Assembly: GCF_008329945.1 (NCBI RefSeq)
Contig: NZ_CP035807.1
Coordinates: 1,736,001-1,800,000 of the forward strand
DNA length: 64,000 nt
Origin: Thiospirochaeta perfilievii
GTDB lineage: Bacteria; Spirochaetota; Spirochaetia; DSM-2461
Direction: 5' to 3'
Of this stretch, positions 1 through 64,000 are shown piece after piece. The notes below the pieces were generated by a model. That model searched no databases and was not told the DNA's origin. It saw only the letters and a program-made list of their open reading frames with translations. Position numbers and translations under genes: made by a program. Each line of letters opens with the position of its first letter. Positions within the stretch are counted from its first letter, which is position 1.

Positions 1-782
1 CTCATAACAGAACACAGTGGATTTTGAAATGTGGAAGAAAAGACTAAGGCCTTTATACTGTTTTGTTTAATAATTTTAGATAAATTATTAATATCAAGGC
101 CTCTATCTGCTCTAGTTGGAATCTCTACTACTCTTAAATTAAGCTCCTCTAAAATACTTATTAAGCTAAAATATGTAGGTGTCTCAATAGCTATAGTATC
201 CCCAGGAGTTGTTATTAAACTTAAAGATATAAAAAGAGCTTCTGAACAACCATTTGTAATAACAATATCCTCACTATTTATTAAAACCCCTTTTTTATAC
301 ATATATTTAACAATCTCTTTTCTTAAATTTAAAGATCCTGAGGCAGGAGTATATGTAGTAAAAAGATCTGGATTGTTTTTTGCCTTACGACTAATATAAG
401 AACCTAACTTTTTAGAGGCAATAATAGAATTATCTGGAATAGCTGCTCCAAAAGGTAGGATAGATTTATCCATAGCCATATCCACCATTTCAGCAGTCAT
501 TAAATTCGTCTTAGTAATATTAGGAACTAGTGTATGGTTTACTTTCTCAGGTGCAGGAATAGGAGTTTCCGATCTATCTCGAACAATATAACCAGACTTT
601 TCTACAGATTCTATTAAACCTATAGACTCTAATTTATTATAGGCTTGAATAACAACAGAAATACCACAATCATAAGTTGTAGCACTCTTTCTAAGTGATG
701 GTAACTTCTCTGAAGGGAGAAATACGCCATTTAATATTGCTTTTTCTATCTCTTTAAAAATTTTCTCATATTTAAAACTCAT
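1..782 (-). CDS. MocR-type GntR/aminotransferase transcription regulator (3' end outside window)
   Basis: I read this directly from the minus strand; the frame is open from an ATG at 782 to the window edge, so about 260 residues are visible. Residues 1-70 look like a GntR winged helix (KLPSLRKSA, then SVVIQAYNKLESIGLIE). From about residue 105 it continues as a class I aminotransferase fold (YTPASGSLNLRKEI, ITNGCSEALF, ETPTYFS and FQNPLC, the equivalent of the usual NPTG). That domain order defines MocR regulators, which use PLP as an effector-sensing cofactor. The catalytic Lys region lies beyond the edge. The gene diverges from a LysE-family exporter, so control of that exporter is the natural inference. 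Confidence 0.85.
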   Translation of the reverse strand, partial: MSFKYEKIFKEIEKAILNGVFLPSEKLPSLRKSATTYDCGISVVIQAYNKLESIGLIESVEKSGYIVRDRSETPIPAPEKVNHTLVPNITKTNLMTAEMVDMAMDKSILPFGAAIPDNSIIASKKLGSYISRKAKNNPDLFTTYTPASGSLNLRKEIVKYMYKKGVLINSEDIVITNGCSEALFISLSLITTPGDTIAIETPTYFSLISILEELNLRVVEIPTRADRGLDINNLSKIIKQNSIKALVFSSTFQNPLCSVM

Positions 783-791
783 ACTGAACCC

Positions 792-830
792 TAATCTGTT
801 ATGTAAATAAAATCAATAATCTGTATCTGT
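792..830. promoter_or_regulatory. Direct repeats in the mocR/lysE divergent promoter region
   Basis: The 8-bp word taatctgt occurs at 792-799 and again at 817-824, 25 bp apart, followed directly by a third partial copy (tatctgt, 824-830). MocR regulators commonly bind direct repeats in divergent intergenic regions. This makes it a candidate operator; the exact boundaries are inferred. Confidence 0.4.
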
Positions 831-874
831 AGTCTAAATGTAAAATATCTTAGTATTAACTCAGGAGAATAATA

Positions 875-1474
875 ATGAATAGTGATTTTACAATACCAGT
901 AATCCTGTTTGCCATAACAATGAGTATTACACCAGGACCAAATAATATAATGTTAACAACTTCAGGAGCTAATTATGGTTTTCTTAGAACCATCCCCCAC
1001 ATTTTAGGTGTAGTTACTGGAGTGGCAATATTGAATATAATTAGCGCTTTAGGTCTAAATAGAGTATTTGAAGCCTACCCCAATATTCATATTATTCTAA
1101 AGTATATAGGGATGATATATATGCTGTTTTTAGCCGTAAAGATTGCAAGATCTTCAGAACCCAAGAGTCACAAAGGGATGCAAAAACCTCTTAATTTTAT
1201 TCAAGCAATTCTCTTTCAAGCTTTAAACCCTAAAGCTGTAATAATGAGTTTAACAGCAATTACTGTGTACTCTTTAAAAGGTGAAATGTTTACAAAATCA
1301 ATATACTATATAGTTATTACATTTTTAATTTTTGGGACATTATCTATATCTACTTGGGCACTATTTGGAACTCTGATAAAAAACGTTTTAAAAAATCCAA
1401 AACATTTAAAATTCTTTAATTATACAATGGGTGCTTTTTGTGGTATTTCCGCACTATTGCTACTCAGCTCTTAA
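875..1474 (+). CDS. LysE/RhtB-family amino acid exporter
   Basis: A 199-residue polytopic membrane protein of the usual LysE/RhtB length. The N-terminal family signature is clear (TPGPNNIMLTTSGANYGFLR, about residues 19-38), followed by hydrophobic segments near 41-62, 70-90, 110-130, 143-165 and 180-198. The central NPKA motif (about 118-121) is also typical. Members export amino acids or related small metabolites driven by the proton gradient. The ATG follows a good ribosome site (aggag). The last 15 bp overlap the convergent permease gene. It is paired with a divergent MocR regulator, which probably senses the exported compound. The substrate cannot be read from the sequence. Confidence 0.88.
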   Translation: MNSDFTIPVILFAITMSITPGPNNIMLTTSGANYGFLRTIPHILGVVTGVAILNIISALGLNRVFEAYPNIHIILKYIGMIYMLFLAVKIARSSEPKSHKGMQKPLNFIQAILFQALNPKAVIMSLTAITVYSLKGEMFTKSIYYIVITFLIFGTLSISTWALFGTLIKNVLKNPKHLKFFNYTMGAFCGISALLLLSS

Positions 1475-2683
1475 TGCCTCTACTGGGTCAACCTTTGATG
1501 CTGATCTTGAAGGGAAAAATGATATAAACGAGGCAACAAAAACAGAGTAAAAGAATACCAAAAAGAGAGTTTTAAGCCTAAGTTGTGGGTAGATCATCCA
1601 TGAAATCCCAAAATCGACGGTTGAGCCAAAGGACGATAGATCTATACCATAGATAGAGAGTGGAATAATCAAAATAACCCCTAAAAGTGATCCAAGCGTG
1701 GCTCCTAAAACCCCAAGATATAGAGCTTCAATGAAAAAAAGTCTTATTACTTCCCCTCCTGTCATACCCATTGCAGTTATTGTCCCTATCTCTTTTCTTC
1801 TCTCAAAGACAACCATTAACATAGTATTAGCGATTACAGTACTTGATAGAGCAAAAAAGAATATTGCCATTATTGAATAAGAGATATCTGCCATCTCTAA
1901 CATTGCATACCCTAACCCAACTACTGTCCAGGGTAGAGCTTCTAAAGTGTTTAGACCATTTTGTTCTAACAGGTTATTAATATCCTTAGCCTTACTCTCC
2001 CAATCATCCTCTGTTACATTTTTTAGAAGAATTTCAGAAACAGCTCCTTCCATTCTTAGAATCATTGGAACATCATCTAAAGGGGCTAAAAATGATTTAT
2101 TAGTATATGCTCCACTAGAGAATTTAGCCTTACCAACAAGTTCAAATGTAATACCCGAGCTTGCCCCCTTTCTAGTCATTGTAATAGGGGTAAATTTATC
2201 ACCTAGACTTAGCTCGAGTTCTTCTGCTAAACCAACCCCCATTAATACCTCCCTTGACTTAATAGGAATTCTGCCCTCTACTAGCTTCTCCTTAAGGTCT
2301 AGATACTCTACCTCCCTTGCAAAATCAACAGCGATACCAAAACTCATAAAAGTTCTCTCTCCCTTTATAATTTGGGATGGAAAACGCAGTCTTGGAGAGA
2401 TTAGAAAATCAGGATAGTTCCTCTCAATTAGGGTTATAACACTCTTATATCCATCAACAGCTCTATCAAGGGATGATATCTTATCGTCAAAATCTCTATT
2501 TCTAATAAGAACTTCCCCTGAATCATAATTAAATGATATATCCCTCATATCCACCTTCATTCCCTCGATATACCCAAACATAAATACCATGGAAAATGTT
2601 GCAATTGCCGTAGCAATTATTGATAGTATAGATCTTTTTTTATTTCTTTTAATATTTCTAAATGCAATCTTAGCTAATTTCAT
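1460..2683 (-). CDS. FtsX/MacB-type ABC permease, B-type, second copy
   Basis: A 407-residue protein with the LolE/MacB permease plan: one N-terminal membrane helix (about residues 18-40), a large periplasmic domain (about 45-270) and three C-terminal helices. The last stretch contains the FtsX-family motif ERRKEIGTITAMGM and ends with SKVDPVEALRAE. It is a clear paralogue of the permease at 6839-8071, sharing for example the runs LDRAVD.YKSV, GDKFTPIT and STVIANTMLMVVFERRKEIG. It is the last gene of the operon running from 10699 down to 1460 and begins 9 bp after the A-type permease. No second ATPase gene accompanies it, so it may share the single ATPase at 9342-10022. Confidence 0.88.
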   Translation of the reverse strand: MKLAKIAFRNIKRNKKRSILSIIATAIATFSMVFMFGYIEGMKVDMRDISFNYDSGEVLIRNRDFDDKISSLDRAVDGYKSVITLIERNYPDFLISPRLRFPSQIIKGERTFMSFGIAVDFAREVEYLDLKEKLVEGRIPIKSREVLMGVGLAEELELSLGDKFTPITMTRKGASSGITFELVGKAKFSSGAYTNKSFLAPLDDVPMILRMEGAVSEILLKNVTEDDWESKAKDINNLLEQNGLNTLEALPWTVVGLGYAMLEMADISYSIMAIFFFALSSTVIANTMLMVVFERRKEIGTITAMGMTGGEVIRLFFIEALYLGVLGATLGSLLGVILIIPLSIYGIDLSSFGSTVDFGISWMIYPQLRLKTLFLVFFYSVFVASFISFFPSRSASKVDPVEALRAE

Positions 2684-2692
2684 AATCTCCCC

Positions 2693-3955
2693 CTATTTGC
2701 CAGAAACGCAATCAGGAATACTTTTTAGTATTGCTTTTTTCGTAGGGAAATATGCCACAAAAATAGGAATAATAATCCCTGTAATAAGGGCTATTACATA
2801 GGAAGAGATATTCCAAGAGCCCTTCATATATGCACTAATTTTATATCCCATATCAGTATTTCTCATAAAAGTTGAAAAATCTATTCCATAGTTTACCATT
2901 GGTATATTTATTAAAATACCTAGGGTTAAACCGATTATAGAACCGATGATACCTATACCACCAGCCTCATATAAAAATGCAACTCTAATATCCTTTTCAG
3001 ACATACCTAAAGCTCTCATCATACCAAGCTCCCTCTGTCTTTCGTTTATTGTCATTAACATTGTATTTGTAATACCTACTAAGGCAATTAATACAATTAG
3101 AATTAATATAATAGCACTACCTCCTGTCTCTGCTTCAAGAAGCTTTACATAATCAGCAGCTATCTCTTTCCATGTGTAAAACTCTAGACCACTTGGAAGC
3201 TTTGGATTTATACGTCTTTTAAAAGCTTCTAGGGATTCACCAAAGGGTACGCGTAGTGCAACTTCTGTAACACTTCCATTTAGTTCTAAATAGTAGTCTG
3301 CCATATCTAAAGGATAATAGACAACTCTTCTATTTATCATTGGGTTTTCAACCTTTACAAAACCTACAATTTCCACATCAATTGTTTGGAAAAATCCGGG
3401 ATCATCTCCATTAGGAGCTGTACGAACATAGACAGTAAACCAATCACCAATTTCTGCGCCTGTGTCTTCTGCTAACCATGAACCAATTACAACTTCATCG
3501 GCTCCTGGATTCATAAATCGTCCCTCTGTAAGGAACCTATCCTTAAAGATATTATAAGCACTGTTATCACTATTTATATCTACTGCAGTAAAGAGTATTG
3601 GGGAAGAACCTGATAGAGGAAAGTATTCATCTGTAAAGATCATATCCCCATTAATTAAGACACGTTTAGTAGCCCTTCCACCGCTATCTTCAACTATAGA
3701 AATAATTTGATCAGGATTTTTAATTCTATCGTTTAATGGTAAAAACTGTATATCTTTAAATGCTTCACTAGTTAAAATCTTACCATCGGCAGTTTCTGCA
3801 TCCTTTAAGTTATTATTTGAAGCTTCAAACATTCCTACTAATAGTGAATCTAATAACAGATACATTATTAGACCAACAGCTAATGCAGAAGAGGTTATTA
3901 TGGTACGTCTTTTGTGCCTTGTAAGATTTTTAAATGCTAACTTTATTAAGAACAT
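2693..3955 (-). CDS. FtsX/MacB-type ABC permease, A-type, second copy
   Basis: A 420-residue FtsX-type permease with an N-terminal helix (about 20-42), a periplasmic domain and three C-terminal helices with ITNTMLMTINERQRELGMMR (about residues 294-313). It is a paralogue of the permease at 8080-9342: both begin with MFL.KL.FKNLTRHKRRTII and both end with KSIPDC. Together with the downstream gene it forms a second heteromeric permease pair. Its ribosome site (GGGGAG, 6 nt before the ATG) is inside one arm of an 11-bp RNA hairpin (3961-4021). This pair may therefore be under translational control separate from the promoter-proximal pair. Confidence 0.88.
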   Translation of the reverse strand: MFLIKLAFKNLTRHKRRTIITSSALAVGLIMYLLLDSLLVGMFEASNNNLKDAETADGKILTSEAFKDIQFLPLNDRIKNPDQIISIVEDSGGRATKRVLINGDMIFTDEYFPLSGSSPILFTAVDINSDNSAYNIFKDRFLTEGRFMNPGADEVVIGSWLAEDTGAEIGDWFTVYVRTAPNGDDPGFFQTIDVEIVGFVKVENPMINRRVVYYPLDMADYYLELNGSVTEVALRVPFGESLEAFKRRINPKLPSGLEFYTWKEIAADYVKLLEAETGGSAIILILIVLIALVGITNTMLMTINERQRELGMMRALGMSEKDIRVAFLYEAGGIGIIGSIIGLTLGILINIPMVNYGIDFSTFMRNTDMGYKISAYMKGSWNISSYVIALITGIIIPIFVAYFPTKKAILKSIPDCVSGK

Positions 3956-3960
3956 ATATC

Positions 3961-4021
3961 ACTCCCCAATAACTAATTATTGTCCTTTTTTTGTTTAAAG
4001 TACAATCAAATATTAGGGAGT
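3961..4021 (-). promoter_or_regulatory. Hairpin masking the ribosome site of the second permease pair
   Basis: On the minus-strand RNA the segment ACUCCCUAAUA (complement of 4011-4021) can pair along all 11 bases, with one G-U pair, with UAUUGGGGAGU (complement of 3961-3971). The second arm contains the GGGGAG ribosome site of the gene starting at 3955. The loop is about 39 nt. There is no U-tract, which argues against a terminator. Pairing is seen in the sequence; a regulatory role is inferred. Confidence 0.4.
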
Positions 4022-4030
4022 ATATATTAT

Positions 4031-4981
4031 CTACTCTTGGTCTTTGATAAACCTAGATGTAACTTTATAATATGGTGCCATAAACTGATAAGCTCTTGGC
4101 ATTAGCTCTAAAACTTCTTTTGATGCAAAAGGAGTTAAATCTTTATTATTAAAGTAACTTTCAAATGCATTTGAATCACCATTAGGAATAGGTAGTAGTA
4201 TTTTTATTGAGTTTCTTGTATTTATTCTATCATCACTCTTCTCTTTGTAGTTAACTACAACCTCATTTGTAACAACATCAACAATCTCCCACTCTATATA
4301 TGCATTACAAAGAAGATAGTATCCACCTACAGTAGATGTATCTTCAAATACTCTGTTTGAGTACTCATCCTCTTCTGGTGTTAAAAGCTCTACAACTTCA
4401 TTACTAATATCAATATAACCTCTTAATATATAGTCAACTCCATCAGCACTTATATTTGTTAGATCACGAACCTCTTTAAAATATGTTGTAGGTTTATCTG
4501 TAGGTAAAAAAACAAATTCATAATTTTCATCCCTCTCTAAGGGTCTATTACTTAAAAAACCACTATTACCTTCACCAAACTTATTAAAAAAACCTACTGT
4601 ATAGTTAGAGTCTCCTAACAATCCTAGAATCCACTCTTTTGTTACCTGGGATTGAATTAGGTTTGCATCAGCATCTGTTTTTTTTAGAGCATTAATCTCT
4701 AAAATACCAACTTCTCCAAGACCATCTACATCAACTTTTGTTATATACTTTTTCTGAAAAACAACCTTCTGCCCATTAACAGACAAAGAGACATCTCGAA
4801 GATCTATAGCAAAACGACTTGATGAGAATTCTACATCAAAGGGTTCAACACCAATAATTTTATTAGAAAAAATTTCCGAATAACGACTCTCGACAGGTTC
4901 GCTTTCAAAAACCAAGCTACCAGAAACACATGAATTAAGAGCTATAACAACTCCAACTACCATAAATACTTTTTTTAACAT
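4031..4981 (-). CDS. Predicted lipoprotein of the export operon, function unknown
   Basis: A 316-residue protein with a lipoprotein signal: a basic start, a hydrophobic core and LNSC, with Cys18 as the lipidation site. The mature part has no domain I recognise. It looks like a beta-rich globular periplasmic protein with many aromatic and acidic residues, including a long ordered stretch around DYILRGYIDISNEVVELLTP. It sits between the beta-barrel gene (5037-6122) and the second permease pair in a single transcriptional direction with short gaps, so it is probably an accessory envelope part of the same machine. It could be an outer-membrane partner of the barrel or a periplasmic adaptor; I cannot decide. 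Confidence 0.75.
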   Translation of the reverse strand: MLKKVFMVVGVVIALNSCVSGSLVFESEPVESRYSEIFSNKIIGVEPFDVEFSSSRFAIDLRDVSLSVNGQKVVFQKKYITKVDVDGLGEVGILEINALKKTDADANLIQSQVTKEWILGLLGDSNYTVGFFNKFGEGNSGFLSNRPLERDENYEFVFLPTDKPTTYFKEVRDLTNISADGVDYILRGYIDISNEVVELLTPEEDEYSNRVFEDTSTVGGYYLLCNAYIEWEIVDVVTNEVVVNYKEKSDDRINTRNSIKILLPIPNGDSNAFESYFNNKDLTPFASKEVLELMPRAYQFMAPYYKVTSRFIKDQE

Positions 4982-5036
4982 TTATTTTCTCCTAGGGTCA
5001 GAATATAAACTATTTATGTAATTAGAGTCTATTCTT

Positions 5037-6122
5037 TTAAAACTTATGGGTAACTGAAACTGTTAGTTTTGTATCCATATAATTATTACTAGTAATATTG
5101 GAGGATATAAAAGAACCTATAGAGAATCCCTGGTATGTTTTCCAATTAAGCCCAAATGTGCTCTTTAAAGTAAAATCTAAAGGGTTGATTATTCCTCTTA
5201 AAAATAGAGATATCTCATCATTTGGAACTAATGATAACTCAGGATATAACTCTAGGGCATCAAGCTCCCAGTCACCAAAGGGTTTTATTTGGGATTCTAA
5301 TCTAAGGGTTAGGGTTTTATCATCTTCAAAATCAAATATATAAAATGCCCCTGAAGATATTTTTAAACTCTCCTTCCATAGGTCAAAATCACTATTCCCA
5401 TTCTGGATATTAATTGAAGAAGAGAGGTGATAATCCACTCCAGAGGTTCCATTAATACTAATATAAGGTTTATGTACCCCCCTATCCCCATTATAAATAT
5501 ACCCTGTCTCAAGCTTAATCCCACCAAGTCTTGTTACAAATCGTCCTCCATAGGAGTGTGATTCAAAACCTTTCTCTACTGGAGTAGCGCCAGTTGCTAT
5601 AACGGATAGATCATCCGTAGATAAAAAATCATAGGGAAGATATATCAGTTCAGTGTATGTAAATCTACCTAAGGGAAAGATTACCTGGGCTAAGGTTCTA
5701 TTAACACTTCTTAACTCATCTGCAGTTAAGTCTACCTCTTCTAGGTTTTGTTTTATTGGATCAATATAGTCATCAAAAATGACATCCCCTGCATTAAATG
5801 CAGCACCTTCACCCCATGTAATTCTATTTTTCCCTAGTGTTACCCTAAAAAGTGGAAATCGAAACTTAATCCACGCCTTACTAATACTAAGAGTTCCTAC
5901 ACTTCTATAAGATAAAAAATCTAGGGTTAATTGGGACTTTACATCACTACTATTAGTAGATTTTATTGTAAGAGACCCACTAGCTAAACTAGAAGATGTA
6001 AAATCTCCACTATTATCTCTAGTTACTCCTAGAACTCCATTTAGGGAAGCATCTATATCAACTTCACTAAATAGAGTAAAAACTGTTGTAAAAATTAAAA
6101 CAAATAAGACCTTTTTTACCAT
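5037..6122 (-). CDS. Predicted outer-membrane beta-barrel protein
   Basis: A 361-residue protein with a signal peptide (MVKKVLFVLIFTTVFTLFS) followed by alternating, amphipathic short strands. It ends in LTVSVTHKF, and a C-terminal Phe is the usual insertion signal for barrels assembled by BamA. A run in the first third (FRVTLGKNRITWGEGAAFN) resembles porin-like or DUF1302-type barrels, but I cannot assign a named family with confidence. It overlaps the LolA-like gene by 7 bp, so the two are probably translated together. In other diderms, barrel plus LolA-like pairs occur beside lipid-exporting transporters, which is the role I infer here. Confidence 0.75.
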   Translation of the reverse strand: MVKKVLFVLIFTTVFTLFSEVDIDASLNGVLGVTRDNSGDFTSSSLASGSLTIKSTNSSDVKSQLTLDFLSYRSVGTLSISKAWIKFRFPLFRVTLGKNRITWGEGAAFNAGDVIFDDYIDPIKQNLEEVDLTADELRSVNRTLAQVIFPLGRFTYTELIYLPYDFLSTDDLSVIATGATPVEKGFESHSYGGRFVTRLGGIKLETGYIYNGDRGVHKPYISINGTSGVDYHLSSSINIQNGNSDFDLWKESLKISSGAFYIFDFEDDKTLTLRLESQIKPFGDWELDALELYPELSLVPNDEISLFLRGIINPLDFTLKSTFGLNWKTYQGFSIGSFISSNITSNNYMDTKLTVSVTHKF

Positions 6123-6829
6123 GCTAACTCATCCAAACTAAAATAATCGTCACTAATATCTATATCTATCTCCACCTCATTAATAAAACTTTCAGTTGAG
6201 TTATTCTTTTTAAGTCTGTCTGTAATTAACAAGTGGGTTCCAATAAAGTTACCACCAACCTCTTTTACAGTTAATGTAACCATCTCCTTTGTTAATTTAC
6301 CAGATTTAGAGTAGTACAAAACCTTCCAAACTAAAAATGTATCTTTATCTACAAAGAGCTCCTGTTTATAGTGGGAAACCTTAGAAGTTTTTGCAATTAA
6401 CTCAATTTTATATACATCATTACCCTCAAAGACCTCATCACCTAAAAGCTTAGCTTTGTAGTTTTTTAAGGTATTTCTCTCCCCAGACATCTCATCATAG
6501 GAGACAGCACCAAGGGTTTTCCTTCTAGATAGTCTCTGAATCTCCTCTGCATAGGGGTACTTAATATAGAGGTCGTCAGCTGTTTTAAAAATCTTCTGGC
6601 CCTCTTCCTCTCCAGATACAAACTCAATTAAACTATCATCTGCACCCTTTGCGTAGGCAATAAACTCACTAGTTCTCTTTCCATATTTTCCCTCAATAAC
6701 AACCTTACCCTTGGCCTTATATGTATCGAAGGTACTATTTTCATCAACTTTTCTAACTATATCATCAGCATTTTGGGCAAATACCCCAAGGCTTAACAAT
6801 AGCATTTTAATTAAAACTAACTTTCTCAT
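6116..6829 (-). CDS. LolA-like outer-membrane lipoprotein-sorting family protein
   Basis: A 237-residue secreted protein with a cleavable signal (MRKLVLIKMLLLSLGVFAQ). It matches the LolA-like family annotated as outer-membrane lipoprotein-sorting protein. Characteristic features are an early FDTYKAKGKVVIEG strand pair, the region around GQKIFKTADDLYIKYPYAEE, SYDEMSGE, and the YKIELIAK / FVDKDTFLVWKVLYYSKSGKL strands that form the half-open barrel. The family is known to carry hydrophobic cargo across the periplasm. It lies directly downstream of the first permease pair (9 bp gap). The cargo is unknown; because this organism should have a housekeeping Lol system elsewhere, a dedicated lipid or lipoprotein cargo is likely. 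Confidence 0.85.
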   Translation of the reverse strand: MRKLVLIKMLLLSLGVFAQNADDIVRKVDENSTFDTYKAKGKVVIEGKYGKRTSEFIAYAKGADDSLIEFVSGEEEGQKIFKTADDLYIKYPYAEEIQRLSRRKTLGAVSYDEMSGERNTLKNYKAKLLGDEVFEGNDVYKIELIAKTSKVSHYKQELFVDKDTFLVWKVLYYSKSGKLTKEMVTLTVKEVGGNFIGTHLLITDRLKKNNSTESFINEVEIDIDISDDYFSLDELAW

Positions 6830-6838
6830 AACTTCTCC

Positions 6839-8071
6839 TTATTCTGATCTTAATGCTACAACTGGGTCGACTTTAGAAGCCCCCCTGGATGGAAAAAATG
6901 AAACAAAGGCGGCTACAAATGTAGAGTAAAAGAATACTAAAAGTGTGGATTTTATGGTTACTTCTGGGAATATGTTAAATGATGCTCCCATCTCTATTCC
7001 TGCAGTCAATCCAGATAGATCTAATCCAATCCTGTGTAGGGGAATAACAACAATTATACTTAAAATAACACCTGCTCCTGCTCCTATAACACCTAGGTAT
7101 AGTGCCTCTATAAAAAAGAGTCTAATAACTTCTCTACTTGTCATACCCATTGCAGTAATTGTACCGATCTCCTTTCTTCTCTCAAATACAACCATTAACA
7201 TTGTATTGGCAATAACTGTACTAGCTAAAAAGAAGAAAAATATTCCAATTATCGTGTATGCATAGTCCGCCATTTGAAGAAATGAGTACCCAACTCCCAC
7301 ATCCTTCCATGAGTAGCCCTTTATACTATTAAAACCACTATCTTTTAATAAGGAAGAAATCTCGTTCACCTTAGACTCTAAGTTTTTATCCCCAATCCCC
7401 TTTATTAATATATCTGAAACAGAGCCTTCCATTTTTAACATCTTTGGTAGATCCTCCAGGGAGACTATAAATGTCTTATTAGAAAAGCCGGAATCGGCGA
7501 ATCTTCCAAGGGCAGTAATTATAAAGGTAATACCAGTTGAAGCCCCCCTTCTAGTTGTTGTTATAGGTGTAAATTTATCTCCAACCTTTAAGTTTAATTC
7601 AGAGGCTAGGCCATGGCCCATAATAACCTCCCTAGGACCAGAGGGCATCTTCCCCTCTATTATTTTATCCTTTAATCCTAGGTATTTCTCCTCTGTTTCA
7701 AAGTTAACAGCAACACCTGAGCTTATGTAACTCTTATCATAATCTTCCTTATCAAAAACAGTTGATGGGAACTTTATTCTTGGTGAAAATTCAAAGGATG
7801 GATAGTTTCTCCTAAGAACCTCTAATACACTTTTGTAGTTATCAACTGCCCGGTCTAAAGAGAAGGACTTCTCATCAAACTCTATATTTCTAACTAAGAT
7901 CTCTCCTGTACTATAGTTAAAAGAGACATTACGCATATCATTGGCTAAACCAGCAATAAACGAAAACATAAAAGAGATGGCAAAGGTAGCTATTGCTGTT
8001 GCGGTTATAGAGAGTATTGACCTCTTTGAATTTCTTTTTAAGTTTCTAATTGCAATATTTCGTAACTTCAT
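6839..8071 (-). CDS. FtsX/MacB-type ABC permease, B-type, first copy
   Basis: A 410-residue permease with the same plan as its paralogue at 1460-2683: N-terminal helix about 18-42, periplasmic domain to about 270, and three C-terminal helices carrying ERRKEIGTITAMGMTSREVIR and a SKVDPVVALRSE tail. Conserved blocks such as FSPRIKFPS and GDKFTPIT line up with the second copy, while the periplasmic loops differ more. That is what is expected if the two pairs handle different cargo or partner proteins. It starts 8 bp after the A-type permease and is followed 9 bp later by the LolA-like gene. Confidence 0.88.
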   Translation of the reverse strand: MKLRNIAIRNLKRNSKRSILSITATAIATFAISFMFSFIAGLANDMRNVSFNYSTGEILVRNIEFDEKSFSLDRAVDNYKSVLEVLRRNYPSFEFSPRIKFPSTVFDKEDYDKSYISSGVAVNFETEEKYLGLKDKIIEGKMPSGPREVIMGHGLASELNLKVGDKFTPITTTRRGASTGITFIITALGRFADSGFSNKTFIVSLEDLPKMLKMEGSVSDILIKGIGDKNLESKVNEISSLLKDSGFNSIKGYSWKDVGVGYSFLQMADYAYTIIGIFFFFLASTVIANTMLMVVFERRKEIGTITAMGMTSREVIRLFFIEALYLGVIGAGAGVILSIIVVIPLHRIGLDLSGLTAGIEMGASFNIFPEVTIKSTLLVFFYSTFVAAFVSFFPSRGASKVDPVVALRSE

Positions 8072-8079
8072 ACATCCTC

Positions 8080-9342
8080 CTATCTTCCATTTATACAGTC
8101 TGGAATACTCTTTCTAATGGATCTCTTTGTTGGATAAATTGCAACAACAACAGGTATAATAATGCCTAAAATAAAAGCAATAAAAATAACACTAGGATTC
8201 CATACTCCATAGATGTAAGTACTTATTCTATAACCCATATCTGTGTCCCTTAAAAATGATGAGTAGTCTAAACCTACATTAACCATTGGAATATTTGCTA
8301 AACAGCCCATAAGAACACCTAAAAAAGATCCGATTAAACCAATTCCTGCAGCTTCAAATATAAAAGACCTTCTAATATTTCGGTCTGTCATACCTAGAGC
8401 CCTCATCATCCCTAGCTCTTTTTGCCTCTCATTTATTGTCATTAACATTGTATTAGTAATACCAACCATGGCGATTATTATTACTAAAAAGATGATTATA
8501 GAGCTACCTCCACTCTTAGCTTCTGTTAAAGCTAGATAATCTGCACCTATCTCCCTCCAGGTATAAAAACTTAAATCTGTAGGTAGCTTAGGTTCAACTT
8601 TTTTATCAAAGGATTTTAAATTATCTCCAAAGGGCATTAATAGAGCTACTTCTGTAACAGATCCCTTTAAATCCAGATAAAAATCAGCCATATCTAGGGG
8701 GAAATATACAACCCGCCTATTTACCATAGGACTCTCCACTTTAATAATTCCAACAACTTCCACATCAATAGTCTGATAATAACCACTATTATCCCCATCG
8801 GAGGCTGTCATAACTGCTAGTGTAAAAAATGAGCCAACCTTTGCCCCAACATCTTCTGCTAGCCATGATCCTATTACAACTTCATCTGAACCTTTTTCCA
8901 TAAAACGGCCATCAACAAGGTACTTATCCTTAAAAATATTAAATACATTGTTATCAGTCTCTAAATCCACCGCTGTTAACATAATTGGGGCTGAACCAGA
9001 TTTTGGAAAGTAGTCATCTGTATAGATCATCTCTCCGTTTATAACTACTCGTTTTGTAGCTTTAGCCCCTAGGGATTCCAGTGTTAATATTACCCCATCT
9101 GGATCTTCAACTCTGTTACTTAGGGGCATAAACTTCATATCTTTAAAGGCCTCATCGGTTAAAACTTTTCCATGCCCTGTTTCCGCATCCATTAAAGCGA
9201 TATTTGACTGTTCTAAGGCTCCTATTAAAAGAGAATCCATTAATATAAACATCATTAAACCAAAGGCTAAAGCAAGGGATGTAATTATTGTTCTTCTCTT
9301 ATGCCTTGTTAAATTTTTAAAGGATAATTTTAGTAAAAACAT
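8080..9342 (-). CDS. FtsX/MacB-type ABC permease, A-type, first copy
   Basis: A 420-residue LolC/LolE-like permease: an N-terminal helix, a large periplasmic domain and three C-terminal helices, with the family motif TNTMLMTINERQKELGMMR. Its first codon overlaps the stop of the upstream ATPase gene by one base (TAATG), so ATPase and permease are translationally coupled. This supports a physical complex. It is equal in length to, and closely related to, the permease at 2693-3955. The A-type and B-type permeases differ consistently at both ends (KSIPDC tail versus SKVDPV tail), which suggests an asymmetric A-B heterodimer rather than random duplicates. Confidence 0.9.
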   Translation of the reverse strand: MFLLKLSFKNLTRHKRRTIITSLALAFGLMMFILMDSLLIGALEQSNIALMDAETGHGKVLTDEAFKDMKFMPLSNRVEDPDGVILTLESLGAKATKRVVINGEMIYTDDYFPKSGSAPIMLTAVDLETDNNVFNIFKDKYLVDGRFMEKGSDEVVIGSWLAEDVGAKVGSFFTLAVMTASDGDNSGYYQTIDVEVVGIIKVESPMVNRRVVYFPLDMADFYLDLKGSVTEVALLMPFGDNLKSFDKKVEPKLPTDLSFYTWREIGADYLALTEAKSGGSSIIIFLVIIIAMVGITNTMLMTINERQKELGMMRALGMTDRNIRRSFIFEAAGIGLIGSFLGVLMGCLANIPMVNVGLDYSSFLRDTDMGYRISTYIYGVWNPSVIFIAFILGIIIPVVVAIYPTKRSIRKSIPDCINGR

Positions 9343-10022
9343 TACTCCCTCCTTTCATCTTTAATCACTTCTCCGTCATGTAAATAGAGTAATCTCTTGG
9401 CACAATCCATAACCATCTGATCATGGGTTGAAAATATAAAGGTTGTTTTGTGTATTTTATTCATCTTTAACATTAGATCTAAAATATCTCGCCCTGTATT
9501 AGAGTCTAAATTAGCTGTTGGTTCATCTGCTAAAACTAGTTGTGGGTTTTTAATTAAAGCCCTTGCAATAGAGACCCTCTGTTGCTGTCCTCCAGATAAT
9601 TGGGATGGGACTCTATGTTCCATTCCCTCAAGTCCTACCTCTTTTAACATTTTCATCACCCTAGGTTTTATCTCTTTTTCGAGTAATCCTAATAAATTTA
9701 AGGGAAAGGCTACATTCTCATAGGCTGTTAGAACAGGAATAAGATTATAGGATTGGAAAATAAACCCTAGATTTTCCCTTCTAAAAAATGATTTCTCAAT
9801 CTTTGCCATAGTAGAAACCTCTTGTTCCCCAATGGTTACTGTTCCAGAATCTAGGCTATCAATACAACCGATAATATTAAGCATAGTTGTTTTACCAGAA
9901 CCAGATGGACCAGCAATCGCTGTAAACTCTCCAGAATTTATATCAACAGAGATATCCCTAAGTGCCTTAACAACGGTCTCTCCAGATTGATAATCCTTCA
10001 CTAAATTTCTAATCTTTATCAT
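9342..10022 (-). CDS. LolD/MacB-type ABC transporter ATP-binding protein
   Basis: A 226-residue nucleotide-binding protein with all ABC motifs: Walker A GPSGSGKT (38-45), Q-loop Gln90, signature LSGGQQQR (142-149), Walker B VLADEPTANLDS (from 163) and the switch His in FSTHDQ. Length and the SYNLIPVLTAYENVAFPL stretch after the Q-loop are typical of the LolD/MacB/FtsE subgroup, which works with FtsX-like permeases. It sits 2 bp after the tetR gene and overlaps the first permease by one base. It is the only ATPase in the nine-gene operon although there are four permease genes, so it may energise both pairs. Confidence 0.93.
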   Translation of the reverse strand: MIKIRNLVKDYQSGETVVKALRDISVDINSGEFTAIAGPSGSGKTTMLNIIGCIDSLDSGTVTIGEQEVSTMAKIEKSFFRRENLGFIFQSYNLIPVLTAYENVAFPLNLLGLLEKEIKPRVMKMLKEVGLEGMEHRVPSQLSGGQQQRVSIARALIKNPQLVLADEPTANLDSNTGRDILDLMLKMNKIHKTTFIFSTHDQMVMDCAKRLLYLHDGEVIKDERRE

Positions 10023-10024
10023 TT

Positions 10025-10699
10025 TTAGGCCTCCAATAAACCTTTTAATAACTTTTCTAGAACCACACTATCTATAAGGTGTATAGTTCCTTCCTCTGCT
10101 CCTAAAAGTCGTTCCATTGTAACTTCGTAGTTATGTATATATTTTTTAAATTCCAATATTATATCCTCTGTAAATTTGGGGGCTGTTAAAAACTTATACA
10201 TCTCCTCCCCATTATTTATAAAACTGGCTAAAATAAAGTTAGCTGTGTAATCTGTATCAGTAACATTAAATAAGCCCTCATTATTTCCCTGTAATATAAT
10301 TCTTTGGTATATAGGAGTTAGCTGTTTTATAGACTGGCGTAACATTGTGTATCTTAGGGCTAAATTAGAGTCTGATAAAATCTTTTTTACTAAAACCTTC
10401 ATCATCTGTATATTTTCACTCTTCCATGTTGATGCTGTTTGAAAAACCATATTTAATTTTTTTATTGCATCTATATCTAAATCAAGGATTTTATATATTA
10501 AATTGTATAAGGCCTCTACATCCCTCTCAGTCATCTGATTAAGTAGGTCATCCTTAGACTTAAAATAGTGATAAAATGTTCCCTTTGCGATATCTGCTTC
10601 ATTAATAATATTTTGAATTGAGGTTTTACTAAAACCCTTTGAATAAAAGAGCTTTCTAGCAATATTTATTATTCCACTCTTTGTTCCCACACTATCCAT
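10025..10699 (-). CDS. TetR/AcrR-family repressor of the export operon
   Basis: A 224-residue protein with a standard TetR N-terminal DNA-binding domain (about 8-55; IARKLFYSKGFSKTSIQNII, then AKGTFYHYFKSKDDLL). The all-helical C-terminal ligand-binding domain has no recognisable subfamily. It is the first gene of the operon, behind the ribosome site AAGGAG and directly downstream of a 31-bp palindrome (10711-10741) that abuts a strong promoter (10744-10772). The arrangement indicates that it represses itself and the transporter, and that a hydrophobic or toxic ligand relieves repression. Ligand unknown. Confidence 0.92.
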   Translation of the reverse strand: MDSVGTKSGIINIARKLFYSKGFSKTSIQNIINEADIAKGTFYHYFKSKDDLLNQMTERDVEALYNLIYKILDLDIDAIKKLNMVFQTASTWKSENIQMMKVLVKKILSDSNLALRYTMLRQSIKQLTPIYQRIILQGNNEGLFNVTDTDYTANFILASFINNGEEMYKFLTAPKFTEDIILEFKKYIHNYEVTMERLLGAEEGTIHLIDSVVLEKLLKGLLEA

Positions 10700-10710
10700 A
10701 CAATCTCCTT

Positions 10711-10741
10711 ACTTACTAGACCGACGGTCGGTCTAGTAAGT
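10711..10741. promoter_or_regulatory. TetR-type operator, 31-bp palindrome
   Basis: Two perfect 15-bp arms (10711-10725 and 10727-10741) surround one central base at 10726. The core GACCGAC-n-GTCGGTC is the pattern typical of AcrR/TetR operators. The site ends 2 bp before the promoter -10 box and ends at the tetR ribosome site, so a bound dimer would cover the transcription start. Confidence 0.85.
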
Positions 10742-10743
10742 AA

Positions 10744-10772
10744 ATCATAGAATGTTACAAATTGTTTGTCAA
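10744..10772 (-). promoter_or_regulatory. Sigma-70 type promoter of the tetR-export operon
   Basis: On the minus strand TTGACA (complement of 10767-10772) is followed after exactly 17 bp by TATGAT (complement of 10744-10749). This is a full consensus -35 and a 5/6 match -10 with optimal spacing. Its start point falls inside the adjacent palindrome, consistent with tight repression. Confidence 0.8.
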
Positions 10773-10791
10773 ATTTTTTTTAGAAAAAAAG

Positions 10792-11346
10792 CTAATTATT
10801 ATTATATTTAGTGATCAACTCTAATCTAGAGTGGGTATCTGTCTTTTTTAATAGTTTTAAAATATGATTTTTTGCTGTTCCAGGGCTAATAAACATTATT
10901 GAGGCTATCTCCTTTGTAGATATACCTTTAACAAGGTAGGATAAAAGCTCCTCTTCCCTAGGGGTTAGTTTATATTTAGAACTAAAGGAGTTTATGGGGG
11001 AGTTGTGTCCAGTAATAATAGTTTGATCATTTAGATCAATATCTTCCCTGCTTTTTACCCTAAATTCAAAGTTACAAATATTAATTACATCTTTATCATG
11101 TAACCGGGTTTTATCTTTTATTAACCGTCCATTTAAAAGGGTTCCATTAGTGCTTTGACTATCACAAATAAAAATTTCATCTTTTATTAAAATAATTTCT
11201 GCATGTTTTCTACTAACAGAGGAGTTTGAGAGAACAAGATTGGAACTCTTGCCCCTACCTAGAATAAATGGGTATTTGTCTATCTTAGTTATCCATACCC
11301 TTCCATCTTCCTGTAACCCTTCAAGAAAAAACTCTTTATTATTCAT
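10792..11346 (-). CDS. FHA domain - LuxR-type DNA-binding regulator
   Basis: A 184-residue cytoplasmic protein. Residues 25-95 form an FHA domain with all landmark residues: GRG (30-32), SxxH-type SRKH (45-48) and the NG turn (67-68). Such domains bind phosphothreonine peptides. Residues 126-184 form a LuxR/GerE helix-turn-helix (LTPREEELLSYL, then ISTKEIASIMFISPGTAKNHI). I chose the ATG at 11346 because it overlaps the stop of the upstream gene (TAATG) and has GGGGA upstream; a longer frame from 11406 has no ribosome site. An FHA-LuxR fusion implies control by Ser/Thr phosphorylation. No kinase gene is in this window. It is translationally coupled to a catalytically altered beta-lactamase-like protein. 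Confidence 0.85.
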   Translation of the reverse strand: MNNKEFFLEGLQEDGRVWITKIDKYPFILGRGKSSNLVLSNSSVSRKHAEIILIKDEIFICDSQSTNGTLLNGRLIKDKTRLHDKDVINICNFEFRVKSREDIDLNDQTIITGHNSPINSFSSKYKLTPREEELLSYLVKGISTKEIASIMFISPGTAKNHILKLLKKTDTHSRLELITKYNNN

Positions 11347-12368
11347 TAGATTCCCCACTTTTTGTAACTCTCTATTGAGTGTAAAATTTCCATAATTAAC
11401 TTCCATGCATTATCAGAGTTTGTAAGAATAACTAAACCATCTCCCCTGTAGGGTCTGGCAATAAAATAACTTATATAACCACTGCTAAAACCTGTATGCC
11501 TAAAGATTAAATCCTCACCAATAAATTTAAGGGAAATCCCTAATCCCCAACCACCTTTTTGGTAGCTTAACATATTCTCAATACTAGCTTTACTAAGTAT
11601 GCCCTCATAATCACTGGTTAGTATTTTTTCAATTTCAATTATAAACTTAGAAATATCTTCCGCTGTAGACCACAGACCTAGGGCTGCAAGTTCAGGGTAA
11701 TATTTATAACCGCTATCGATCTCTTTTCCAAAGAGATCATGGCCTAAAACTTTAATATTTGGGACTTTATAGGAGCTATTACTCATGCCAAGGGGGGATA
11801 GGATTTCACGTTCCATATAGTTTACAAAGGATTCCCCTGTGATATCTTCAATAACTTTTTGTATTATTGTAAAACCACTCCAAGAGTATCGCCTTTTTAA
11901 GCCAGGGTAGTATCTAATATGTATTTTATTTAATAACTCATCAAGGGTTGGGAACTCTTTATTAAAACCCATGGGTTGTGATTCATGGATTCCCGAAGTA
12001 TGGGAGAGAAGAGTCCTAAGGGTGACTTTTCTATATCTTGTTACAGCATCTACACTAATTTTCCAGTCATCTAAATACTCATTTACATCTGTATCAAGAT
12101 CCAGTAACCCCTCTTCTATTAATTTAAAAACTGCAACTGAGACAATAGGTTTACTAAAGCCTGAAACCTGATAAACATCTACTTCTCCCGGGCCATAACT
12201 TTGTAACTTTAAAATCTTCTTATCCTTAATTATACCTATACTAACATTTGGTACATTAAAAAAATCCATACGTTTTTCATATTCAAACTTATCTAAAGAT
12301 AAAAGAGTATTGGAAAAGAGGGAGATACTAGACACAGAGAGGATTAAAAGAATAAGAGTTCTCATCAC
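11346..12368 (-). CDS. Secreted beta-lactamase/PBP-like protein with catalytic Ser replaced by Gly
   Basis: A 340-residue protein with an N-terminal signal peptide and the class C beta-lactamase/serine hydrolase fold (Pfam beta-lactamase family). The region YQVSGFSKPIVSVAVFKL aligns with the usual FQ.ASISKP block, which puts Gly70 at the nucleophile position while the catalytic Lys73 is kept. The codon is an unambiguous GGC at 12159-12161. The second motif is YSW (161-163) in place of YSN/YSG. The HTG motif is intact (291-293). The protein is therefore probably not a normal hydrolase; a ligand-binding or sensing role is possible. Alternatively the preceding Ser69 has taken over. The stop codon overlaps the start of the FHA-LuxR gene, which suggests a joint function. 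Confidence 0.8.
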   Translation of the reverse strand: MMRTLILLILSVSSISLFSNTLLSLDKFEYEKRMDFFNVPNVSIGIIKDKKILKLQSYGPGEVDVYQVSGFSKPIVSVAVFKLIEEGLLDLDTDVNEYLDDWKISVDAVTRYRKVTLRTLLSHTSGIHESQPMGFNKEFPTLDELLNKIHIRYYPGLKRRYSWSGFTIIQKVIEDITGESFVNYMEREILSPLGMSNSSYKVPNIKVLGHDLFGKEIDSGYKYYPELAALGLWSTAEDISKFIIEIEKILTSDYEGILSKASIENMLSYQKGGWGLGISLKFIGEDLIFRHTGFSSGYISYFIARPYRGDGLVILTNSDNAWKLIMEILHSIESYKKWGI

Positions 12369-12422
12369 TTTATTTTAGATAGTAAAATATAAATAATCTA
12401 TACTATATTTTTAGTTACAACC

Positions 12423-13112
12423 CTAATTTAAAGCCAAAACAGCTTTTATTATCCCTTCTATATCTATACTATTTAAAGCTTCCTCTAATTTTGGTATTAA
12501 ATCCTTATGTTTAATATTTAGATAGTGGTATAGGGTTACCTTGTTTAGGGGAGTAGAAGTTTTAATTTTATCCATAAGATCTGAGCCTTTTAAATTGTCT
12601 AAACCGTTATAATAACCGGATATTACCACATCTACTCGCCCATACTTTAATAGTTTAAAAGCTAGATCAAGGTCATCTGTGGCAACAACATTCATGCCAA
12701 CAACACTCTCTTGGGTAACCTTAATACCCCTCTCATATGCAATTCTATAAGGCTTTAAAGAGTCCCAACTATTAATATTTATACTATCTAAAAGATAAAA
12801 TGCAACTGTATTTACTTCAAGAAGTGGTACATCGACACGAATTAATGTGGGATAAAGAGCCTCTATAACAGTTGCCCTACACAACTCTCCATCTGTATTA
12901 CCGGAACTAGATAGTTGAATAGATCTAGGTAAAGATGTATTAGTTATAGATAGATCTAACCCTAAAATAGAGTAGGCTTCCTTTAAAATTGCAGTAGATA
13001 TTTTAAAGTTTAATACATCCTTTGATCCTGTGGATATTACTAGGCTATCTACTGCTAAAATTGAATTAAGAAAAATAATACAAAATAATAAAAGTACAAA
13101 TAACCTCTTCAT
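12423..13112 (-). CDS. Periplasmic solute-binding-like protein (PBP2 / SBP_bac_3 type)
   Basis: A 229-residue protein with a signal peptide (MKRLFVLLLFCIIFLNSILA) and a type 2 periplasmic-binding fold of the amino-acid binding (SBP_bac_3) kind. Visible marks are ISTAILKEAYSILGLDLSI near the start, the DGELCRA block near residue 75, and AFKLLKYGRVDVVISGYYNG (about 150-170), the usual second-lobe signature. Standalone proteins of this sort often act as extracytoplasmic sensors rather than transporter parts, and no ABC permease is adjacent. It lies 54 bp upstream of the beta-lactamase-like gene on the same strand and could feed the same signalling unit. Confidence 0.7.
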   Translation of the reverse strand: MKRLFVLLLFCIIFLNSILAVDSLVISTGSKDVLNFKISTAILKEAYSILGLDLSITNTSLPRSIQLSSSGNTDGELCRATVIEALYPTLIRVDVPLLEVNTVAFYLLDSININSWDSLKPYRIAYERGIKVTQESVVGMNVVATDDLDLAFKLLKYGRVDVVISGYYNGLDNLKGSDLMDKIKTSTPLNKVTLYHYLNIKHKDLIPKLEEALNSIDIEGIIKAVLALN

Positions 13113-13143
13113 ATTTTAATTATACTACTTTTTTATTTATAAT

Positions 13144-14970
13144 CTAATATTTTATATCCTTTGATAAAACTTCTAATGCTGTATTTATATTACCAAATGG
13201 AGGACTAACCTGAACACCCTGGATTTTTTCCTTTAGTGAAGCGACAATCTCCCTAGCAATTAGAACTCCATCCCGTCTTGCAGACTCTTTATCACTATGT
13301 TTCTCCATTCTAGTCATAATCTCTTTAGGGATCTCAACACCAGGAACTTCATTTTGTAAAAAGAGAGCATTTCGATAGGAAGCTAGAGGCCAAACTCCAA
13401 TAATTACAGGAACCCCTGTTCCCTTAATTCTATCTATAAATTTTGATAAAAGATCTATATCATAGACCGGCTGAGAGATAAAAAACTCTGCTCCAGCTTC
13501 AGCCTTTTGGAAGGCTCGTTCGATCTCTCTGTCAATAAAAGGAGCTACAGGGTTTATACCTGCACCACTTACAAATGCTGTTCCAGAAGTTAAGGATGCT
13601 CCCCCTATATCAACATTTGAGTTTAATCTCTTTGTCATATCCAACATACCAATTGAGTCTACATCAAATACACCTGTTACATCAGGATACTTACCAACCT
13701 TTGGTGGATCTCCTGTAACTAATAACATATCCCTTAACCCAAATGACTCAGCCCCAAGGAAATCAGCCTGCATTGCAATAAGATTTTTATCCCTACCACA
13801 AACATGGAGTATAGGTTCAATGTTAGAACTCTGTTTAATATGAAGCGCTGTCCCAAATGCGGACATTCTAGATGAAGCTCTAGGACCATCAGGAATATTA
13901 ATATACTTTACCCCTGCCTGATCTAAGAGTTTTACCCTACTCATAAAGCCACTAATATCAGATCCCATTGGGGAAACTAACTCTACAGTTTCAATCCATT
14001 TTCCCTCTTTTAAAGCTCGCCCTAAAGAGCTCCTTTTTTCTAGGGGTAGTGGAGTTTTAAACTCTACTCCATCTTCAACCTGAGCTAACTCAATATGCTG
14101 ATAGCCTCGGTCTAAACTTAATACTGCATCGGCCATCTTTTTAATATGTTGGGGAGTAGTGCCACAACAGCCACCTGTAACAGATGCTCCTCCATCTAAA
14201 AATCTTTTTGCATATTCTGCAAAATACTCTGGTGTAGAGAGATATAACTGTCTACCATCTACAACTTTAGGGTGACCTGCATTGGGAATAATCGAAAATG
14301 GTTTATGTATAAAATTAATTGTATCCTGTAAAATCTCCAACATCTCTGCTGGACCCATGGTACAGTTTATACCAATAACATCAGTAAACTTTGATCTATC
14401 TAATCTCTGGGCGTATAAACGTCCTAGTTTTATATACTCACTTGGAGCCACAGGAGGAAGGGTAAACTGTGCCTGTACAGGAATATTTTTATACTTTTTA
14501 GTTATTTCACAAAGTTCAAGTAGTAAGTCTATATCTGAAAAGGATTCAAAAAGAATTATATCAACACCACAATCTATTAGTAGTTTTACCTGTTCAGTTA
14601 AAGCTTCTATCTCCTCTTTATATGAAGTTCCATTAGGGGCTCGTCCAATAGAGCCCGCAACATATAGCTCATCCCCTGCAGCCTCTTTTGCTAAAAGAAC
14701 ACCACTTTTAATTATATCTTCAACTCTATCTGCTAAGTTATAACCACCTAGATTTATTCGGTTTGCGGTATATGTATTAGTAGTTAGAACCTGGGCTCCA
14801 GCCTCTACATACTCTTTGTATATTTTAGAGACCATTTTAGGGTTAGTAATGTTAACTTCTTCAAAGGATCTATTTATAAATACACCCTTATCGTACAACA
14901 TTGTACCCATAGCTCCATCAAAGAGAGTAATCCCTTTTTTAACCTTTTCTAGGTAGTTAATTTTTAACAT
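13144..14970 (-). CDS. Bifunctional homocysteine S-methyltransferase / methylenetetrahydrofolate reductase
   Basis: A 608-residue two-domain enzyme like the Bacillus YitJ family. The N-terminal domain (1-290) is a Pfam S-methyl_trans barrel with DGAMGTML near the start and the three zinc ligands Cys203, Cys268 and Cys269 (INC and GGCCGTTP). The C-terminal domain (about 310-600) is a MTHFR-type TIM barrel (VSPMGSDISGF, HVCGRDKN, LLVTGDPPK, FFISQPVYD, VPVIIGVWPL). It should make methyl-folate and pass the methyl group to homocysteine. The start codon overlaps the stop of the hisE-like gene (TAATG), so the two are translated together. Confidence 0.92.
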   Translation of the reverse strand: MLKINYLEKVKKGITLFDGAMGTMLYDKGVFINRSFEEVNITNPKMVSKIYKEYVEAGAQVLTTNTYTANRINLGGYNLADRVEDIIKSGVLLAKEAAGDELYVAGSIGRAPNGTSYKEEIEALTEQVKLLIDCGVDIILFESFSDIDLLLELCEITKKYKNIPVQAQFTLPPVAPSEYIKLGRLYAQRLDRSKFTDVIGINCTMGPAEMLEILQDTINFIHKPFSIIPNAGHPKVVDGRQLYLSTPEYFAEYAKRFLDGGASVTGGCCGTTPQHIKKMADAVLSLDRGYQHIELAQVEDGVEFKTPLPLEKRSSLGRALKEGKWIETVELVSPMGSDISGFMSRVKLLDQAGVKYINIPDGPRASSRMSAFGTALHIKQSSNIEPILHVCGRDKNLIAMQADFLGAESFGLRDMLLVTGDPPKVGKYPDVTGVFDVDSIGMLDMTKRLNSNVDIGGASLTSGTAFVSGAGINPVAPFIDREIERAFQKAEAGAEFFISQPVYDIDLLSKFIDRIKGTGVPVIIGVWPLASYRNALFLQNEVPGVEIPKEIMTRMEKHSDKESARRDGVLIAREIVASLKEKIQGVQVSPPFGNINTALEVLSKDIKY

Positions 14971-15512
14971 TAGCCCTCTCTTCTTTTAAGTTCAGCTAGA
15001 ACCTCTTCTATATTGATTCCATGCTCCTCTAAAAGAACCATCATATGATATATAAGATCAGCGGACTCATAAATTATCTCTTCACGCTCTTCGGCTAATA
15101 TCAGTTCAATAGCCTCTTCCCCTGTCTTTTTTTTAATTTTTTCCAAACCCTTCTCAAAAAGGTGGGTTGTATATGAGCCCTCAGGCATATCTATCTTTCT
15201 CTGATGTATTACATTGTATAGATGGGTTAAAATTTCAGGTGATTCTACTTCTATTTTATCAGCCTGACTCTCTTTGTTATCACTGTTCTTATCTAGATCA
15301 AGTACAGCGCTATACCAAGTACCATGACCTTCAATTGAGATATATACACCCTCTCCATCGTAGGGGAGAAGTCTGCCTGTATCTGGGTTTATAATCCACA
15401 GCTCGTTGTTCTCTATACTTTTCCTGTATCCTTTTTCGTTAATTAATAGGGCAAAAAGGATATCCCCATCTCTATTTTCTACAACTAAAGGTAGTGTTAA
15501 GCCATCTCTCAT
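14970..15512 (-). CDS. hisE: Phosphoribosyl-ATP pyrophosphatase (HisE) with degenerate HisI-like N-terminus
   Basis: A 180-residue protein. The C-terminal 90 residues are a good HisE domain: SYTTHLFEKGLEKIKKKTGEEAIE followed by the helical metal-binding E-rich segment EEREEIIYESADLIYHM. The N-terminal part has the position, length and opening strands of a HisI cyclohydrolase in HisIE fusions (LPLVVENRDGDILFALLINE). It lacks the zinc-ligand DCDgD and CHTG/CF motifs; the whole protein has no Cys. I infer that only the second histidine step is catalysed and that a separate HisI exists elsewhere. Homology of the N-terminal part to HisI is suggestive rather than proven. Confidence 0.8.
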   Translation of the reverse strand: MRDGLTLPLVVENRDGDILFALLINEKGYRKSIENNELWIINPDTGRLLPYDGEGVYISIEGHGTWYSAVLDLDKNSDNKESQADKIEVESPEILTHLYNVIHQRKIDMPEGSYTTHLFEKGLEKIKKKTGEEAIELILAEEREEIIYESADLIYHMMVLLEEHGINIEEVLAELKRREG

Positions 15513-15631
15513 TTTAATCCTCTCTATTAAGTTATTTTAAAGTAAATAACTATAAATATAAAGAGTTATCCAAGAGCCACATCTAGAACCACAAAAATCA
15601 TTGCCCCAGATAGAGTGCCAATAATACAGGA

Positions 15632-17650
15632 TTAATCCTTAATAGTTTCTCTAGGAATATATATATTCTCCTCAATCTTATGTAGATAACTTATACATGG
15701 GAAGTCATCTGGGCATCTCTCTAATATTTTAGAGAACATACCCTTAGCTTCATTATATTTTTCTTTTTGAAATAGTTCTACACCCTCTTCAAACTCCTCC
15801 CTAAACTCTATTTTTGACCTTATACTTTTATCGTTATCCATGTTAAAGAGTTCATAAACGGCTACAGGTTTCTTTTTTCCCTTTAGGTTAATCTTTCCTA
15901 TATAACGAATAAAAAGACCTTTTTTCATAAATATATTGGAATAAGTATCCTCACTAATTGCAATATTTAAACCGTACTCCTTTGTAATAGACTCAATCCT
16001 TGAACAGATATTAACAGCGTCAGATATTACAGTTCCATCCATTCTCTCATTCTCCCCAATGGTTCCAAGCATTAATGAGCCTGTATTTATCCCAATTCCT
16101 AATTTTATCCCCTCATAACCAGATTTACTTCTATGAGAGTTATAAATATCTAAGGTTTTAAATATATCCATTGCTGCTTTTACTGCTGTATCAGCACCGG
16201 ATGGGAATAGGGACATTATTCCATCCCCCATATACTTATCTATAAAGCCACCGTTGGTTCTAATAACCGGGCCTATCCTCTCTAAAAAAGAGTTTATAAA
16301 TAGAAAGTTTTCCCTTGGAGTCATTCTTTCCGACAGGGATGTAAAATCCCGTATATCTAAAAACATAATTGTCATATTTAACTGAACATGATCCCCTAAC
16401 CTTATATCTATAACTTCAGGTTTATCCAATATATTTAGAAACTCTTCTGGCACAAAACGTTTAAAGGATTTATTTAATGCGGTAAGTTTCTCTGAAAGCC
16501 TTTCAGACCTATGAAGGGTTTTTGCTAAATTCTGGGACAAGAGGACTCCCTGAGTAATTATAAAAAACATCATTCCCGATGGTGTTAAATGTATCGTATT
16601 AATAACTTCCTGGGCTAATAAAATATCGTTAATTGTTGTAACCAGTAAGACAGAGAAACCTAAAAGGGTGGCTATAGCCTTGAAATTCCCCTGTAAAGCT
16701 CGTCTAACCAGTATAAAGGTAGCTATAGCGGCGAAAATTAATGTAAATATTTGATAATAGAGAAGTAACTCAATTAAAATTTTATGGGGAAATATTATTG
16801 CAAAAATCGAGTATACTCCACTAACAAAATATACAGAAAAAAGGACCACCTTTGACCTTCTAAATGGAAAGTTTACAGCTATAAAAGTCATAAATAGAGG
16901 TACGGCGAAGTAGTATGTTAAGTGGCCAAGGGTTGCTTCTAACTCCAACGAAAGATTTGGAATAATCATTAAGAGGGTATGTTCCCCATATAGAGTTGTT
17001 CTAATCCCTAAAACAATAGCAAAAAGGCCAAAAAAGAGAGACGACTTCTCATCCCTTTTACTAAAATAGAAACTACAGTATAAAAGGCCTGTTAAAATTA
17101 GAGCCCCAAATAGAAATGCATCAAAAATTATACCTCTATTAAGATCCCTTAATAGAACCGACTCTAATCCAATAACAGGGGGAGAGGCTAAACCACCATG
17201 ATTATCATGGGTATTAGCTACCTGTAAAATTATATCTAAAATAGGTGTGTTAGGAATTTTTACAACCTTAGTACTGTATCTTCTCTCATCCCCTCCATAG
17301 TAGTTACTTATTAATAACTCCCCATTAATATAGAGTTTATATGAGTCTAAATTGTATGGCATCTTAATTGCTAAACCATTTATACCACTATCTAGATAAA
17401 TTTTTGTTCTAAATGTTCCTTTCCCCCAGACAGAGTATAGAGAGTTCTTACTCCAATCAAAGGGTATATCAACAATAGCACTAACTTTTGGTGGCTCTTC
17501 CCCAACAGAGAGATATCTATCCCAGAAAAACTCTAAATCCTTATTAATTTTTACAGTATTATTCTCCCAGTCAATATCTTTAACGACTTGATCGCTAAAG
17601 CTACATAGTAAAACAAGGAAAGAGTATAGAATGATCCCAAATAACCTCAT
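15632..17650 (-). CDS. Membrane adenylate/guanylate cyclase with 7TMR-DISM sensor
   Basis: A protein of about 672 residues. It has a signal-like N-terminus, an extracytoplasmic beta-sandwich (7TMR-DISM extracellular domain type 2; about 25-180, with GTFRTKIYLDS), seven hydrophobic segments (about 180-385), a coiled linker (SERLSEKLTALNKSFKRFVP) and a class III cyclase domain (about 415-600). Catalytic landmarks are MFLDIRDFTSLSERM and FIDKYMGDGIMSLFP, providing the two metal Asp residues. The tail (last 60 residues) looks like one TPR. The architecture is common in spirochaetes. I place the start at the ATG 17650, one base after the stop of the preceding gene, with GGATGG upstream; a TTG at 17662 is the alternative. 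Confidence 0.87.
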   Translation of the reverse strand: MRLFGIILYSFLVLLCSFSDQVVKDIDWENNTVKINKDLEFFWDRYLSVGEEPPKVSAIVDIPFDWSKNSLYSVWGKGTFRTKIYLDSGINGLAIKMPYNLDSYKLYINGELLISNYYGGDERRYSTKVVKIPNTPILDIILQVANTHDNHGGLASPPVIGLESVLLRDLNRGIIFDAFLFGALILTGLLYCSFYFSKRDEKSSLFFGLFAIVLGIRTTLYGEHTLLMIIPNLSLELEATLGHLTYYFAVPLFMTFIAVNFPFRRSKVVLFSVYFVSGVYSIFAIIFPHKILIELLLYYQIFTLIFAAIATFILVRRALQGNFKAIATLLGFSVLLVTTINDILLAQEVINTIHLTPSGMMFFIITQGVLLSQNLAKTLHRSERLSEKLTALNKSFKRFVPEEFLNILDKPEVIDIRLGDHVQLNMTIMFLDIRDFTSLSERMTPRENFLFINSFLERIGPVIRTNGGFIDKYMGDGIMSLFPSGADTAVKAAMDIFKTLDIYNSHRSKSGYEGIKLGIGINTGSLMLGTIGENERMDGTVISDAVNICSRIESITKEYGLNIAISEDTYSNIFMKKGLFIRYIGKINLKGKKKPVAVYELFNMDNDKSIRSKIEFREEFEEGVELFQKEKYNEAKGMFSKILERCPDDFPCISYLHKIEENIYIPRETIKD

Positions 17651-17651
17651 A

Positions 17652-18251
17652 CTACCATCCAATACTTCTGCTACTATATAAAAGGGAGAGTCTTATATAT
17701 GTTTTAATCCCAATACCCTCAATTTTACATATATAAAATATTCTTTTTATAGTTAACAGTAGCTCTTCAAAAATAGTATCTCGGTCTATCTTATCCCTAA
17801 TTATATCTTCTAGTCTTATGGCAAAATATGTTAACTCCTCCTCTATTCCGAGGGCTGAACTTTCATCCTCCATAAAATTAATTATATGGGGATCTGTATC
17901 AACAATGTATCCAATAAGATCAAAGGATAAAAATAACAACTCTACTAATTCAGATTCAAATGTATTATTTAAATTCTGGCTAAAGGTCTCTTGAAAATTA
18001 ATATAATTTAGATCTGTATCGTAGTTTAAATTTTCAAGCCTGGCAAAACGACTCTCTTTATAGAATTTTAGTACAGAAAAAAGCTTAGAATAGATGTTCT
18101 CTAAGTTGCTATTTATATCACAATACTCTCCAGTACCATGACACAGTTCACAATCCATTTTTGGCTCATCAGTTTTACAGTTAGGGCAGTCAAACTTCCC
18201 CCATACTATAGAGTTATGATGAACATCCTTTATTAACTGATTCAAATCCAT
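17652..18251 (-). CDS. Small protein with DnaJ-like CxxC zinc finger, function unknown
   Basis: A 199-residue soluble protein. Near the N-terminus it has CPNC (about 21-24) followed by CELCHGTG (about 34-41), matching half of a DnaJ/rubredoxin-type zinc-binding cluster. The rest is predicted all-helical and acidic, without a recognised domain. It ends one base before the start of the membrane cyclase and shares its strand, so it may be a partner or regulator of the cyclase. The function remains open. Confidence 0.6.
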   Translation of the reverse strand: MDLNQLIKDVHHNSIVWGKFDCPNCKTDEPKMDCELCHGTGEYCDINSNLENIYSKLFSVLKFYKESRFARLENLNYDTDLNYINFQETFSQNLNNTFESELVELLFLSFDLIGYIVDTDPHIINFMEDESSALGIEEELTYFAIRLEDIIRDKIDRDTIFEELLLTIKRIFYICKIEGIGIKTYIRLSLLYSSRSIGW

Positions 18252-18316
18252 TATATTCTCACTTTTTAATATAATATAATGGTAAGTTAAAAATGATCTA
18301 TTCGCAAATAAATATC

Positions 18317-20095
18317 CTATGTTTTAAACCTATTTACACTTTTTCTTAAACTCTCCCCACTCTCCTCTAGGTCTATAGTATTTCGTTCTAGTCTCTCCAT
18401 TGAGTTAGATATCTTTTTAGCCATCCCAGTTATAATATCCATTGATTCAACAACATAATTAGCAATATTTTTTGAGTCATCCATTATATTTTCAACGCTA
18501 TCCGCTTCCTTCTTTATTCCATAAGACTTTTCAGCTATATTATCAGAGGATATCTTAAGCTGTTCAACTTTTAAAATAATATCCTGACCTTCTGAGTTCA
18601 GAGTATGTGTCTGCTTTTTTATTCGGTCAAAAAGTTTAATACTCTCCTCTAAATATTTTATAGATTTATCATCACTAACATGGGATATTATTCTTAAAAT
18701 GTTGTCCTTTGATTCTCCAATAAACAACTCAATATCCTTAAATGACTCAATCATAGAAGTAACACCTGAAGTTGCTGTATTAATTATAGACTTTTGATCA
18801 AATATTGACTTATTTAAGTCATGAATACTTCTATTTATCTCTTTAGCTGCCTCTGCTGATCTTAAAACCTTACTATCTAACTGTTTAGCCTGGTTCTTTA
18901 TACTCACAATATTTACTAAGATCTTTTTAACTGCGGCAAAGGTCTCATTTATTCTATAAACAATATGGCTTCTAATATTAATTGATGCCTGAACACTACT
19001 TTTAATTTCAATTATAATATCTTGTATCGTATTTAAAAATGAATTAAATAGTTTTACCATAAGACCAATCTCATCCCTACTTGTAAGTTTGATCCTTTTT
19101 GTTAGATCCCCCTGACCATGGACAACATCATCTAGATTATTTGTAAATGTTTTTATAGGTATTGTTATTGTAGATAAAACAACAAATATTAAGACTCCTA
19201 ATATAATTAAAACAATTAACCCTAGCCAATAAACACTTCTTTTAATTATATCCACAGTATCATAAAACTCTGATACAGAACCGTATAGACAGATATATAG
19301 GTTTGAATTTTTTTCTAGCCTAAAAGATACAAATTTGGTCGAACCATCACTTCCTACAAACTTATAAAAACCACTATCTTTACTTAAAACTCTAGTAAAA
19401 TTATCATCAGCAACTGTGTTAATAAGCTCTTTATTTGGGTTTGTTATTATCACCCCTTCTTTAGACATGATAATAGGGTAACCAGTTAAACCAATTTTAA
19501 CTCCATTTATAGTTTTATTAAGCTCTTCTAGGTCTACGGCCTCTAGAAATTCCAAAGTATTAGCATCTACACAGATGTTATATTTAAAGTTTGGGTTATA
19601 CACCCGAAATACCAACTTATTTTTACTTTGGAACTCATAAAACTTATATGTGGACTCATCTGGTTTTAGTCTTTGAATCCAAGCCTGCATTGGAGCGATG
19701 GTCCCCTCCCTTTTAGGATTTGGGTGGGAGATAATTATACCCTTTTCATCTGTAATAAAAACAATTCCTGATCCAAGAAATTTAAACTGGGATACAGATT
19801 TCAAAGACCTACTATAAGCTTGATCAAAACTTATTTCTCCTCGTTCAAATTGAGAATAATACTCATTAGATATGGAGTTAGACTTCTCTCCAATAGCTCT
19901 TAAGTAGGAACGGGCAGATGTAGTTATTAAATCGGAAACCTGGTTAGTAACATTTCCAACCTGGTTTTTCAACTGATCATTTAGTTTCAATGTAATTGTA
20001 TTTGAGGTCAACAGCATTAAAATCTCAAAGGATAATGCCAACAAGATTATTAACGAGCCACCAATAGATACAAAAAGCTTAGTTTTTATTTTCAA
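18317..20095 (-). CDS. Cache-HAMP receptor, MCP-like, without the CheA/CheW-binding tip
   Basis: A 592-residue membrane receptor. It has a first membrane helix (about 8-30), an extracytoplasmic Cache ligand-binding region (about 35-285, with FITDEKGIIISHPNP and GYPIIMSKEGVIITNP repeats), a second helix (about 288-312), a HAMP domain (about 312-365) and a long coiled-coil. Its final segment (ESGESLRKSVNRFK) is like the end of methyl-accepting proteins. The highly conserved hairpin tip (IAxQTNLLALNAAIEAARAGE) is missing; the equivalent stretch is unrelated. It therefore probably cannot recruit CheA/CheW in the usual way. It may signal by another partner, such as the adjacent cyclase, or be a decaying MCP. 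Confidence 0.8.
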   Translation of the reverse strand: MKIKTKLFVSIGGSLIILLALSFEILMLLTSNTITLKLNDQLKNQVGNVTNQVSDLITTSARSYLRAIGEKSNSISNEYYSQFERGEISFDQAYSRSLKSVSQFKFLGSGIVFITDEKGIIISHPNPKREGTIAPMQAWIQRLKPDESTYKFYEFQSKNKLVFRVYNPNFKYNICVDANTLEFLEAVDLEELNKTINGVKIGLTGYPIIMSKEGVIITNPNKELINTVADDNFTRVLSKDSGFYKFVGSDGSTKFVSFRLEKNSNLYICLYGSVSEFYDTVDIIKRSVYWLGLIVLIILGVLIFVVLSTITIPIKTFTNNLDDVVHGQGDLTKRIKLTSRDEIGLMVKLFNSFLNTIQDIIIEIKSSVQASINIRSHIVYRINETFAAVKKILVNIVSIKNQAKQLDSKVLRSAEAAKEINRSIHDLNKSIFDQKSIINTATSGVTSMIESFKDIELFIGESKDNILRIISHVSDDKSIKYLEESIKLFDRIKKQTHTLNSEGQDIILKVEQLKISSDNIAEKSYGIKKEADSVENIMDDSKNIANYVVESMDIITGMAKKISNSMERLERNTIDLEESGESLRKSVNRFKT

Positions 20096-20271
20096 AATAG
20101 ATCTCCATATATGTTATATAGTCAGATATATAAAGATTTATTTCTTTTGTATATATAAAATGAAACTCTAGGCTGGTTTTAACCAACTTCTAATAAAAGT
20201 CAAACCTAATCTAAATATTTAACTATAAATTATGAGCCTGACTTTGCAACAAGAATAACCCAACCATAATA

Positions 20272-20287
20272 AAGGGACATGCCCCTT
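20272..20287. promoter_or_regulatory. Near-perfect 16-bp palindrome in the longest intergenic gap
   Basis: AAGGGACATGCCCCTT pairs at 7 of 8 positions about its centre. It lies about 85 bp upstream of the ABM/alcohol dehydrogenase genes and 175 bp upstream of the divergent receptor. It may be an operator. The rest of the 275-bp gap (20096-20370) shows only AT-rich sequence and a clear ribosome site (aaggag) for the next gene. Confidence 0.25.
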
Positions 20288-20370
20288 AATTAAATGTTTT
20301 TTATCTTCCACGAATCATTCCTTTTCTAATTTGATCTATTAAACTATGATTTATCTATAAGGAGAAAATT

Positions 20371-20682
20371 ATGTTAACCGTAAATGTAAAAGTTGTTGTA
20401 AAAGAGAATTACATAGAGGATTTTATAGAAGCAACCATATTAAATGCATCAAAAAGTAATTTAGAAGAGGGTATAATAAGGTTTGATATTATTCAAGAGT
20501 TAGATAACCCACAAAACTTTATGTTAGTTGAAGTTTACAACTCCCAGGATGCCCCAGCTGCCCATAAAGAGACTGACCATTACAAAACATGGAGAGATAA
20601 GGTTGAACCTATGATGGCTCAGCCTAGAAGTAGTATAAAATATAGCTCCATATTTACCAAGGATACAAACTATGACCTTTAA
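20371..20682 (+). CDS. ABM-domain (YgiN/LsrG-like) small protein
   Basis: A 103-residue protein of the antibiotic biosynthesis monooxygenase (ABM) superfamily. Typical features are the opening strand LTVNVKVVVKENYIEDFIEAT, the central GIIRFDIIQELDNPQNFMLVEVY, and the DAPAAHKETDHYKTW segment, where the His-rich ExxH turn is conserved. Relatives include YgiN quinol monooxygenase and LsrG, which isomerises phospho-AI-2. It overlaps the alcohol dehydrogenase gene by 11 bp, so the two act in one pathway, perhaps detoxifying or isomerising a reactive carbonyl or quinone. Which reaction is not determinable here. Confidence 0.82.
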   Translation: MLTVNVKVVVKENYIEDFIEATILNASKSNLEEGIIRFDIIQELDNPQNFMLVEVYNSQDAPAAHKETDHYKTWRDKVEPMMAQPRSSIKYSSIFTKDTNYDL

Positions 20683-21820
20683 TTTTCAAGCACCATCGGA
20701 GATAATATTTGGTTCAGGGAAGATAGATGAACTAGTAAATATTATTAAACCTAAAAGTGAAAATATAATAATAATAAAAGGGGCCTCCAATAGGTTTGAT
20801 TATATTTTTGAGACTTTAAAAAGTAATGGAATAGACTACTCGATCTACTGTGTTAAAAACGAGCCATTAATAGAAGACGTAGACAGAGCTGTAACATTGG
20901 CTAAAACAAACCTCTCAAACCTAGTTTTAGGTATTGGAGGAGGAAGCGTAATTGATGTAGCTAAGGCTGTAGGTATTATGTTATTAAACCCTGGAGAGAT
21001 TTTAGACTACCTAGAGGTTATTGGAAAGGGGGAAAAATTAACAGAACCCTCTATACCAACAATTATAGTTCCTACAACTTCAGGAACAGGGGCAGAAGTT
21101 ACAAAAAACTCTGTCCTTAAATCCATACAACATAAAAGAAAGGTCAGTATGCGAAGTCCAGAGATGATTCCCAAGACTGTTTTAATTGATCCAAAACTAA
21201 TGTTAACTCTTCCATCTACTACTACAACTTATACTGGAATGGACGCTTTAACCCAGGTAATAGAACCCTTTATATCTAGTTTATCTAACCCTTTTACAGA
21301 TAGTCTATGCAGAGATGCCATACCTAGGGCGGTAGATGCCTTAGTTGGTTTAAAAGAGAAACCTAGTGATATAAAACTTAGGGAGGAGATGGCATATGTA
21401 AGTCTTATGGGAGGTTTAGCCCTTGCAAACGCTAAGCTTGGAGCTGTTCACGGTTTTGCAGGCCCTATAGGTGGAATGTTCGAAATACCCCATGGCCTTA
21501 TATGTGCAATTCTTCTACCCAATACAATAAAAGTTAATATAGAGGCCATAGAGAGTCTTGGATTAGAAGAGGATATAAACAAGTATAACCAATTGGCAAA
21601 ACTAATTAGTAGTGATAAAAACCTAACAATAAGAGATTTACCGAAATTTCTATATGATTTAAACAAAAAGCTAGAGATTCCAACTCTTAGCCATTTTGGA
21701 ATAAAAAAGAGTGATTTAAAAGAGATTGTAGATCTATCTAAAAACTCAAGCTCGATGAAGGGAAATACTGTTTCCCTTACCGAGACCCAGATGATGAATA
21801 TTTTAGAATCATCCCTTTAA
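20672..21820 (+). CDS. Iron-containing (group III) alcohol dehydrogenase
   Basis: A 382-residue enzyme of the Fe-ADH family. The N-terminal Rossmann-like half has GIGGGSVIDVAKAVG (about 86-100) and PTTSGTGAEVT (about 134-144). The metal-binding half has GMDALTQVIEP and the His pair in GAVHGFAGPIGGMFEIPHG (about 255-273). Length and opening (QAPSEIIFGSGK) are typical of the DhaT/FucO/MAR-like clade. Substrate is unknown. Translational overlap with the ABM gene supports a short catabolic or detoxifying operon. The stop codon overlaps the end of the convergent phosphate acyltransferase pseudogene. Confidence 0.9.
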   Translation: MTFNFQAPSEIIFGSGKIDELVNIIKPKSENIIIIKGASNRFDYIFETLKSNGIDYSIYCVKNEPLIEDVDRAVTLAKTNLSNLVLGIGGGSVIDVAKAVGIMLLNPGEILDYLEVIGKGEKLTEPSIPTIIVPTTSGTGAEVTKNSVLKSIQHKRKVSMRSPEMIPKTVLIDPKLMLTLPSTTTTYTGMDALTQVIEPFISSLSNPFTDSLCRDAIPRAVDALVGLKEKPSDIKLREEMAYVSLMGGLALANAKLGAVHGFAGPIGGMFEIPHGLICAILLPNTIKVNIEAIESLGLEEDINKYNQLAKLISSDKNLTIRDLPKFLYDLNKKLEIPTLSHFGIKKSDLKEIVDLSKNSSSMKGNTVSLTETQMMNILESSL

Positions 21821-22657
21821 AACATATCTAGGGCCAGCTGTATAGAGTCTATTTTAACCTGTGTTTCATCGGCCCTAGAAGTTAAAATCACAGGAATTTT
21901 TAGCCCAGAGACAATACCACAGATAGAAGCATCACCAAATAGACTCAAGGATTTATATACAACATTTCCCGAATCTATATTATTAAAAGAAGAATATCTG
22001 CGTCCCCTGCAACACTAGAATTGAATCCTTTTACTTCTGCAGCATGTTTTGATAGGGAGACATCGAAGGATATTGGCCCCTCAATAATTGCTCCATCAAT
22101 ATCCATCTTGCTTAGAGCTTCCCCATCCACTGTGCTTTTTATTCTCGGGTTAACAAACTCAATAGGACATACACAGGCGACCTTTGGCTTTTCAACACCT
22201 AGGGATTTAACAACTCTAATAGCATTTCTTAATATACTCTCTTTCTGTTTAAGATCTGGCTCGATATTTATACCACAATCGGTTAGATATATGGGTTTAT
22301 GGTATTTAGGTAAGATAAATCTGGAGATAAGACTAATAACTCCTCCATTTTCATATAGAAGGTCTCTATCCTTTCTTAAAATAGACTTCATAAAGGTTCC
22401 AGTTTGAACAAGACCCTTCATTAATATGTCAACCTCTCCCTTTGAGGCTAACTCTGAGGCGTACTCACTAGCCTTTCTCTCTTCTAATATATTAACAAGA
22501 GTAAGACCCTCTAGATCGACATCTAAAGATTTAGCTAACTCCCTGGTTTTATTTATATCTCCAATTAATATAAAGTCTACTTTTCCAATAAAGTGTTTTA
22601 CACACATTAAAACACTTTCTACTTCACATTTTACAATTGCAATTTTTTTATCTTCAT
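21817..22657 (-). pseudogene. Frameshifted phosphate butyryl/acetyltransferase-like gene
   Basis: The largest intact piece (21975-22607, 210 residues) is the middle of a phosphate acyltransferase (Pta/Ptb family: DILMKGLVQTGTFMKSILR, IYLTDCGINIEPDL, ending VAGDADILLLII). The missing C-terminus is found at once in another frame from about 21980 down to a stop at 21817 (starting DSGNVVYKSLSLFGDA, ending LALDMF). The missing N-terminus is also in another frame, from an ATG at 22657, and would join if one A were added to the seven-A run at 22643-22649. So two single-base losses, both in A/T runs, interrupt one gene of about 280 codons. There is no clear ribosome site at 22657. Real decay and homopolymer sequencing error are both possible. 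Confidence 0.75.
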
Positions 22658-22675
22658 AAATGTATTATAAATTAT

Positions 22676-25600
22676 TTAAATATGTTTGCAACCCGGTCCG
22701 CTTAAAGTTCCCCGGCCACCACTGTTTTTCCTTATATTTATCTGGGTTAAGATCCTCTGTTTTAATGCTGGCACATGGGATATAACTCCTATAACCTTAC
22801 CATCTTGGTGTAGACTTGAGAGGGTTTCTAAGGCAGAATCCAAGGCATTTTCATCTAAAGTTCCAAAGCCTTCATCTAAAAATAAAGAGTCTACTCTAAC
22901 CTTATTACTAGCCATTCCAGAAAGACCTAAGGCTAAGGCTAAACTAATAATAAAGCTCTCCCCTCCTGATAGATTTTTTGTTGAACGGATCTCCCCTGCC
23001 TGATAGTTGTCTATAACATTCAGCTCTAAAGGGTTTTCCATATCTCTAATTAATAAATACCTATCACTTAGTTTAAAAAGTTCTCTATTTGCAAACTTTA
23101 TCACCCTTTCAAAGGTTAAACCCTGGGCAAAATTTCGAAACTTTTTTCCATCTGCAGAACCGATTAAATCGTGTATTTTTTTCCAATTTTCACACTCTAG
23201 TTTCTGAGCACTAATCTCTTTTTCCTTGGTCTTAAACCTCTCTTTTGAGCTACTATTATAATCAAGCTTCTGCTTAATGCCTCCTATATCTTCCCCTAAA
23301 CTATTTATCTCTAGGTCTAAAAGAGAAATGCTCTCTTTAATTTCAGCAGGGCTCTCATTTGTTAGTTTTTTTTCTAACTCTCCCTCTAACTGGGCAATTC
23401 TATCTTCTTTTTTGGACTGAATATTGGTAAGGGCAGTATCTAACTCTCTCTCCATTTCAATAAGCTTGGATCTTTGGTTACTATCAATTCTGTATTTTAG
23501 AAAGTCATCCACATCTATAAAACCAAGTTCTTTATATCTCTTTTCAAAATTAGAAAATATCTCACTAATTTTCAGTTCTCTACGTTCAATATCTAAACTT
23601 AACGTTTTTAGCTTTGTCTTCTCTTGAACATACTCTTTTTTAAGATCCTCATTTTGAACTCTTAAAGATTCTATTTTTTTGTCTAAATCTTCTAGGTTAG
23701 ATCGAAGATTTTCTTCCATTTCATCAGGATTTTCATCTTTAAGTAGACCATACCTTTCAACCTTCAAACCCTCTAAAATAGTTTGAGACTCCTTAAATAA
23801 GTTTAATTTTTTTTCTAAATCCAACTTATTCTCAGAGAGACTCTCCCTTGTCCTTAAAATAGAACCTTCTATTTCTTTTATAGATAATCTGAAATTTTGC
23901 GATTTTAAATTATTTACATCCCACAACCGAGATCGTTCTTTTAGGCTATTAATAGAGTTAGAACCAAACTCTTTTAATACACCTTCAATACTTTCTTTAT
24001 TGCTTTCTAGTTCACTATTTAACTCTAGGATCTCTTTTGTTACTCTTTTATAGTTATTATTAGACTCATCTATATCAGAAACAACCTTAATTATCTCTTT
24101 CTCAATATTACTAACAAACTCTTTACTATTAGAAAGCTTACTTTCTAGCTCTTTTATAGTGTTCTCTTTATCTTCTACAGAAAAAATAAAATTCTCTAAT
24201 CCTTCAATCTCTTTTGCAGTCTCATCAACACTACCGTAGGAGTCTTTTTTATAAGGGTGATCTAAAGAACCACAAAGAGGACAGGGGCTATTATCTAAGA
24301 GTTTTTCCCGTTCATCTTCCAGTGATGTTATCTTTTCTAATAAGCTCTTCTCCCTTATTAGACTGTTTAAATCCCTTCTATACTCCCTTAAAAGTTTACC
24401 CCCTAGGAGTCCATCTAAATCCTCCCGAGCCTGTTCTAAATCTGTAAATATTCTACTTGAAATATCATTTTGTTTACCTAACTCTCTATCTTTATTTAAT
24501 TTACTATTTTTAAATTCTTCACTTTTGGATAAAAACTTATCCCTCTCAATACTTTTAAAATAGATCTTATCTTCTAACTTTTTACACTGATCTAAGATTG
24601 AATCAATCCTGTTTAACTGGTTAGTTAACTCCTTATCATTTTCACAACGCTTTATATAGGATTCAACCTCTAGATACTCTTTCTTAATAGAACTCTCTTC
24701 TTCTATTTTTTCATTGAGTTTTTTATCAAGCTGAATTAAAACCTTCTCTAGTGTTTCAATCTCCCTCTTTTTATCAGCATACAACTCGCTACGCTGTTTT
24801 ATATCGTAGTCTAATCTTCGTACGTTATTTAATATTGGCAGCTTTTTAGACAAAACCTCTTTTGCATCTTTTATTTTTAGTTCTAACTCTTCTAAAAAGC
24901 TGTTATATCTATTTGACTCTTCTTCAATTTTAGGTAGCTGATTTTTTATACCCTCTAATGTTTCTTTACTATTTTTTTGCTCGTTTAATAGACTTGAGTA
25001 TAAAGCGTAGGATGATTCAATTTCTGCGGCCTTTTTTACCCTTTGTAAAAACTCTCTTTTAGGTTCAAAAAGTTCACTTCTACTTAGAATAGATTTATAA
25101 TCTATTTCAATAACCTCTAGATCCTTTTGTAACTCCAAAATTCTGTTTAACCACGTTATTAAGGATTTTTTCTCCTCTAGTTCTTTTTTTAATTGGAACT
25201 GCCTAGCCTCATATTGTTCTAGGTTTAATATAAGAGAATCTTCCTCTTCCTTTGAAAGTAGGCTAATGCCCCCACTCTCAGCTACTAAAATAGAGTGTTT
25301 TTCAACTTCAAGCCTATTTATCTCATGAACTTTTTCTGAGATATCACTATAGATCTCAGTTCCTGTTATCTGCTCTAAAATAGGTGCTCTCTCATCTGCT
25401 GTAGCCTTTAGAAAGGCTGAAAAACTACCCTGAGCTAACAGTATAGACCTAGTAAACCTCTCTAAATCCATTCCACTTTTTAATATAACAAGGTCTAATA
25501 CATCTCTTTTTTTATTAGCTAATACATCCTTTGTATTAAAGTCTGAAATCTCATGTTTTGCATCTGCTAGTCGCCCATTGGGACTTTTTCTAGCCCGATG

Positions 25601-25894
25601 TTGCCCCCAAAAACAGGTATATATACCATCATTTACCTTAAATGTAACTTCAGAAAAACACTCCCCCGTCTTCCTAGACATTATCTCGTTACTACTTTTA
25701 CTAATTAGTCCTAACCTTGGAGTGGCCCCGTAAAGAGCAAGACAAATTGCATCTAGAACAGTGGATTTACCAGCTCCAGTCTCTCCGGTAATGGCAAAAA
25801 TCCCATTTGTAATATACTCTTCATGATTAAAATCAATCTCCCACTCTCCGTATAGGGAGTTAAGGTTTTTAAAGCGTAGGTTTAGGATTTTCAT
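22676..25894 (-). CDS. sbcC: SbcC, ATPase subunit of the SbcCD nuclease
   Basis: A 1072-residue Rad50/SbcC-type SMC-like ATPase. Walker A is GETGAGKST (37-45). Two long coiled-coil arms flank the zinc hook PCPLC (Cys538 and Cys541). The ABC signature LSGGESFIISLALALGL and Walker B LFLDEGFGTLDE lie near the C-terminus. With SbcD it processes double-strand ends and hairpins in cytoplasmic DNA. It overlaps sbcD by 4 bp (ATGA). The tail after the ATPase head (INIRKNSGGRG...) is normal for the family. The following acyltransferase remnant starts 18 bp after its stop. Confidence 0.95.
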   Translation of the reverse strand: MKILNLRFKNLNSLYGEWEIDFNHEEYITNGIFAITGETGAGKSTVLDAICLALYGATPRLGLISKSSNEIMSRKTGECFSEVTFKVNDGIYTCFWGQHRARKSPNGRLADAKHEISDFNTKDVLANKKRDVLDLVILKSGMDLERFTRSILLAQGSFSAFLKATADERAPILEQITGTEIYSDISEKVHEINRLEVEKHSILVAESGGISLLSKEEEDSLILNLEQYEARQFQLKKELEEKKSLITWLNRILELQKDLEVIEIDYKSILSRSELFEPKREFLQRVKKAAEIESSYALYSSLLNEQKNSKETLEGIKNQLPKIEEESNRYNSFLEELELKIKDAKEVLSKKLPILNNVRRLDYDIKQRSELYADKKREIETLEKVLIQLDKKLNEKIEEESSIKKEYLEVESYIKRCENDKELTNQLNRIDSILDQCKKLEDKIYFKSIERDKFLSKSEEFKNSKLNKDRELGKQNDISSRIFTDLEQAREDLDGLLGGKLLREYRRDLNSLIREKSLLEKITSLEDEREKLLDNSPCPLCGSLDHPYKKDSYGSVDETAKEIEGLENFIFSVEDKENTIKELESKLSNSKEFVSNIEKEIIKVVSDIDESNNNYKRVTKEILELNSELESNKESIEGVLKEFGSNSINSLKERSRLWDVNNLKSQNFRLSIKEIEGSILRTRESLSENKLDLEKKLNLFKESQTILEGLKVERYGLLKDENPDEMEENLRSNLEDLDKKIESLRVQNEDLKKEYVQEKTKLKTLSLDIERRELKISEIFSNFEKRYKELGFIDVDDFLKYRIDSNQRSKLIEMERELDTALTNIQSKKEDRIAQLEGELEKKLTNESPAEIKESISLLDLEINSLGEDIGGIKQKLDYNSSSKERFKTKEKEISAQKLECENWKKIHDLIGSADGKKFRNFAQGLTFERVIKFANRELFKLSDRYLLIRDMENPLELNVIDNYQAGEIRSTKNLSGGESFIISLALALGLSGMASNKVRVDSLFLDEGFGTLDENALDSALETLSSLHQDGKVIGVISHVPALKQRILTQINIRKNSGGRGTLSGPGCKHI

Positions 25895-27105
25895 ATATTT
25901 GTATCCTCTTCATAAACCTCTGCTAAAACCCTTTTATACAGTTTCCTAAGAAGTGGTTTTTCATCTTTACTTACTTCATAAACATCTAAACACTTCTCAA
26001 AAACATCCTCAGTAGTTAACTCCTCTAACTCTTCTAAGGTTTGGGAACTATCTAGAACCCTTCTAATTAGTGAACTGTTTTTTATTATTCTGACTTCTAA
26101 AAAGCTGTCACTAATTAGCTCAAGAATCTCATCCTGAAGATTCCCAACAAAGGCGCTCCCCTTATACTCAATTTCTAACCAAGCGTGGCTCTCCCTATCT
26201 TTTAGCTTTTTTATACTATCTAAGATGAAATCTTTATTACCACTTAGCCTAATTAACTCCTGAAATTTAGGAATTTTAATTTCATCAATTTTAATCCCCT
26301 CTCCGTTAAGGTCCACCTGTATTAAAATCTTATCCTGCGTTGCTTCCCCAAAACCCATTGGAAGTGGGGAGCCGCAATATCTAATATGGTTTAAACCGTT
26401 TACTTTTTGTGGCACATGTAGATGCCCTAGGGCTACATAGTCTAAAAAACTAGGAAAAATATCACTTCCTGTGTGGGATAAAGAGCCGACATATAACTCC
26501 CTTACACCATCCCCATCTAAGGTTTTACCCCCAGCAGTAAACAGGTGACCCATAGCGATAATAGGAGTATTTCCCTCTTTTAAACTAAGGGCGTAGTTTG
26601 AGACTTCTAAGTAGTGATCTTTTATTGCCATTACAAGTTTCTTATTTTTATCATCTAAATTCTCACCTGTATCAACACTTCGGATATCCCTATCCCTTAG
26701 ATATGGAACAGCACATATAATTAACTCCTGGCTACCATCTTTATCGTATAAAACAATTACCTCATCCTCTATATTTTCAACACATGGTACTATATGGATA
26801 TTCATAAATTTTAATATATCCTTAGGTGCACTTAAAAAAGATGGAGAGTCATGATTACCTGCTGTTATTATAATATTTCGACAATCACTATCTTTAACTC
26901 TATGTAAAAATTGATAATATAACTCTTGAGCCCTATTACCTGGTGTTGTAGTATCAAAAATATCTCCAGAGACTAACAGTAACTCAATTTTTCGGTCGAT
27001 TATTACTCCTAAAAGCCAATCTAAAAAGGAGGAAAACTCCTCTAACCTCTGCTTTCCATATAGTGACCGACCAAGATGCCAGTCTGATGTATGTAAAATT
27101 CTCAA
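25891..27105 (-). CDS. sbcD: SbcD, nuclease subunit of SbcCD
   Basis: A 404-residue Mre11-type calcineurin-like phosphoesterase. All metal-ligand motifs are present: TSDWHLGR (Asp8, His10), SGDIFD (Asp48), GNHDS (Asn84, His85), MGHLFT and GHLHVPQ. The C-terminal capping part (from about 290) matches SbcD. It forms the SbcCD exonuclease with the next gene, with which it overlaps by 4 bp. It also overlaps the upstream hybrid kinase by 4 bp, so kinase, SbcD and SbcC are translated as a coupled set, an unusual grouping. Confidence 0.95.
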   Translation of the reverse strand: MRILHTSDWHLGRSLYGKQRLEEFSSFLDWLLGVIIDRKIELLLVSGDIFDTTTPGNRAQELYYQFLHRVKDSDCRNIIITAGNHDSPSFLSAPKDILKFMNIHIVPCVENIEDEVIVLYDKDGSQELIICAVPYLRDRDIRSVDTGENLDDKNKKLVMAIKDHYLEVSNYALSLKEGNTPIIAMGHLFTAGGKTLDGDGVRELYVGSLSHTGSDIFPSFLDYVALGHLHVPQKVNGLNHIRYCGSPLPMGFGEATQDKILIQVDLNGEGIKIDEIKIPKFQELIRLSGNKDFILDSIKKLKDRESHAWLEIEYKGSAFVGNLQDEILELISDSFLEVRIIKNSSLIRRVLDSSQTLEELEELTTEDVFEKCLDVYEVSKDEKPLLRKLYKRVLAEVYEEDTNI

Positions 27106-29759
27106 CTTAAATTCCTATTAATAATCTCAATTAGGCCTTCAGGTTCAATTGGTTTAGATATAAAACCACTCATTCCAAACCTTAAACATTTTTCCCTATC
27201 ACTCTTTGAACTGTTTGCTGTCATAGCAACTATTGGAACACTATGATCTAAAACCCCAGACTCTTTTGATCTAATAATTTTTGTTGTTTCAAAACCATCT
27301 AGAACCGGCATATTACAATCCATTAAAACTATATGATATTTCCTCTCAGAAAGATATTCAATGGCTTCTTTTCCACTATTTACAACATCAACAATAAATC
27401 CATTCTTCTCTAAAATTCCTGTTGCAACCTTCTGATTTATTCTATTATCATCTACAACTAATATTACAATATTATCCCATAACATCTCTCGAATACTATG
27501 TTTAGTTATTACCTGATTTTCTTTTTCTTTTTGATTAATTAATGCAAGGAGACTATCGTGTAGGTCCGCTTTTTTTACAGGTTTAGTAAGATATGCGGAG
27601 ATCCCTATTTCTGATAAGTGCTTTACATCTCCCCTTATACCAAACTTTGTCAAAATTGCAATTTTTGTATCTTTAATTCGTGGATCAGTTTTAATAGACC
27701 CACACAATCTGTCCCATTTAGAGTTATCAATATCAATAAAAAGGATTTTTATAGGATGTTTACTTTTTTTACACTCATAGAGTTTTTTTAAAAGTTTTTC
27801 CTCGTTATTGGCAATATTTATATTAACATTCCAGTACTTCATTTTTTCTGATAACTTTTTACAATTCTCAGCATCATCACAAAAAATCAATATATCAATT
27901 GTAGCAATACTATTTAATAGTAGATTAGCTTTTTTATCTATATATCTTACATCTTCCTGTTTTAAGAGAGATAAAAACACAGAGAACTTTGAACCTATTC
28001 CCAAAGTTGATTCTACAAGGATCTCACCCCCCATAGCCTCCACAATTTTTTTAGATATGGCTAAACCTAGTCCTGTTCCCCCATATTTTCTTGTGGTAGA
28101 GGCATCTTCTTGGGTAAACTTCTCAAATATTTTACCAATTGATCCTCTATCTATTCCTATGCCAGTATCAGTAACAGAAAATTCAAGGCTAACCTCTGTT
28201 TCAGACTCTTCTATTTTTTTTACAGAGACAATAATTTCTCCTGACTTAGTAAACTTAAAAGCATTACCCACTAAATTTAGTAGTACCTGTCTTATTCGTC
28301 CAGGGTCTCCGTGTAAAAACTGAGGAATATTTGGATGTAGGTCTAATTTAAGCTCTAAATCTTTTCCCTCAGTTTTATAACTCTGAATCTCAATAAAATT
28401 TTCCAATAGTGTTTTTAAATTAAAATCAAAGGACTCAAAAACAAGCATATTTGCTTCGATTTTAGAGATATCTAGTAAGTCATTAATTAGTTCCAATAGA
28501 ATGTTTCCACTAACTTTTATTGAGTGAATATACTTCTCCTGCTCCTCATTAATATCAGAACCAGATAGAAGGTCAGCCATTCCTAAAACTCCATTGATAG
28601 GGGTTCTAATTTCATGGCTTATTGTGGATAGAAAATCACTCTTTGTTTCACTTAAGAACTCGGCATGTTCTTTAGCTTTAACAAGATCTCTTTTTAATTT
28701 ATTCTCTTTAGTTACATCATTAAATACAATAAAGGTTGTGTTATTTGTAATAACAACAAAAACTTCACACTCCCGGATATTTCCAAATTTACCTGTAATG
28801 TTCCAGGTTTCTACAGAGTTTGAGTCACTACCAATCTTTAACCAAGCCCTAAGTGCTTTTAACCTATAAGCTTTATCAGGAAATATTGCATTCCATAACT
28901 TGATACCATTAGAGAAGTCCTCCTTTGAGTAACCAAAGGTCTCTATAAATTTATAATTATAAAACTCAATCTCCTTATCAGAGTTGGATATTAACATTGG
29001 AATAGGAGATAACTTTATAAGTTTTCTTAATTTAGCCCTACTCTCCTTTAGTTCATCCTCTGTCTCATGATGCTCTAAAATTTCATACTTAAGTTTTTTA
29101 TTAGCCTTTAATAAATTCTTCTTTTCAATACCTAAAGAGTTTAAAAACCGATATCTTATTCTGATATAAAAAAGAACTGAAAGAGTTACTAAAAATATAG
29201 TTAAGAGAGAGATAATAATAGAGACCCTATAAAAAGGTCTATTAATCTCATGGATTTGAATACTAACAACAACACCTATATCTAAGAGATTCATATATCC
29301 ATAGGCAGCTAAAATCTTTTTTCCACTGGAGTCGATGCTGTTAAAGACCCCATACTTACTCTTTTTATCAATTATATTCTTTTTAAAGAGACGTCTAACT
29401 CCTGTTATTTTTGGGAAAAGGAACTCTATATCATCATTTGTTTTTTTTATATAGAAGTACTCAAACCTATTATCTAACTCATTTAAATTATTTAAGAAAC
29501 CATCAAGGTGAAGATACAAGCTCTTTTCAAGTTCATTATAACTATAGTTTTTAGTATTAAGCAGATACTCCGCATTTGAATCCAGCAGACCTACCTGTAT
29601 AGAGACAATCTCATTTAACCTCTCTTTATACTCATTAATCGACTGGGTATATAATACAACAATTGTTGTAGAAACAACAAAGAGAGTGCTGAAAATCATA
29701 ATAAAAGCTAAAATATAGAGATTGGGTTTGGTATAGTCCTTTGATGAGTTATACTTCAT
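27102..29759 (-). CDS. Hybrid sensor histidine kinase with two receiver domains
   Basis: An 885-residue membrane kinase. Two membrane helices (about 15-37 and 178-200) enclose an extracytoplasmic sensor domain. A PAS domain (about 240-355) follows, then HisKA with His382 in SHEIRTPINGVLGM, and HATPase_c (about 490-610; N-box and GIGIDRG, GTGLGLAISKK). A divergent receiver (about 625-740) keeps LFIDID but little else of the pocket. A complete receiver (about 755-880) has VVDDNRIN and LMDCNMPVLDGF. There is no DNA-binding output, so a separate phosphotransfer protein is expected. Its last 4 bp overlap sbcD. Confidence 0.92.
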   Translation of the reverse strand: MKYNSSKDYTKPNLYILAFIMIFSTLFVVSTTIVVLYTQSINEYKERLNEIVSIQVGLLDSNAEYLLNTKNYSYNELEKSLYLHLDGFLNNLNELDNRFEYFYIKKTNDDIEFLFPKITGVRRLFKKNIIDKKSKYGVFNSIDSSGKKILAAYGYMNLLDIGVVVSIQIHEINRPFYRVSIIISLLTIFLVTLSVLFYIRIRYRFLNSLGIEKKNLLKANKKLKYEILEHHETEDELKESRAKLRKLIKLSPIPMLISNSDKEIEFYNYKFIETFGYSKEDFSNGIKLWNAIFPDKAYRLKALRAWLKIGSDSNSVETWNITGKFGNIRECEVFVVITNNTTFIVFNDVTKENKLKRDLVKAKEHAEFLSETKSDFLSTISHEIRTPINGVLGMADLLSGSDINEEQEKYIHSIKVSGNILLELINDLLDISKIEANMLVFESFDFNLKTLLENFIEIQSYKTEGKDLELKLDLHPNIPQFLHGDPGRIRQVLLNLVGNAFKFTKSGEIIVSVKKIEESETEVSLEFSVTDTGIGIDRGSIGKIFEKFTQEDASTTRKYGGTGLGLAISKKIVEAMGGEILVESTLGIGSKFSVFLSLLKQEDVRYIDKKANLLLNSIATIDILIFCDDAENCKKLSEKMKYWNVNINIANNEEKLLKKLYECKKSKHPIKILFIDIDNSKWDRLCGSIKTDPRIKDTKIAILTKFGIRGDVKHLSEIGISAYLTKPVKKADLHDSLLALINQKEKENQVITKHSIREMLWDNIVILVVDDNRINQKVATGILEKNGFIVDVVNSGKEAIEYLSERKYHIVLMDCNMPVLDGFETTKIIRSKESGVLDHSVPIVAMTANSSKSDREKCLRFGMSGFISKPIEPEGLIEIINRNLS

Positions 29760-29815
29760 TTAATAATTATAAACTCTTATTGCTTATTTTTAAAGCTTTA
29801 AGTTATAGTCCATAT

Positions 29816-30400
29816 ATGGAAAAACTTTTTGGCAGAGACTCTATTGAGAATGAAGAAATAGAGTCCATAGACTTATCAGAGAAAAAACTACTAAGCAAGT
29901 TAATAACAAACACTACTTTTAAAAGCTGTAACTTTACCCAAACAGACCTATTTGAAACAACCTTTGAAGATTGTGAATTTTACGAATGTAACTTTAGTAT
30001 AACCAATATTCAACATACAGGTTTTAGAGGCGTAGTTTTTAAAGATTGTAAGTTGCTATCCCTAGATTTTACTAAAAGTGATCAATTTGTTGTTGATTTC
30101 GAATTTCAGGGCTGTTTAATTCAAGGGTGTAGTTTTTCTGATATGAACCTAAAAAGAATTAAATTTATTAAATCTACTGTTGCAGACTGCGATTTTTTCA
30201 ACTCCGACTTACAGGGATCATCATTTAAGGAGTGCGACCTAATTAAAACCAACTTTCTTAATACAGACCTTCGAAAAGCAAACTTTCAAGGTGCTAAAAA
30301 TTATATAATTAATCCATCTTCTAATAAGATAGAGAAGGGAATATTCTCACTACCTGAAGCGATGTCCCTTTTGAATGAATTTAAAATCATTATAAAATAA
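29816..30400 (+). CDS. Pentapeptide-repeat protein
   Basis: A protein of about 194 residues folded as a right-handed quadrilateral beta-helix. There are roughly 25 A(D/N)LXX-like units, such as CNFTQTDLFETTFEDCEF and ADCDFFNSDLQGSSFKECDL. The closing segment FSLPEAMSLLNEFKIII is shared by a common family of pentapeptide proteins of unknown function. Qnr proteins are related in fold, but I see no reason to call this one a gyrase protector. I chose the ATG at 29816; an earlier in-frame ATG at 29741 would overlap the start of the divergent kinase gene. It has no clear ribosome site. Confidence 0.75.
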   Translation: MEKLFGRDSIENEEIESIDLSEKKLLSKLITNTTFKSCNFTQTDLFETTFEDCEFYECNFSITNIQHTGFRGVVFKDCKLLSLDFTKSDQFVVDFEFQGCLIQGCSFSDMNLKRIKFIKSTVADCDFFNSDLQGSSFKECDLIKTNFLNTDLRKANFQGAKNYIINPSSNKIEKGIFSLPEAMSLLNEFKIIIK

Positions 30401-30427
30401 AAAACCCTAGGAAATCCTAGAGTTTTT
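30401..30427. terminator. Bidirectional intrinsic terminator
   Basis: The sequence aaaac-c-ctagga-aa-tcctag-a-gtttt forms a stem with one C-A mismatch and flanking A and T runs on both sides. It separates the convergent pentapeptide gene (+) and rubrerythrin gene (-) and can serve both. Confidence 0.7.
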
Positions 30428-30445
30428 GTACTAAAACATACTATC

Positions 30446-31024
30446 TTACCAGTTTTCGTTTAATATCTCAAAGTAAGATTGTGGGTGTAAACATGCTGGA
30501 CACGCTTTAGGGGCATCTTCACCTTCGTGTAAATAACCACAGTTAATACATCTCCAAACTACAGAACCATTTCTTTTAAAAACTTTTCCAGCTTCTAAAT
30601 TATCTGCAAGATCTTTATATCTTTTTCCATGTTGTTTTTCAGCAATAGAGATTGCATCATACATTGAGGCAATTGCAGGGAATCCCTCTTCTCTAGCTAC
30701 TTTTGCAAATTCAGGGTATAACTCTGTCCACTCTTCCTCTTCACCAGCTGCTGCTGCTTTTAGGTTATCTAATGTAGTAGAGATTTTACCTGCAGGGTAT
30801 GTTGCTGTAATTTCTAAATCTCCACCCTCAAGAAATTTAAACATTCTTTTAGCATGCTCTTTCTCTTGATTTGCAGTCTCTTCAAAAATTTGTTGGATTT
30901 GAACTAAACCCTCTTTCTTTGCAACACTAGCAAAATATGTATATCTATTTCTTGCTTGTGATTCCCCAGCAAAAGATTTTAATAAATTCTGTTCTGTTTT
31001 AGTACCTTTAATACTTTTAGCCAT
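30446..31024 (-). CDS. rbr: Rubrerythrin
   Basis: A 192-residue non-haem iron protein. Residues 1-145 form the four-helix diiron domain with the Glu/ExxH ligands (SFAGESQARNRYTYFA, ETANQEKEHAKRMF, SIAEKQHGKRYKDL). The C-terminal rubredoxin-like domain has two Cys pairs (CINCGY and CPACLHP). Rubrerythrins reduce hydrogen peroxide using reduced rubredoxin or NADH systems in the cytoplasm, typical of anaerobes and microaerophiles. The ribosome site is very strong (AAGGAGG). A promoter-like element is seen at 31050-31078. It is monocistronic. Confidence 0.95.
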   Translation of the reverse strand: MAKSIKGTKTEQNLLKSFAGESQARNRYTYFASVAKKEGLVQIQQIFEETANQEKEHAKRMFKFLEGGDLEITATYPAGKISTTLDNLKAAAAGEEEEWTELYPEFAKVAREEGFPAIASMYDAISIAEKQHGKRYKDLADNLEAGKVFKRNGSVVWRCINCGYLHEGEDAPKACPACLHPQSYFEILNENW

Positions 31025-31049
31025 CTATTCCTCCTTAATTTATTACTAC

Positions 31050-31078
31050 ATTTTAAGCTCGTAAAAGAAAGATTGCAA
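31050..31078 (-). promoter_or_regulatory. Candidate promoter of rubrerythrin
   Basis: On the minus strand TTGCAA (31073-31078) and TAAAAT (complement of 31050-31055) are separated by 17 bp. The -35 matches 4/6 and the -10 matches 5/6 of the sigma-70 consensus. No obvious PerR or Fur box overlaps it. Confidence 0.45.
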
Positions 31079-31207
31079 TAGAATTAATATTAATCCTTTT
31101 TTTGAGACATTGTTAATTAGTTAAATTCCCAGTATCTAAGGTTTCTCTGTGTTGACTATTTATTCATTATAGATTTAGACTACTTATAGGGTAGGGGGGT
31201 ATACTAA

Positions 31208-31504
31208 ATGAGAAACAATTCTAAACCAAGGAAGGCACATCATTCCTATGAAACAAAAGAGCAGATGATACAAAGATTAAAAAGAATTGAGGGTCAAGTT
31301 AGAGGTGTATCCAAGATGATAGATGAGGATATCTATTGTGATGATATTTTGCACCAGATAATGAGCATCGAGTCGGCAATTAAAGGTGTGAAATCCCTAC
31401 TATTAGAGGCTCATATGAAAAGCTGCGTTGTAAACCAGATTAAGGCTGGGGAGACAGAAGTAATAGATGAGTTGTTAAAAACTATTAACAAAATGGCAAA
31501 ATAG
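31208..31504 (+). CDS. csoR: CsoR-family copper-sensing repressor
   Basis: A 98-residue all-helical DNA-binding repressor (MetJ-like dup156/CsoR/RcnR family). The family core IQRLKRIEGQVRGVSKMI is at 21-38. The metal site has the copper pattern Cys44-His69-Cys73 (YCDD and EAHMKSC), as in Cu(I)-sensing CsoR rather than nickel-sensing RcnR. It lies 8 bp upstream of copA and is co-transcribed with it. Copper binding should release it from DNA and switch on the exporter. The ribosome site is the G-rich run just before the start. Confidence 0.9.
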   Translation: MRNNSKPRKAHHSYETKEQMIQRLKRIEGQVRGVSKMIDEDIYCDDILHQIMSIESAIKGVKSLLLEAHMKSCVVNQIKAGETEVIDELLKTINKMAK

Positions 31505-31512
31505 GAGAGAAT

Positions 31513-33933
31513 ATGGAAATTATTCAACTAAACATAGAAGGGATGACCTGTGCATCCTGCGTAGCCCATGTAGAAAAGGGTATAAAAAATAGAGTTGGGA
31601 TCGACATGGCATCTGTTAACCTAGCAACAGAGAGGGCAACGGTAAGTTATGACCCCCAAATGATAGATGTTGATGAGATTATAAAAAGCGTTATTGATGC
31701 TGGTTATATAGCATCTATTCCCGAAAAAGGTAGTGAAGATATTGAAGATAGAAAAAAAAGGGAACAACATAAAAAGCTTAAAGTTAAAAGTATAATTTCG
31801 GCAGCTCTAAGTGCACCATTAGTTTTAGCTATGTTCGCAGGTATATTTAAGATTGAGGCTTTAATGTTTCTTCACAATCCTACAATACAGCTAATATTAG
31901 CAACCCCTGTTCAGTTTTGGATAGGAGGGAGATTTTATATAGCAGGATGGAAATCTATAAAGGCAGGAAGTCCAGGAATGGATGTTTTAGTCGCTTTAGG
32001 TACATCTGCAGCCTATTTTTTTAGTATTTTTAACGGTTATTTTGCAGAAAGGATTGGTGTAGAAACAAATGGTTTATACTTTGAGGCTTCAGCTATAATT
32101 ATTACCCTTGTTCTACTTGGGAAATACCTTGAAAGTAACGCCAAGGGTAAAACTTCAGAAGCAATTAAAAAACTTATGGGTTTACAACCAAAGGTTGCAA
32201 GGGTTGTTAGGGATGGAGAAGTTATAGAAGTTCCTATAAGTGATGTAGTCCCTGGGGATATTGTTAATATAAGGCCTGGGGAGAGAATTCCTGTTGATGG
32301 CATTATTACCAAGGGAAATACTGCAATTGATGAGAGCATGATAACAGGAGAGAGTATGCCTGTTGAAAAGAGTATCTTAGATAAGGTTGTTAGTGGAACT
32401 ATTAATAGTTACGGCTCCATAGAGTTTAAAGCGGAGCATGTGGGAAAAGAGTCTGTATTATCAAGAATAATAGCTATAGTTGAGGAAGCCCAGGGTTCAA
32501 AAGCTCCAATACAAAAGCTTGCAGATAAAGTTGCATCAATATTTGTCCCAGTAGTTCTAGTTATTTCTCTAATAACTTTCCTGATCTGGTGGCTAATTAT
32601 TGGGTCACTAACCTCAGCAATGATCTCTGCAGTAGCTGTTCTTGTAATAGCATGTCCTTGTGCTTTAGGTTTAGCAACACCTACAGCAATTATGGTGGGG
32701 ACAGGGAAAGGAGCCCAAAGAGGGATTCTTATTAAAAATGGAGAGATACTACAATCAGCAGGAAAAATAACAGCAATAGTTCTAGATAAAACAGGGACTC
32801 TTACCCAGGGAAAACCAGAGATACAATCTATTTACCCAATAGGAACATCCTATAATAGAGACCAAATTTTAGAGTTAGCAGCAAGTTTAGAGTATAACTC
32901 TGAACACCCCCTTGCCCAAGCTGTGGTAAGGGCCGCAGAGAATGAGAGTATAAAACTAAAAAACATTGAAAGTTTTAAATCTATACCTGGAATGGGGGTC
33001 GAAGGTATTTTAGATGGCCAGACTCTTCTAATTGGAACCCAAAAACTAATGGATGATAATAAAATTCCATCTCAAAGTTATAAAAAGAAAAAAGAGGAAC
33101 TTGAGTTAAAGGGTAATACTGTGGTTATTCTATCAACAAAGAGTGAAGCTATAGGTTTAATTACCATTGCGGATAGCATAAAAAAAGAGTCTGTGGAGGC
33201 TGTAAATCTACTAAAAAACTTGGGCCTTAAAGTCTATATGATAACTGGAGACAACAGAAGAACAGCTGATGCTATAGCATTAAAGGCTGGGATTGAGAAT
33301 GTTCTTTCCGAGATTCTCCCAGAAGGGAAAGCAAGTGAAGTAAAAAAACTACAAGCAAATGGAGAGATAGTAGCTATGGTAGGGGATGGAGTTAATGATG
33401 CTCCAGCTCTAGCTGTTGCTGATACTGGAATTGCCATGGGAGAGGGTTCTGATATTGCGATGGAGTCTTCCGATATAACCTTAATGCGTGGAGATTTAAG
33501 GGAGATAGCAGCTGCAATTTTACTATCACAAAGAACCATGGGTAAGATTAAACAAAATCTATTTTGGGCATTTTTCTACAACAGTATTGGAATTCCTTTT
33601 GCGGCTTTAGGTTTTTTAAACCCAATAATTGCAGGTGCTGCAATGGCATTTAGTTCTGTTTCCGTAGTTACAAACTCTTTAAGCTTAAAAAACTTTAATA
33701 TGAAGTCTGCTAAAAAAGATGATGTTGCAAGTATTACACTAAAAGTTAATGGTATGAGCTGCAATAAGTGTAAGATGAATGTAGAGAACTGTGTAAAGAG
33801 TTTTGAATATGTGGATAATGCAAATGTTAACCTAGAGAAAAAAGAGGTAGTAATAACTTTTAAAAATAGTGAAATAAAAGGCATTGATACAATAAAGTCA
33901 GCTATAAAAGATGCAGGTTATAAACCTCTTTAA
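31513..33933 (+). CDS. copA: Cu(I)-exporting P-type ATPase CopA with HMA domains at both ends
   Basis: An 806-residue P1B-ATPase. It has an N-terminal heavy-metal-associated domain with GMTCASC (10-16), eight membrane helices, the CPC metal motif (381-383), the phosphorylated Asp in DKTGT (425-429), HP in SEHPLA, and MVGDGVNDAPALA. After the last helix there is a second metal-binding domain at about 740-806 with GMSCNKC (747-753), resembling the chaperone CopZ. A C-terminal HMA domain is less common than two N-terminal ones. It exports copper from the cytoplasm. The operon with csoR confirms the metal. Confidence 0.95.
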   Translation: MEIIQLNIEGMTCASCVAHVEKGIKNRVGIDMASVNLATERATVSYDPQMIDVDEIIKSVIDAGYIASIPEKGSEDIEDRKKREQHKKLKVKSIISAALSAPLVLAMFAGIFKIEALMFLHNPTIQLILATPVQFWIGGRFYIAGWKSIKAGSPGMDVLVALGTSAAYFFSIFNGYFAERIGVETNGLYFEASAIIITLVLLGKYLESNAKGKTSEAIKKLMGLQPKVARVVRDGEVIEVPISDVVPGDIVNIRPGERIPVDGIITKGNTAIDESMITGESMPVEKSILDKVVSGTINSYGSIEFKAEHVGKESVLSRIIAIVEEAQGSKAPIQKLADKVASIFVPVVLVISLITFLIWWLIIGSLTSAMISAVAVLVIACPCALGLATPTAIMVGTGKGAQRGILIKNGEILQSAGKITAIVLDKTGTLTQGKPEIQSIYPIGTSYNRDQILELAASLEYNSEHPLAQAVVRAAENESIKLKNIESFKSIPGMGVEGILDGQTLLIGTQKLMDDNKIPSQSYKKKKEELELKGNTVVILSTKSEAIGLITIADSIKKESVEAVNLLKNLGLKVYMITGDNRRTADAIALKAGIENVLSEILPEGKASEVKKLQANGEIVAMVGDGVNDAPALAVADTGIAMGEGSDIAMESSDITLMRGDLREIAAAILLSQRTMGKIKQNLFWAFFYNSIGIPFAALGFLNPIIAGAAMAFSSVSVVTNSLSLKNFNMKSAKKDDVASITLKVNGMSCNKCKMNVENCVKSFEYVDNANVNLEKKEVVITFKNSEIKGIDTIKSAIKDAGYKPL

Positions 33934-33944
33934 TAGGGTATAAA

Positions 33945-34964
33945 TTAAATAGGCCCAGTAGACTCTCTAATTACGAGCTCTGGGTATAAAATCAATCTTC
34001 GAGGTGTCCTTGTTTTACTATTTAATAGCTGTATCATCATTTCAGAGGCCTCAACTCCAAGACGGGATGGCGTCATATCCACTGTGGTCATTTTTGGATG
34101 GGAGATCTCTGAAAAGACTGTGTTATCATGGGCAACAACTGAGATATCCCTAGGAATGTCTAGACCTAGCTCCTTAGCAGCTTTTACTGCTCCAAGGGCC
34201 ATTAATTCATTTGATGCAAAAACAGCCGTTGGTCTATCTTCTCTATCTAAAATTTTTTTAACTTTTTCAGCAGTAAAATCTATACAATCAAAGTGGTCCG
34301 AGTCATCAATATTAACAATTAGAGCCTCATCGATCTCTATGCCGTAATCCTTTAACTTTTTTCTATACACCTGTTCTTTACAAACAAAGGCAAAGCCATT
34401 TTTTCCACCACGGATAAAACCAATCTTTTTATGATTAAGGGAGAAGAGATAATTCATTACCTGTTCCATCCCTTTCTCCTGGTCTACCATAATAAGATTA
34501 CTATCTAATCTATCCGGGTTCCCATTTATTAAAACGACAGGAATCTGTTTATTAATATCTGCATAGAGACCTGAGTGTTCACCCTTTGTCCCCACATCTA
34601 CAATAATTAAACCATCAACACCAGAGTCTAAAAATCTTCTAATTATATCTGTCTCCTCATGCCCCCTTGAGGATGAGCTGGCAAAATTACATAGATACCC
34701 ATCATCCCGTAGGCGAAACTCCATTGAGCTCATTATTGATGAGTAGTATGGGTTTTCCATATTGGAGACAATAACACCAATTCTATAGGATTGCCCTTTA
34801 ATTAAACCCCTTGCTGTTAGATTTGGCCTATAATCAAGGTCAGCAATTGTCTCTTCTACAATTTTCCTTGCTTTTGCACTTACAGGATGATTGTTTAAAA
34901 CCCTAGATACTGTCGCAATTGATACTCCAGCTTTTTTTGCGACGTCTTCAAGTTTAACTTTCAA
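33945..34964 (-). CDS. LacI-family repressor of the sugar transport operon
   Basis: A 339-residue LacI/GalR protein. The N-terminal helix-turn-helix (KLEDVAKKAGVSIATVSRVLNN, 3-24) and hinge are intact. A periplasmic-binding-like effector domain follows (RIGVIVSNMENPYYSSIM, VDGLIIVDVG, FVCKEQVYR, AVFASNELMALGAVKAAKELGL). It is the last gene of a minus-strand sugar ABC operon and most likely binds the nested palindrome upstream of the binding-protein gene (38192-38229). The inducing sugar is not evident. Confidence 0.93.
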   Translation of the reverse strand: MKVKLEDVAKKAGVSIATVSRVLNNHPVSAKARKIVEETIADLDYRPNLTARGLIKGQSYRIGVIVSNMENPYYSSIMSSMEFRLRDDGYLCNFASSSSRGHEETDIIRRFLDSGVDGLIIVDVGTKGEHSGLYADINKQIPVVLINGNPDRLDSNLIMVDQEKGMEQVMNYLFSLNHKKIGFIRGGKNGFAFVCKEQVYRKKLKDYGIEIDEALIVNIDDSDHFDCIDFTAEKVKKILDREDRPTAVFASNELMALGAVKAAKELGLDIPRDISVVAHDNTVFSEISHPKMTTVDMTPSRLGVEASEMMIQLLNSKTRTPRRLILYPELVIRESTGPI

Positions 34965-35034
34965 ATTACTGCTCCCTGATTAAAATTATTTTATTATACA
35001 TATTTTAGAATATAGATAAAACAAAAAAAGATCA

Positions 35035-35832
35035 TTACCCCTTAACTGCACCAGAAGTCATACCCTCTCCTAAATGGTTTTGGAAAAGAAGATATATAAA
35101 GATAGAAGGGACTGCCATAATAACAAGACAGGCAAAAACTATCTCTGGTCTTGCCCCGTATATAGATGATGTTAATGATATTACAGCCATTGGAAGTGTT
35201 CTCATCTCATCTGTCCTAGAGAATAGAAGTGGATTAAGATAATCGTTCCAAGAGTTAATAAAAGCAAAAACTAGGACATTTACTGTAGCAGGCTTACTTA
35301 AAGGAGCATAAACTTTAGACCAGATAGTAAAATAACCACCACCTTCCATTTTAGTCGCTTCCATAAGTTCGTTCCCTAGAGAGTCATAGTAGTTTTTAAG
35401 AATTAGTATTGCTACAGGTAACCAAAATGTTGCTGCTGGAAGAACAAGGGCTGCGTAGGTATTAATCCAACCTAAAAACTTCATAGTCTGAAAAAGAGGT
35501 GTAATAAAACATAGAAGAGAGATAGACATTGTTAACATAAGAACTAAATAGATTGTATCCCTACCTGGAAACCTAATTTTAGAAAATGAGAAAGCTGCTG
35601 GAGATGAGACAGCTATTATTAAAGTAACCTGTAGTACAGATACAAGAACACTATTAAATATCATTCTTATTATTGGAAACCCAGATGTAAATAGATAGGT
35701 ATAGTTTGAAACTCCACCACCTCTAAAGGATGATATTAATACATAAACCATTGGGATAATGTACATTATTGAAATTAAAACCAATATTGTTTGGGTAATG
35801 ACCTTTTGCTTATTACTTGCAGATTTAAACAT
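35035..35832 (-). CDS. Carbohydrate ABC transporter permease (MalG type)
   Basis: A 265-residue inner-membrane permease with six helices. The cytoplasmic EAA loop is at about residues 159-178 (ATKMEGGGYFTIWSKVYAPLSKPA). It belongs to the MalG/CUT1 group and ends with a short tail (GEGMTSGAVKG) typical of it. Its stop-start spacing to the upstream permease is one base, so the two permeases are co-translated. It imports a mono- or oligosaccharide or polyol. An ATPase gene is not present nearby, as is common for CUT1 systems that share an MsmK/UgpC-type ATPase. Confidence 0.92.
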   Translation of the reverse strand: MFKSASNKQKVITQTILVLISIMYIIPMVYVLISSFRGGGVSNYTYLFTSGFPIIRMIFNSVLVSVLQVTLIIAVSSPAAFSFSKIRFPGRDTIYLVLMLTMSISLLCFITPLFQTMKFLGWINTYAALVLPAATFWLPVAILILKNYYDSLGNELMEATKMEGGGYFTIWSKVYAPLSKPATVNVLVFAFINSWNDYLNPLLFSRTDEMRTLPMAVISLTSSIYGARPEIVFACLVIMAVPSIFIYLLFQNHLGEGMTSGAVKG

Positions 35833-35833
35833 A

Positions 35834-36745
35834 TTATACCTCCTGTCTCTTTTTATTAAATTTAATTTGAACAGCGGATAATATTACGCTCATAATAATC
35901 ATCAATACACTAATTGCAGCTCCATAACCCGCCTGGGAGTTTTGTGCTACAGCCTGGTAAAGAAGTGTTGCAGGGAATTGGGTTGAGTTACCTGGCCCTC
36001 CCTGGGTTAATAACCAGACAATATCAAATGTCTTTATTGCTCCAACTACACCAAGAATAATTACAGTGGTATGGGTAGACCATAAACCTGGAAGTACAAT
36101 TGATTTAAAAGTCTTCCAAAATCCAGCACCATCTATTTGAGCAGCTTCAAAGATCTCATCACCAATAGTAGTTAAACCGGCAATATAAAAAACCATCTGG
36201 GCACCTGTCCACTGGAAAATATTCGCAATAATTATACACCAAAGAGCTGTAGATGGGTCACCTAACCAAACCCTAGTAAAGGATTCTAAACCAATAGACC
36301 TTAAAACCGTATTAATAACTCCAAAATAAGGCTCGTATAGTCCCATAAAAATTCTTGCAATAACAACTGTTGAAAGTGTTACAGGAATGTAAAATATAGC
36401 TTTAAAAATTGAGTGCCCCTTATACCTCTCCCTTAATAAAAGAGCTATAGTTAAACCAAGGAACATCTGAATAGTTACTGTAGATACCATAAAAATAAAT
36501 ACATTCCCTAGGGCCTTGTAAAAAAGTGGATCTGTAAACAATAACTGATAGTTCTTTAAACCCCTAAAAACCATGGAATCAGGAATAAACCCATCCCACT
36601 TATAAAAACTAAGTTTAATTACATAAAATAAACCGTAAAAAACAAATAATCCTAACAAAGATAAAACAGGAACAAGAAAAAGATATCCTGACAATATCTC
36701 ATCCCGCTTCATCTTTAACAGTGATCCCTGTCTGATTTCTGCCAT
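35834..36745 (-). CDS. Carbohydrate ABC transporter permease (MalF type)
   Basis: A 303-residue inner-membrane permease of the MalF/UgpA group with six hydrophobic helices. The EAA loop is seen in IFEAAQIDGAGFWKTFKSIVLPGL (about 195-220). It pairs with the downstream MalG-type permease and follows the binding-protein gene after an intergenic hairpin. Substrate is unknown. The extended N-terminus before the first helix is normal for the family. Confidence 0.92.
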   Translation of the reverse strand: MAEIRQGSLLKMKRDEILSGYLFLVPVLSLLGLFVFYGLFYVIKLSFYKWDGFIPDSMVFRGLKNYQLLFTDPLFYKALGNVFIFMVSTVTIQMFLGLTIALLLRERYKGHSIFKAIFYIPVTLSTVVIARIFMGLYEPYFGVINTVLRSIGLESFTRVWLGDPSTALWCIIIANIFQWTGAQMVFYIAGLTTIGDEIFEAAQIDGAGFWKTFKSIVLPGLWSTHTTVIILGVVGAIKTFDIVWLLTQGGPGNSTQFPATLLYQAVAQNSQAGYGAAISVLMIIMSVILSAVQIKFNKKRQEV

Positions 36746-36769
36746 ACAAACTCCACTAAATTTAAAATA

Positions 36770-36790
36770 ACCGGCATAAATTATGCCGGT
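36770..36790 (-). terminator. Intra-operon hairpin after the binding-protein gene
   Basis: A perfect inverted repeat ACCGGCATAA-a-TTATGCCGGT (10-bp arms) lies between the binding-protein stop and the first permease start. There is only a weak T-rich tail on the minus strand. Such hairpins usually protect the upstream mRNA end or act as partial terminators, giving more binding protein than permease. Confidence 0.55.
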
Positions 36791-36797
36791 AAAAATA

Positions 36798-38147
36798 CTA
36801 TTTTTCTGATGCTAATTGAAGTGCATCTAACTCTTGTTGAATATCGTTTCCTGAAACAACATTTTGTACAACTATACCCATCTGAGTAAATACAGCAGGG
36901 TTTTGAACACCCCTAGGAGCAGCCATGTTGTAGTTTGTAGCTTCAACAATAGCGTCTACACCTTTAGATGATGCTTCATCCTGGTAAATACTCTTATTTA
37001 AAGATGCACCCATTAAAGTAGGAATAAGTCCAGCACCTGGTCTACCAGTTTGATACTCACGTCCCTCTCCAACTAACATATAGTCTAAAAGTTTCATAGC
37101 TGCATCTAATTTAGCAGGATCTTTTTCAACATTTTTATTTACAGCAATACCAACATCAATACCACCTAAAACTACAGGGTTGCCTCCTGCAAAGTTAGGA
37201 ACTGGGAATGCTCCAAATACATCGTTATCTGTAGCTCTTCCACCCCGTCTATCCGCATAAGGAGTACCCTCTGCATTTACATTTGATGGGTTAGATAACA
37301 TACCAATAGCCCAACCACCATTTATATGCATAACAGCTTTACCGTCTGCCCACATACCAATTGAGTCTTCATAAACTGCTACACCAAGAGCATCTTTTTC
37401 TATAACACCCTCATCTACTAACATTTTTAAAAGCTCCATTGCTTCTACAAATTTACTAGAGTTCCATTTTACCAGACCATTATCAGCTAACTCTGTAATA
37501 CCTGGCTCAACCATATTTGCAAATAGAGAGAAGACATCACCATTAAACCAGCTATCTTTTAACCCTATTGTTAGAGGTAATTTATCTGGAAATGTAGTTC
37601 TTAATTTACTGATAGCACTTTTTAAACTAGCTAAATCTGTTGGTACTTCAGTAATACCTGCTTCTTCAAAATAAGTTGCATTATAATATACAAACATAGT
37701 AGAAGCTGAACCTAATGGAGCCATTGAAATTTTATCACCACCAGATCTTTTTTTAGCATCTTGGACAACTGCAGGAACTAACTTAACTAATGTATCCTTT
37801 GCCGGTTCCTCTAAATCCATTAAAAAAGAGTTATATTTATTTAATAATGAACCAGGTTGAACACATAAAATATCTGGTCCTGCTCCTGAAGCAAACTCAG
37901 TTTGTAACTTTGTTTTATAGTCATCCATCTGATTTACACTGGAAATTAACTCAATATTTGGATATTTAGCCTCAAAGCCTTTCTTAATAACAGCAAAATC
38001 TTCCACTGTAGGAATAGTCCATGTCCACCAATTTAGAACAACTTTTTCACTTTTAGCTTCTGCCTCTTTGTTTCCATTTGCAAACACTGAAACTGTTAAT
38101 AGACACATAACAGATAAAATCAATGCTCTTTTTAAAATAGATCTCAT
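36798..38147 (-). CDS. Sugar ABC transporter solute-binding protein
   Basis: A 449-residue extracellular binding protein of Pfam SBP_bac_1. It has a signal peptide ending near FANGNKEAEA, where there is no lipobox Cys, so it should be free in the periplasm. Family marks are LNWWTWTIPT near the start of the mature chain, YPNIEL, EFASGAGPDIL, and the second-lobe segment AVMHINGGWAIGML. It is the first gene of the CUT1-type sugar operon. The ribosome site is AAGGAG. It follows a promoter overlapped by a LacI-type palindrome. The sugar is not determinable. Confidence 0.93.
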   Translation of the reverse strand: MRSILKRALILSVMCLLTVSVFANGNKEAEAKSEKVVLNWWTWTIPTVEDFAVIKKGFEAKYPNIELISSVNQMDDYKTKLQTEFASGAGPDILCVQPGSLLNKYNSFLMDLEEPAKDTLVKLVPAVVQDAKKRSGGDKISMAPLGSASTMFVYYNATYFEEAGITEVPTDLASLKSAISKLRTTFPDKLPLTIGLKDSWFNGDVFSLFANMVEPGITELADNGLVKWNSSKFVEAMELLKMLVDEGVIEKDALGVAVYEDSIGMWADGKAVMHINGGWAIGMLSNPSNVNAEGTPYADRRGGRATDNDVFGAFPVPNFAGGNPVVLGGIDVGIAVNKNVEKDPAKLDAAMKLLDYMLVGEGREYQTGRPGAGLIPTLMGASLNKSIYQDEASSKGVDAIVEATNYNMAAPRGVQNPAVFTQMGIVVQNVVSGNDIQQELDALQLASEK

Positions 38148-38191
38148 TTATTTCTCCTTAATTTTTTTACAGACAAATACTTTTTTCTATG

Positions 38192-38229
38192 CTGTAATAT
38201 TTCTGTAAACGTTTTAAGTAATATTACAG
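38192..38229. promoter_or_regulatory. Nested palindrome, likely LacI-family operator
   Basis: Outer arms CTGTAATATT (38192-38201) and AATATTACAG (38220-38229) are perfect 10-bp inverted repeats. Exactly centred between them is TGTAAACGTTTTAA (38204-38217), close to the LacI-family consensus with a central CG. In all, 16 of 19 base pairs match about one centre. The site overlaps the -10 box of the sugar operon. Confidence 0.7.
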
Positions 38230-38250
38230 TCGGAATTTAAAATCTGTCAA
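38221..38250 (-). promoter_or_regulatory. Promoter of the sugar transport operon
   Basis: On the minus strand TTGACA (complement of 38245-38250) is followed after 18 bp by TAATAT (complement of 38221-38226). The -35 is a perfect match. The weak -10 lies inside the outer arm of the operator palindrome, so repressor binding would block polymerase. Confidence 0.6.
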
Positions 38251-38275
38251 CTTATAAAAATTATGAAGTTAGAGA

Positions 38276-38935
38276 TTAGTCTAAAATCAATTTTCTAAAT
38301 TCGGATAACTCTTTAAAGTAGTAGTGGCAATTCTCTTTCATGTAATCAACAATTTCTGGAATCTGATGCCCCCACCCAGCTCCTGCCACATGAACACCTG
38401 TACTTTGCCCCATAATTACCGCAGGTTTAAGGTCATCGATGATAAGACACTCTTCACTTTTAAGATCAAACTCTTTTAAAATTTCCTCAACAGGAAAGGG
38501 GGCAGGTTTTCTTTTACTCTCATCAATATCCCATCCAAAGATCATCTCTGGAATATCACCAGCTCCAGCCCTTTCATAATCCCGTTTAATAATATCCTTA
38601 TTAGAGTGGGAAACAACAGCAATACGACCACCCTTCTTTTTAAAATCTCTAATAATATCTAAAAAACCAGGATAGAATTCCGGGTGTCGAGTCTCTACAT
38701 AGTCCTGCCAGATTTTATACTCTTCCATTATCTCTTCCTGGGAGAAACCTAATTCACCCTTCATATACTCCATTATACCTGGGTGAAAATTCTTCAAAAA
38801 CCACTCATCTAAGGATATAACCTTTTGTCCCGGTCTTAAAACCTCCATTGTCTCCAAATGGGCAGGATAGTGAATATCCGCAGTACTATGAACCGCTGTA
38901 TCATCATGATCTAAAATTAAACATTTATACTTCAT
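38276..38935 (-). CDS. HAD-superfamily hydrolase
   Basis: A 219-residue phosphatase-like protein. The motif I nucleophile pair is in LDHDDTAV (Asp9 and Asp11), motif II Ser in VVSHSN, and motif III/IV in KRKPAPFP and CLIIDDLKPA. It has a helical cap (about 25-85). Substrate is unknown; sugar phosphates or nucleotides are usual. I use the ATG at 38935, preceded by GGAAAAAGAG, rather than the in-frame TTG at 38953. It overlaps the end of the TPR gene by 11 bp and is thus in an operon with it and sixA. Confidence 0.85.
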   Translation of the reverse strand: MKYKCLILDHDDTAVHSTADIHYPAHLETMEVLRPGQKVISLDEWFLKNFHPGIMEYMKGELGFSQEEIMEEYKIWQDYVETRHPEFYPGFLDIIRDFKKKGGRIAVVSHSNKDIIKRDYERAGAGDIPEMIFGWDIDESKRKPAPFPVEEILKEFDLKSEECLIIDDLKPAVIMGQSTGVHVAGAGWGHQIPEIVDYMKENCHYYFKELSEFRKLILD

Positions 38936-39437
38936 CTCTTTTTCCAATATCAATAAATTTTTTGTAAGCTTTTTTAGCTTCTCTATTTAATCCTAACTCT
39001 TTTAGGGTATCGCTTAAATTATACCAAGCATCATCATTATTTTCATCTAACTCAACAGAGAGCTTAAAATGGGCCCTGGCACTGTTAAAATCTCCACTTA
39101 GAAAATAACACACTCCTAGGCTGTTTTCGCTATCTGAAGAACCAAACTCTTTAGTTGCTCTTAAAAGAGTCTCTTTCGCTAAGTCTAGCTCGCCCCTATT
39201 AATATAACAGTTTCCAAGTTGGTTTAAATTCTCATCATTAGGGTCTATCTCTACAGATTTAATAAGTAGAGGTATAGCATTTTTATAATAACCCTTTTTT
39301 ATATAGACCAGGGCTAAATTATAATTAACTATAGGGTCATTAGGGTTTTGATTTAAAAGATTTAAAAATAACTCTATAGAACTATCTAACCTACCCTCTT
39401 GAGATAGCCTTATAGCCCTATTATTTGCTTCAGACAC
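38925..39437 (-). CDS. TPR-repeat protein
   Basis: A 170-residue soluble protein made of about four to five tetratricopeptide repeats (e.g. NPNDPIVNYNLALVYIKKGYYKNAI and DPNDENLNQLGNCYINRGELDLAKETL). Such proteins are scaffolds for protein-protein contact. There is no signal peptide. It overlaps sixA upstream (8 bp) and the HAD gene downstream (11 bp), so the three genes are tightly coupled, but no joint pathway is apparent. Confidence 0.85.
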   Translation of the reverse strand: MSEANNRAIRLSQEGRLDSSIELFLNLLNQNPNDPIVNYNLALVYIKKGYYKNAIPLLIKSVEIDPNDENLNQLGNCYINRGELDLAKETLLRATKEFGSSDSENSLGVCYFLSGDFNSARAHFKLSVELDENNDDAWYNLSDTLKELGLNREAKKAYKKFIDIGKRDEV

Positions 39438-39879
39438 TCATATCTTCCACCGGAATAAACTGTAATAATTTATTACTCTCTAAATCAATTTCAGCAAAGC
39501 TACAGTTACCCATAACCTTATTCTGCCCAGTAAGGTCGTATATTAAATTAGATAGCTGGGGATTGTGTCCAACAACAAGAACTGAATCCTCTTTATACTC
39601 ATTAATTTCAACCATCAGATCATCAACAGAAGCATTAGGGGCAACATCCATGCTAATAAATTCCCGAAGGGCACAACTTCCCCCTTCCCTATTAACAATT
39701 GTAAGAGTCTCTTTTGCCCTTACATATGTGGATAACAAGACCACAGAAGGATGAATATTCTTTAAATAACGACCAGCAACTTTAGACTGGGCCATTCCCT
39801 CTTCTGTTAACACACGACTTCGATCACCATTGCTTGAAAATATTTCAGCATCTCCATGTCGTAATAAATAGAGTTTCAT
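39430..39879 (-). CDS. sixA: SixA-type phosphohistidine phosphatase
   Basis: A 149-residue histidine phosphatase (branch 1) of SixA length. The catalytic RHG motif is at 7-9 (LLRHGDAE). The second Arg is in TYVRAKETL and the second His in VVGHNPQLSNLIY. In enterobacteria SixA removes phosphate from His on phosphocarrier or HPt proteins. A protein with an HPr-like domain is encoded about 7 kb away (46389-47879), and two hybrid kinases in the window need HPt partners; either could be a target, but that is inference. Confidence 0.88.
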   Translation of the reverse strand: MKLYLLRHGDAEIFSSNGDRSRVLTEEGMAQSKVAGRYLKNIHPSVVLLSTYVRAKETLTIVNREGGSCALREFISMDVAPNASVDDLMVEINEYKEDSVLVVGHNPQLSNLIYDLTGQNKVMGNCSFAEIDLESNKLLQFIPVEDMSV

Positions 39880-39905
39880 AATTAGATTATATTGGTATTA
39901 ATAAA

Positions 39906-39933
39906 AAAAAGCCACTTTAGAAAGTGACTTTTT
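39906..39933 (-). terminator. Intrinsic terminator of ychJ
   Basis: On the minus strand AAAAAGtCACTTT-ct-AAAGTGgCTTTTTTTT forms a stem with one mismatch followed by eight T. It lies just downstream of ychJ and 25 bp before sixA, so sixA expression depends on read-through or a promoter overlapping the terminator. Confidence 0.75.
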
Positions 39934-39945
39934 ACATTAGATTTT

Positions 39946-40428
39946 TCATCCACAGCATTTTTTGTATTTTTTTCCACTTCCACAAGGACAAGGATCATTA
40001 CGTCCAACTTTTTCACCCTCTCGTACTATCGGTTTATTTACAATTTTACTATCTTCAAAATACCAAGAACCTCTTTTTTTAACAAATGAAGCTTCTTCAT
40101 GGTGGGTATGTTTTACCCCATTTTGCTTATAATATGCTTTAAATTCTACAAGTCCTTCTTTATCATCTTCAGAACCTTTTTCGACTCTTATAACGTCTAA
40201 TCCAAGCCACTGAGAACTCTCTGCCCAACTCTTTGTCTCATCCTTAGAAATTTGATCCCTAGTTTTTGAGTCATGACTCTTCATGATAAAATCAACTTCT
40301 ACCTGGGTATAGGCTGTGTAACGCGCCCTCATTAAAGATTCTGCAGTTGGTGCTTTAACAGCACCTGAGATATAAGGTTTACAACAAACATCTAACTCTT
40401 TTCCACTTCCACATGGACAACTACTCAT
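39946..40428 (-). CDS. ychJ: YchJ-family protein with SEC-C metal-binding motifs
   Basis: A 160-residue protein with SEC-C zinc motifs at both ends: [13 protein letters not shown] at 4-16 and [13 protein letters not shown] near the C-terminus. Between them is the YchJ (UPF0225) domain, an NTF2-like fold with [19 protein letters not shown] and [11 protein letters not shown]. Function is not established for the family. Monocistronic, with its own terminator. Confidence 0.92.
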
Positions 40429-40514
40429 GATATACTCCTTAAAATCTATAAGTTAGTGTCTTACTATAAACAAATACTATTGCAATTACCATAAGTTCGG
40501 AGTAGATTCCTTTA

Positions 40515-41708
40515 ATGAAATCAAAAAAATTACACCTGTCTTTATTAATCTTTTTTCAGCTAAGTGCTGTTGGATCCTACGTTCCTATTTTAAGTATGTA
40601 TTTAAAAGAGTATTTAAACTTCTCAGGCATGCAAGTTGGAGTAATCCTTTCAATGGCTTCCATACCAAGTATCGTTGTTCCTTTTTTTAGTGCCTGGATT
40701 GTAGATAGAGTAATAACTTCAAGACGTTTTTTAGCCCTTTGTCACATTGGAGCGGCCGCTTTAATAACAGTAATGTCTTTTGGTACTAACTATATAACAA
40801 TACTAATCGCATATTTTACCTATACTATTCTACTTGTACCAACATACGCCCTAGTTAACGCTTTAATATTTCACAATATGGAGGATAGAAACTCATTTGG
40901 AACCATTAGAGTTTGGGGAACAATTGGATGGGTGACATCAAGCTGGTTAGTTAGTTTTATAATCAAAATATTTAATATTGATGGGTACAAACCATTTATA
41001 CTCCAACTCTCTGCTGTCTTTTCTCTAATAGTAGTAGTATTAACGTTAAAACTTCCTAAGCTTAAACTAGATAGGGATAAAAAAGTATCACTTCTCCCTA
41101 AAGAAGCCATAGATGTAATAAAAAAACCTGAGGTTATACTTATCTATATATTAGTTTTTATTAGTTCAACAGCAGATAAGTTTTTAGGCTATGGGATGCC
41201 TATGTTTTTAAGCTATAACGGTACCGAGGAGAGTAACATTATTTTACTACTATCCCTTGGTCAGGCACCTGAAATATTAATGTTATTTACCCTTGTTTTT
41301 ATTATTAAAAAGTTAGGATTTAAAAACATATTTATCTTAGCTCTAATCCTACAGGCAACTAGATATATTATCTTTTATATAAACGGCCCTACACCACTAA
41401 CTGTTTTTGGAATAATAATTCATGGATTCATCTTTGCATTCTTTTATACAGGGTCAACTATCTACCTAGACAGCTTATCCGACATATCCTCTAGGGGTGG
41501 TATTCATCAAATTTTCACTATGGTTCAAGTAGGACTTGCAGGACTTTGTGGGAATTTTTTTGCAGGATATGTGGCGGAAAATTTCACCAAAAATGGAGAT
41601 ATAGATTTTAAAGTTTTTTGGATGGTTCCATCCCTTATGTCCCTAGTTACCCTATTAACCCTAGCTATTGCCATGAAGAGACTGAACAATAGATCTAAGG
41701 TCAACTAA
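40515..41708 (+). CDS. MFS transporter (nucleoside/MFS_1-like)
   Basis: A 397-residue carrier with twelve predicted helices. The pattern is that of the MFS_1_like/nucleoside:H+ symporter group, with SMYLKEYLNFSGMQVG in the first periplasmic loop, NSFGTIRVWGTIGW around helix 5, and HGFIFAFFYTGSTIYLDSL in the second half. Related proteins transport nucleosides or sugars; the substrate is unknown. The last 48 bp overlap the 3' end of the convergent decarboxylase gene, an unusually long overlap, though both C-termini look natural. Confidence 0.85.
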   Translation: MKSKKLHLSLLIFFQLSAVGSYVPILSMYLKEYLNFSGMQVGVILSMASIPSIVVPFFSAWIVDRVITSRRFLALCHIGAAALITVMSFGTNYITILIAYFTYTILLVPTYALVNALIFHNMEDRNSFGTIRVWGTIGWVTSSWLVSFIIKIFNIDGYKPFILQLSAVFSLIVVVLTLKLPKLKLDRDKKVSLLPKEAIDVIKKPEVILIYILVFISSTADKFLGYGMPMFLSYNGTEESNIILLLSLGQAPEILMLFTLVFIIKKLGFKNIFILALILQATRYIIFYINGPTPLTVFGIIIHGFIFAFFYTGSTIYLDSLSDISSRGGIHQIFTMVQVGLAGLCGNFFAGYVAENFTKNGDIDFKVFWMVPSLMSLVTLLTLAIAMKRLNNRSKVN

Positions 41709-42794
41709 AAACTTTTTAAGGGATCTTTTAGTTACGTGGGGCATAAATGTTATTCTAATATAATCTGGCCATTCAGAAACAGCCCAGCCCCTCTCCCTTA
41801 TTTTAAACAAAATCTCTTTTATATCTAGACCTTTAGAGGCACAGAGTCCAACTATATTACTCTCCGGCTGAACTTTTACTCCTAAACCATCAATCTTCTT
41901 AATCTCATCTATAAACCAGTAGGTTAACTTCATACTCCTATCAATATTTTTTTTATACCCCTTGTAACCAAGGTAGTTGTAAACCATCCAAGATGCGGCA
42001 ATAGAAGCACCGCTTCTTGTGCCTAATACTGATCTATTTTTTGCTCTTCCCCCACTTAAATAAGTTACGTCTATGTTTATTGACTCTGCGATCTCTCTAT
42101 TTCTATAAATTATACATCCAGACTGTATTACAGCCCGTCCCATCTTATGGGGATCAACAGTAATTGACATAACACCATCTAAGGAGAAATCAAACTTAGG
42201 GGAGTTATCAATAAATGGAAAAACAAAGCCTCCAAATGCAGCATCCACATGGAGATATAAATTATTTTTAACTGCAATTTTTGATAGTTCTTCTATAGGA
42301 TCACATACACCAAGACCTGTAGTACCTGCTATCCCAACTATTGCCAAACTTTTATCTGTTATGGCTTTTTCAACAAGATCTACCCGTATTTTATAATCAT
42401 TACCTACTGGAATTTTTATTAGCTGTAAACCTAATAGATCTGCAGCCTTATCAAAGGAAAAGTGACAGGTTTCAGATATAATAACCTCTCTTTTCCCCTT
42501 TTCTGATCTATTTCTTGCACTCCATAGGGCTAATATGTTTGCCTCAGATCCACCAGAAACTACACTTCCAACAGCGCTGTCATTGGATAACAACCTACCA
42601 AGACTTGCTATATACTCTGTTTCTAACTGGATTAATTTAGGGAATAATCCAGGGTCACCTACATTTGTAGATAAAAACCTCTTATATGTTTTTACTGCCA
42701 TTTTATGAGGTTCTGTACACATAGATCCAAGGATTGTATGACCCTTAAAGTCATGATCTCCAGACAATCTTTTTTTAAGTCTTGATATGTTCAT
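41661..42794 (-). CDS. MfnA-like tyrosine/aspartate decarboxylase (archaeal-type PLP enzyme)
   Basis: A 377-residue group II PLP decarboxylase. The stacking His111 (ETCHFSF), Asp184 (LHVDAAFGGF) and the PLP-binding Lys217 (VDPHKMGR) are all visible. Length and block order (GDPGLFPKLIQLETEYI, VVSGGSEANILAL, TVDPHKMGRAVIQSGCIIYR) match MfnA, the archaeal L-tyrosine/L-aspartate decarboxylase, better than the longer bacterial Gad or Ddc. It could make beta-alanine for CoA, as in archaea, or tyramine. An archaeal origin is suspected. It diverges from the queuosine glycosyltransferase gene by 24 bp. Confidence 0.82.
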   Translation of the reverse strand: MNISRLKKRLSGDHDFKGHTILGSMCTEPHKMAVKTYKRFLSTNVGDPGLFPKLIQLETEYIASLGRLLSNDSAVGSVVSGGSEANILALWSARNRSEKGKREVIISETCHFSFDKAADLLGLQLIKIPVGNDYKIRVDLVEKAITDKSLAIVGIAGTTGLGVCDPIEELSKIAVKNNLYLHVDAAFGGFVFPFIDNSPKFDFSLDGVMSITVDPHKMGRAVIQSGCIIYRNREIAESINIDVTYLSGGRAKNRSVLGTRSGASIAASWMVYNYLGYKGYKKNIDRSMKLTYWFIDEIKKIDGLGVKVQPESNIVGLCASKGLDIKEILFKIRERGWAVSEWPDYIRITFMPHVTKRSLKKFLVDLRSIVQSLHGNS

Positions 42795-42818
42795 ACTATC
42801 TGAAATAATATCAATAAT

Positions 42819-43874
42819 ATGAATATACTTCTACTATCTGCATACAATACTCACAGTCATAATTACTGGTGTAATACCCTAATTAATAAACTTCCCCAAT
42901 ACTCCTGGACTTTTTTGACCCTTCCTCCAAGAAAATTTTCATGGAGAATTAGGGGGAATGCCCTTAGTTGGATGGGAATTGAGTCTGAAAAACTATTAAA
43001 AAAATATGATACTATCCTTGCAACTTCTATGGTTGACTTAGCATCACTTATTGGTCTTTTCCCAAATCTAGGAGATGCAAACAAGGTATTATACTTTCAT
43101 GAGAACCAGTTCGAATATCCCCTATCCCAAAATAAGAATAACTCAAACGTAGAGTCTATGATGGTTAACCTATATGGTGCCTTAGCAGCGGATAAAGTAG
43201 TTTTCAATAGCCAGTATAACAGTGATACATTTCTAAGAGGAGCTAAAAAGCTTCTTAAAAGCATAAATGACTATAGTCCAACAAGCTTAGTAGATAAAAT
43301 AGAAAGAAAAAGCTCTATAATCCCTGTTCCCATAAGCAATAAGGCTAAGTTCGGAAAAAAAATTAAAAACTCAATTATATGGAACCATAGATGGGAGTAT
43401 GATAAAAACCCAGAAGATTTTTATAAAGCACTAAAAATATTAAAACAAAAGGAAGTAGATTTTAGACTAATAATGATGGGTATAGAGTTTAAAAACTCTC
43501 CAGATGTATTTAAAAAGATAAAAACAGAGTTTTCAAACAGTATCCTCTGCTGGGGACAGCAATCAAAGGAGGAGTATTTAAACTGGTTAAAAAAGGGTGA
43601 AGTTATAATATCTACAGCTATCCATGAATTCCAAGGCCTTGCAGTTATGGAGGGAGTACAACATGGAGCCATCCCTGTAGTTCCCAATAGACTAAGTTAC
43701 CCTAGCTGGTTTGATAAAGAGTACCTCTATGAAAACAGTGCTGGGGAGTTAGCTAAAGGAATAATAAAACAATTTACAGAAAAATCTGATCTACCTAATT
43801 TAGACTCTCTTACATGGAGAATATTAGAGGAAAATTATATTGAACTTTTACAAAAATCCACAACATCTTTATAA
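42819..43874 (+). CDS. tRNA-queuosine alpha-mannosyltransferase-like glycosyltransferase (DUF3524)
   Basis: A 351-residue protein. Residues 1-165 match DUF3524, the N-terminal domain of the animal QTMAN/GTDC1 enzyme: [32 protein letters not shown] and [14 protein letters not shown] are hallmark blocks. The second half is a GT4-type glycosyltransferase fold with [28 protein letters not shown] and the [21 protein letters not shown] donor-binding segment. In animals the enzyme attaches mannose to queuosine-34 of tRNA-Asp. The bacterial homologue presumably modifies queuosine tRNA too, but its sugar is unknown. The last 40 bp overlap the convergent hisA gene. Confidence 0.88.
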
Positions 43875-44596
43875 GGAAGTTTTCCACCAAAGATATCTAG
43901 GGCTGAGCCGACAGTAACATTCACTCTATTTTGTCCTAACTCCTTAATATTTTTTAAATCTCCAAGATTAGAAATCCCACCAGCATATGTTACTTTTACA
44001 GGAGAGAAGTCTCCAAGAATTTTTACAAGATTCAAATCTGGTCCCATCATTTTCCCTTCTACAGAAGCTGCATGAATCAACAACTCATCACAATATCCAC
44101 CAAGAAGCTTTAAACTCTCCTTATCTATCTTAACATCTGTAATATTCTGCCATCTATCTGTAACAATAAAATACTCACCATTAATCTCTTTACAACTTAA
44201 ATCCAAAACTAAATGCTCTTTTCCAACAATATTTACAAGTTTATTTAAATTTTCAAAGTTTATAACTCCATCCTTAAAAACAAAGGATGTGACAATTACA
44301 TGACTAGCCCCAGCTTCTAGGTATTTTTTAGCGTTATCAGAGTTAATACCACCACCGACTTGCAATCCCCCAGGCCAAGCTTTTAAAGCATCTAGAGCAG
44401 CCTTATCATTATTAGAACCAAGCTTTATTATATGCCCACCCTTTAGGTTATCTTTTTTATATAGTTTAGAATAGAAATCTGATGTCTGTTTACTTTCAAA
44501 ATTTACAGATAGGTCAGAGCTAAAATCTGATAGAGTGCTACCAACTATCTGCTTAACCTTGCCTTCATGAATATCAATACACGGCCGAAATTCCAT
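43835..44596 (-). CDS. hisA: Eukaryotic-type HisA (ProFAR isomerase)
   Basis: A 253-residue TIM-barrel isomerase that performs the fourth step of histidine synthesis. It matches the yeast His6-like type and not the usual bacterial His[20 protein letters not shown] at the start, [62 protein letters not shown] and [14 protein letters not shown]. The catalytic Asp pair is in CIDIH and the second-half equivalent. The start codon and ribosome site (AAGGGGG) lie within a 15-bp perfect hairpin (44595-44637). The convergent neighbour overlaps by 40 bp. Confidence 0.92.
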
Positions 44597-44637
44597 TAAT
44601 CCCCCTTGGAGTGTTAATTATACCAAGGGGGATTAAT
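44595..44637 (-). promoter_or_regulatory. Strong hairpin occluding the hisA ribosome site and start codon
   Basis: Perfect 15-bp arms ATTAATCCCCCTTGG (44595-44609) and CCAAGGGGGATTAAT (44623-44637) are separated by 13 nt. On the minus-strand RNA the downstream arm contains the AAGGGGG ribosome site and two bases of the AUG at 44596. There is no U-run, so terminator activity for the upstream 5'-nucleotidase gene is unlikely to be its main role. Confidence 0.7.
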
Positions 44638-44646
44638 ATCTACAAT

Positions 44647-46233
44647 CTATTTAATAGTGATTCTACCATCTGTAGCTGGAGTTATATCTCCACCTAATTC
44701 GATAATGTAATCAATAAAAGCGTCTCTTTGCATTAAAGATGAGTCATAATAATCTGTACCATTTTTAAATACAGAGTATCCATCACCACCAGATGCCAAG
44801 TATGAGTTTAATGCAATATTATAAACTCTATTAGGATCTACAGCTTCACCACCAATTGTTAAACTTTCAACAGTTTTAGCCTCAGCGTTAAATACAACTC
44901 TTACTTCTTTAGAAACTTGAGCCATTGAACCTGCACCAATATTTTGAGCAGCCTTATCAAATAGAGCAATTACATCACTACCCTTAAGAGAGATTTTTGC
45001 AATTGAGTTATCAAATGGAAGAACTTCATAAATTGTCTGCTTTTGAATCTCTCCTGCACCTAATGTAGCTCTAATTCCACCACCGTTTTGGAATGCAAAG
45101 TCAATATCTTGTCCCATCTCTTGTAGAAACCAGATCTGAGAATCTGTAACAATATCACCTAGAGCTGTCTCCATTCTTCTAGTATCATCGTTTAAGAAAA
45201 CATCTGTAGCATTTCCAATAACTTCACTTAATACAGCATCTACTTTATCTGCATAAGGCTGAATAATATCTAATAAACCTTGGTCTTGTGCTAACTCTTC
45301 TCCAACATATTTATAGATACTATTTCCATCAGCATCCTTCTCTCTATATTGAACATTAATTGGATCCAAGTTCCAGTCAAAAGAAGTTACAACACCATCT
45401 TTAAATTTAATAGATGCATTACCTACATATAGACCCCAATGTCTAGCTTGAACAATAGGAACACCATTTTCCATTGCAGGCTCTTCTAACATTGTATGGC
45501 TATGTCCATCAATAATCATTGATAATCCAGGAACATTTGCAGCTAATCTTCTTGAACCCTTCTCATTAGAATCATATAACCCCATATGAACTAGAGCTAT
45601 AACAATATCAGCTTTTTTCTTTAACATAGGAACTAACTCGTTAGCTACTTCAACTTCATCTAAAAATTCTAACCCACTAATATTCTCAGGGTTTCCTGTA
45701 TCTACAGTTCTAGAATCTGTTAAACCAAGAATAGCAACTTTAAAACCATCATACTCTTTAATAATATAAGGTTGTACATTATCAAGATACTTTCCATCTT
45801 TTTTAATATTTGCACTTAACCATGGGAAGTCTGACATTTCAATCTGCTTCTGCATAATATCCCAACTATAATCAAACTCATGATTACCCATTGTCATTGC
45901 ATCAACACCAATATAGTTATAACCTAAAATATCTGGCTCACCCTTAAAAAAGTTAGACTCAGGTCTTCCTGTATTAATATCCCCTGCATCTAAAATAAGA
46001 ACATTCTCATTTTTTGCTAAAACACCATTTACGTAGGTAGCTCTTGCAGGTAACCCACCCTGACCACCAGCTGGGTAGTCATAAAATGCAAGAGGATGAC
46101 CATGATAGTCGTTAGTATGAAGAATAGTAAGTTCATGCTCCACACCTTTTTGTTCTACAGGTCCTGTAGATAGGCAACCAAACATCAATACAGATACAAC
46201 TGTGATTGATAACAATTTAGTTAGAATTTTCAT
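44647..46233 (-). CDS. 5'-nucleotidase/UshA-family lipoprotein
   Basis: A 528-residue envelope enzyme. The signal ends in LMFGC with Cys20 as lipidation site. The N-terminal metallophosphoesterase domain carries ILHTNDYHGHP, DAGDINTG, MGNHEFDYS, VHMG and IDGHSHT metal-binding motifs. The C-terminal 5'-nucleotidase domain (about 330-500) has FQNGGGIRAT and the substrate-stacking region ASGGDGYSVF. It hydrolyses extracellular nucleotides to nucleosides or processes UDP-sugars. An MFS carrier of the nucleoside type is encoded 3 kb away. Upstream, TTGACA at 46332-46337 (minus strand) might be a -35 box, with no convincing -10. Confidence 0.92.
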   Translation of the reverse strand: MKILTKLLSITVVSVLMFGCLSTGPVEQKGVEHELTILHTNDYHGHPLAFYDYPAGGQGGLPARATYVNGVLAKNENVLILDAGDINTGRPESNFFKGEPDILGYNYIGVDAMTMGNHEFDYSWDIMQKQIEMSDFPWLSANIKKDGKYLDNVQPYIIKEYDGFKVAILGLTDSRTVDTGNPENISGLEFLDEVEVANELVPMLKKKADIVIALVHMGLYDSNEKGSRRLAANVPGLSMIIDGHSHTMLEEPAMENGVPIVQARHWGLYVGNASIKFKDGVVTSFDWNLDPINVQYREKDADGNSIYKYVGEELAQDQGLLDIIQPYADKVDAVLSEVIGNATDVFLNDDTRRMETALGDIVTDSQIWFLQEMGQDIDFAFQNGGGIRATLGAGEIQKQTIYEVLPFDNSIAKISLKGSDVIALFDKAAQNIGAGSMAQVSKEVRVVFNAEAKTVESLTIGGEAVDPNRVYNIALNSYLASGGDGYSVFKNGTDYYDSSLMQRDAFIDYIIELGGDITPATDGRITIK

Positions 46234-46388
46234 TTTGTCTCCTTTTTTGAATTAATTCATAATAATCTTAATAACTATAAATTAAAATTTCAATGAAATC
46301 TTTTTTTATGTTAATACTGTTACACTACAGCTGTCAAATTATTTCTGTAAGAATTGTAAAATTACATTTTATTACACGGGTAATATAC

Positions 46389-47879
46389 TTATCTTCTAAA
46401 ATAGAATAGTTTTTTAGGCAGTGGAATGTTATTTCCATATTTATCCTCTCCATACCCATTTTCCGATAAAAGCTGAATATCATTTAAAGATCTTTTATCC
46501 CCAATAAACTTTACTTTTATATCCATTTTTATATCAATTTTCCCAGAAGCTAACAAAAATGAGATTGAGTTTTTTAAATAATCCTGGGCTGAGTCATTAT
46601 TGCCAATCCCATTTAGTTCAAAATCGTCACTATATATTACAACTAAGTCTTGTTTAGCAAGTGTCTCAATAAGACTTTTTAGCTCTAGTCCCTCTAGTCC
46701 ATTACTATATACATACTCAAAAAGCTTCTTTCTTTTAAGGGCATTTATCTCCTCATTCACTCGAAAAAGCTCTAAGGGAGTAGAAGGGTCATACTCGACG
46801 TTGTTAACAAACATACGAACCTCTCCCCCATAATAATTAATAATTTTTGAAACAAGGGAGGATGGTCTAACGTGAAACCCTCTATATGGAGGGATCGATA
46901 CTGTAACTTCACCAATTTCTGCATAGCTATTTATTACGTCCCGACAAAGCTTCTCTGCCCCATCAAAATACTCAATCAAGTAGACCATAAAAAAGCTAAT
47001 TGTTATCTCTAAAAATCGATCTACAGGAATTGGAAGCAGAGAACTAAAAAAAATGGAGGTCTTTCTTGGAACAATGTGTCTCTCATAGTAGTGAGAAAAA
47101 TCAGTTGCAGACTTTAGCATATGAAAAATAAAACTTATATGCCCCCTTAAAACCTTTAATCTTGAATCTGCTGACTCTATGTCAGACTCTGATAGATATG
47201 TATCGTATAGAGACTGTAGGTTATGAAACCGTACTAAAACAAGTCTTAACTTCTCCTCACTCACACTCTCCGGTATAAAATTCCTGTAATCAGCTTTCTT
47301 TAGATTAGATAGATCATGGAAAAGTGAGAGCTCCGGTTTAAGGTTTAGGAACTCGGTTGCTAAATATATAAGACTTTTCCCTGGATTATCTATATGCCTT
47401 AAGCGTCGATCACGCTCTAATTTTACCATAAAATCTATATCAGAAAACTCTTGAGGATCTATACTCTCAACCCCCTTGCTATGAATTCCACACTTCTTAG
47501 CCCTTTTTACAAGGTAGGATGAGGCTTTAACAATAGCATCATATAGGTCCTCTTTAACCCTTAAGATATCCGATTCAAAGTTATTATCACTTTTAATCAA
47601 TTGATAATTAACAAAGCTATTACTTACATGTAAAACATCGTAGGTAACAGTGGAGAATAGCTTAATAGCAGAGACCCCCTCCCTAAAAGGAAACCATTCC
47701 TCACTATTTCTGGCCCCTACAGAGTCTAGAGTCTCCTCCATCCATGTGGCCTCCATATTTAGCCGACCTAGGAACCGTCTATTTAAAACATACTTCTTAT
47801 AATCTGGGTTAATAGTAAACAGACACAAGCCATATAATCTAACACAATGAGTTGATATAACATCTTTAAAATCAGACAA
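46389..47879 (-). CDS. Large protein with embedded HPr-like domain, function unknown
   Basis: A 496-residue soluble protein. Residues about 324-410 resemble the phosphocarrier HPr: [22 protein letters not shown] places His336 where HPr has its phosphorylated His15 (GLHARPA), followed by [10 protein letters not shown] and a helix. The 320 residues before it are mostly helical and unlike any family I know. The 85 after it may be a small alpha/beta domain. No PTS enzyme is nearby. Starting codon is a TTG at 47879, supported by a perfect AGGAGG five bases upstream. It could be a PTS-linked regulatory protein. SixA is encoded 7 kb away. Confidence 0.7.
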
Positions 47880-47972
47880 AAAAACCTCCTGTCATCTATT
47901 TTAAGTATATTAGAGAAGGGATACTATTGTAAAATACTTTCTGTTATACCATTCTTTATTGTAAGAGGTTAT

Positions 47973-49703
47973 ATGAGCAATTTAATTTTAATAGTTCTAC
48001 TACTAATATCAAGTCTACCAACCTACACACTTTTTTTCCAACATAAGCTTAGCTTGGTTCCAACAATATTAATAACTTTGGTTTATATAGCTATTTTTAT
48101 TATAATCTTAAAAAGAGACAAAAAAAGAAACCCAACCCTAATTTTAACTACAGAATCCGAAATAAATGAGACTAAGAGTAATTTTTTATCAAATATATCC
48201 CATGAGATAAAAACCCCTCTCAACGGTATTCTTGGCATGAATAACCTGCTATTAATGTCAGATTTAAATAGGGAACAGAGGGAGTTTTCAAAAACAATTA
48301 GCAACTGTGGAGAGTCCCTACTAACAACAATAAATGACATCCTGGATTTTTCAAAAATGATAAAGGGCGATTTAACGCTAGAGAATATTCATTTTGACCT
48401 TAGAAAGCTGTTAAAAGAGTTTTACTCTATGAATCACCTAACTGCAGAGATGAAAGACTTAACTTTTTTATACAGTATTGATAATGAGGTACCAAACTAC
48501 TATAGCGGGGATCCTGGAAGAATAAGACAAATCCTCTCTAACCTTTATAACAATGCTGTTAAGTTTACCAATAAGGGAACAATTGAGTTTAGCTGTAACA
48601 TAATTAAAGAAGATGATAAAAATGCAACTCTGCAGTTTAAAGTCTCAGATACAGGGATAGGTATCTCTAAGGAGAAAATGGAGACACTTTTTAACAGTTT
48701 CTACCAAGGGGACTCCTCCTTAAGCAGAGGTTTTAGTGGAACGGGACTTGGGTTATCAACATCTCAAAAGTTAGTAAAACTAATGGGTGGGGAGATAACT
48801 GTTACAAGCAGTTTAGGTGTAGGGTCAGAATTCACCTTCAACATAGACCTAGAAAAGGGACTTCCCCTTCTTAAACCTAGAAATGGTGTTGATTTATCAA
48901 CAATTCGTGGTCTTATAGTAGACAATGGTGTTGTTAAAAGCTCTAATATTAAAAACTTCTTAAAGGAGCAGACTCAGATCTCCCGAGTTGTAGAGACATA
49001 TGATCTTGCCCTTAATATTCTAAAATTTGAGAGATTTGACTTTATAATTTTCGATTTAAACACCTTCCATTTAGAGAAAGTGAACCTTGAACCTTTTATT
49101 AAACAGTTAAAAACCTTTAACGAATTAAAAATAATAACATTAACCCATGAAGGAACAAGGGGAGATGGAGAACTTTGTCGTAAATTAAATATTGATGGAT
49201 ATTTTTCTCAACCATTTAACCCAAAGATGATTCTTGAAGCAGTCTCTATGATAGTAGGAAAGGAATACAAAGATGGTGAGTTAACAACAATCCACACCCT
49301 TAAAGAGAATCAAAGATCCAAGGTAAATATTCTAGTTGTGGATGATAATACAGTAAACTTAATAATTGCAGAAAAACTACTTACAAAGATGGGGTTTCAT
49401 ATTGGTAAAGCACTAAATGGGGAGGAGGCTATTAAGGAGATTCAAAATAAAAAGTATCATTTAATCTTAATGGATCTACAAATGCCTGTAATGAACGGTT
49501 TACAATGTTCAAACTTAATAAGAAATGAAGAGGCAGGGAATCATAACAAAGATATCCCAATTATTGCATTAACAGCGAATATCTCACTTACAGACAGAGA
49601 GAACTGTAGCAAGGTAGGAATGAATGATTTTTTATCTAAACCCTACAACCCTCAACAGATCGAAGAGAGTATTAACCGTTTTGTCGACTGGGAGAAGTTA
49701 TAA
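47973..49703 (+). CDS. Hybrid histidine kinase with no sensor domain
   Basis: A 576-residue membrane kinase. Two N-terminal helices (about 3-21 and 28-47) are linked by only a few residues, so no external sensor exists. HisKA has His77 in [17 protein letters not shown]. HATPase_c is at about 180-300 ([19 protein letters not shown]). A degenerate receiver follows (about 305-430), then a full receiver (about 448-570) with VVDDNTVN and [12 protein letters not shown]. The same kinase-REC-REC order is found in the kinase at 27102-29759. The input signal may come through membrane state or partner proteins. Confidence 0.9.
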
Positions 49704-49753
49704 ATTGTAATTATTTATATTTGTTCATATAATATAAAAAAAGGAGTCAGTAT

Positions 49754-50881
49754 ATGTTAAAAAAAAGTTTTTTAATATGTTTAATATTTATTACAGCAGT
49801 TTTTGGTTTTTCTCAAACAAGAAACAGCAAGAGACAATATACTCTTACTGTTAACAGTAATGTTAGAAACTATGAAGTATTTATAGATGGAGTAAAACAA
49901 AGGAGTAACAAAACAACACTTCCTGAAGGCTCTCACCTACTAGTTGTTAAATCTGATGGATATGAAGATTATAGCAACAGAATAAACCTTAATAGAAATA
50001 TGGAGATAAATGCAGGATTAAAACCAGCAGTATCAAACTATACTGTAACTATTAATAGTAATGTAAAACCATTTGATGTATATATTGATGGTAATAGGAT
50101 TTCTGGGAACAGAATCGCTTTACGGCCAGGGAACTATAGAATAAGAGTCGCGTCGAGGGGATACTTAGATTACAATACTAATATATCACTTAATAAAAAC
50201 ATTGTAATAAACGCAGCGCTACAACCAGAGATCCCAAAGTATTCATTAATTATAAATAGTAATATTCAACCATTTAATACATATATTGATGGCAATCAAA
50301 TAAGTGGAAATCGAATCGTATTAAATGCAGGGAACCACTCTGTAATAATAAAAGCAGAGGGATATAAAGACTACATAACAAATATAAATTTAAATAGAAA
50401 CACTGAGTTAAATGCATCTCTAGAACCTATAATCCCAAGTTATACCATAACGATAAATAGCAATATAACTCCAAGTAATATCTTTATTGATGGAAATCAA
50501 ATAAACGGAAACAGCGTTGTAATTCAAGCAGGAACTCACTCTATATTAATAAGAGCCAATGGATTTATTGACTATATAACCAATATCAACTTAACACGAA
50601 ATACTGTGATAAATGCCAACCTGGAACCTATTAAACCACCAAATGCAAAAATATCCGTAGTTGTACCAAGTGATTTATTAAGTAAAACAAATAATAGCTC
50701 TTTAAATCAGATAAAAATATACGATAATGGGAAACTGTTAAAAGGCTTTAACTTTGAACTAGAACCAGGTCTTCATACTATTAGATTTGAGTCTGGAGGT
50801 TTAGCAGTGGAGAGTAATTACAACTTTTTACCTGGTAAAGATTATACAATAGAACCTGTTTTCTACATAAATATAAATTAG
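49754..50881 (+). CDS. Exported protein with four tandem PEGA-like repeats
   Basis: A 375-residue protein with a signal peptide (MLKKSFLICLIFITAVFGFS). Residues 29-292 consist of four 67-residue repeats of identical spacing, each starting Y(T/S)(L/V/I)xxNSN and containing (Y/F)IDG...L..G.(H/Y)...(I/V)...G(Y/F).DY..(N/R)I.L.(R/K)N. This is the PEGA surface-layer fold. A related but divergent fifth unit (about 295-370) closes the chain. PEGA proteins are cell-surface or periplasmic binding proteins. The ribosome site is AAGGAG. It lies upstream of a small membrane protein gene. Confidence 0.85.
   Translation: MLKKSFLICLIFITAVFGFSQTRNSKRQYTLTVNSNVRNYEVFIDGVKQRSNKTTLPEGSHLLVVKSDGYEDYSNRINLNRNMEINAGLKPAVSNYTVTINSNVKPFDVYIDGNRISGNRIALRPGNYRIRVASRGYLDYNTNISLNKNIVINAALQPEIPKYSLIINSNIQPFNTYIDGNQISGNRIVLNAGNHSVIIKAEGYKDYITNINLNRNTELNASLEPIIPSYTITINSNITPSNIFIDGNQINGNSVVIQAGTHSILIRANGFIDYITNINLTRNTVINANLEPIKPPNAKISVVVPSDLLSKTNNSSLNQIKIYDNGKLLKGFNFELEPGLHTIRFESGGLAVESNYNFLPGKDYTIEPVFYININ
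49838..50641 (+). repeat. Four 201-bp tandem coding repeats in the PEGA gene
   Basis: The protein repeat period is exactly 67 codons four times in a row, so the DNA unit is 201 bp. The copies have diverged at nucleotide level, but the repeated words aatagtaat/aacagtaat, tttattgatgg and aacctaaacc-like segments remain. Equal spacing with no indels suggests expansion by duplication and selection on unit length. Confidence 0.75.
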
Positions 50882-50883
50882 AA

Positions 50884-51483
50884 TTGATAAAAAAATTACC
50901 ATTTCTACTTTTAATACTCTCATTACTATTTTTAGTTGTTTCTATTACGACCCTACTTATAGGGTCTAGTAGAAGTAAAATTTATCATCAGATGAAAGAG
51001 GCTGAGGTTGTAAGGAGCTACAAAGAGTTACAAGAGTTACAAGAGTTTAAGATAAAACCCTTTTTGCTTTACAGTCAAATAAGTAAAAACAATGCTGTTA
51101 AGTTTAAAAACATGGTTGCATATAAAGAAGTTATAGAGGAAAAAATTAAAATTAATACTCCTTCTATTAATTTATCTTTAGAAGAAGTGGACATTAAGTT
51201 AAAAGAAAACTACTCTATTGCTGATTTTAATACCCAATTTATAGATGGAGATAAACACTACTACGGTATAAAACCTGGAAGTGATGTGACTATCTATGTT
51301 ATACCATATCACAATGATGATTTTTCAGGTTTAAAAGGCTACGAACTCTACCCAGGGACACCAGCTCAATATCTTAATTTTTTATCATCACCATATATCT
51401 ATTATATGATTTATGTCAGGTTCTTCATTGGTATTGCACTATTATTATTTCTATTAAGTATGGTTATTAACATAAGAAAATAG
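50884..51483 (+). CDS. Small membrane protein with two flanking helices, function unknown
   Basis: A 199-residue protein. It has an N-terminal membrane helix (about 5-27), a hydrophilic middle (about 30-165) and a C-terminal helix (about 170-195) ending INIRK. The middle part is probably outside the cytoplasm and contains KHYYGIKPGSDVTIYVIPYHNDDF. I recognise no family; the topology is that of DUF3592-like proteins, but the sequence match is not convincing. The start is a TTG, three bases after the PEGA gene stop and without a strong ribosome site, so it may depend on translational coupling with the PEGA gene. Confidence 0.6.
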   Translation: MIKKLPFLLLILSLLFLVVSITTLLIGSSRSKIYHQMKEAEVVRSYKELQELQEFKIKPFLLYSQISKNNAVKFKNMVAYKEVIEEKIKINTPSINLSLEEVDIKLKENYSIADFNTQFIDGDKHYYGIKPGSDVTIYVIPYHNDDFSGLKGYELYPGTPAQYLNFLSSPYIYYMIYVRFFIGIALLLFLLSMVINIRK

Positions 51484-51527
51484 ATATGTTATGTTAATTA
51501 GATATTAATATTAAACTAGGAGGTAGT

Positions 51528-52571
51528 ATGAGAAAGGCCAAAATATTGGGTGTACTAATATTCACATTAATTTTTATTGGTACAATATCTTGTACTCAAA
51601 ACAAGGAGAAAGAGATGAGCAATTTAGAATTATCAGATGGATTATATGCCCAAATCCAGACTGAGAAAGGAAATATTACAATATTTTTAGAGTATGAAAA
51701 AACTCCAATGACAGTTACAAACTTTGTGGCCTTAGCAGAAGGAACAATGACAGATGCAACAAGAGAGGGCAGATACTACGACGGTCTTAAATTTCATAGA
51801 GTAATAGACAACTTTATGATTCAAGGAGGTTGTCCATTAGGAACTGGAACTGGAAACCCAGGGTACAAATTTGAGGATGAGTTTGATCCTTCATTAAAAC
51901 ATGATAAAGCTGGTATTTTATCAATGGCTAATGCTGGTCCTGGAACAAATGGTAGCCAGTTCTTTATTACCCATGGCCCAACTCCACATTTAGATGGGAA
52001 ACATACAGTTTTTGGTCATGTTGTAGATGGTCAGGATGTTGTTGATAGTATAAAACAGGATGATGTTATTAATAGAGTTGAAATAATTAGAGTTGGAGAG
52101 GAAGCTAAGAAATTTGTAGCAACTCAAGATAGCTTTAATAAACTAAAAGAGAGTGCTGGAGAGCGAGCACTTGAGGCATTTAAAAAAGCTAATGAAGCTA
52201 TTATTGAAAAAATAAAAGGTGAGTTTCCAGATGCTAAGGTTTCTGACTCCGGTATTTACTATACTATTTTAGAAGAAGGAAGTGGTGATAGACCTACAAA
52301 GGGTTCTACTGTTTCTGTTCACTACACTGGTAAATTTATGGATGGCCAAGTATTTGACTCTTCTGTATCCAGAGGAGAACCAATTGAGTTCCCTGTGGGA
52401 ATGGGTCATGTTATTGCAGGTTGGGATGAAACAATTCTAGAGATGCAAGTTGGTGAAGAGCGAACAGTTGTAATACCACCAAACTTAGCTTATGGAGAGA
52501 GGGGTTATCCTGGTGCGATTCCTCCTAACTCTTGGTTAATATTTGAAGTAGAGTTAGTTGCAGTAAAATAG
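51528..52571 (+). CDS. Cyclophilin-FKBP fusion peptidyl-prolyl isomerase lipoprotein
   Basis: A 347-residue lipoprotein (signal ending TISC, Cys22). Residues about 38-205 are a cyclophilin domain ([17 protein letters not shown] and [23 protein letters not shown], with catalytic Arg and Phe kept). After a helical linker (about 205-245), residues 250-347 are an FKBP domain ([50 protein letters not shown]). It is a dual-family isomerase, probably anchored in the periplasm to assist folding of exported proteins. Ribosome site AGGAGG; followed by a strong terminator. Confidence 0.95.
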
Positions 52572-52575
52572 TTTT

Positions 52576-52603
52576 AAAGCCCTCTTTTATGAGGGCTTTT
52601 TTT
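52576..52603 (+). terminator. Intrinsic terminator of the PPIase gene
   Basis: AAAGCCCTC (52576-52584) pairs with GAGGGCTTT (52591-52599) around a 6-nt loop and is followed by T to 52603. It is a textbook rho-independent terminator just after the PPIase stop. Confidence 0.92.
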
Positions 52604-52615
52604 AAAGGAAGTCCT

Positions 52616-53131
52616 ATGTATCAGATTATAACCAAGTATTATAAAACAAAGTTTGGGGAATTGATATTAGGATCATACAGGGAAGAGTTATGCCTTTGCG
52701 ACTGGAGATATAGGTCAAAAAGGTTATTAATAGATAGTAGATTACAAAAAGTTTTAAAAGCCCACTACGTTTTGGGTGAATCAGAAGTTATAAACAGATG
52801 TATAGAACAGTTAGAAGAGTACTTCAATTATAAAAGAAGAACATTCTCCATTCCATTACTTTTAGTGGGTAGTGATTTTCAAAAAAGAGTTTGGAATGTT
52901 TTATTAGATATACCATTTGGAAAGACAACAACATATCTTAAACAAGCAGAACTATTAGGCAATAAAAAGAGTGTTAGAGCTGTTGCTAACGCAAATGGTG
53001 CCAACTCCATTGCAATTATTATCCCCTGCCACAGGGTTATAGGTAGTAAGGGCGAGTTAACAGGTTATGCAGGTGGCTTAAGAACAAAACAAAAACTGCT
53101 CGATTTAGAGCAGGATCTATTTATTATATAA
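52616..53131 (+). CDS. ogt: Methylated-DNA-protein-cysteine methyltransferase (Ogt type)
   Basis: A 171-residue DNA repair protein that takes methyl groups from O6-methylguanine onto its own Cys. The active-site motif IPCHRVIG has Cys138. FQKRVWNVLLDIPFGKTTTY and the AVANANGANSIAIIIPCH block are typical. The N-terminal domain is short and Ogt-like, without an Ada DNA-binding part. I use the ATG at 52616 with ribosome site AAGGA; an ATG at 52589 lies inside the preceding terminator hairpin. It is 13 bp upstream of radA, probably in one operon of DNA repair genes. Confidence 0.93.
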   Translation: MYQIITKYYKTKFGELILGSYREELCLCDWRYRSKRLLIDSRLQKVLKAHYVLGESEVINRCIEQLEEYFNYKRRTFSIPLLLVGSDFQKRVWNVLLDIPFGKTTTYLKQAELLGNKKSVRAVANANGANSIAIIIPCHRVIGSKGELTGYAGGLRTKQKLLDLEQDLFII

Positions 53132-53143
53132 TTGGGGATATAG

Positions 53144-54475
53144 ATGGCTAAAGAGAAGACACTTTTTTACTGTACAAATTGTGGAAATGAGGAGAGTAAG
53201 TGGCAGGGGAAATGCCCAAGCTGTGGAGAGTGGAACTCATTTACAGAACACAAGGTAACTAAAACATCTAAAGGAACAGAGGTTAAACATAAAAAATCAA
53301 TCAGCTTAGATGATATAGTTATAGAAGACTCCTTTAGGTATAAAACAGATATTAAAGAGGTTGATCAGGTTCTAGGTGGGGGACTTATGAAGGGGTCCTC
53401 TGTATTAATTGGGGGAGAACCTGGAATAGGGAAATCCACACTACTTTTACAAATAGCCGATTCAATTAAAAAGAACCATAAAGTTTTATACATATCCGGA
53501 GAAGAGTCTGCAAACCAGATAAAACTACGGGCTAAAAGACTTAATATTAGTGGTTCTGGTATAAATATTCTCTGTGATACTCACTTTGAAACTATAATAA
53601 AATCAATTAAAACTGAAAAACCAAACCTTATAATTGTAGACTCTATACAGACATTACAAAGTGATGAGGCAGGAAATATTCCAGGGAGTGTAAACCAGTT
53701 AAAATACTGTTGTAGCCAACTAATAAAAGAGACAAAGGATATAGAAGCTACCCTATTTTTTATAGCACATGTAACAAAAGAGGGTATTATAGCTGGACCA
53801 AAGGTGGTAGAACATATGGTTGATACTGTTTTATACTTTGACCACTCAGCCTCTAGAATAAGAATTTTACGTTCAGTAAAAAATCGTTTTGGGTCAATTG
53901 ATGAAGTTGGATTATTCTCCATGGAGGAGAAGGGACTAATAGAGCTAGAGGATCCCTCTGGTGTATTTTTAACTAAAAGAGAGTCTGGACTACCCCCTGG
54001 AATTTCAATTGGTGCAACACTTGAGGGAACAAGGGTTATTCTTATTGAGATTCAGGTTCTAACAGTACCGGCAAAGGGTACAACATCTAGAATTTTTAGT
54101 GACAAGGTAGATGTTAATAGAGTCTCTAGAGTTGCTGCAATACTTGAAAAACATGGTGGTATAAAATTCTCAGATAGGGATATATATGTAAATATTGCAG
54201 GGGGGATTAAGGTCAAAGAGACAGGTATAGATCTACCCCTAGCCCTTGCACTCTACTCATCTAGGACAGACATACCAATAAAAGATGGAATTATATCATC
54301 TGGAGAACTATCCCTAGCTGGGGAGATAAGAATTATCCCTCATATAGAGAGAAGAGTTAAAACAGCTGAGGATATGGGCTTTAATATATTCCTATCCCCA
54401 GAGAAGGTAGAAAAAACCTCCCTTGATGTAAAAGAGGTTAGAAATATAAAAAGTGCTATTGGGCTGATATTATAG
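53144..54475 (+). CDS. radA: RadA/Sms, DNA recombination and repair ATPase
   Basis: A 443-residue protein with all parts of RadA. A four-Cys zinc finger (Cys10, Cys13, Cys24, Cys27), a RecA-like ATPase with Walker A GGEPGIGKST (90-99), the RadA-specific KNRFGS motif and a Lon-like C-terminal domain (VNIAGGIKVKETGIDLPLALALYSS) appear in order. It is a branch-migration helicase in homologous recombination. Co-oriented with ogt. Confidence 0.97.
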   Translation: MAKEKTLFYCTNCGNEESKWQGKCPSCGEWNSFTEHKVTKTSKGTEVKHKKSISLDDIVIEDSFRYKTDIKEVDQVLGGGLMKGSSVLIGGEPGIGKSTLLLQIADSIKKNHKVLYISGEESANQIKLRAKRLNISGSGINILCDTHFETIIKSIKTEKPNLIIVDSIQTLQSDEAGNIPGSVNQLKYCCSQLIKETKDIEATLFFIAHVTKEGIIAGPKVVEHMVDTVLYFDHSASRIRILRSVKNRFGSIDEVGLFSMEEKGLIELEDPSGVFLTKRESGLPPGISIGATLEGTRVILIEIQVLTVPAKGTTSRIFSDKVDVNRVSRVAAILEKHGGIKFSDRDIYVNIAGGIKVKETGIDLPLALALYSSRTDIPIKDGIISSGELSLAGEIRIIPHIERRVKTAEDMGFNIFLSPEKVEKTSLDVKEVRNIKSAIGLIL

Positions 54476-54486
54476 ATACTAGTCTA

Positions 54487-55689
54487 TTAACCTAGGAAAG
54501 TTGCTAAAAATGCTCCACCGATCCATGTACCAGCAACACTACCAATAGTGGATAGTGCAACAACTAATAAAATCCTTAATACCCTGTTTTTATACCAGGA
54601 TTTAAAGTGGGAAACACTCTCGGTTAAAGTTTCAAAATCTTCAACCCTCGGCTTTCTTAAGGCTGTTTCAACTACACCGGTAACAATTCCAACTCCAATT
54701 AGAGGATTAAGGGATGTAATAGGAGCAGAAATAAAAGCTGCTAAGATAGTTAACGGATGTCCTAAAGCTATTATAGCCCCTAGACCAGATAAGACTCCAT
54801 TAGTTAAAAACCATCTCTTTATCATATCAAAACCGACATCAGCTCCGTTAAAGATAAAACCTAAAGCTATTAATGTTATAACTACCCCTGGGATTACAAA
54901 GGGAAGGGATTTAGAGAGTAAAGATTTTGGAGGTATAGATGAGATCTCTTTTAAATCTCCATCCTTTTCTCCACTCTCTAGGCTTTCAAACCACTTTATC
55001 ATCCCGGGAACATGGCCAGCACCTACAACGGAAACTATTTTCTTCTCCGGTCTTTTAAAAGTTGATACTGCTAAATATTGATCTCTTTCATCAATAAGAA
55101 CTTCTTTAACCTTTGGAAGCTCTTTTGCAAGTTCATCCATCATTCCTTCAAGCTCATTTCTATCTTTAAGCTCTTCAATATCCTGGGCACTAGCCTCTTC
55201 TGAGGAGAAGGCAGAGGATAAAAGCACAGCTAAAACCTTATTTTTATCCCAAAAATTACTCTTTGCCCATGCACGTTTAAGGGTTACTTGTATCTCTCTA
55301 TCAATAAAAGAGAAGTTTATTCCTTCCCCTTCGGCACTATCAATAGCGGCCTTCATATCCTCCCCTGGTTTCATCCCAACAGACGATCCCATACGTTTTT
55401 GAAAAGAAGATAACATTAAGTTGGCAATTAGAAGGAAACTTTTTTGCTCTTTAATTATTTTTACAATATTCATATCCTTCCAGGATTGGGGTTGATTCAT
55501 AGATTTATAACGACCAGCATCAATTTCAACACATACATGGTCTGGCTTTTCATTGGAAATAATATCTTGAACTTCCTTAACACTATCAGGAGAGACATGG
55601 GCTGTACCTATAAGGCAGATCTCTTTATCACCAATTGTAACCCGGGTAACCGTATCTCCCTCTTTTTTCACTAAAACCGTATTATTCAT
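54487..55689 (-). CDS. TraB-family membrane protein
   Basis: A 400-residue protein of the TraB/PrgY/GumN superfamily. The N-terminal domain has the conserved GTAHVSPDSVKEV (28-40), HVCVEIDAGRY, and the second GxxH in VVGAGHVPGM (about 215-225), matching the proposed Tiki-like metalloprotease motifs. The C-terminal third has four to five membrane helices. The family includes Enterococcus TraB, which limits pheromone activity. In spirochaetes its role is unknown. It overlaps the upstream TPR lipoprotein gene by 8 bp. Confidence 0.87.
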   Translation of the reverse strand: MNNTVLVKKEGDTVTRVTIGDKEICLIGTAHVSPDSVKEVQDIISNEKPDHVCVEIDAGRYKSMNQPQSWKDMNIVKIIKEQKSFLLIANLMLSSFQKRMGSSVGMKPGEDMKAAIDSAEGEGINFSFIDREIQVTLKRAWAKSNFWDKNKVLAVLLSSAFSSEEASAQDIEELKDRNELEGMMDELAKELPKVKEVLIDERDQYLAVSTFKRPEKKIVSVVGAGHVPGMIKWFESLESGEKDGDLKEISSIPPKSLLSKSLPFVIPGVVITLIALGFIFNGADVGFDMIKRWFLTNGVLSGLGAIIALGHPLTILAAFISAPITSLNPLIGVGIVTGVVETALRKPRVEDFETLTESVSHFKSWYKNRVLRILLVVALSTIGSVAGTWIGGAFLATFLG

Positions 55690-57094
55690 TATTTTCTCCT
55701 AATCTATACTCTGCTAACTTTGATTCAAAGCTTAAATTTGCTTCTGCTACTTCTTTTAAAAGGGTCTTATAAAGGGAGATAACCCCCTCCCTTTCTAGAG
55801 CTAATGCGACATAATATGTTAACCTTATTCTTTGATAATGATCCTTGATATTCAGGGCATCGGTTAAAACACTATCTCCTACATGGGTAGGATCCAAAAA
55901 GTAGCTGTAAAGTTCTTTCATTGTACCTTTTTTTTCATATTTGACAAGATTTACTAATATTTTTTTGGCATCATCATCCCGTCCTACCTCAAATAAAGAT
56001 GTAACTAAATATAGCGGAAGTAAAGGGTCTTTATCGGTTTTACTATTATAAAGGGATATAATGTAGTTTAACCCACTTTGTTTATCCCCATGGATATAAC
56101 TTAAAACACTTAAGTCTCTATATGCAGGTGTATATTCTGGATTTATCTTTATCACATTATTATAATATTTTAATGAGACTTCCAAATTCCCCTCAATAAA
56201 GTGAATTCTTCCTAAAAAAACATTTGTAAAAAAATGATTTGGGTCAATTTTATATGCCATATTAAAATCTTCTAAAGCTTTTTTATTAGATGATGCGTAA
56301 AAATATAACTTTCCCCTATCATAATAATTCCAAACATCTAAAGGGTCTAAATCAATAGCCCTAGATAGAGACTTTATAGAGTTAAGTTTATCCCCTAGTT
56401 TTTTATATATATTACTTAGCCTTACATAGTAGGTTGGATCCTGACTATCTTTAACCCTTAGGTAGTACTCCAGGCTCTTTTTATATAGGTTATTAACCTT
56501 TCTCTCCTCGACACCACTTAAAACTCTCTTAGTTGATAAACCAAGGTTTTCAACTTCCAAAAGTGTTACATCTCCAAGGAGTATTAGTGTTTGACTATTT
56601 TGTGGATCAATTTTATAAGCTCTTTCTAAAAATGTTTTTGCTTCATCTACCCTATTATTACGTATAAGATCGTAGGATTTTGTATTAATAGCAAATATAT
56701 TTGATGGATCTAACCTTATAAGAGTTTCTAAGGAGTGTCTATAATCCTCTTTTAAAAACTGCTGTATTATAATATATAGTTTTAAATCTTCAATATTTGA
56801 ATTTAAGTTAGGTATAGATACAACCATATCTTTAGCTTCATTATATCTGCCTAATGAGATGTATAACCTTGCAAGTAGATTGTTGTAGGTAAAATTATCT
56901 TCATCCAATAGATCTATAATTTTACTTACTAAGATTTCGGGAGTATCTATGAACTCGGAAACTAAACTGTCTATTTTTTCATCTAAACTTAAATCAGTAT
57001 TAGAAAATTCATCTTTTTCTTTTATCTCTACAGTGCTACAACTTAAAAAAAAAATCATACAAAGTAGACCCAGTGGTACATATCTTGATATCAT
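55682..57094 (-). CDS. TPR-rich lipoprotein
   Basis: A 470-residue protein with a lipoprotein signal (FFLSC, Cys19) and about nine TPR-like helix pairs, such as DPQNSQTLILLGDVTLLEVENLG, DPLDVWNYYDRGKLYFYASSNKKALEDF and NPEYTPAYRDLSVLSYIHGDKQSGL. It should be an envelope scaffold facing the periplasm. It is co-translated with the TraB-family gene (8-bp overlap) and diverges from the orphan exported protein gene at 57128 with only 33 bp between starts, so these may form one functional group. Confidence 0.85.
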   Translation of the reverse strand: MISRYVPLGLLCMIFFLSCSTVEIKEKDEFSNTDLSLDEKIDSLVSEFIDTPEILVSKIIDLLDEDNFTYNNLLARLYISLGRYNEAKDMVVSIPNLNSNIEDLKLYIIIQQFLKEDYRHSLETLIRLDPSNIFAINTKSYDLIRNNRVDEAKTFLERAYKIDPQNSQTLILLGDVTLLEVENLGLSTKRVLSGVEERKVNNLYKKSLEYYLRVKDSQDPTYYVRLSNIYKKLGDKLNSIKSLSRAIDLDPLDVWNYYDRGKLYFYASSNKKALEDFNMAYKIDPNHFFTNVFLGRIHFIEGNLEVSLKYYNNVIKINPEYTPAYRDLSVLSYIHGDKQSGLNYIISLYNSKTDKDPLLPLYLVTSLFEVGRDDDAKKILVNLVKYEKKGTMKELYSYFLDPTHVGDSVLTDALNIKDHYQRIRLTYYVALALEREGVISLYKTLLKEVAEANLSFESKLAEYRLGENNE

Positions 57095-57127
57095 AAGATA
57101 ATTTTCGGCTAATAAGGAAAACTCTAA

Positions 57128-58945
57128 ATGAAAACATTTAAAATAACATCATTATATAAGGTTATATATATTGGAGTAATAATAACTCTTTTTTATACTT
57201 ACTTTAATTCAAAGGAAGTTAATAGCTATGACCTAGAAGGGTTAAAAATAGTTGAAACGTCCTCCCTTGAATACCCACTTATTCCAAAGAGGATCAAATC
57301 CCTAGAGTTGAGTTATAAGGGTTTAAACTTTAATCTTTCAACAAAACGCCCTTTAACTGTTATTAGCGATGATAATATAAAGAGGAATTCATACATTAGT
57401 AGTTTTAATATTATAGAAAATAGTTTAGAGGTAAACCTAATAAATGATGTAACTCTAAACATAAAAGTTGACAATAGGGGTCAAAGACTATCAATAGGAA
57501 GTAGTATCCCAAAAGTTTTTCCAACAATTAAAGAGGTTATTATTCCTTTTTCATTAGATCCTAAATATAAATTAGAAGAGAGTGACCTATCATATAAAAT
57601 TTTTGATAACCAAAATGAATTTCACCTAAAACTTAATGATAAATACTATATTGATAAGCAGAAGCAGAACATCCATTTAATTGCTACAAACGATAAGATA
57701 ACAACCCTTACTTTTAGCCCATTAAGTAACAGTGACCTTCCACTAGCGGAACAGTGGTATAACCAAAACAAGACAAAATTTGTGGATGATATAAATAGTA
57801 ATATCGAGTTATTTTTAATTAAGGCTGAGACTTATATAAGTTCTATTTTTAATCCAATAACATATTCAACTGATACAAATAGTTGGAGGAATTTACCTAG
57901 AGAGAGCCTATTTACAGAAGAGAGTATTATAGTCTACTTAGCCCAGGGGATGTTAGAAGGTAAATACCTTAGTCATTTTAATAGGATTACCCCGTTAAAA
58001 TCTCGTTATCCTAACCTATTTACATATAAATCTACTCCATTTCTAGGTAATATAGTAGAAAATGGAAATCTTGGCTTAGTCGGGGAAGAGAGGGAACTAG
58101 GTAGAATTACAAAACAGATTCTTACATCAGACCCCAATATTTTAGAAACATGGATTCCTAAACACTATTTTGTAGGGAATCAAATAAATACAGATAGATT
58201 ATCAAAACTTATTATTGACTCAAATATAGAGAGCTTAACAATAGAACAGCTAGCAGTAGCTCTATACAATTTAAATAATATTCTAGAGAGTGATTCGGCT
58301 AATAGTAAAAATGTTGATAGTGTAAAAAAGATTACAGACTTAATCCTGCAAAACATAGTCTGGGATGGCAGCGGAACCTATATTATATCTAACAATAGCA
58401 TATCCGACCAATCCCTTAACCTAAAAATTGGCCAGCTACTATTAGAGTCATCCCAATACGAAACAAGTGAGTATACTAAACCTCTAGGAGAAGCACTTAT
58501 AGATACATATCTAAATAACAGTAATAATAAAGGTGAGATTTCTAAAGAGTATAATTTTAAAGAGAAGCTATATTCAACAGCAATTATTTCACCACAAGAG
58601 TCATACTTAGCCTTAAGTAACAACCCATATATTCCCCACTATATACAAGACAATGGGATAAAAATATGGACAATTTCAGACTCAATAGATATTAATAAAA
58701 CAGATAAAAGTATTAGAATCACTGTTTCATTTCCTATTGATAACAGTTCAAATATCAACTCTCACTTTCTAGCAATATCAGGAGTAAAGCCTTACAAACA
58801 GCTCTATTTTAGGGGTAGATTATGGCGAGCAGATAAACTATTTGAAAAATATGGAGTAGGTTACTACTATGAATATAGTACCAACCTACTATACTTTATG
58901 CCAAACCATACAAAGGAGAGGGAAGAGATTGTAATTAGTTATTAA
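57128..58945 (+). CDS. Orphan exported protein, signal-anchored, function unknown
   Basis: A 605-residue protein with an N-terminal signal-anchor (about 10-27) and a large external part. Residues 30-210 look beta-rich (short alternating strands, e.g. SLELSYKGLNFNLSTKRPLTVIS). About 215-500 are helical with many Asn and Ser. About 515-605 return to strands with IRITVSFPID and KQLYFRGRLWRAD. I recognise no family. The 3' end overlaps the convergent alcohol dehydrogenase gene by 4 bp. The ribosome site is AAGGAA. It diverges from the TPR lipoprotein, which might be a partner. Confidence 0.75.
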   Translation: MKTFKITSLYKVIYIGVIITLFYTYFNSKEVNSYDLEGLKIVETSSLEYPLIPKRIKSLELSYKGLNFNLSTKRPLTVISDDNIKRNSYISSFNIIENSLEVNLINDVTLNIKVDNRGQRLSIGSSIPKVFPTIKEVIIPFSLDPKYKLEESDLSYKIFDNQNEFHLKLNDKYYIDKQKQNIHLIATNDKITTLTFSPLSNSDLPLAEQWYNQNKTKFVDDINSNIELFLIKAETYISSIFNPITYSTDTNSWRNLPRESLFTEESIIVYLAQGMLEGKYLSHFNRITPLKSRYPNLFTYKSTPFLGNIVENGNLGLVGEERELGRITKQILTSDPNILETWIPKHYFVGNQINTDRLSKLIIDSNIESLTIEQLAVALYNLNNILESDSANSKNVDSVKKITDLILQNIVWDGSGTYIISNNSISDQSLNLKIGQLLLESSQYETSEYTKPLGEALIDTYLNNSNNKGEISKEYNFKEKLYSTAIISPQESYLALSNNPYIPHYIQDNGIKIWTISDSIDINKTDKSIRITVSFPIDNSSNINSHFLAISGVKPYKQLYFRGRLWRADKLFEKYGVGYYYEYSTNLLYFMPNHTKEREEIVISY

Positions 58946-60108
58946 TATAAACACTGCCTATTAAGTAGTATTTTTTTAACTAACTCCCCAGAGATATCCC
59001 TATTTTCACCAAATAGCTGACCTCTCTCTATAAAGATATTACCAATTTTTTCCGCCGCTTCTTCAGGGTTAATATCGTAATCCACAAATCGACTAGATAT
59101 TCCAACAGATTGAAAAAAAAGAGTTGTTCTTGTAATAACCTCGTCAATTATTACGTTTTTATCCCCCTGGGTAACTCCCCAGACCCTTTTTGCATATTGG
59201 AGTAGTTTTTTCTCTTTTTGTTTACGTTGAATACTTAGTAGTCCAGGTAATACTATTGCAAGGCTTCTAGCATGATCCACACCATAAGCTGCAGTAATCT
59301 CATGCCCAATCATATGTGTACTCCAATCCTGATCAACTCCAACTCCAATATATCCATTTAAAGCGGAGGTTGCAGCCCACATCAAGTTGGCTCTACCCTC
59401 ATAGTCATTAGGATTATCTATAACATATCGACCTTGATCTATTAATGTTAATAATAGCCCCTCCGCCCATCTATCCTGAACAGGGGTATTTATATCAGTG
59501 GTTAGATACTGTTCTAAAACATGAACATAGGCATCGACTACACCGTTTGCAACCTGGGATGAAGGAAGTGAGAATGTAGTTGATGGATCTAAAATAGAGA
59601 ATTTAGGATATACAGAACTGTTGGAAAATGCCATTTTTTCACCTAACTCACTATTAGATATAACAGCACTACAGTTCATTTCAGAACCAGTAGCAGGTAG
59701 GGTTAATACTGAACCATACTCCATTGCGTTATTAAAATTATTCTCTATAACAATACTTTGCCATGGGTCATCATAATTATTTACAGCTGCTGCTGCAATA
59801 AATTTAACAGCGTCTATAACAGATCCACCACCTACAGCAAGAATAAAGCTAACATTATTAGACTTAATAACATCCACAGCCTTCATACATGTTTGGAGTG
59901 TAGGATTACTCTCTATACCTGCAAACTCAACAACATCATGATTTTTAAGGTTATTAATTACTTGCTCATAAACTCCATTAGATTTTATAGACCCTCCGCC
60001 ATAAATTATTATAACTTTTTTATTAGAAGGAACTAAACTACTTAAATTCGAAATTGTCTCTTTTCCAAACAAGATCTTTGTTGGATTGTAAAAAGTAAAA
60101 TTATTCAT
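58942..60108 (-). CDS. Iron-containing alcohol dehydrogenase, YqhD/BdhA type
   Basis: A 388-residue Fe-ADH. The opening FYNPTKILFGKETI, LAVGGGSVIDAVKFIAA and LPATGSEMNCSAVI identify the NADPH-preferring YqhD/butanol dehydrogenase subgroup. Metal-site residues appear in VVDAYVHVLEQYLT and the His-rich THMIGHEITAAYGVDHARSLAIVLPG (about 263-288). It reduces aldehydes to alcohols and often protects against reactive aldehydes. This differs from the Fe-ADH at 20672-21820, which is of the DhaT/FucO-like type. Monocistronic. Confidence 0.92.
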   Translation of the reverse strand: MNNFTFYNPTKILFGKETISNLSSLVPSNKKVIIIYGGGSIKSNGVYEQVINNLKNHDVVEFAGIESNPTLQTCMKAVDVIKSNNVSFILAVGGGSVIDAVKFIAAAAVNNYDDPWQSIVIENNFNNAMEYGSVLTLPATGSEMNCSAVISNSELGEKMAFSNSSVYPKFSILDPSTTFSLPSSQVANGVVDAYVHVLEQYLTTDINTPVQDRWAEGLLLTLIDQGRYVIDNPNDYEGRANLMWAATSALNGYIGVGVDQDWSTHMIGHEITAAYGVDHARSLAIVLPGLLSIQRKQKEKKLLQYAKRVWGVTQGDKNVIIDEVITRTTLFFQSVGISSRFVDYDINPEEAAEKIGNIFIERGQLFGENRDISGELVKKILLNRQCLY

Positions 60109-60181
60109 AAAAAAAGAATATCAGTTTATTTGTAAAATTAGAATAAAAATTGTAGTATTTACGTAAAAGAGGACTTAAATA

Positions 60182-60940
60182 ATGGAACAAAAGACTTTAG
60201 AAGAGCACAAAGAGTACTTAAGAGAGTGTACTAAGCTAGGTTTATGGGCTGTAGCTGACTGGGTAAATAAACATCCACAAGAGGATATTGTGGAGGTATT
60301 AGATGAGAGAACCGCGATTGTTAATCACACAGTTTTTAATAATAAAACTCTTTATGACTTTCCAAACTTCACTGGAGATGAATGGCCAAAACTAAAAGAA
60401 GAGCTAAAAGATATATACAAAAACAGTAGTAATCCATCCCAATTTGAGGAACTCGCTTTTAAGATAGTAGAACCGTATATCTACGGTAGAGCCGAGAAGG
60501 ACTTACAGAGTATTAATGGGGGTAACAGTAAAAGTTGGGTTAGATATGATCTAAATAAAGATGAAGAGTATTTAGAAATACATATGGAAAACTCACTATA
60601 CCCTAAATCATTTTTGGCTGATGAAAAATATTTTTACGATAAACTTAAAATTGCTGTTCTAGATGCAGAGAAAAGTGGATTTAAAGGTTTATGGACCTGT
60701 AGCTGGTTAAACGACCTGCCCTCTTGGCAGAAACTCATGCCAAAGGAGTGGAATGAGTCTATAAATAACAGAAGATGGGACTTTGAGTGGCATCTTGGTT
60801 TTTGGGGACAATTTTTAACTGCAAACCAGTGTTTCAATTATAAATTAGGGAAAAAATTTAGAGAAACAGGTAAAATCCCCTACCCAATGAGCAGAGCAAA
60901 AGCTAGTATAGAGGTATTCAAAAAACACTTAGGAATTTAA
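60182..60940 (+). CDS. Conserved-looking cytoplasmic protein of unknown family
   Basis: A 252-residue soluble protein without signal or membrane segments. It is rich in Trp and Tyr, with an ordered core (CTKLGLWAVADWVN; VRYDLNKDEEYLEIHM; WTCSWLNDLPSWQKLMPKEW; WDFEWHLGFWGQFLTANQCFN). Conserved-looking His, Asp and Trp clusters in the C-terminal half suggest an enzyme or binding site, but I recognise no family. Its stop lies one base before the next ATG, so it is co-translated with a BioD/Pta-N-like protein and is probably its partner. Confidence 0.7.
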   Translation: MEQKTLEEHKEYLRECTKLGLWAVADWVNKHPQEDIVEVLDERTAIVNHTVFNNKTLYDFPNFTGDEWPKLKEELKDIYKNSSNPSQFEELAFKIVEPYIYGRAEKDLQSINGGNSKSWVRYDLNKDEEYLEIHMENSLYPKSFLADEKYFYDKLKIAVLDAEKSGFKGLWTCSWLNDLPSWQKLMPKEWNESINNRRWDFEWHLGFWGQFLTANQCFNYKLGKKFRETGKIPYPMSRAKASIEVFKKHLGI

Positions 60941-60941
60941 A

Positions 60942-62102
60942 ATGCAAAAAATAATCTATATAGCTGGTTTTAGACAACATGCAGGAAAGACATTTACAAG
61001 TCTAGGTATAATCTCAAGACTAAGAGAGGTCTACTCTCCTAATGAGATTGGATATATTAAACCTGTAGGCCAAGAACTTTTCACCCTTCCAGATGGAAGA
61101 AAAATTGACAAGGATGCCATTATAATAAAAGAGTATGCTTTGCCATCCCTTAATCTAGACACAGTCTCCCCTGTCCGGTTAGGACGGGGTGTTACAAAAT
61201 CTTACCTTGAGTCCCAAGATCAGGAGCTTTTAACAAAGGAGTACTGTAGATCAATTGATGAAGCGATTTCCAAGCTAAAGGATAAAAAAATTATAATTGC
61301 TGAAGGTACAGGACATCCAGGAGTGGGAGGTATTGTAAACCTTTCTAATAGCGACGTAAGTATAAGATTAAACTCGGATATTATCTATTTAGCCGGAGGT
61401 GGTATAGGTAAAACCCTAGATATGTTAGAAGTTGATCTAAACTATTTTCACTCTAAGGGAGCTAGGGTTAAGGGTATAATATTTAACAAACTTATACCAA
61501 ATAAAATTGATGATATGAAAAAACATATTACGGAAGAGTATATTACAAAAAGATTTAGTAAGGATGGGTCTCCAATACATATTTTAGGTTGGATGCCCGA
61601 GGTTAAAGGCTTAAATAAACCCTCTATGCGACTAATAAAAAAGAGTTTTCAGAATGCAATAATCGCAGGGGATTCAGATGAAACCCAATGGAATAGGCCT
61701 GTAACAGGGGTAACAATAATTTCCCAATCCTATAAAAAAGTAAACCCACAGGAGAATGTAAAAGCTGGAAGTGTTATTATCTTATCATCTAACTCCCTAA
61801 GGCGACTAAAAAAGATACTTGTTTATACAAAAAGCCAAGCTCCTCAGGATAGAATTGCAGGCTTTATATTTACATGTACCAAAAAGCAGGAGAGCTTTCC
61901 TAAGAGTTTAAAACTAGTAACCAACTACAAGGTTCCTGCAATCTATGTTAGGGAAGACACTTCAACAGCAGATGAGATTCTATATAAATGTATAAAAAAT
62001 ACAAAACTCCAGTCCCACGAGACAAAAAAGAGTGACCAAATTATAAAAGCGTTCAAAGAGAATTTTGATCTAGAGAAATTTAAGAACTCATTCTTAGGAT
62101 AA
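60942..62102 (+). CDS. BioD/Pta-N-like P-loop protein with DRTGG-like domain
   Basis: A 386-residue protein. Residues 1-240 are a dethiobiotin-synthetase-like P-loop domain (AAA_26), with the nucleotide loop GFRQHAGKTFTS (9-20), IGYIKPVGQ, IIIAEGTGHPGVGG and VKGIIFNKL. Residues about 245-370 resemble a DRTGG domain (AGSVIILSSNS, RIAGFIFTC, VPAIYVREDTSTADEIL). This is the domain order of the N-terminal part of long phosphotransacetylases, but the catalytic Pta domain is absent. Such proteins probably sense a metabolite or nucleotide. It is coupled with the preceding unknown gene. Confidence 0.8.
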   Translation: MQKIIYIAGFRQHAGKTFTSLGIISRLREVYSPNEIGYIKPVGQELFTLPDGRKIDKDAIIIKEYALPSLNLDTVSPVRLGRGVTKSYLESQDQELLTKEYCRSIDEAISKLKDKKIIIAEGTGHPGVGGIVNLSNSDVSIRLNSDIIYLAGGGIGKTLDMLEVDLNYFHSKGARVKGIIFNKLIPNKIDDMKKHITEEYITKRFSKDGSPIHILGWMPEVKGLNKPSMRLIKKSFQNAIIAGDSDETQWNRPVTGVTIISQSYKKVNPQENVKAGSVIILSSNSLRRLKKILVYTKSQAPQDRIAGFIFTCTKKQESFPKSLKLVTNYKVPAIYVREDTSTADEILYKCIKNTKLQSHETKKSDQIIKAFKENFDLEKFKNSFLG

Positions 62103-62186
62103 TATTACAATTTCATTACAAAATAAAAAAATTATTGAAGCTTTAATTTCTACTTGATATCTTTTTTACATAAGTATGGAGGTATC

Positions 62187-63122
62187 ATGATTGAAATTAA
62201 AGATCTTGAGAAAAATTATGGTTCAACAAAGGCTGTAAAAGGTATTAACCTATCAATTAATTCAGGTGAAATCCTCGGACTTCTTGGACCAAATGGTGCT
62301 GGTAAAAGTTCTACACTAAGGATTTTAACAGGATATTTAAAACCTAGTTCAGGAACTATTTTTGTAAAAGGTTTAGATGTAAGGGAGAGCGAACTAGAGA
62401 TTAAAAAATTAATAGGCTACTTACCAGAGTCTGCCCCCTTATACTCTGAAATGCTTGTTTATGACTATCTAATTTACATTGCAAACCTAAGGGGTTTAGA
62501 TAGTGAAAACATAGAGCCTAGACTAAAGGAGTTAGCAGATCTATGTGGAATTAGAAGTGTTATGCATAAGAGTATAAACTCATTATCAAAGGGTTATAAG
62601 CAGAGGGTAGGCCTAGCTCAAGCGATGATGGATGACCCTGAAATTCTTGTTCTAGACGAGCCAACAACTGGTTTAGACCCTAACCAGATAGTTGAGATTA
62701 GAAATATAATCAGAGAAATTGGAAAAACCAAAACAGTAATCTTTTCAACCCATATACTTAGTGAGGCAGAGGCAACATGCGACCGTATAGTAATTATAAA
62801 TAGTGGAGTTGTTGCCGCAGATGGAACCCCTGCCCAGTTAAAACAGATGATGGAGGGGGACTCTAAGGTTGAACTAACCCTAAAGAATTCTAACATTGAG
62901 GATTTAGAGAGACTCCTAAGTCAAATTCCTCAAATTGAATCCTATAAAATCATGGAGAATAACAACAATTTAGATGTATCTATATTTGCAAAAGAGGACT
63001 TAAGAGAGACTCTATACCTGAAGATAAAGGATACGAACTGGATTCTTTTATCCCTTTCTCTTGAAGTAAAATCTTTAGAAAACATATTTAGAAAACTAAC
63101 TAGGGAGCAGATCGATGAGTAG
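62187..63122 (+). CDS. ABC transporter ATP-binding protein, GldA type
   Basis: A 311-residue ATPase with Walker A GPNGAGKSS (34-42), a signature LSKGYKQRVGLAQAM, Walker B ILVLDEPTTGLDP and the switch His in FSTHIL. It has a C-terminal extension of about 90 residues as in GldA, ATPase of the GldAFG transporter found in gliding Bacteroidota and other phyla. The ATG at 62187 is chosen for its GGAGG site 4 bases upstream; a longer in-frame start at 62154 lacks one. It overlaps the permease by 8 bp. Confidence 0.92.
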   Translation: MIEIKDLEKNYGSTKAVKGINLSINSGEILGLLGPNGAGKSSTLRILTGYLKPSSGTIFVKGLDVRESELEIKKLIGYLPESAPLYSEMLVYDYLIYIANLRGLDSENIEPRLKELADLCGIRSVMHKSINSLSKGYKQRVGLAQAMMDDPEILVLDEPTTGLDPNQIVEIRNIIREIGKTKTVIFSTHILSEAEATCDRIVIINSGVVAADGTPAQLKQMMEGDSKVELTLKNSNIEDLERLLSQIPQIESYKIMENNNNLDVSIFAKEDLRETLYLKIKDTNWILLSLSLEVKSLENIFRKLTREQIDE

Positions 63123-63819
63123 AAAATCAGTTTTAAGCATAGCCAAAAAAGAGTTTAAATCTTTTTTTGTAACCCCTGTAGGATATATAGTTATAGGTTT
63201 GTACCTTGTAGTCTCTGGATGGTTTTTATTCTCTACTATATTTTTATCAAAATCAGTCACTTTAAGGGACTTCTTCTCCTTAATGCCTATGATTCTATCA
63301 TTTATAATTCCAGCATTAACTATGAAGAGTTTCTCCGAGGAGTATAAAACAGGCTCCTATGAGATGTTAGGGACTCAACCTATTACAACTATGGATATAA
63401 CAATTGGGAAAGTTTTAGCAACCTGGGCTTTTGTTATTGTTATGTTATTACCAACCCTATCCTACCCACTATTTTTATCAACACTTGGAGATTTAGATAA
63501 CGGTGTGGTTCTAAGTGGATATATTGGAGCTTTTTTATTATCAGGGAGTTTTACAGCTATTGGAACCCTCGCTTCCACTCTAACAAAAAATCAGATAATA
63601 GCCTTCTTAATAGGAGCTGTTATCTGTTTTGTTTTAACAATAATAGAGGGGATGGTAATCCTACTACCAAAAACAGTAGCAGGGTTTATACAGTACCTAT
63701 CTGTTGGTTACCACTTTAAAAATATATCCAAGGGAATAATAGATTCAAGGGATTTAATATACTTTTCTTCCCTAATCTTTCTATCTATTTTAGCCACAGG
63801 ACGGAGGGTTAATAAGTAA
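63115..63819 (+). CDS. ABC transporter permease, GldF type
   Basis: A 234-residue integral membrane protein with six helices and the typical opening SIAKKEFKSFFVTPVGYIVIGLYLVVSGWFLF. The block ALTMKSFSEEYKTGSYEMLGTQPITTMDI (about 62-90) is characteristic of GldF/ABC-2 type permeases. It partners the GldA-like ATPase (8-bp overlap) and its stop overlaps the next ATG by one base. The exported substrate is not known. No gliding genes are seen in the window. Confidence 0.9.
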   Translation: MSRKSVLSIAKKEFKSFFVTPVGYIVIGLYLVVSGWFLFSTIFLSKSVTLRDFFSLMPMILSFIIPALTMKSFSEEYKTGSYEMLGTQPITTMDITIGKVLATWAFVIVMLLPTLSYPLFLSTLGDLDNGVVLSGYIGAFLLSGSFTAIGTLASTLTKNQIIAFLIGAVICFVLTIIEGMVILLPKTVAGFIQYLSVGYHFKNISKGIIDSRDLIYFSSLIFLSILATGRRVNK

Positions 63820-64000
63820 TGAATAAATTAAGATATATACTATATGTAGTAGCAATTATACTATTAAACATTGTTGCAACTACGCTCTTTTTTAGAATAG
63901 ATTTAACAGAAAACAGGTCCTACTCACTATCAGATGCGAGTAAGGAGTTAGTAAAAAATCTAGAAGAGCCACTAACTATTAAGGTCTTTTTATCCCAAAA
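63819..64000 (+). CDS. GldG-type ABC transporter auxiliary protein (5' part only)
   Basis: Starting at an ATG that overlaps the permease stop (TAATG), 60 residues are visible before the window ends. A membrane helix (about 4-24) is followed by FFRIDLTENRSYSLSDASKELVKNLEEPLTIKVFLS, the characteristic start of the GldG/ABC_transp_aux extracytoplasmic domain. It completes a GldA-GldF-GldG-like operon. The remainder is beyond 64000. Confidence 0.85.
   Translation, partial: MNKLRYILYVVAIILLNIVATTLFFRIDLTENRSYSLSDASKELVKNLEEPLTIKVFLSQ

Follow-up and report, generated by a model that had tools for sequence, protein, structure and literature searches.

An HPr-like domain fused to a helical domain in a protein family of spirochaetes

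HPr, a phosphate-carrying switch domain, is as a rule a very small free protein that signals the energy state of the cell. PTS regulation runs mostly through free HPr, P-Ser-HPr and EIIA. In Treponema denticola the PTS is reportedly regulatory and without a permease, and the role of such permease-less PTS chains in the phylum is an open question. Three other described systems are relevant to the gene reported below. In the multiphosphoryl transfer proteins FruB/FPr and DhaM, HPr is one domain of a larger polypeptide (PMC2405797), as it is in the protein analysed here. The pts genes of Brucella lie near a two-component system (PMC2937029), and in the SigB cluster of B. cereus, which includes a sensor kinase, the HPr-like protein Bc1009 controls a large subregulon (PMC9912610).

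The HPr-fusion protein and its family

The 64-kb stretch of DNA analysed here (the window) contains an open frame for 496 amino acids and a stop, whose limits and length were given correctly in the initial annotation; the coding strand, which that annotation lacked, is the minus strand (Table 1). The plus strand of the same interval is full of stops. The frame begins with TTG and is preceded by aggagg, a strong Shine-Dalgarno sequence. The encoded protein contains the stretch RGFHVRPSS with His336, previously read as an HPr-type segment inside a large protein, and this reading is borne out by fold, motif and family conservation. When all six frames of the window (127,996 codons) are scanned, G[FILMV]HxRP[SA] is found a single time.

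Table 1. Coordinates of the fusion gene, the parts of its protein and two neighbouring genes in the window
Feature	Position	Strand	Basis
SixA phosphohistidine phosphatase; possible, unspecific partner	39430..39879	-	TIGR00249 81.6 bits, cut-off 74.5; synteny in genus only
HPr-fusion protein, 496 aa, TTG start	46389..47879	-	Open frame with Shine-Dalgarno; 38 distinct proteins (orthologues and paralogues) from 32 genomes
Conserved C-terminal tail G-Y-G-E-D-x-x-G-N-N-x-x-L-P-x-x-L-x-Y, residues 475-493	46389..46457	-	38/38 at most positions
HPr-like domain, residues 322-480, with His336/Arg338/Pro339 and ~70 extra residues relative to HPr	46440..46916	-	VIA-align; hhalign
R373-x-N375-E376-...-K382-R383, new conserved stretch at the place of the HPr Ser46 helix and loop	46731..46763	-	Each residue 38/38
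Active-site stretch R-G-F-H-V-R-P-S-x-L with His336, residues 333-346	46842..46883	-	R333-S340 and L342 in 38/38
N-terminal all-helical domain, residues 1-320, predicted as two four-helix bundles	46920..47879	-	AF2 model of this part alone; 38/38 rows
Divergent hybrid histidine kinase (HisKA, HATPase, two receiver domains); possible partner	47973..49703	+	Pfam; homologue beside orthologue in 3/3 genomes of the genus

Taken alone, the protein falls under every curated HPr cut-off. It has no match in Pfam even at E<=10, and in NCBIfam HPr matches residues 325-364 below threshold only (TIGR01003, 12.9 bits against a curated cut-off of 47.9). Relatives in two genomes, G293 and G334, just attain the Pfam HPr cut-off (PF00381, 23 bits), and TIGR01003 matches all 15 aligned family members at E<=1, the best at 1.1e-7. 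The structure prediction proposed as a check in the initial annotation was run with AlphaFold2 on five sequences (pLDDT 81.7, pTM 0.78) and gave an HPr fold for residues 322-480. By VIA-align, 16 of the 50 matches shown for the model were HPr entries aligned to this region (Z 9.1-10.8, rmsd 1.8-2.2); the best, 3lfg_B, had Z 10.8 and an rmsd of 1.9 A, with 84 of 89 residues aligned. A comparison with a profile of spirochaete HPr by hhalign gave a probability of 94.8 and an E of 5.5e-8, as a single comparison, over the first 50 columns. The genome has two short HPrs. The second is closer to the fusion, scoring 82 where shuffled sequences average 33 (sd 5.1); HPr1 scores 51 (shuffled 33, sd 5.5). 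Because the relatives match TIGR01003 and the model aligns with HPr structures, we conclude, from profiles and modelling together, that the protein has a genuine HPr domain.

The fold is complete but is spread over 159 residues for the 84 that align, and an uninterrupted domain of about 85 residues was not found. In the predicted order, strand 1, the active-site loop, helix 1 (339-350) and two strands (354-358 and 361-363) are followed by a long helix (368-392) that replaces the Ser46 helix, an extra segment, a strand (455-461) and a helix (462-474). The active-site loop, residues 333-338, which holds His336, has a pLDDT below 50 in the model. The phospho-acceptor site is intact, with His336, Arg338, Pro339 and, at the position of HPr Lys24, Lys345. 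Residue 367, which aligns with HPr Ser46, is M in 12 family members, L in 11, S in 6, I in 5, T in 2 and K in 2. Serine or threonine is thus present in only 8/38, control by HPr kinase is therefore not conserved, and we rejected regulation through Ser46. The fusion protein is HPr by anatomy, yet a non-standard HPr in its length, its Ser46 position and its profile scores.

With a profile built from 15 members, 24 of the order's 26 genomes were found to carry the family; the remaining two are 71 and 73% complete. In a sample of the phylum the family is found in 12 of 392 Spirochaetota genomes (10 of 167 genera), with G033 and G044 counted by fragments only. The genome of the window itself carries a paralogue, absent from the initial annotation, of 515 aa and 36% identical over nearly its whole length. 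After three identical sequences were dropped from 41 intact proteins, 38 distinct ones from 32 genomes remained, six genomes giving two intact proteins each; fragments from G033 (two pieces), G044 and G402 (a second copy) are outside this set. Most of the 38 rows come from one order, so they are not 38 independent observations; a 15-row alignment over several families has the same conserved core.

P330, Y332-S340 and L342 are identical in all 38 proteins, and Lys345 in 37; R373, N375, E376, K382 and R383, in the new helix, are likewise invariant. In the tail, G475, Y476, E478, D479, G482, N483, L487, P488, L491 and Y493 are present in 38/38 and G477 and N484 in 37/38. The N-terminal domain contributes D52, W62, R66, H219, Q222, D226, H263, R267 and H268, again in 38/38. 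Since the family recurs in 24/26 genomes of the order and 12/392 of the phylum sample with an active site identical in 38/38, the HPr motif of the fusion protein is, on this sequence evidence, not due to chance. In a tree of the family the copies of G074 and G256 are nearest to the window copy (support 100/98); the tree carries a warning of long branches coming together, which applies among others to the grouping of the window copy with that of G074.

The N-terminal 320 residues match no family in Pfam or NCBIfam. Modelled alone with AF2 (pTM 0.85, pLDDT 83.6), they form long helices that we read as two four-helix bundles. Against the PDB, Foldseek found nothing for this domain at E<=0.001, VIA-align gave no match over Z 8.4, with mostly designed bundles in its top rows, and a profile of the domain had 0 matches among PDB sequences. 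A Foldseek search with the whole model returned helical membrane proteins, parasite proteins and others at E >0.06 and rmsd >15 A, which we took as noise. Two CHAD proteins, 6qva and 6rn5, were among the higher Foldseek probabilities for the N-terminal domain (0.77 and 0.60); 6qva aligned with E 0.1 and TM 0.28 and, in VIA-align, with Z 6.7 and an rmsd of 4.6 over 136 residues, amid unrelated helical bundles. CHAD helical bundles have conserved histidines. A CHAD profile was absent from the Pfam matches of 15 members at E<=1, and the predicted likeness to CHAD is a lead, not membership.

The N-terminal domain was seen in 12 places, spread over 11 of the 392 genomes; at one of these places a contig end leaves a fragment. 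Within this sample it was seen exclusively as part of the fusion, and no standalone version turned up. Such exclusive pairing with HPr would fit an effector under the control of the HPr domain. Two strict patterns for the domain, run against the named genome collection, found 4 loci, all in spirochaete MAGs, in a scan that misses some known members and so is no proof of absence elsewhere. The family had no match in plasmid sequences, in PHROGs or in viral contigs (none of 14 stretches). A literature search, with most subscription papers outside its coverage, found no comparable HPr fusion reported from spirochaetes. The fusion joins a remodelled HPr to a new domain, and it defines a testable protein family that is without description in Pfam or NCBIfam and is present in 10/10 good-quality genomes of the order.

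The PTS of the host genome

The initial annotation stated that no PTS enzymes are close to the gene. This is right for the families searched: genes for Enzyme I, HPr, HPr kinase and EIIA lie elsewhere in the genome, the nearest at about 165 kb. The search for Enzyme I and HPr kinase that it recommended finds both, within a whole and apparently regulatory PTS that the initial annotation did not mention. Enzyme I scores 610.7 bits against an NCBIfam cut-off of 341.7; a canonical HPr adjoins the HPr kinase, and a second short HPr is also present. There are seven EIIA domains, of which two stand alone, one follows a DNA-binding HTH, one precedes CBS domains, one is on a Na/H exchanger and two are on amino-acid permeases. 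The EIIA fusions are located at L049, L051, L052, L184 and L185. These domain arrangements make it likely that the PTS of this genome directly controls transporters outside the PTS. In a search confined to EIIC of the glucose/fructose superfamily (PF02378), as distinct from mannose- and galactitol-type permeases, no match was found, compared with matches in 8/14 control genomes. With Enzyme I, HPr, HPr kinase and EIIA fusions present and PF02378 absent, the host PTS is likely to be regulatory rather than sugar-transporting, so far as EIIC of the PF02378 type can indicate.

The gene for the second short HPr (L002:1495-1767 (+), G000 C1 about 561868) is situated about 4.3 kb from that for Enzyme I (L044). 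This HPr has Asp at the Ser46 position, as does its counterpart in G404 (L180); the residue is Ser in L181, L182 and L183, giving Asp in 2/5 examined. Such an Asp is possibly a built-in mimic of P-Ser-HPr in the genus. In G293 (C16) and G334 (C57) an Enzyme I gene shares the contig with a family member, at a distance of about 20 kb. Enzyme I was found in 35/35 genomes of the listed set, two of which are without the family, and in 370/392 genomes of the phylum sample (12/12 with the family and 358/380 without it). Because it is almost universal in the phylum, its co-occurrence with the family is uninformative, and we rejected it as evidence of PTS coupling.

Neighbouring genes and possible roles

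The window copy is 93 bp from the divergent hybrid histidine kinase. Each of the other two genomes of the genus has a homologue of this kinase close to its orthologue of the fusion gene, with 50 and 56% identity (551 and 505 aligned residues). In one of these regions (L030:4701-8008) two hybrid histidine kinases lie upstream of the orthologue, one divergent and one in the same direction, overlapping the gene start. The nearest relatives, in G074 and G256, have other neighbours in place of this kinase, and neighbours differ between subfamilies. In a number of genera of the order the core copy adjoins metallophosphoesterase and clpB-like genes. We rejected conserved neighbours as a clue to function, the core copy being located in a housekeeping block of argH, a NUDIX-like gene, metallophosphoesterase and clpB (the metallophosphoesterase named by domain scan, the other three from reading the sequence). 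RNB-ribonuclease neighbours in two lineages were rejected as a shared context, as the ribonucleases are of different types.

Several further neighbours were observed. Second copies in genus g170 (L158, L161, L163) lie directly downstream of a Crp/Fnr-type regulator, at 45 bp, overlapping and at 17 bp respectively (3/3 loci, one of them Pfam-scanned), and converge with a gene that, from its sequence, resembles nicotinate phosphoribosyltransferase. In three lineages family members have glycolytic genes next to them: enolase immediately upstream (L031:1726-3024), phosphofructokinase divergent (L166:9136-10233; three loci of one genus) and fructose-bisphosphate aldolase about 1 kb from the G008 copy (L039:9705-10547), a pattern noticed post hoc. 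In G256 and in G293/G334 (L035, L040, L041) family members adjoin ABC genes resembling those of a zinc/manganese importer, in differing orientation.

We consider it somewhat probable that the fusion is a PTS-phosphorylated switch protein. PEP, through Enzyme I or HPr~P, would phosphorylate His336, and a protein phosphorylated from PEP would thereby read the PEP/pyruvate state. Phosphorylation would shift the HPr domain and the conserved tail relative to the N-terminal helical domain, and the shift might switch that domain's partner contact or else its ligand site, for which H219, H263, R267, H268 and R66 are possible lining residues. The HPr surface replaced here by the long helix and the insertion is one that docks EI and EIIA; with part of it replaced, recognition by EI may be lost or changed. 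Of the genes close to the window copy, the hybrid histidine kinase next to it is the foremost candidate for an output, as a candidate partner only. More tentatively, we suggest that an HPr-derived phospho-switch, rebuilt at the Ser46 helix, directly gates a new two-bundle effector, and that a permease-less PTS controls the physiology of the cell via fusions of both HPr and EIIA; the family would then be a PTS output protein of a new class. If this is true, HPr built into a large effector would be a new output of PEP sensing.

The invariant histidines of the N-terminal domain allow another reading, which we regard as unlikely, namely that the protein is a phosphotransfer enzyme. The phosphoryl group of His336 would be passed to H219, H263 or H268, and a compact relay, intramolecular or outward, would be the real output. 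These three histidines and R267 are invariant in 38/38, and the domain is found only together with HPr, as such a relay would have it. However, neither Foldseek nor VIA-align found a known phosphotransfer fold for the domain, and the same histidines would also suit a ligand or metal site.

The kinase might instead be the key to the protein's role, with the HPr domain taking phosphoryl groups from, or giving them to, a two-component relay, or gating the kinase; this appears distinctly unlikely. The homologous divergent kinase near the orthologue in 3/3 genomes of the genus, the second hybrid kinase overlapping the gene start in L030, and the Crp/Fnr-type regulator that the g170 second copies follow by <=45 bp or overlap are all in its favour. 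In other subfamilies, however, including the nearest relatives, the kinase is not a neighbour. In addition, according to PMC9912610, deletion ruled out the HPr-like protein beside the RsbK kinase of B. cereus as a carrier in the relay of that kinase.

A third possibility, in our view very unlikely, is a docking module of the Crh kind, which would no longer carry phosphate and would have kept its histidine motif for binding EI or another PTS protein. The rebuilt surface around the Ser46 helix and the added insertion are consistent with this. Crh, however, lost the histidine, and G-x-H-x-R-P is here fully invariant (38/38).

A phosphohistidine circuit with SixA had also been suggested in the initial annotation. 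The nearby SixA is confirmed: a SixA gene scoring above cut-off is present about 6.5 kb and several genes from the fusion gene and is kept there in 3/3 genomes of the genus. The genome also has EI and a PTS that looks regulatory. The link between SixA and the fusion is possible but unspecific, as SixA belongs in this genus to an extended run of conserved gene order whose genes are unrelated; at the other family loci examined, SixA scored above cut-off at one (L158), and a weaker, putative homologue was seen at another (L162). In E. coli, SixA removes the phosphoryl group from NPr, an HPr-type carrier, by His-to-His transfer (PMC7948535), so the idea is chemically sound though not specific to the fusion gene; that SixA resets the circuit by dephosphorylating His336 is scarcely probable.

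Comparison with known systems

The PTS-phosphorylated switch that we favour would operate in a setting that has been described elsewhere. The regulatory PTS of Brucella (PTS-Ntr) and, reportedly, that of Treponema denticola comprise EI, HPr, HPr kinase and EIIA with no permease detected, as does the host genome, where the PF02378 type was searched. The accessible part of PMC2937029 reports no HPr fusion like that of the window for these organisms. Similarly, Bc1009 is not described in the accessible part of PMC9912610 as fused to a large helical domain. In its predicted helical bundles with conserved histidines the N-terminal domain may resemble the polyphosphate-binding helical CHAD domain, on a weak Foldseek match (E 0.1). 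FruB/FPr and DhaM differ from the fusion in carrying IIA or EI domains, of which Pfam and NCBIfam detected none in 15 members of the family.

The closest likeness is to HPr itself (PF00381, TIGR01003), with which the fusion has in common the fold, the G-x-H-x-R-P active site and the Lys at the Lys24 position. It also shares G-x-H-V-R-P-S and K-x-I-x-x-Y-G-G-E with the second HPr of the genome (L002). HPr, however, is a free protein of 85-90 residues, whereas its counterpart in the fusion is part of a larger protein, contains some 70 inserted residues and a new R-x-N-E...K-R helix, lacks a conserved Ser46 and has a conserved tail.
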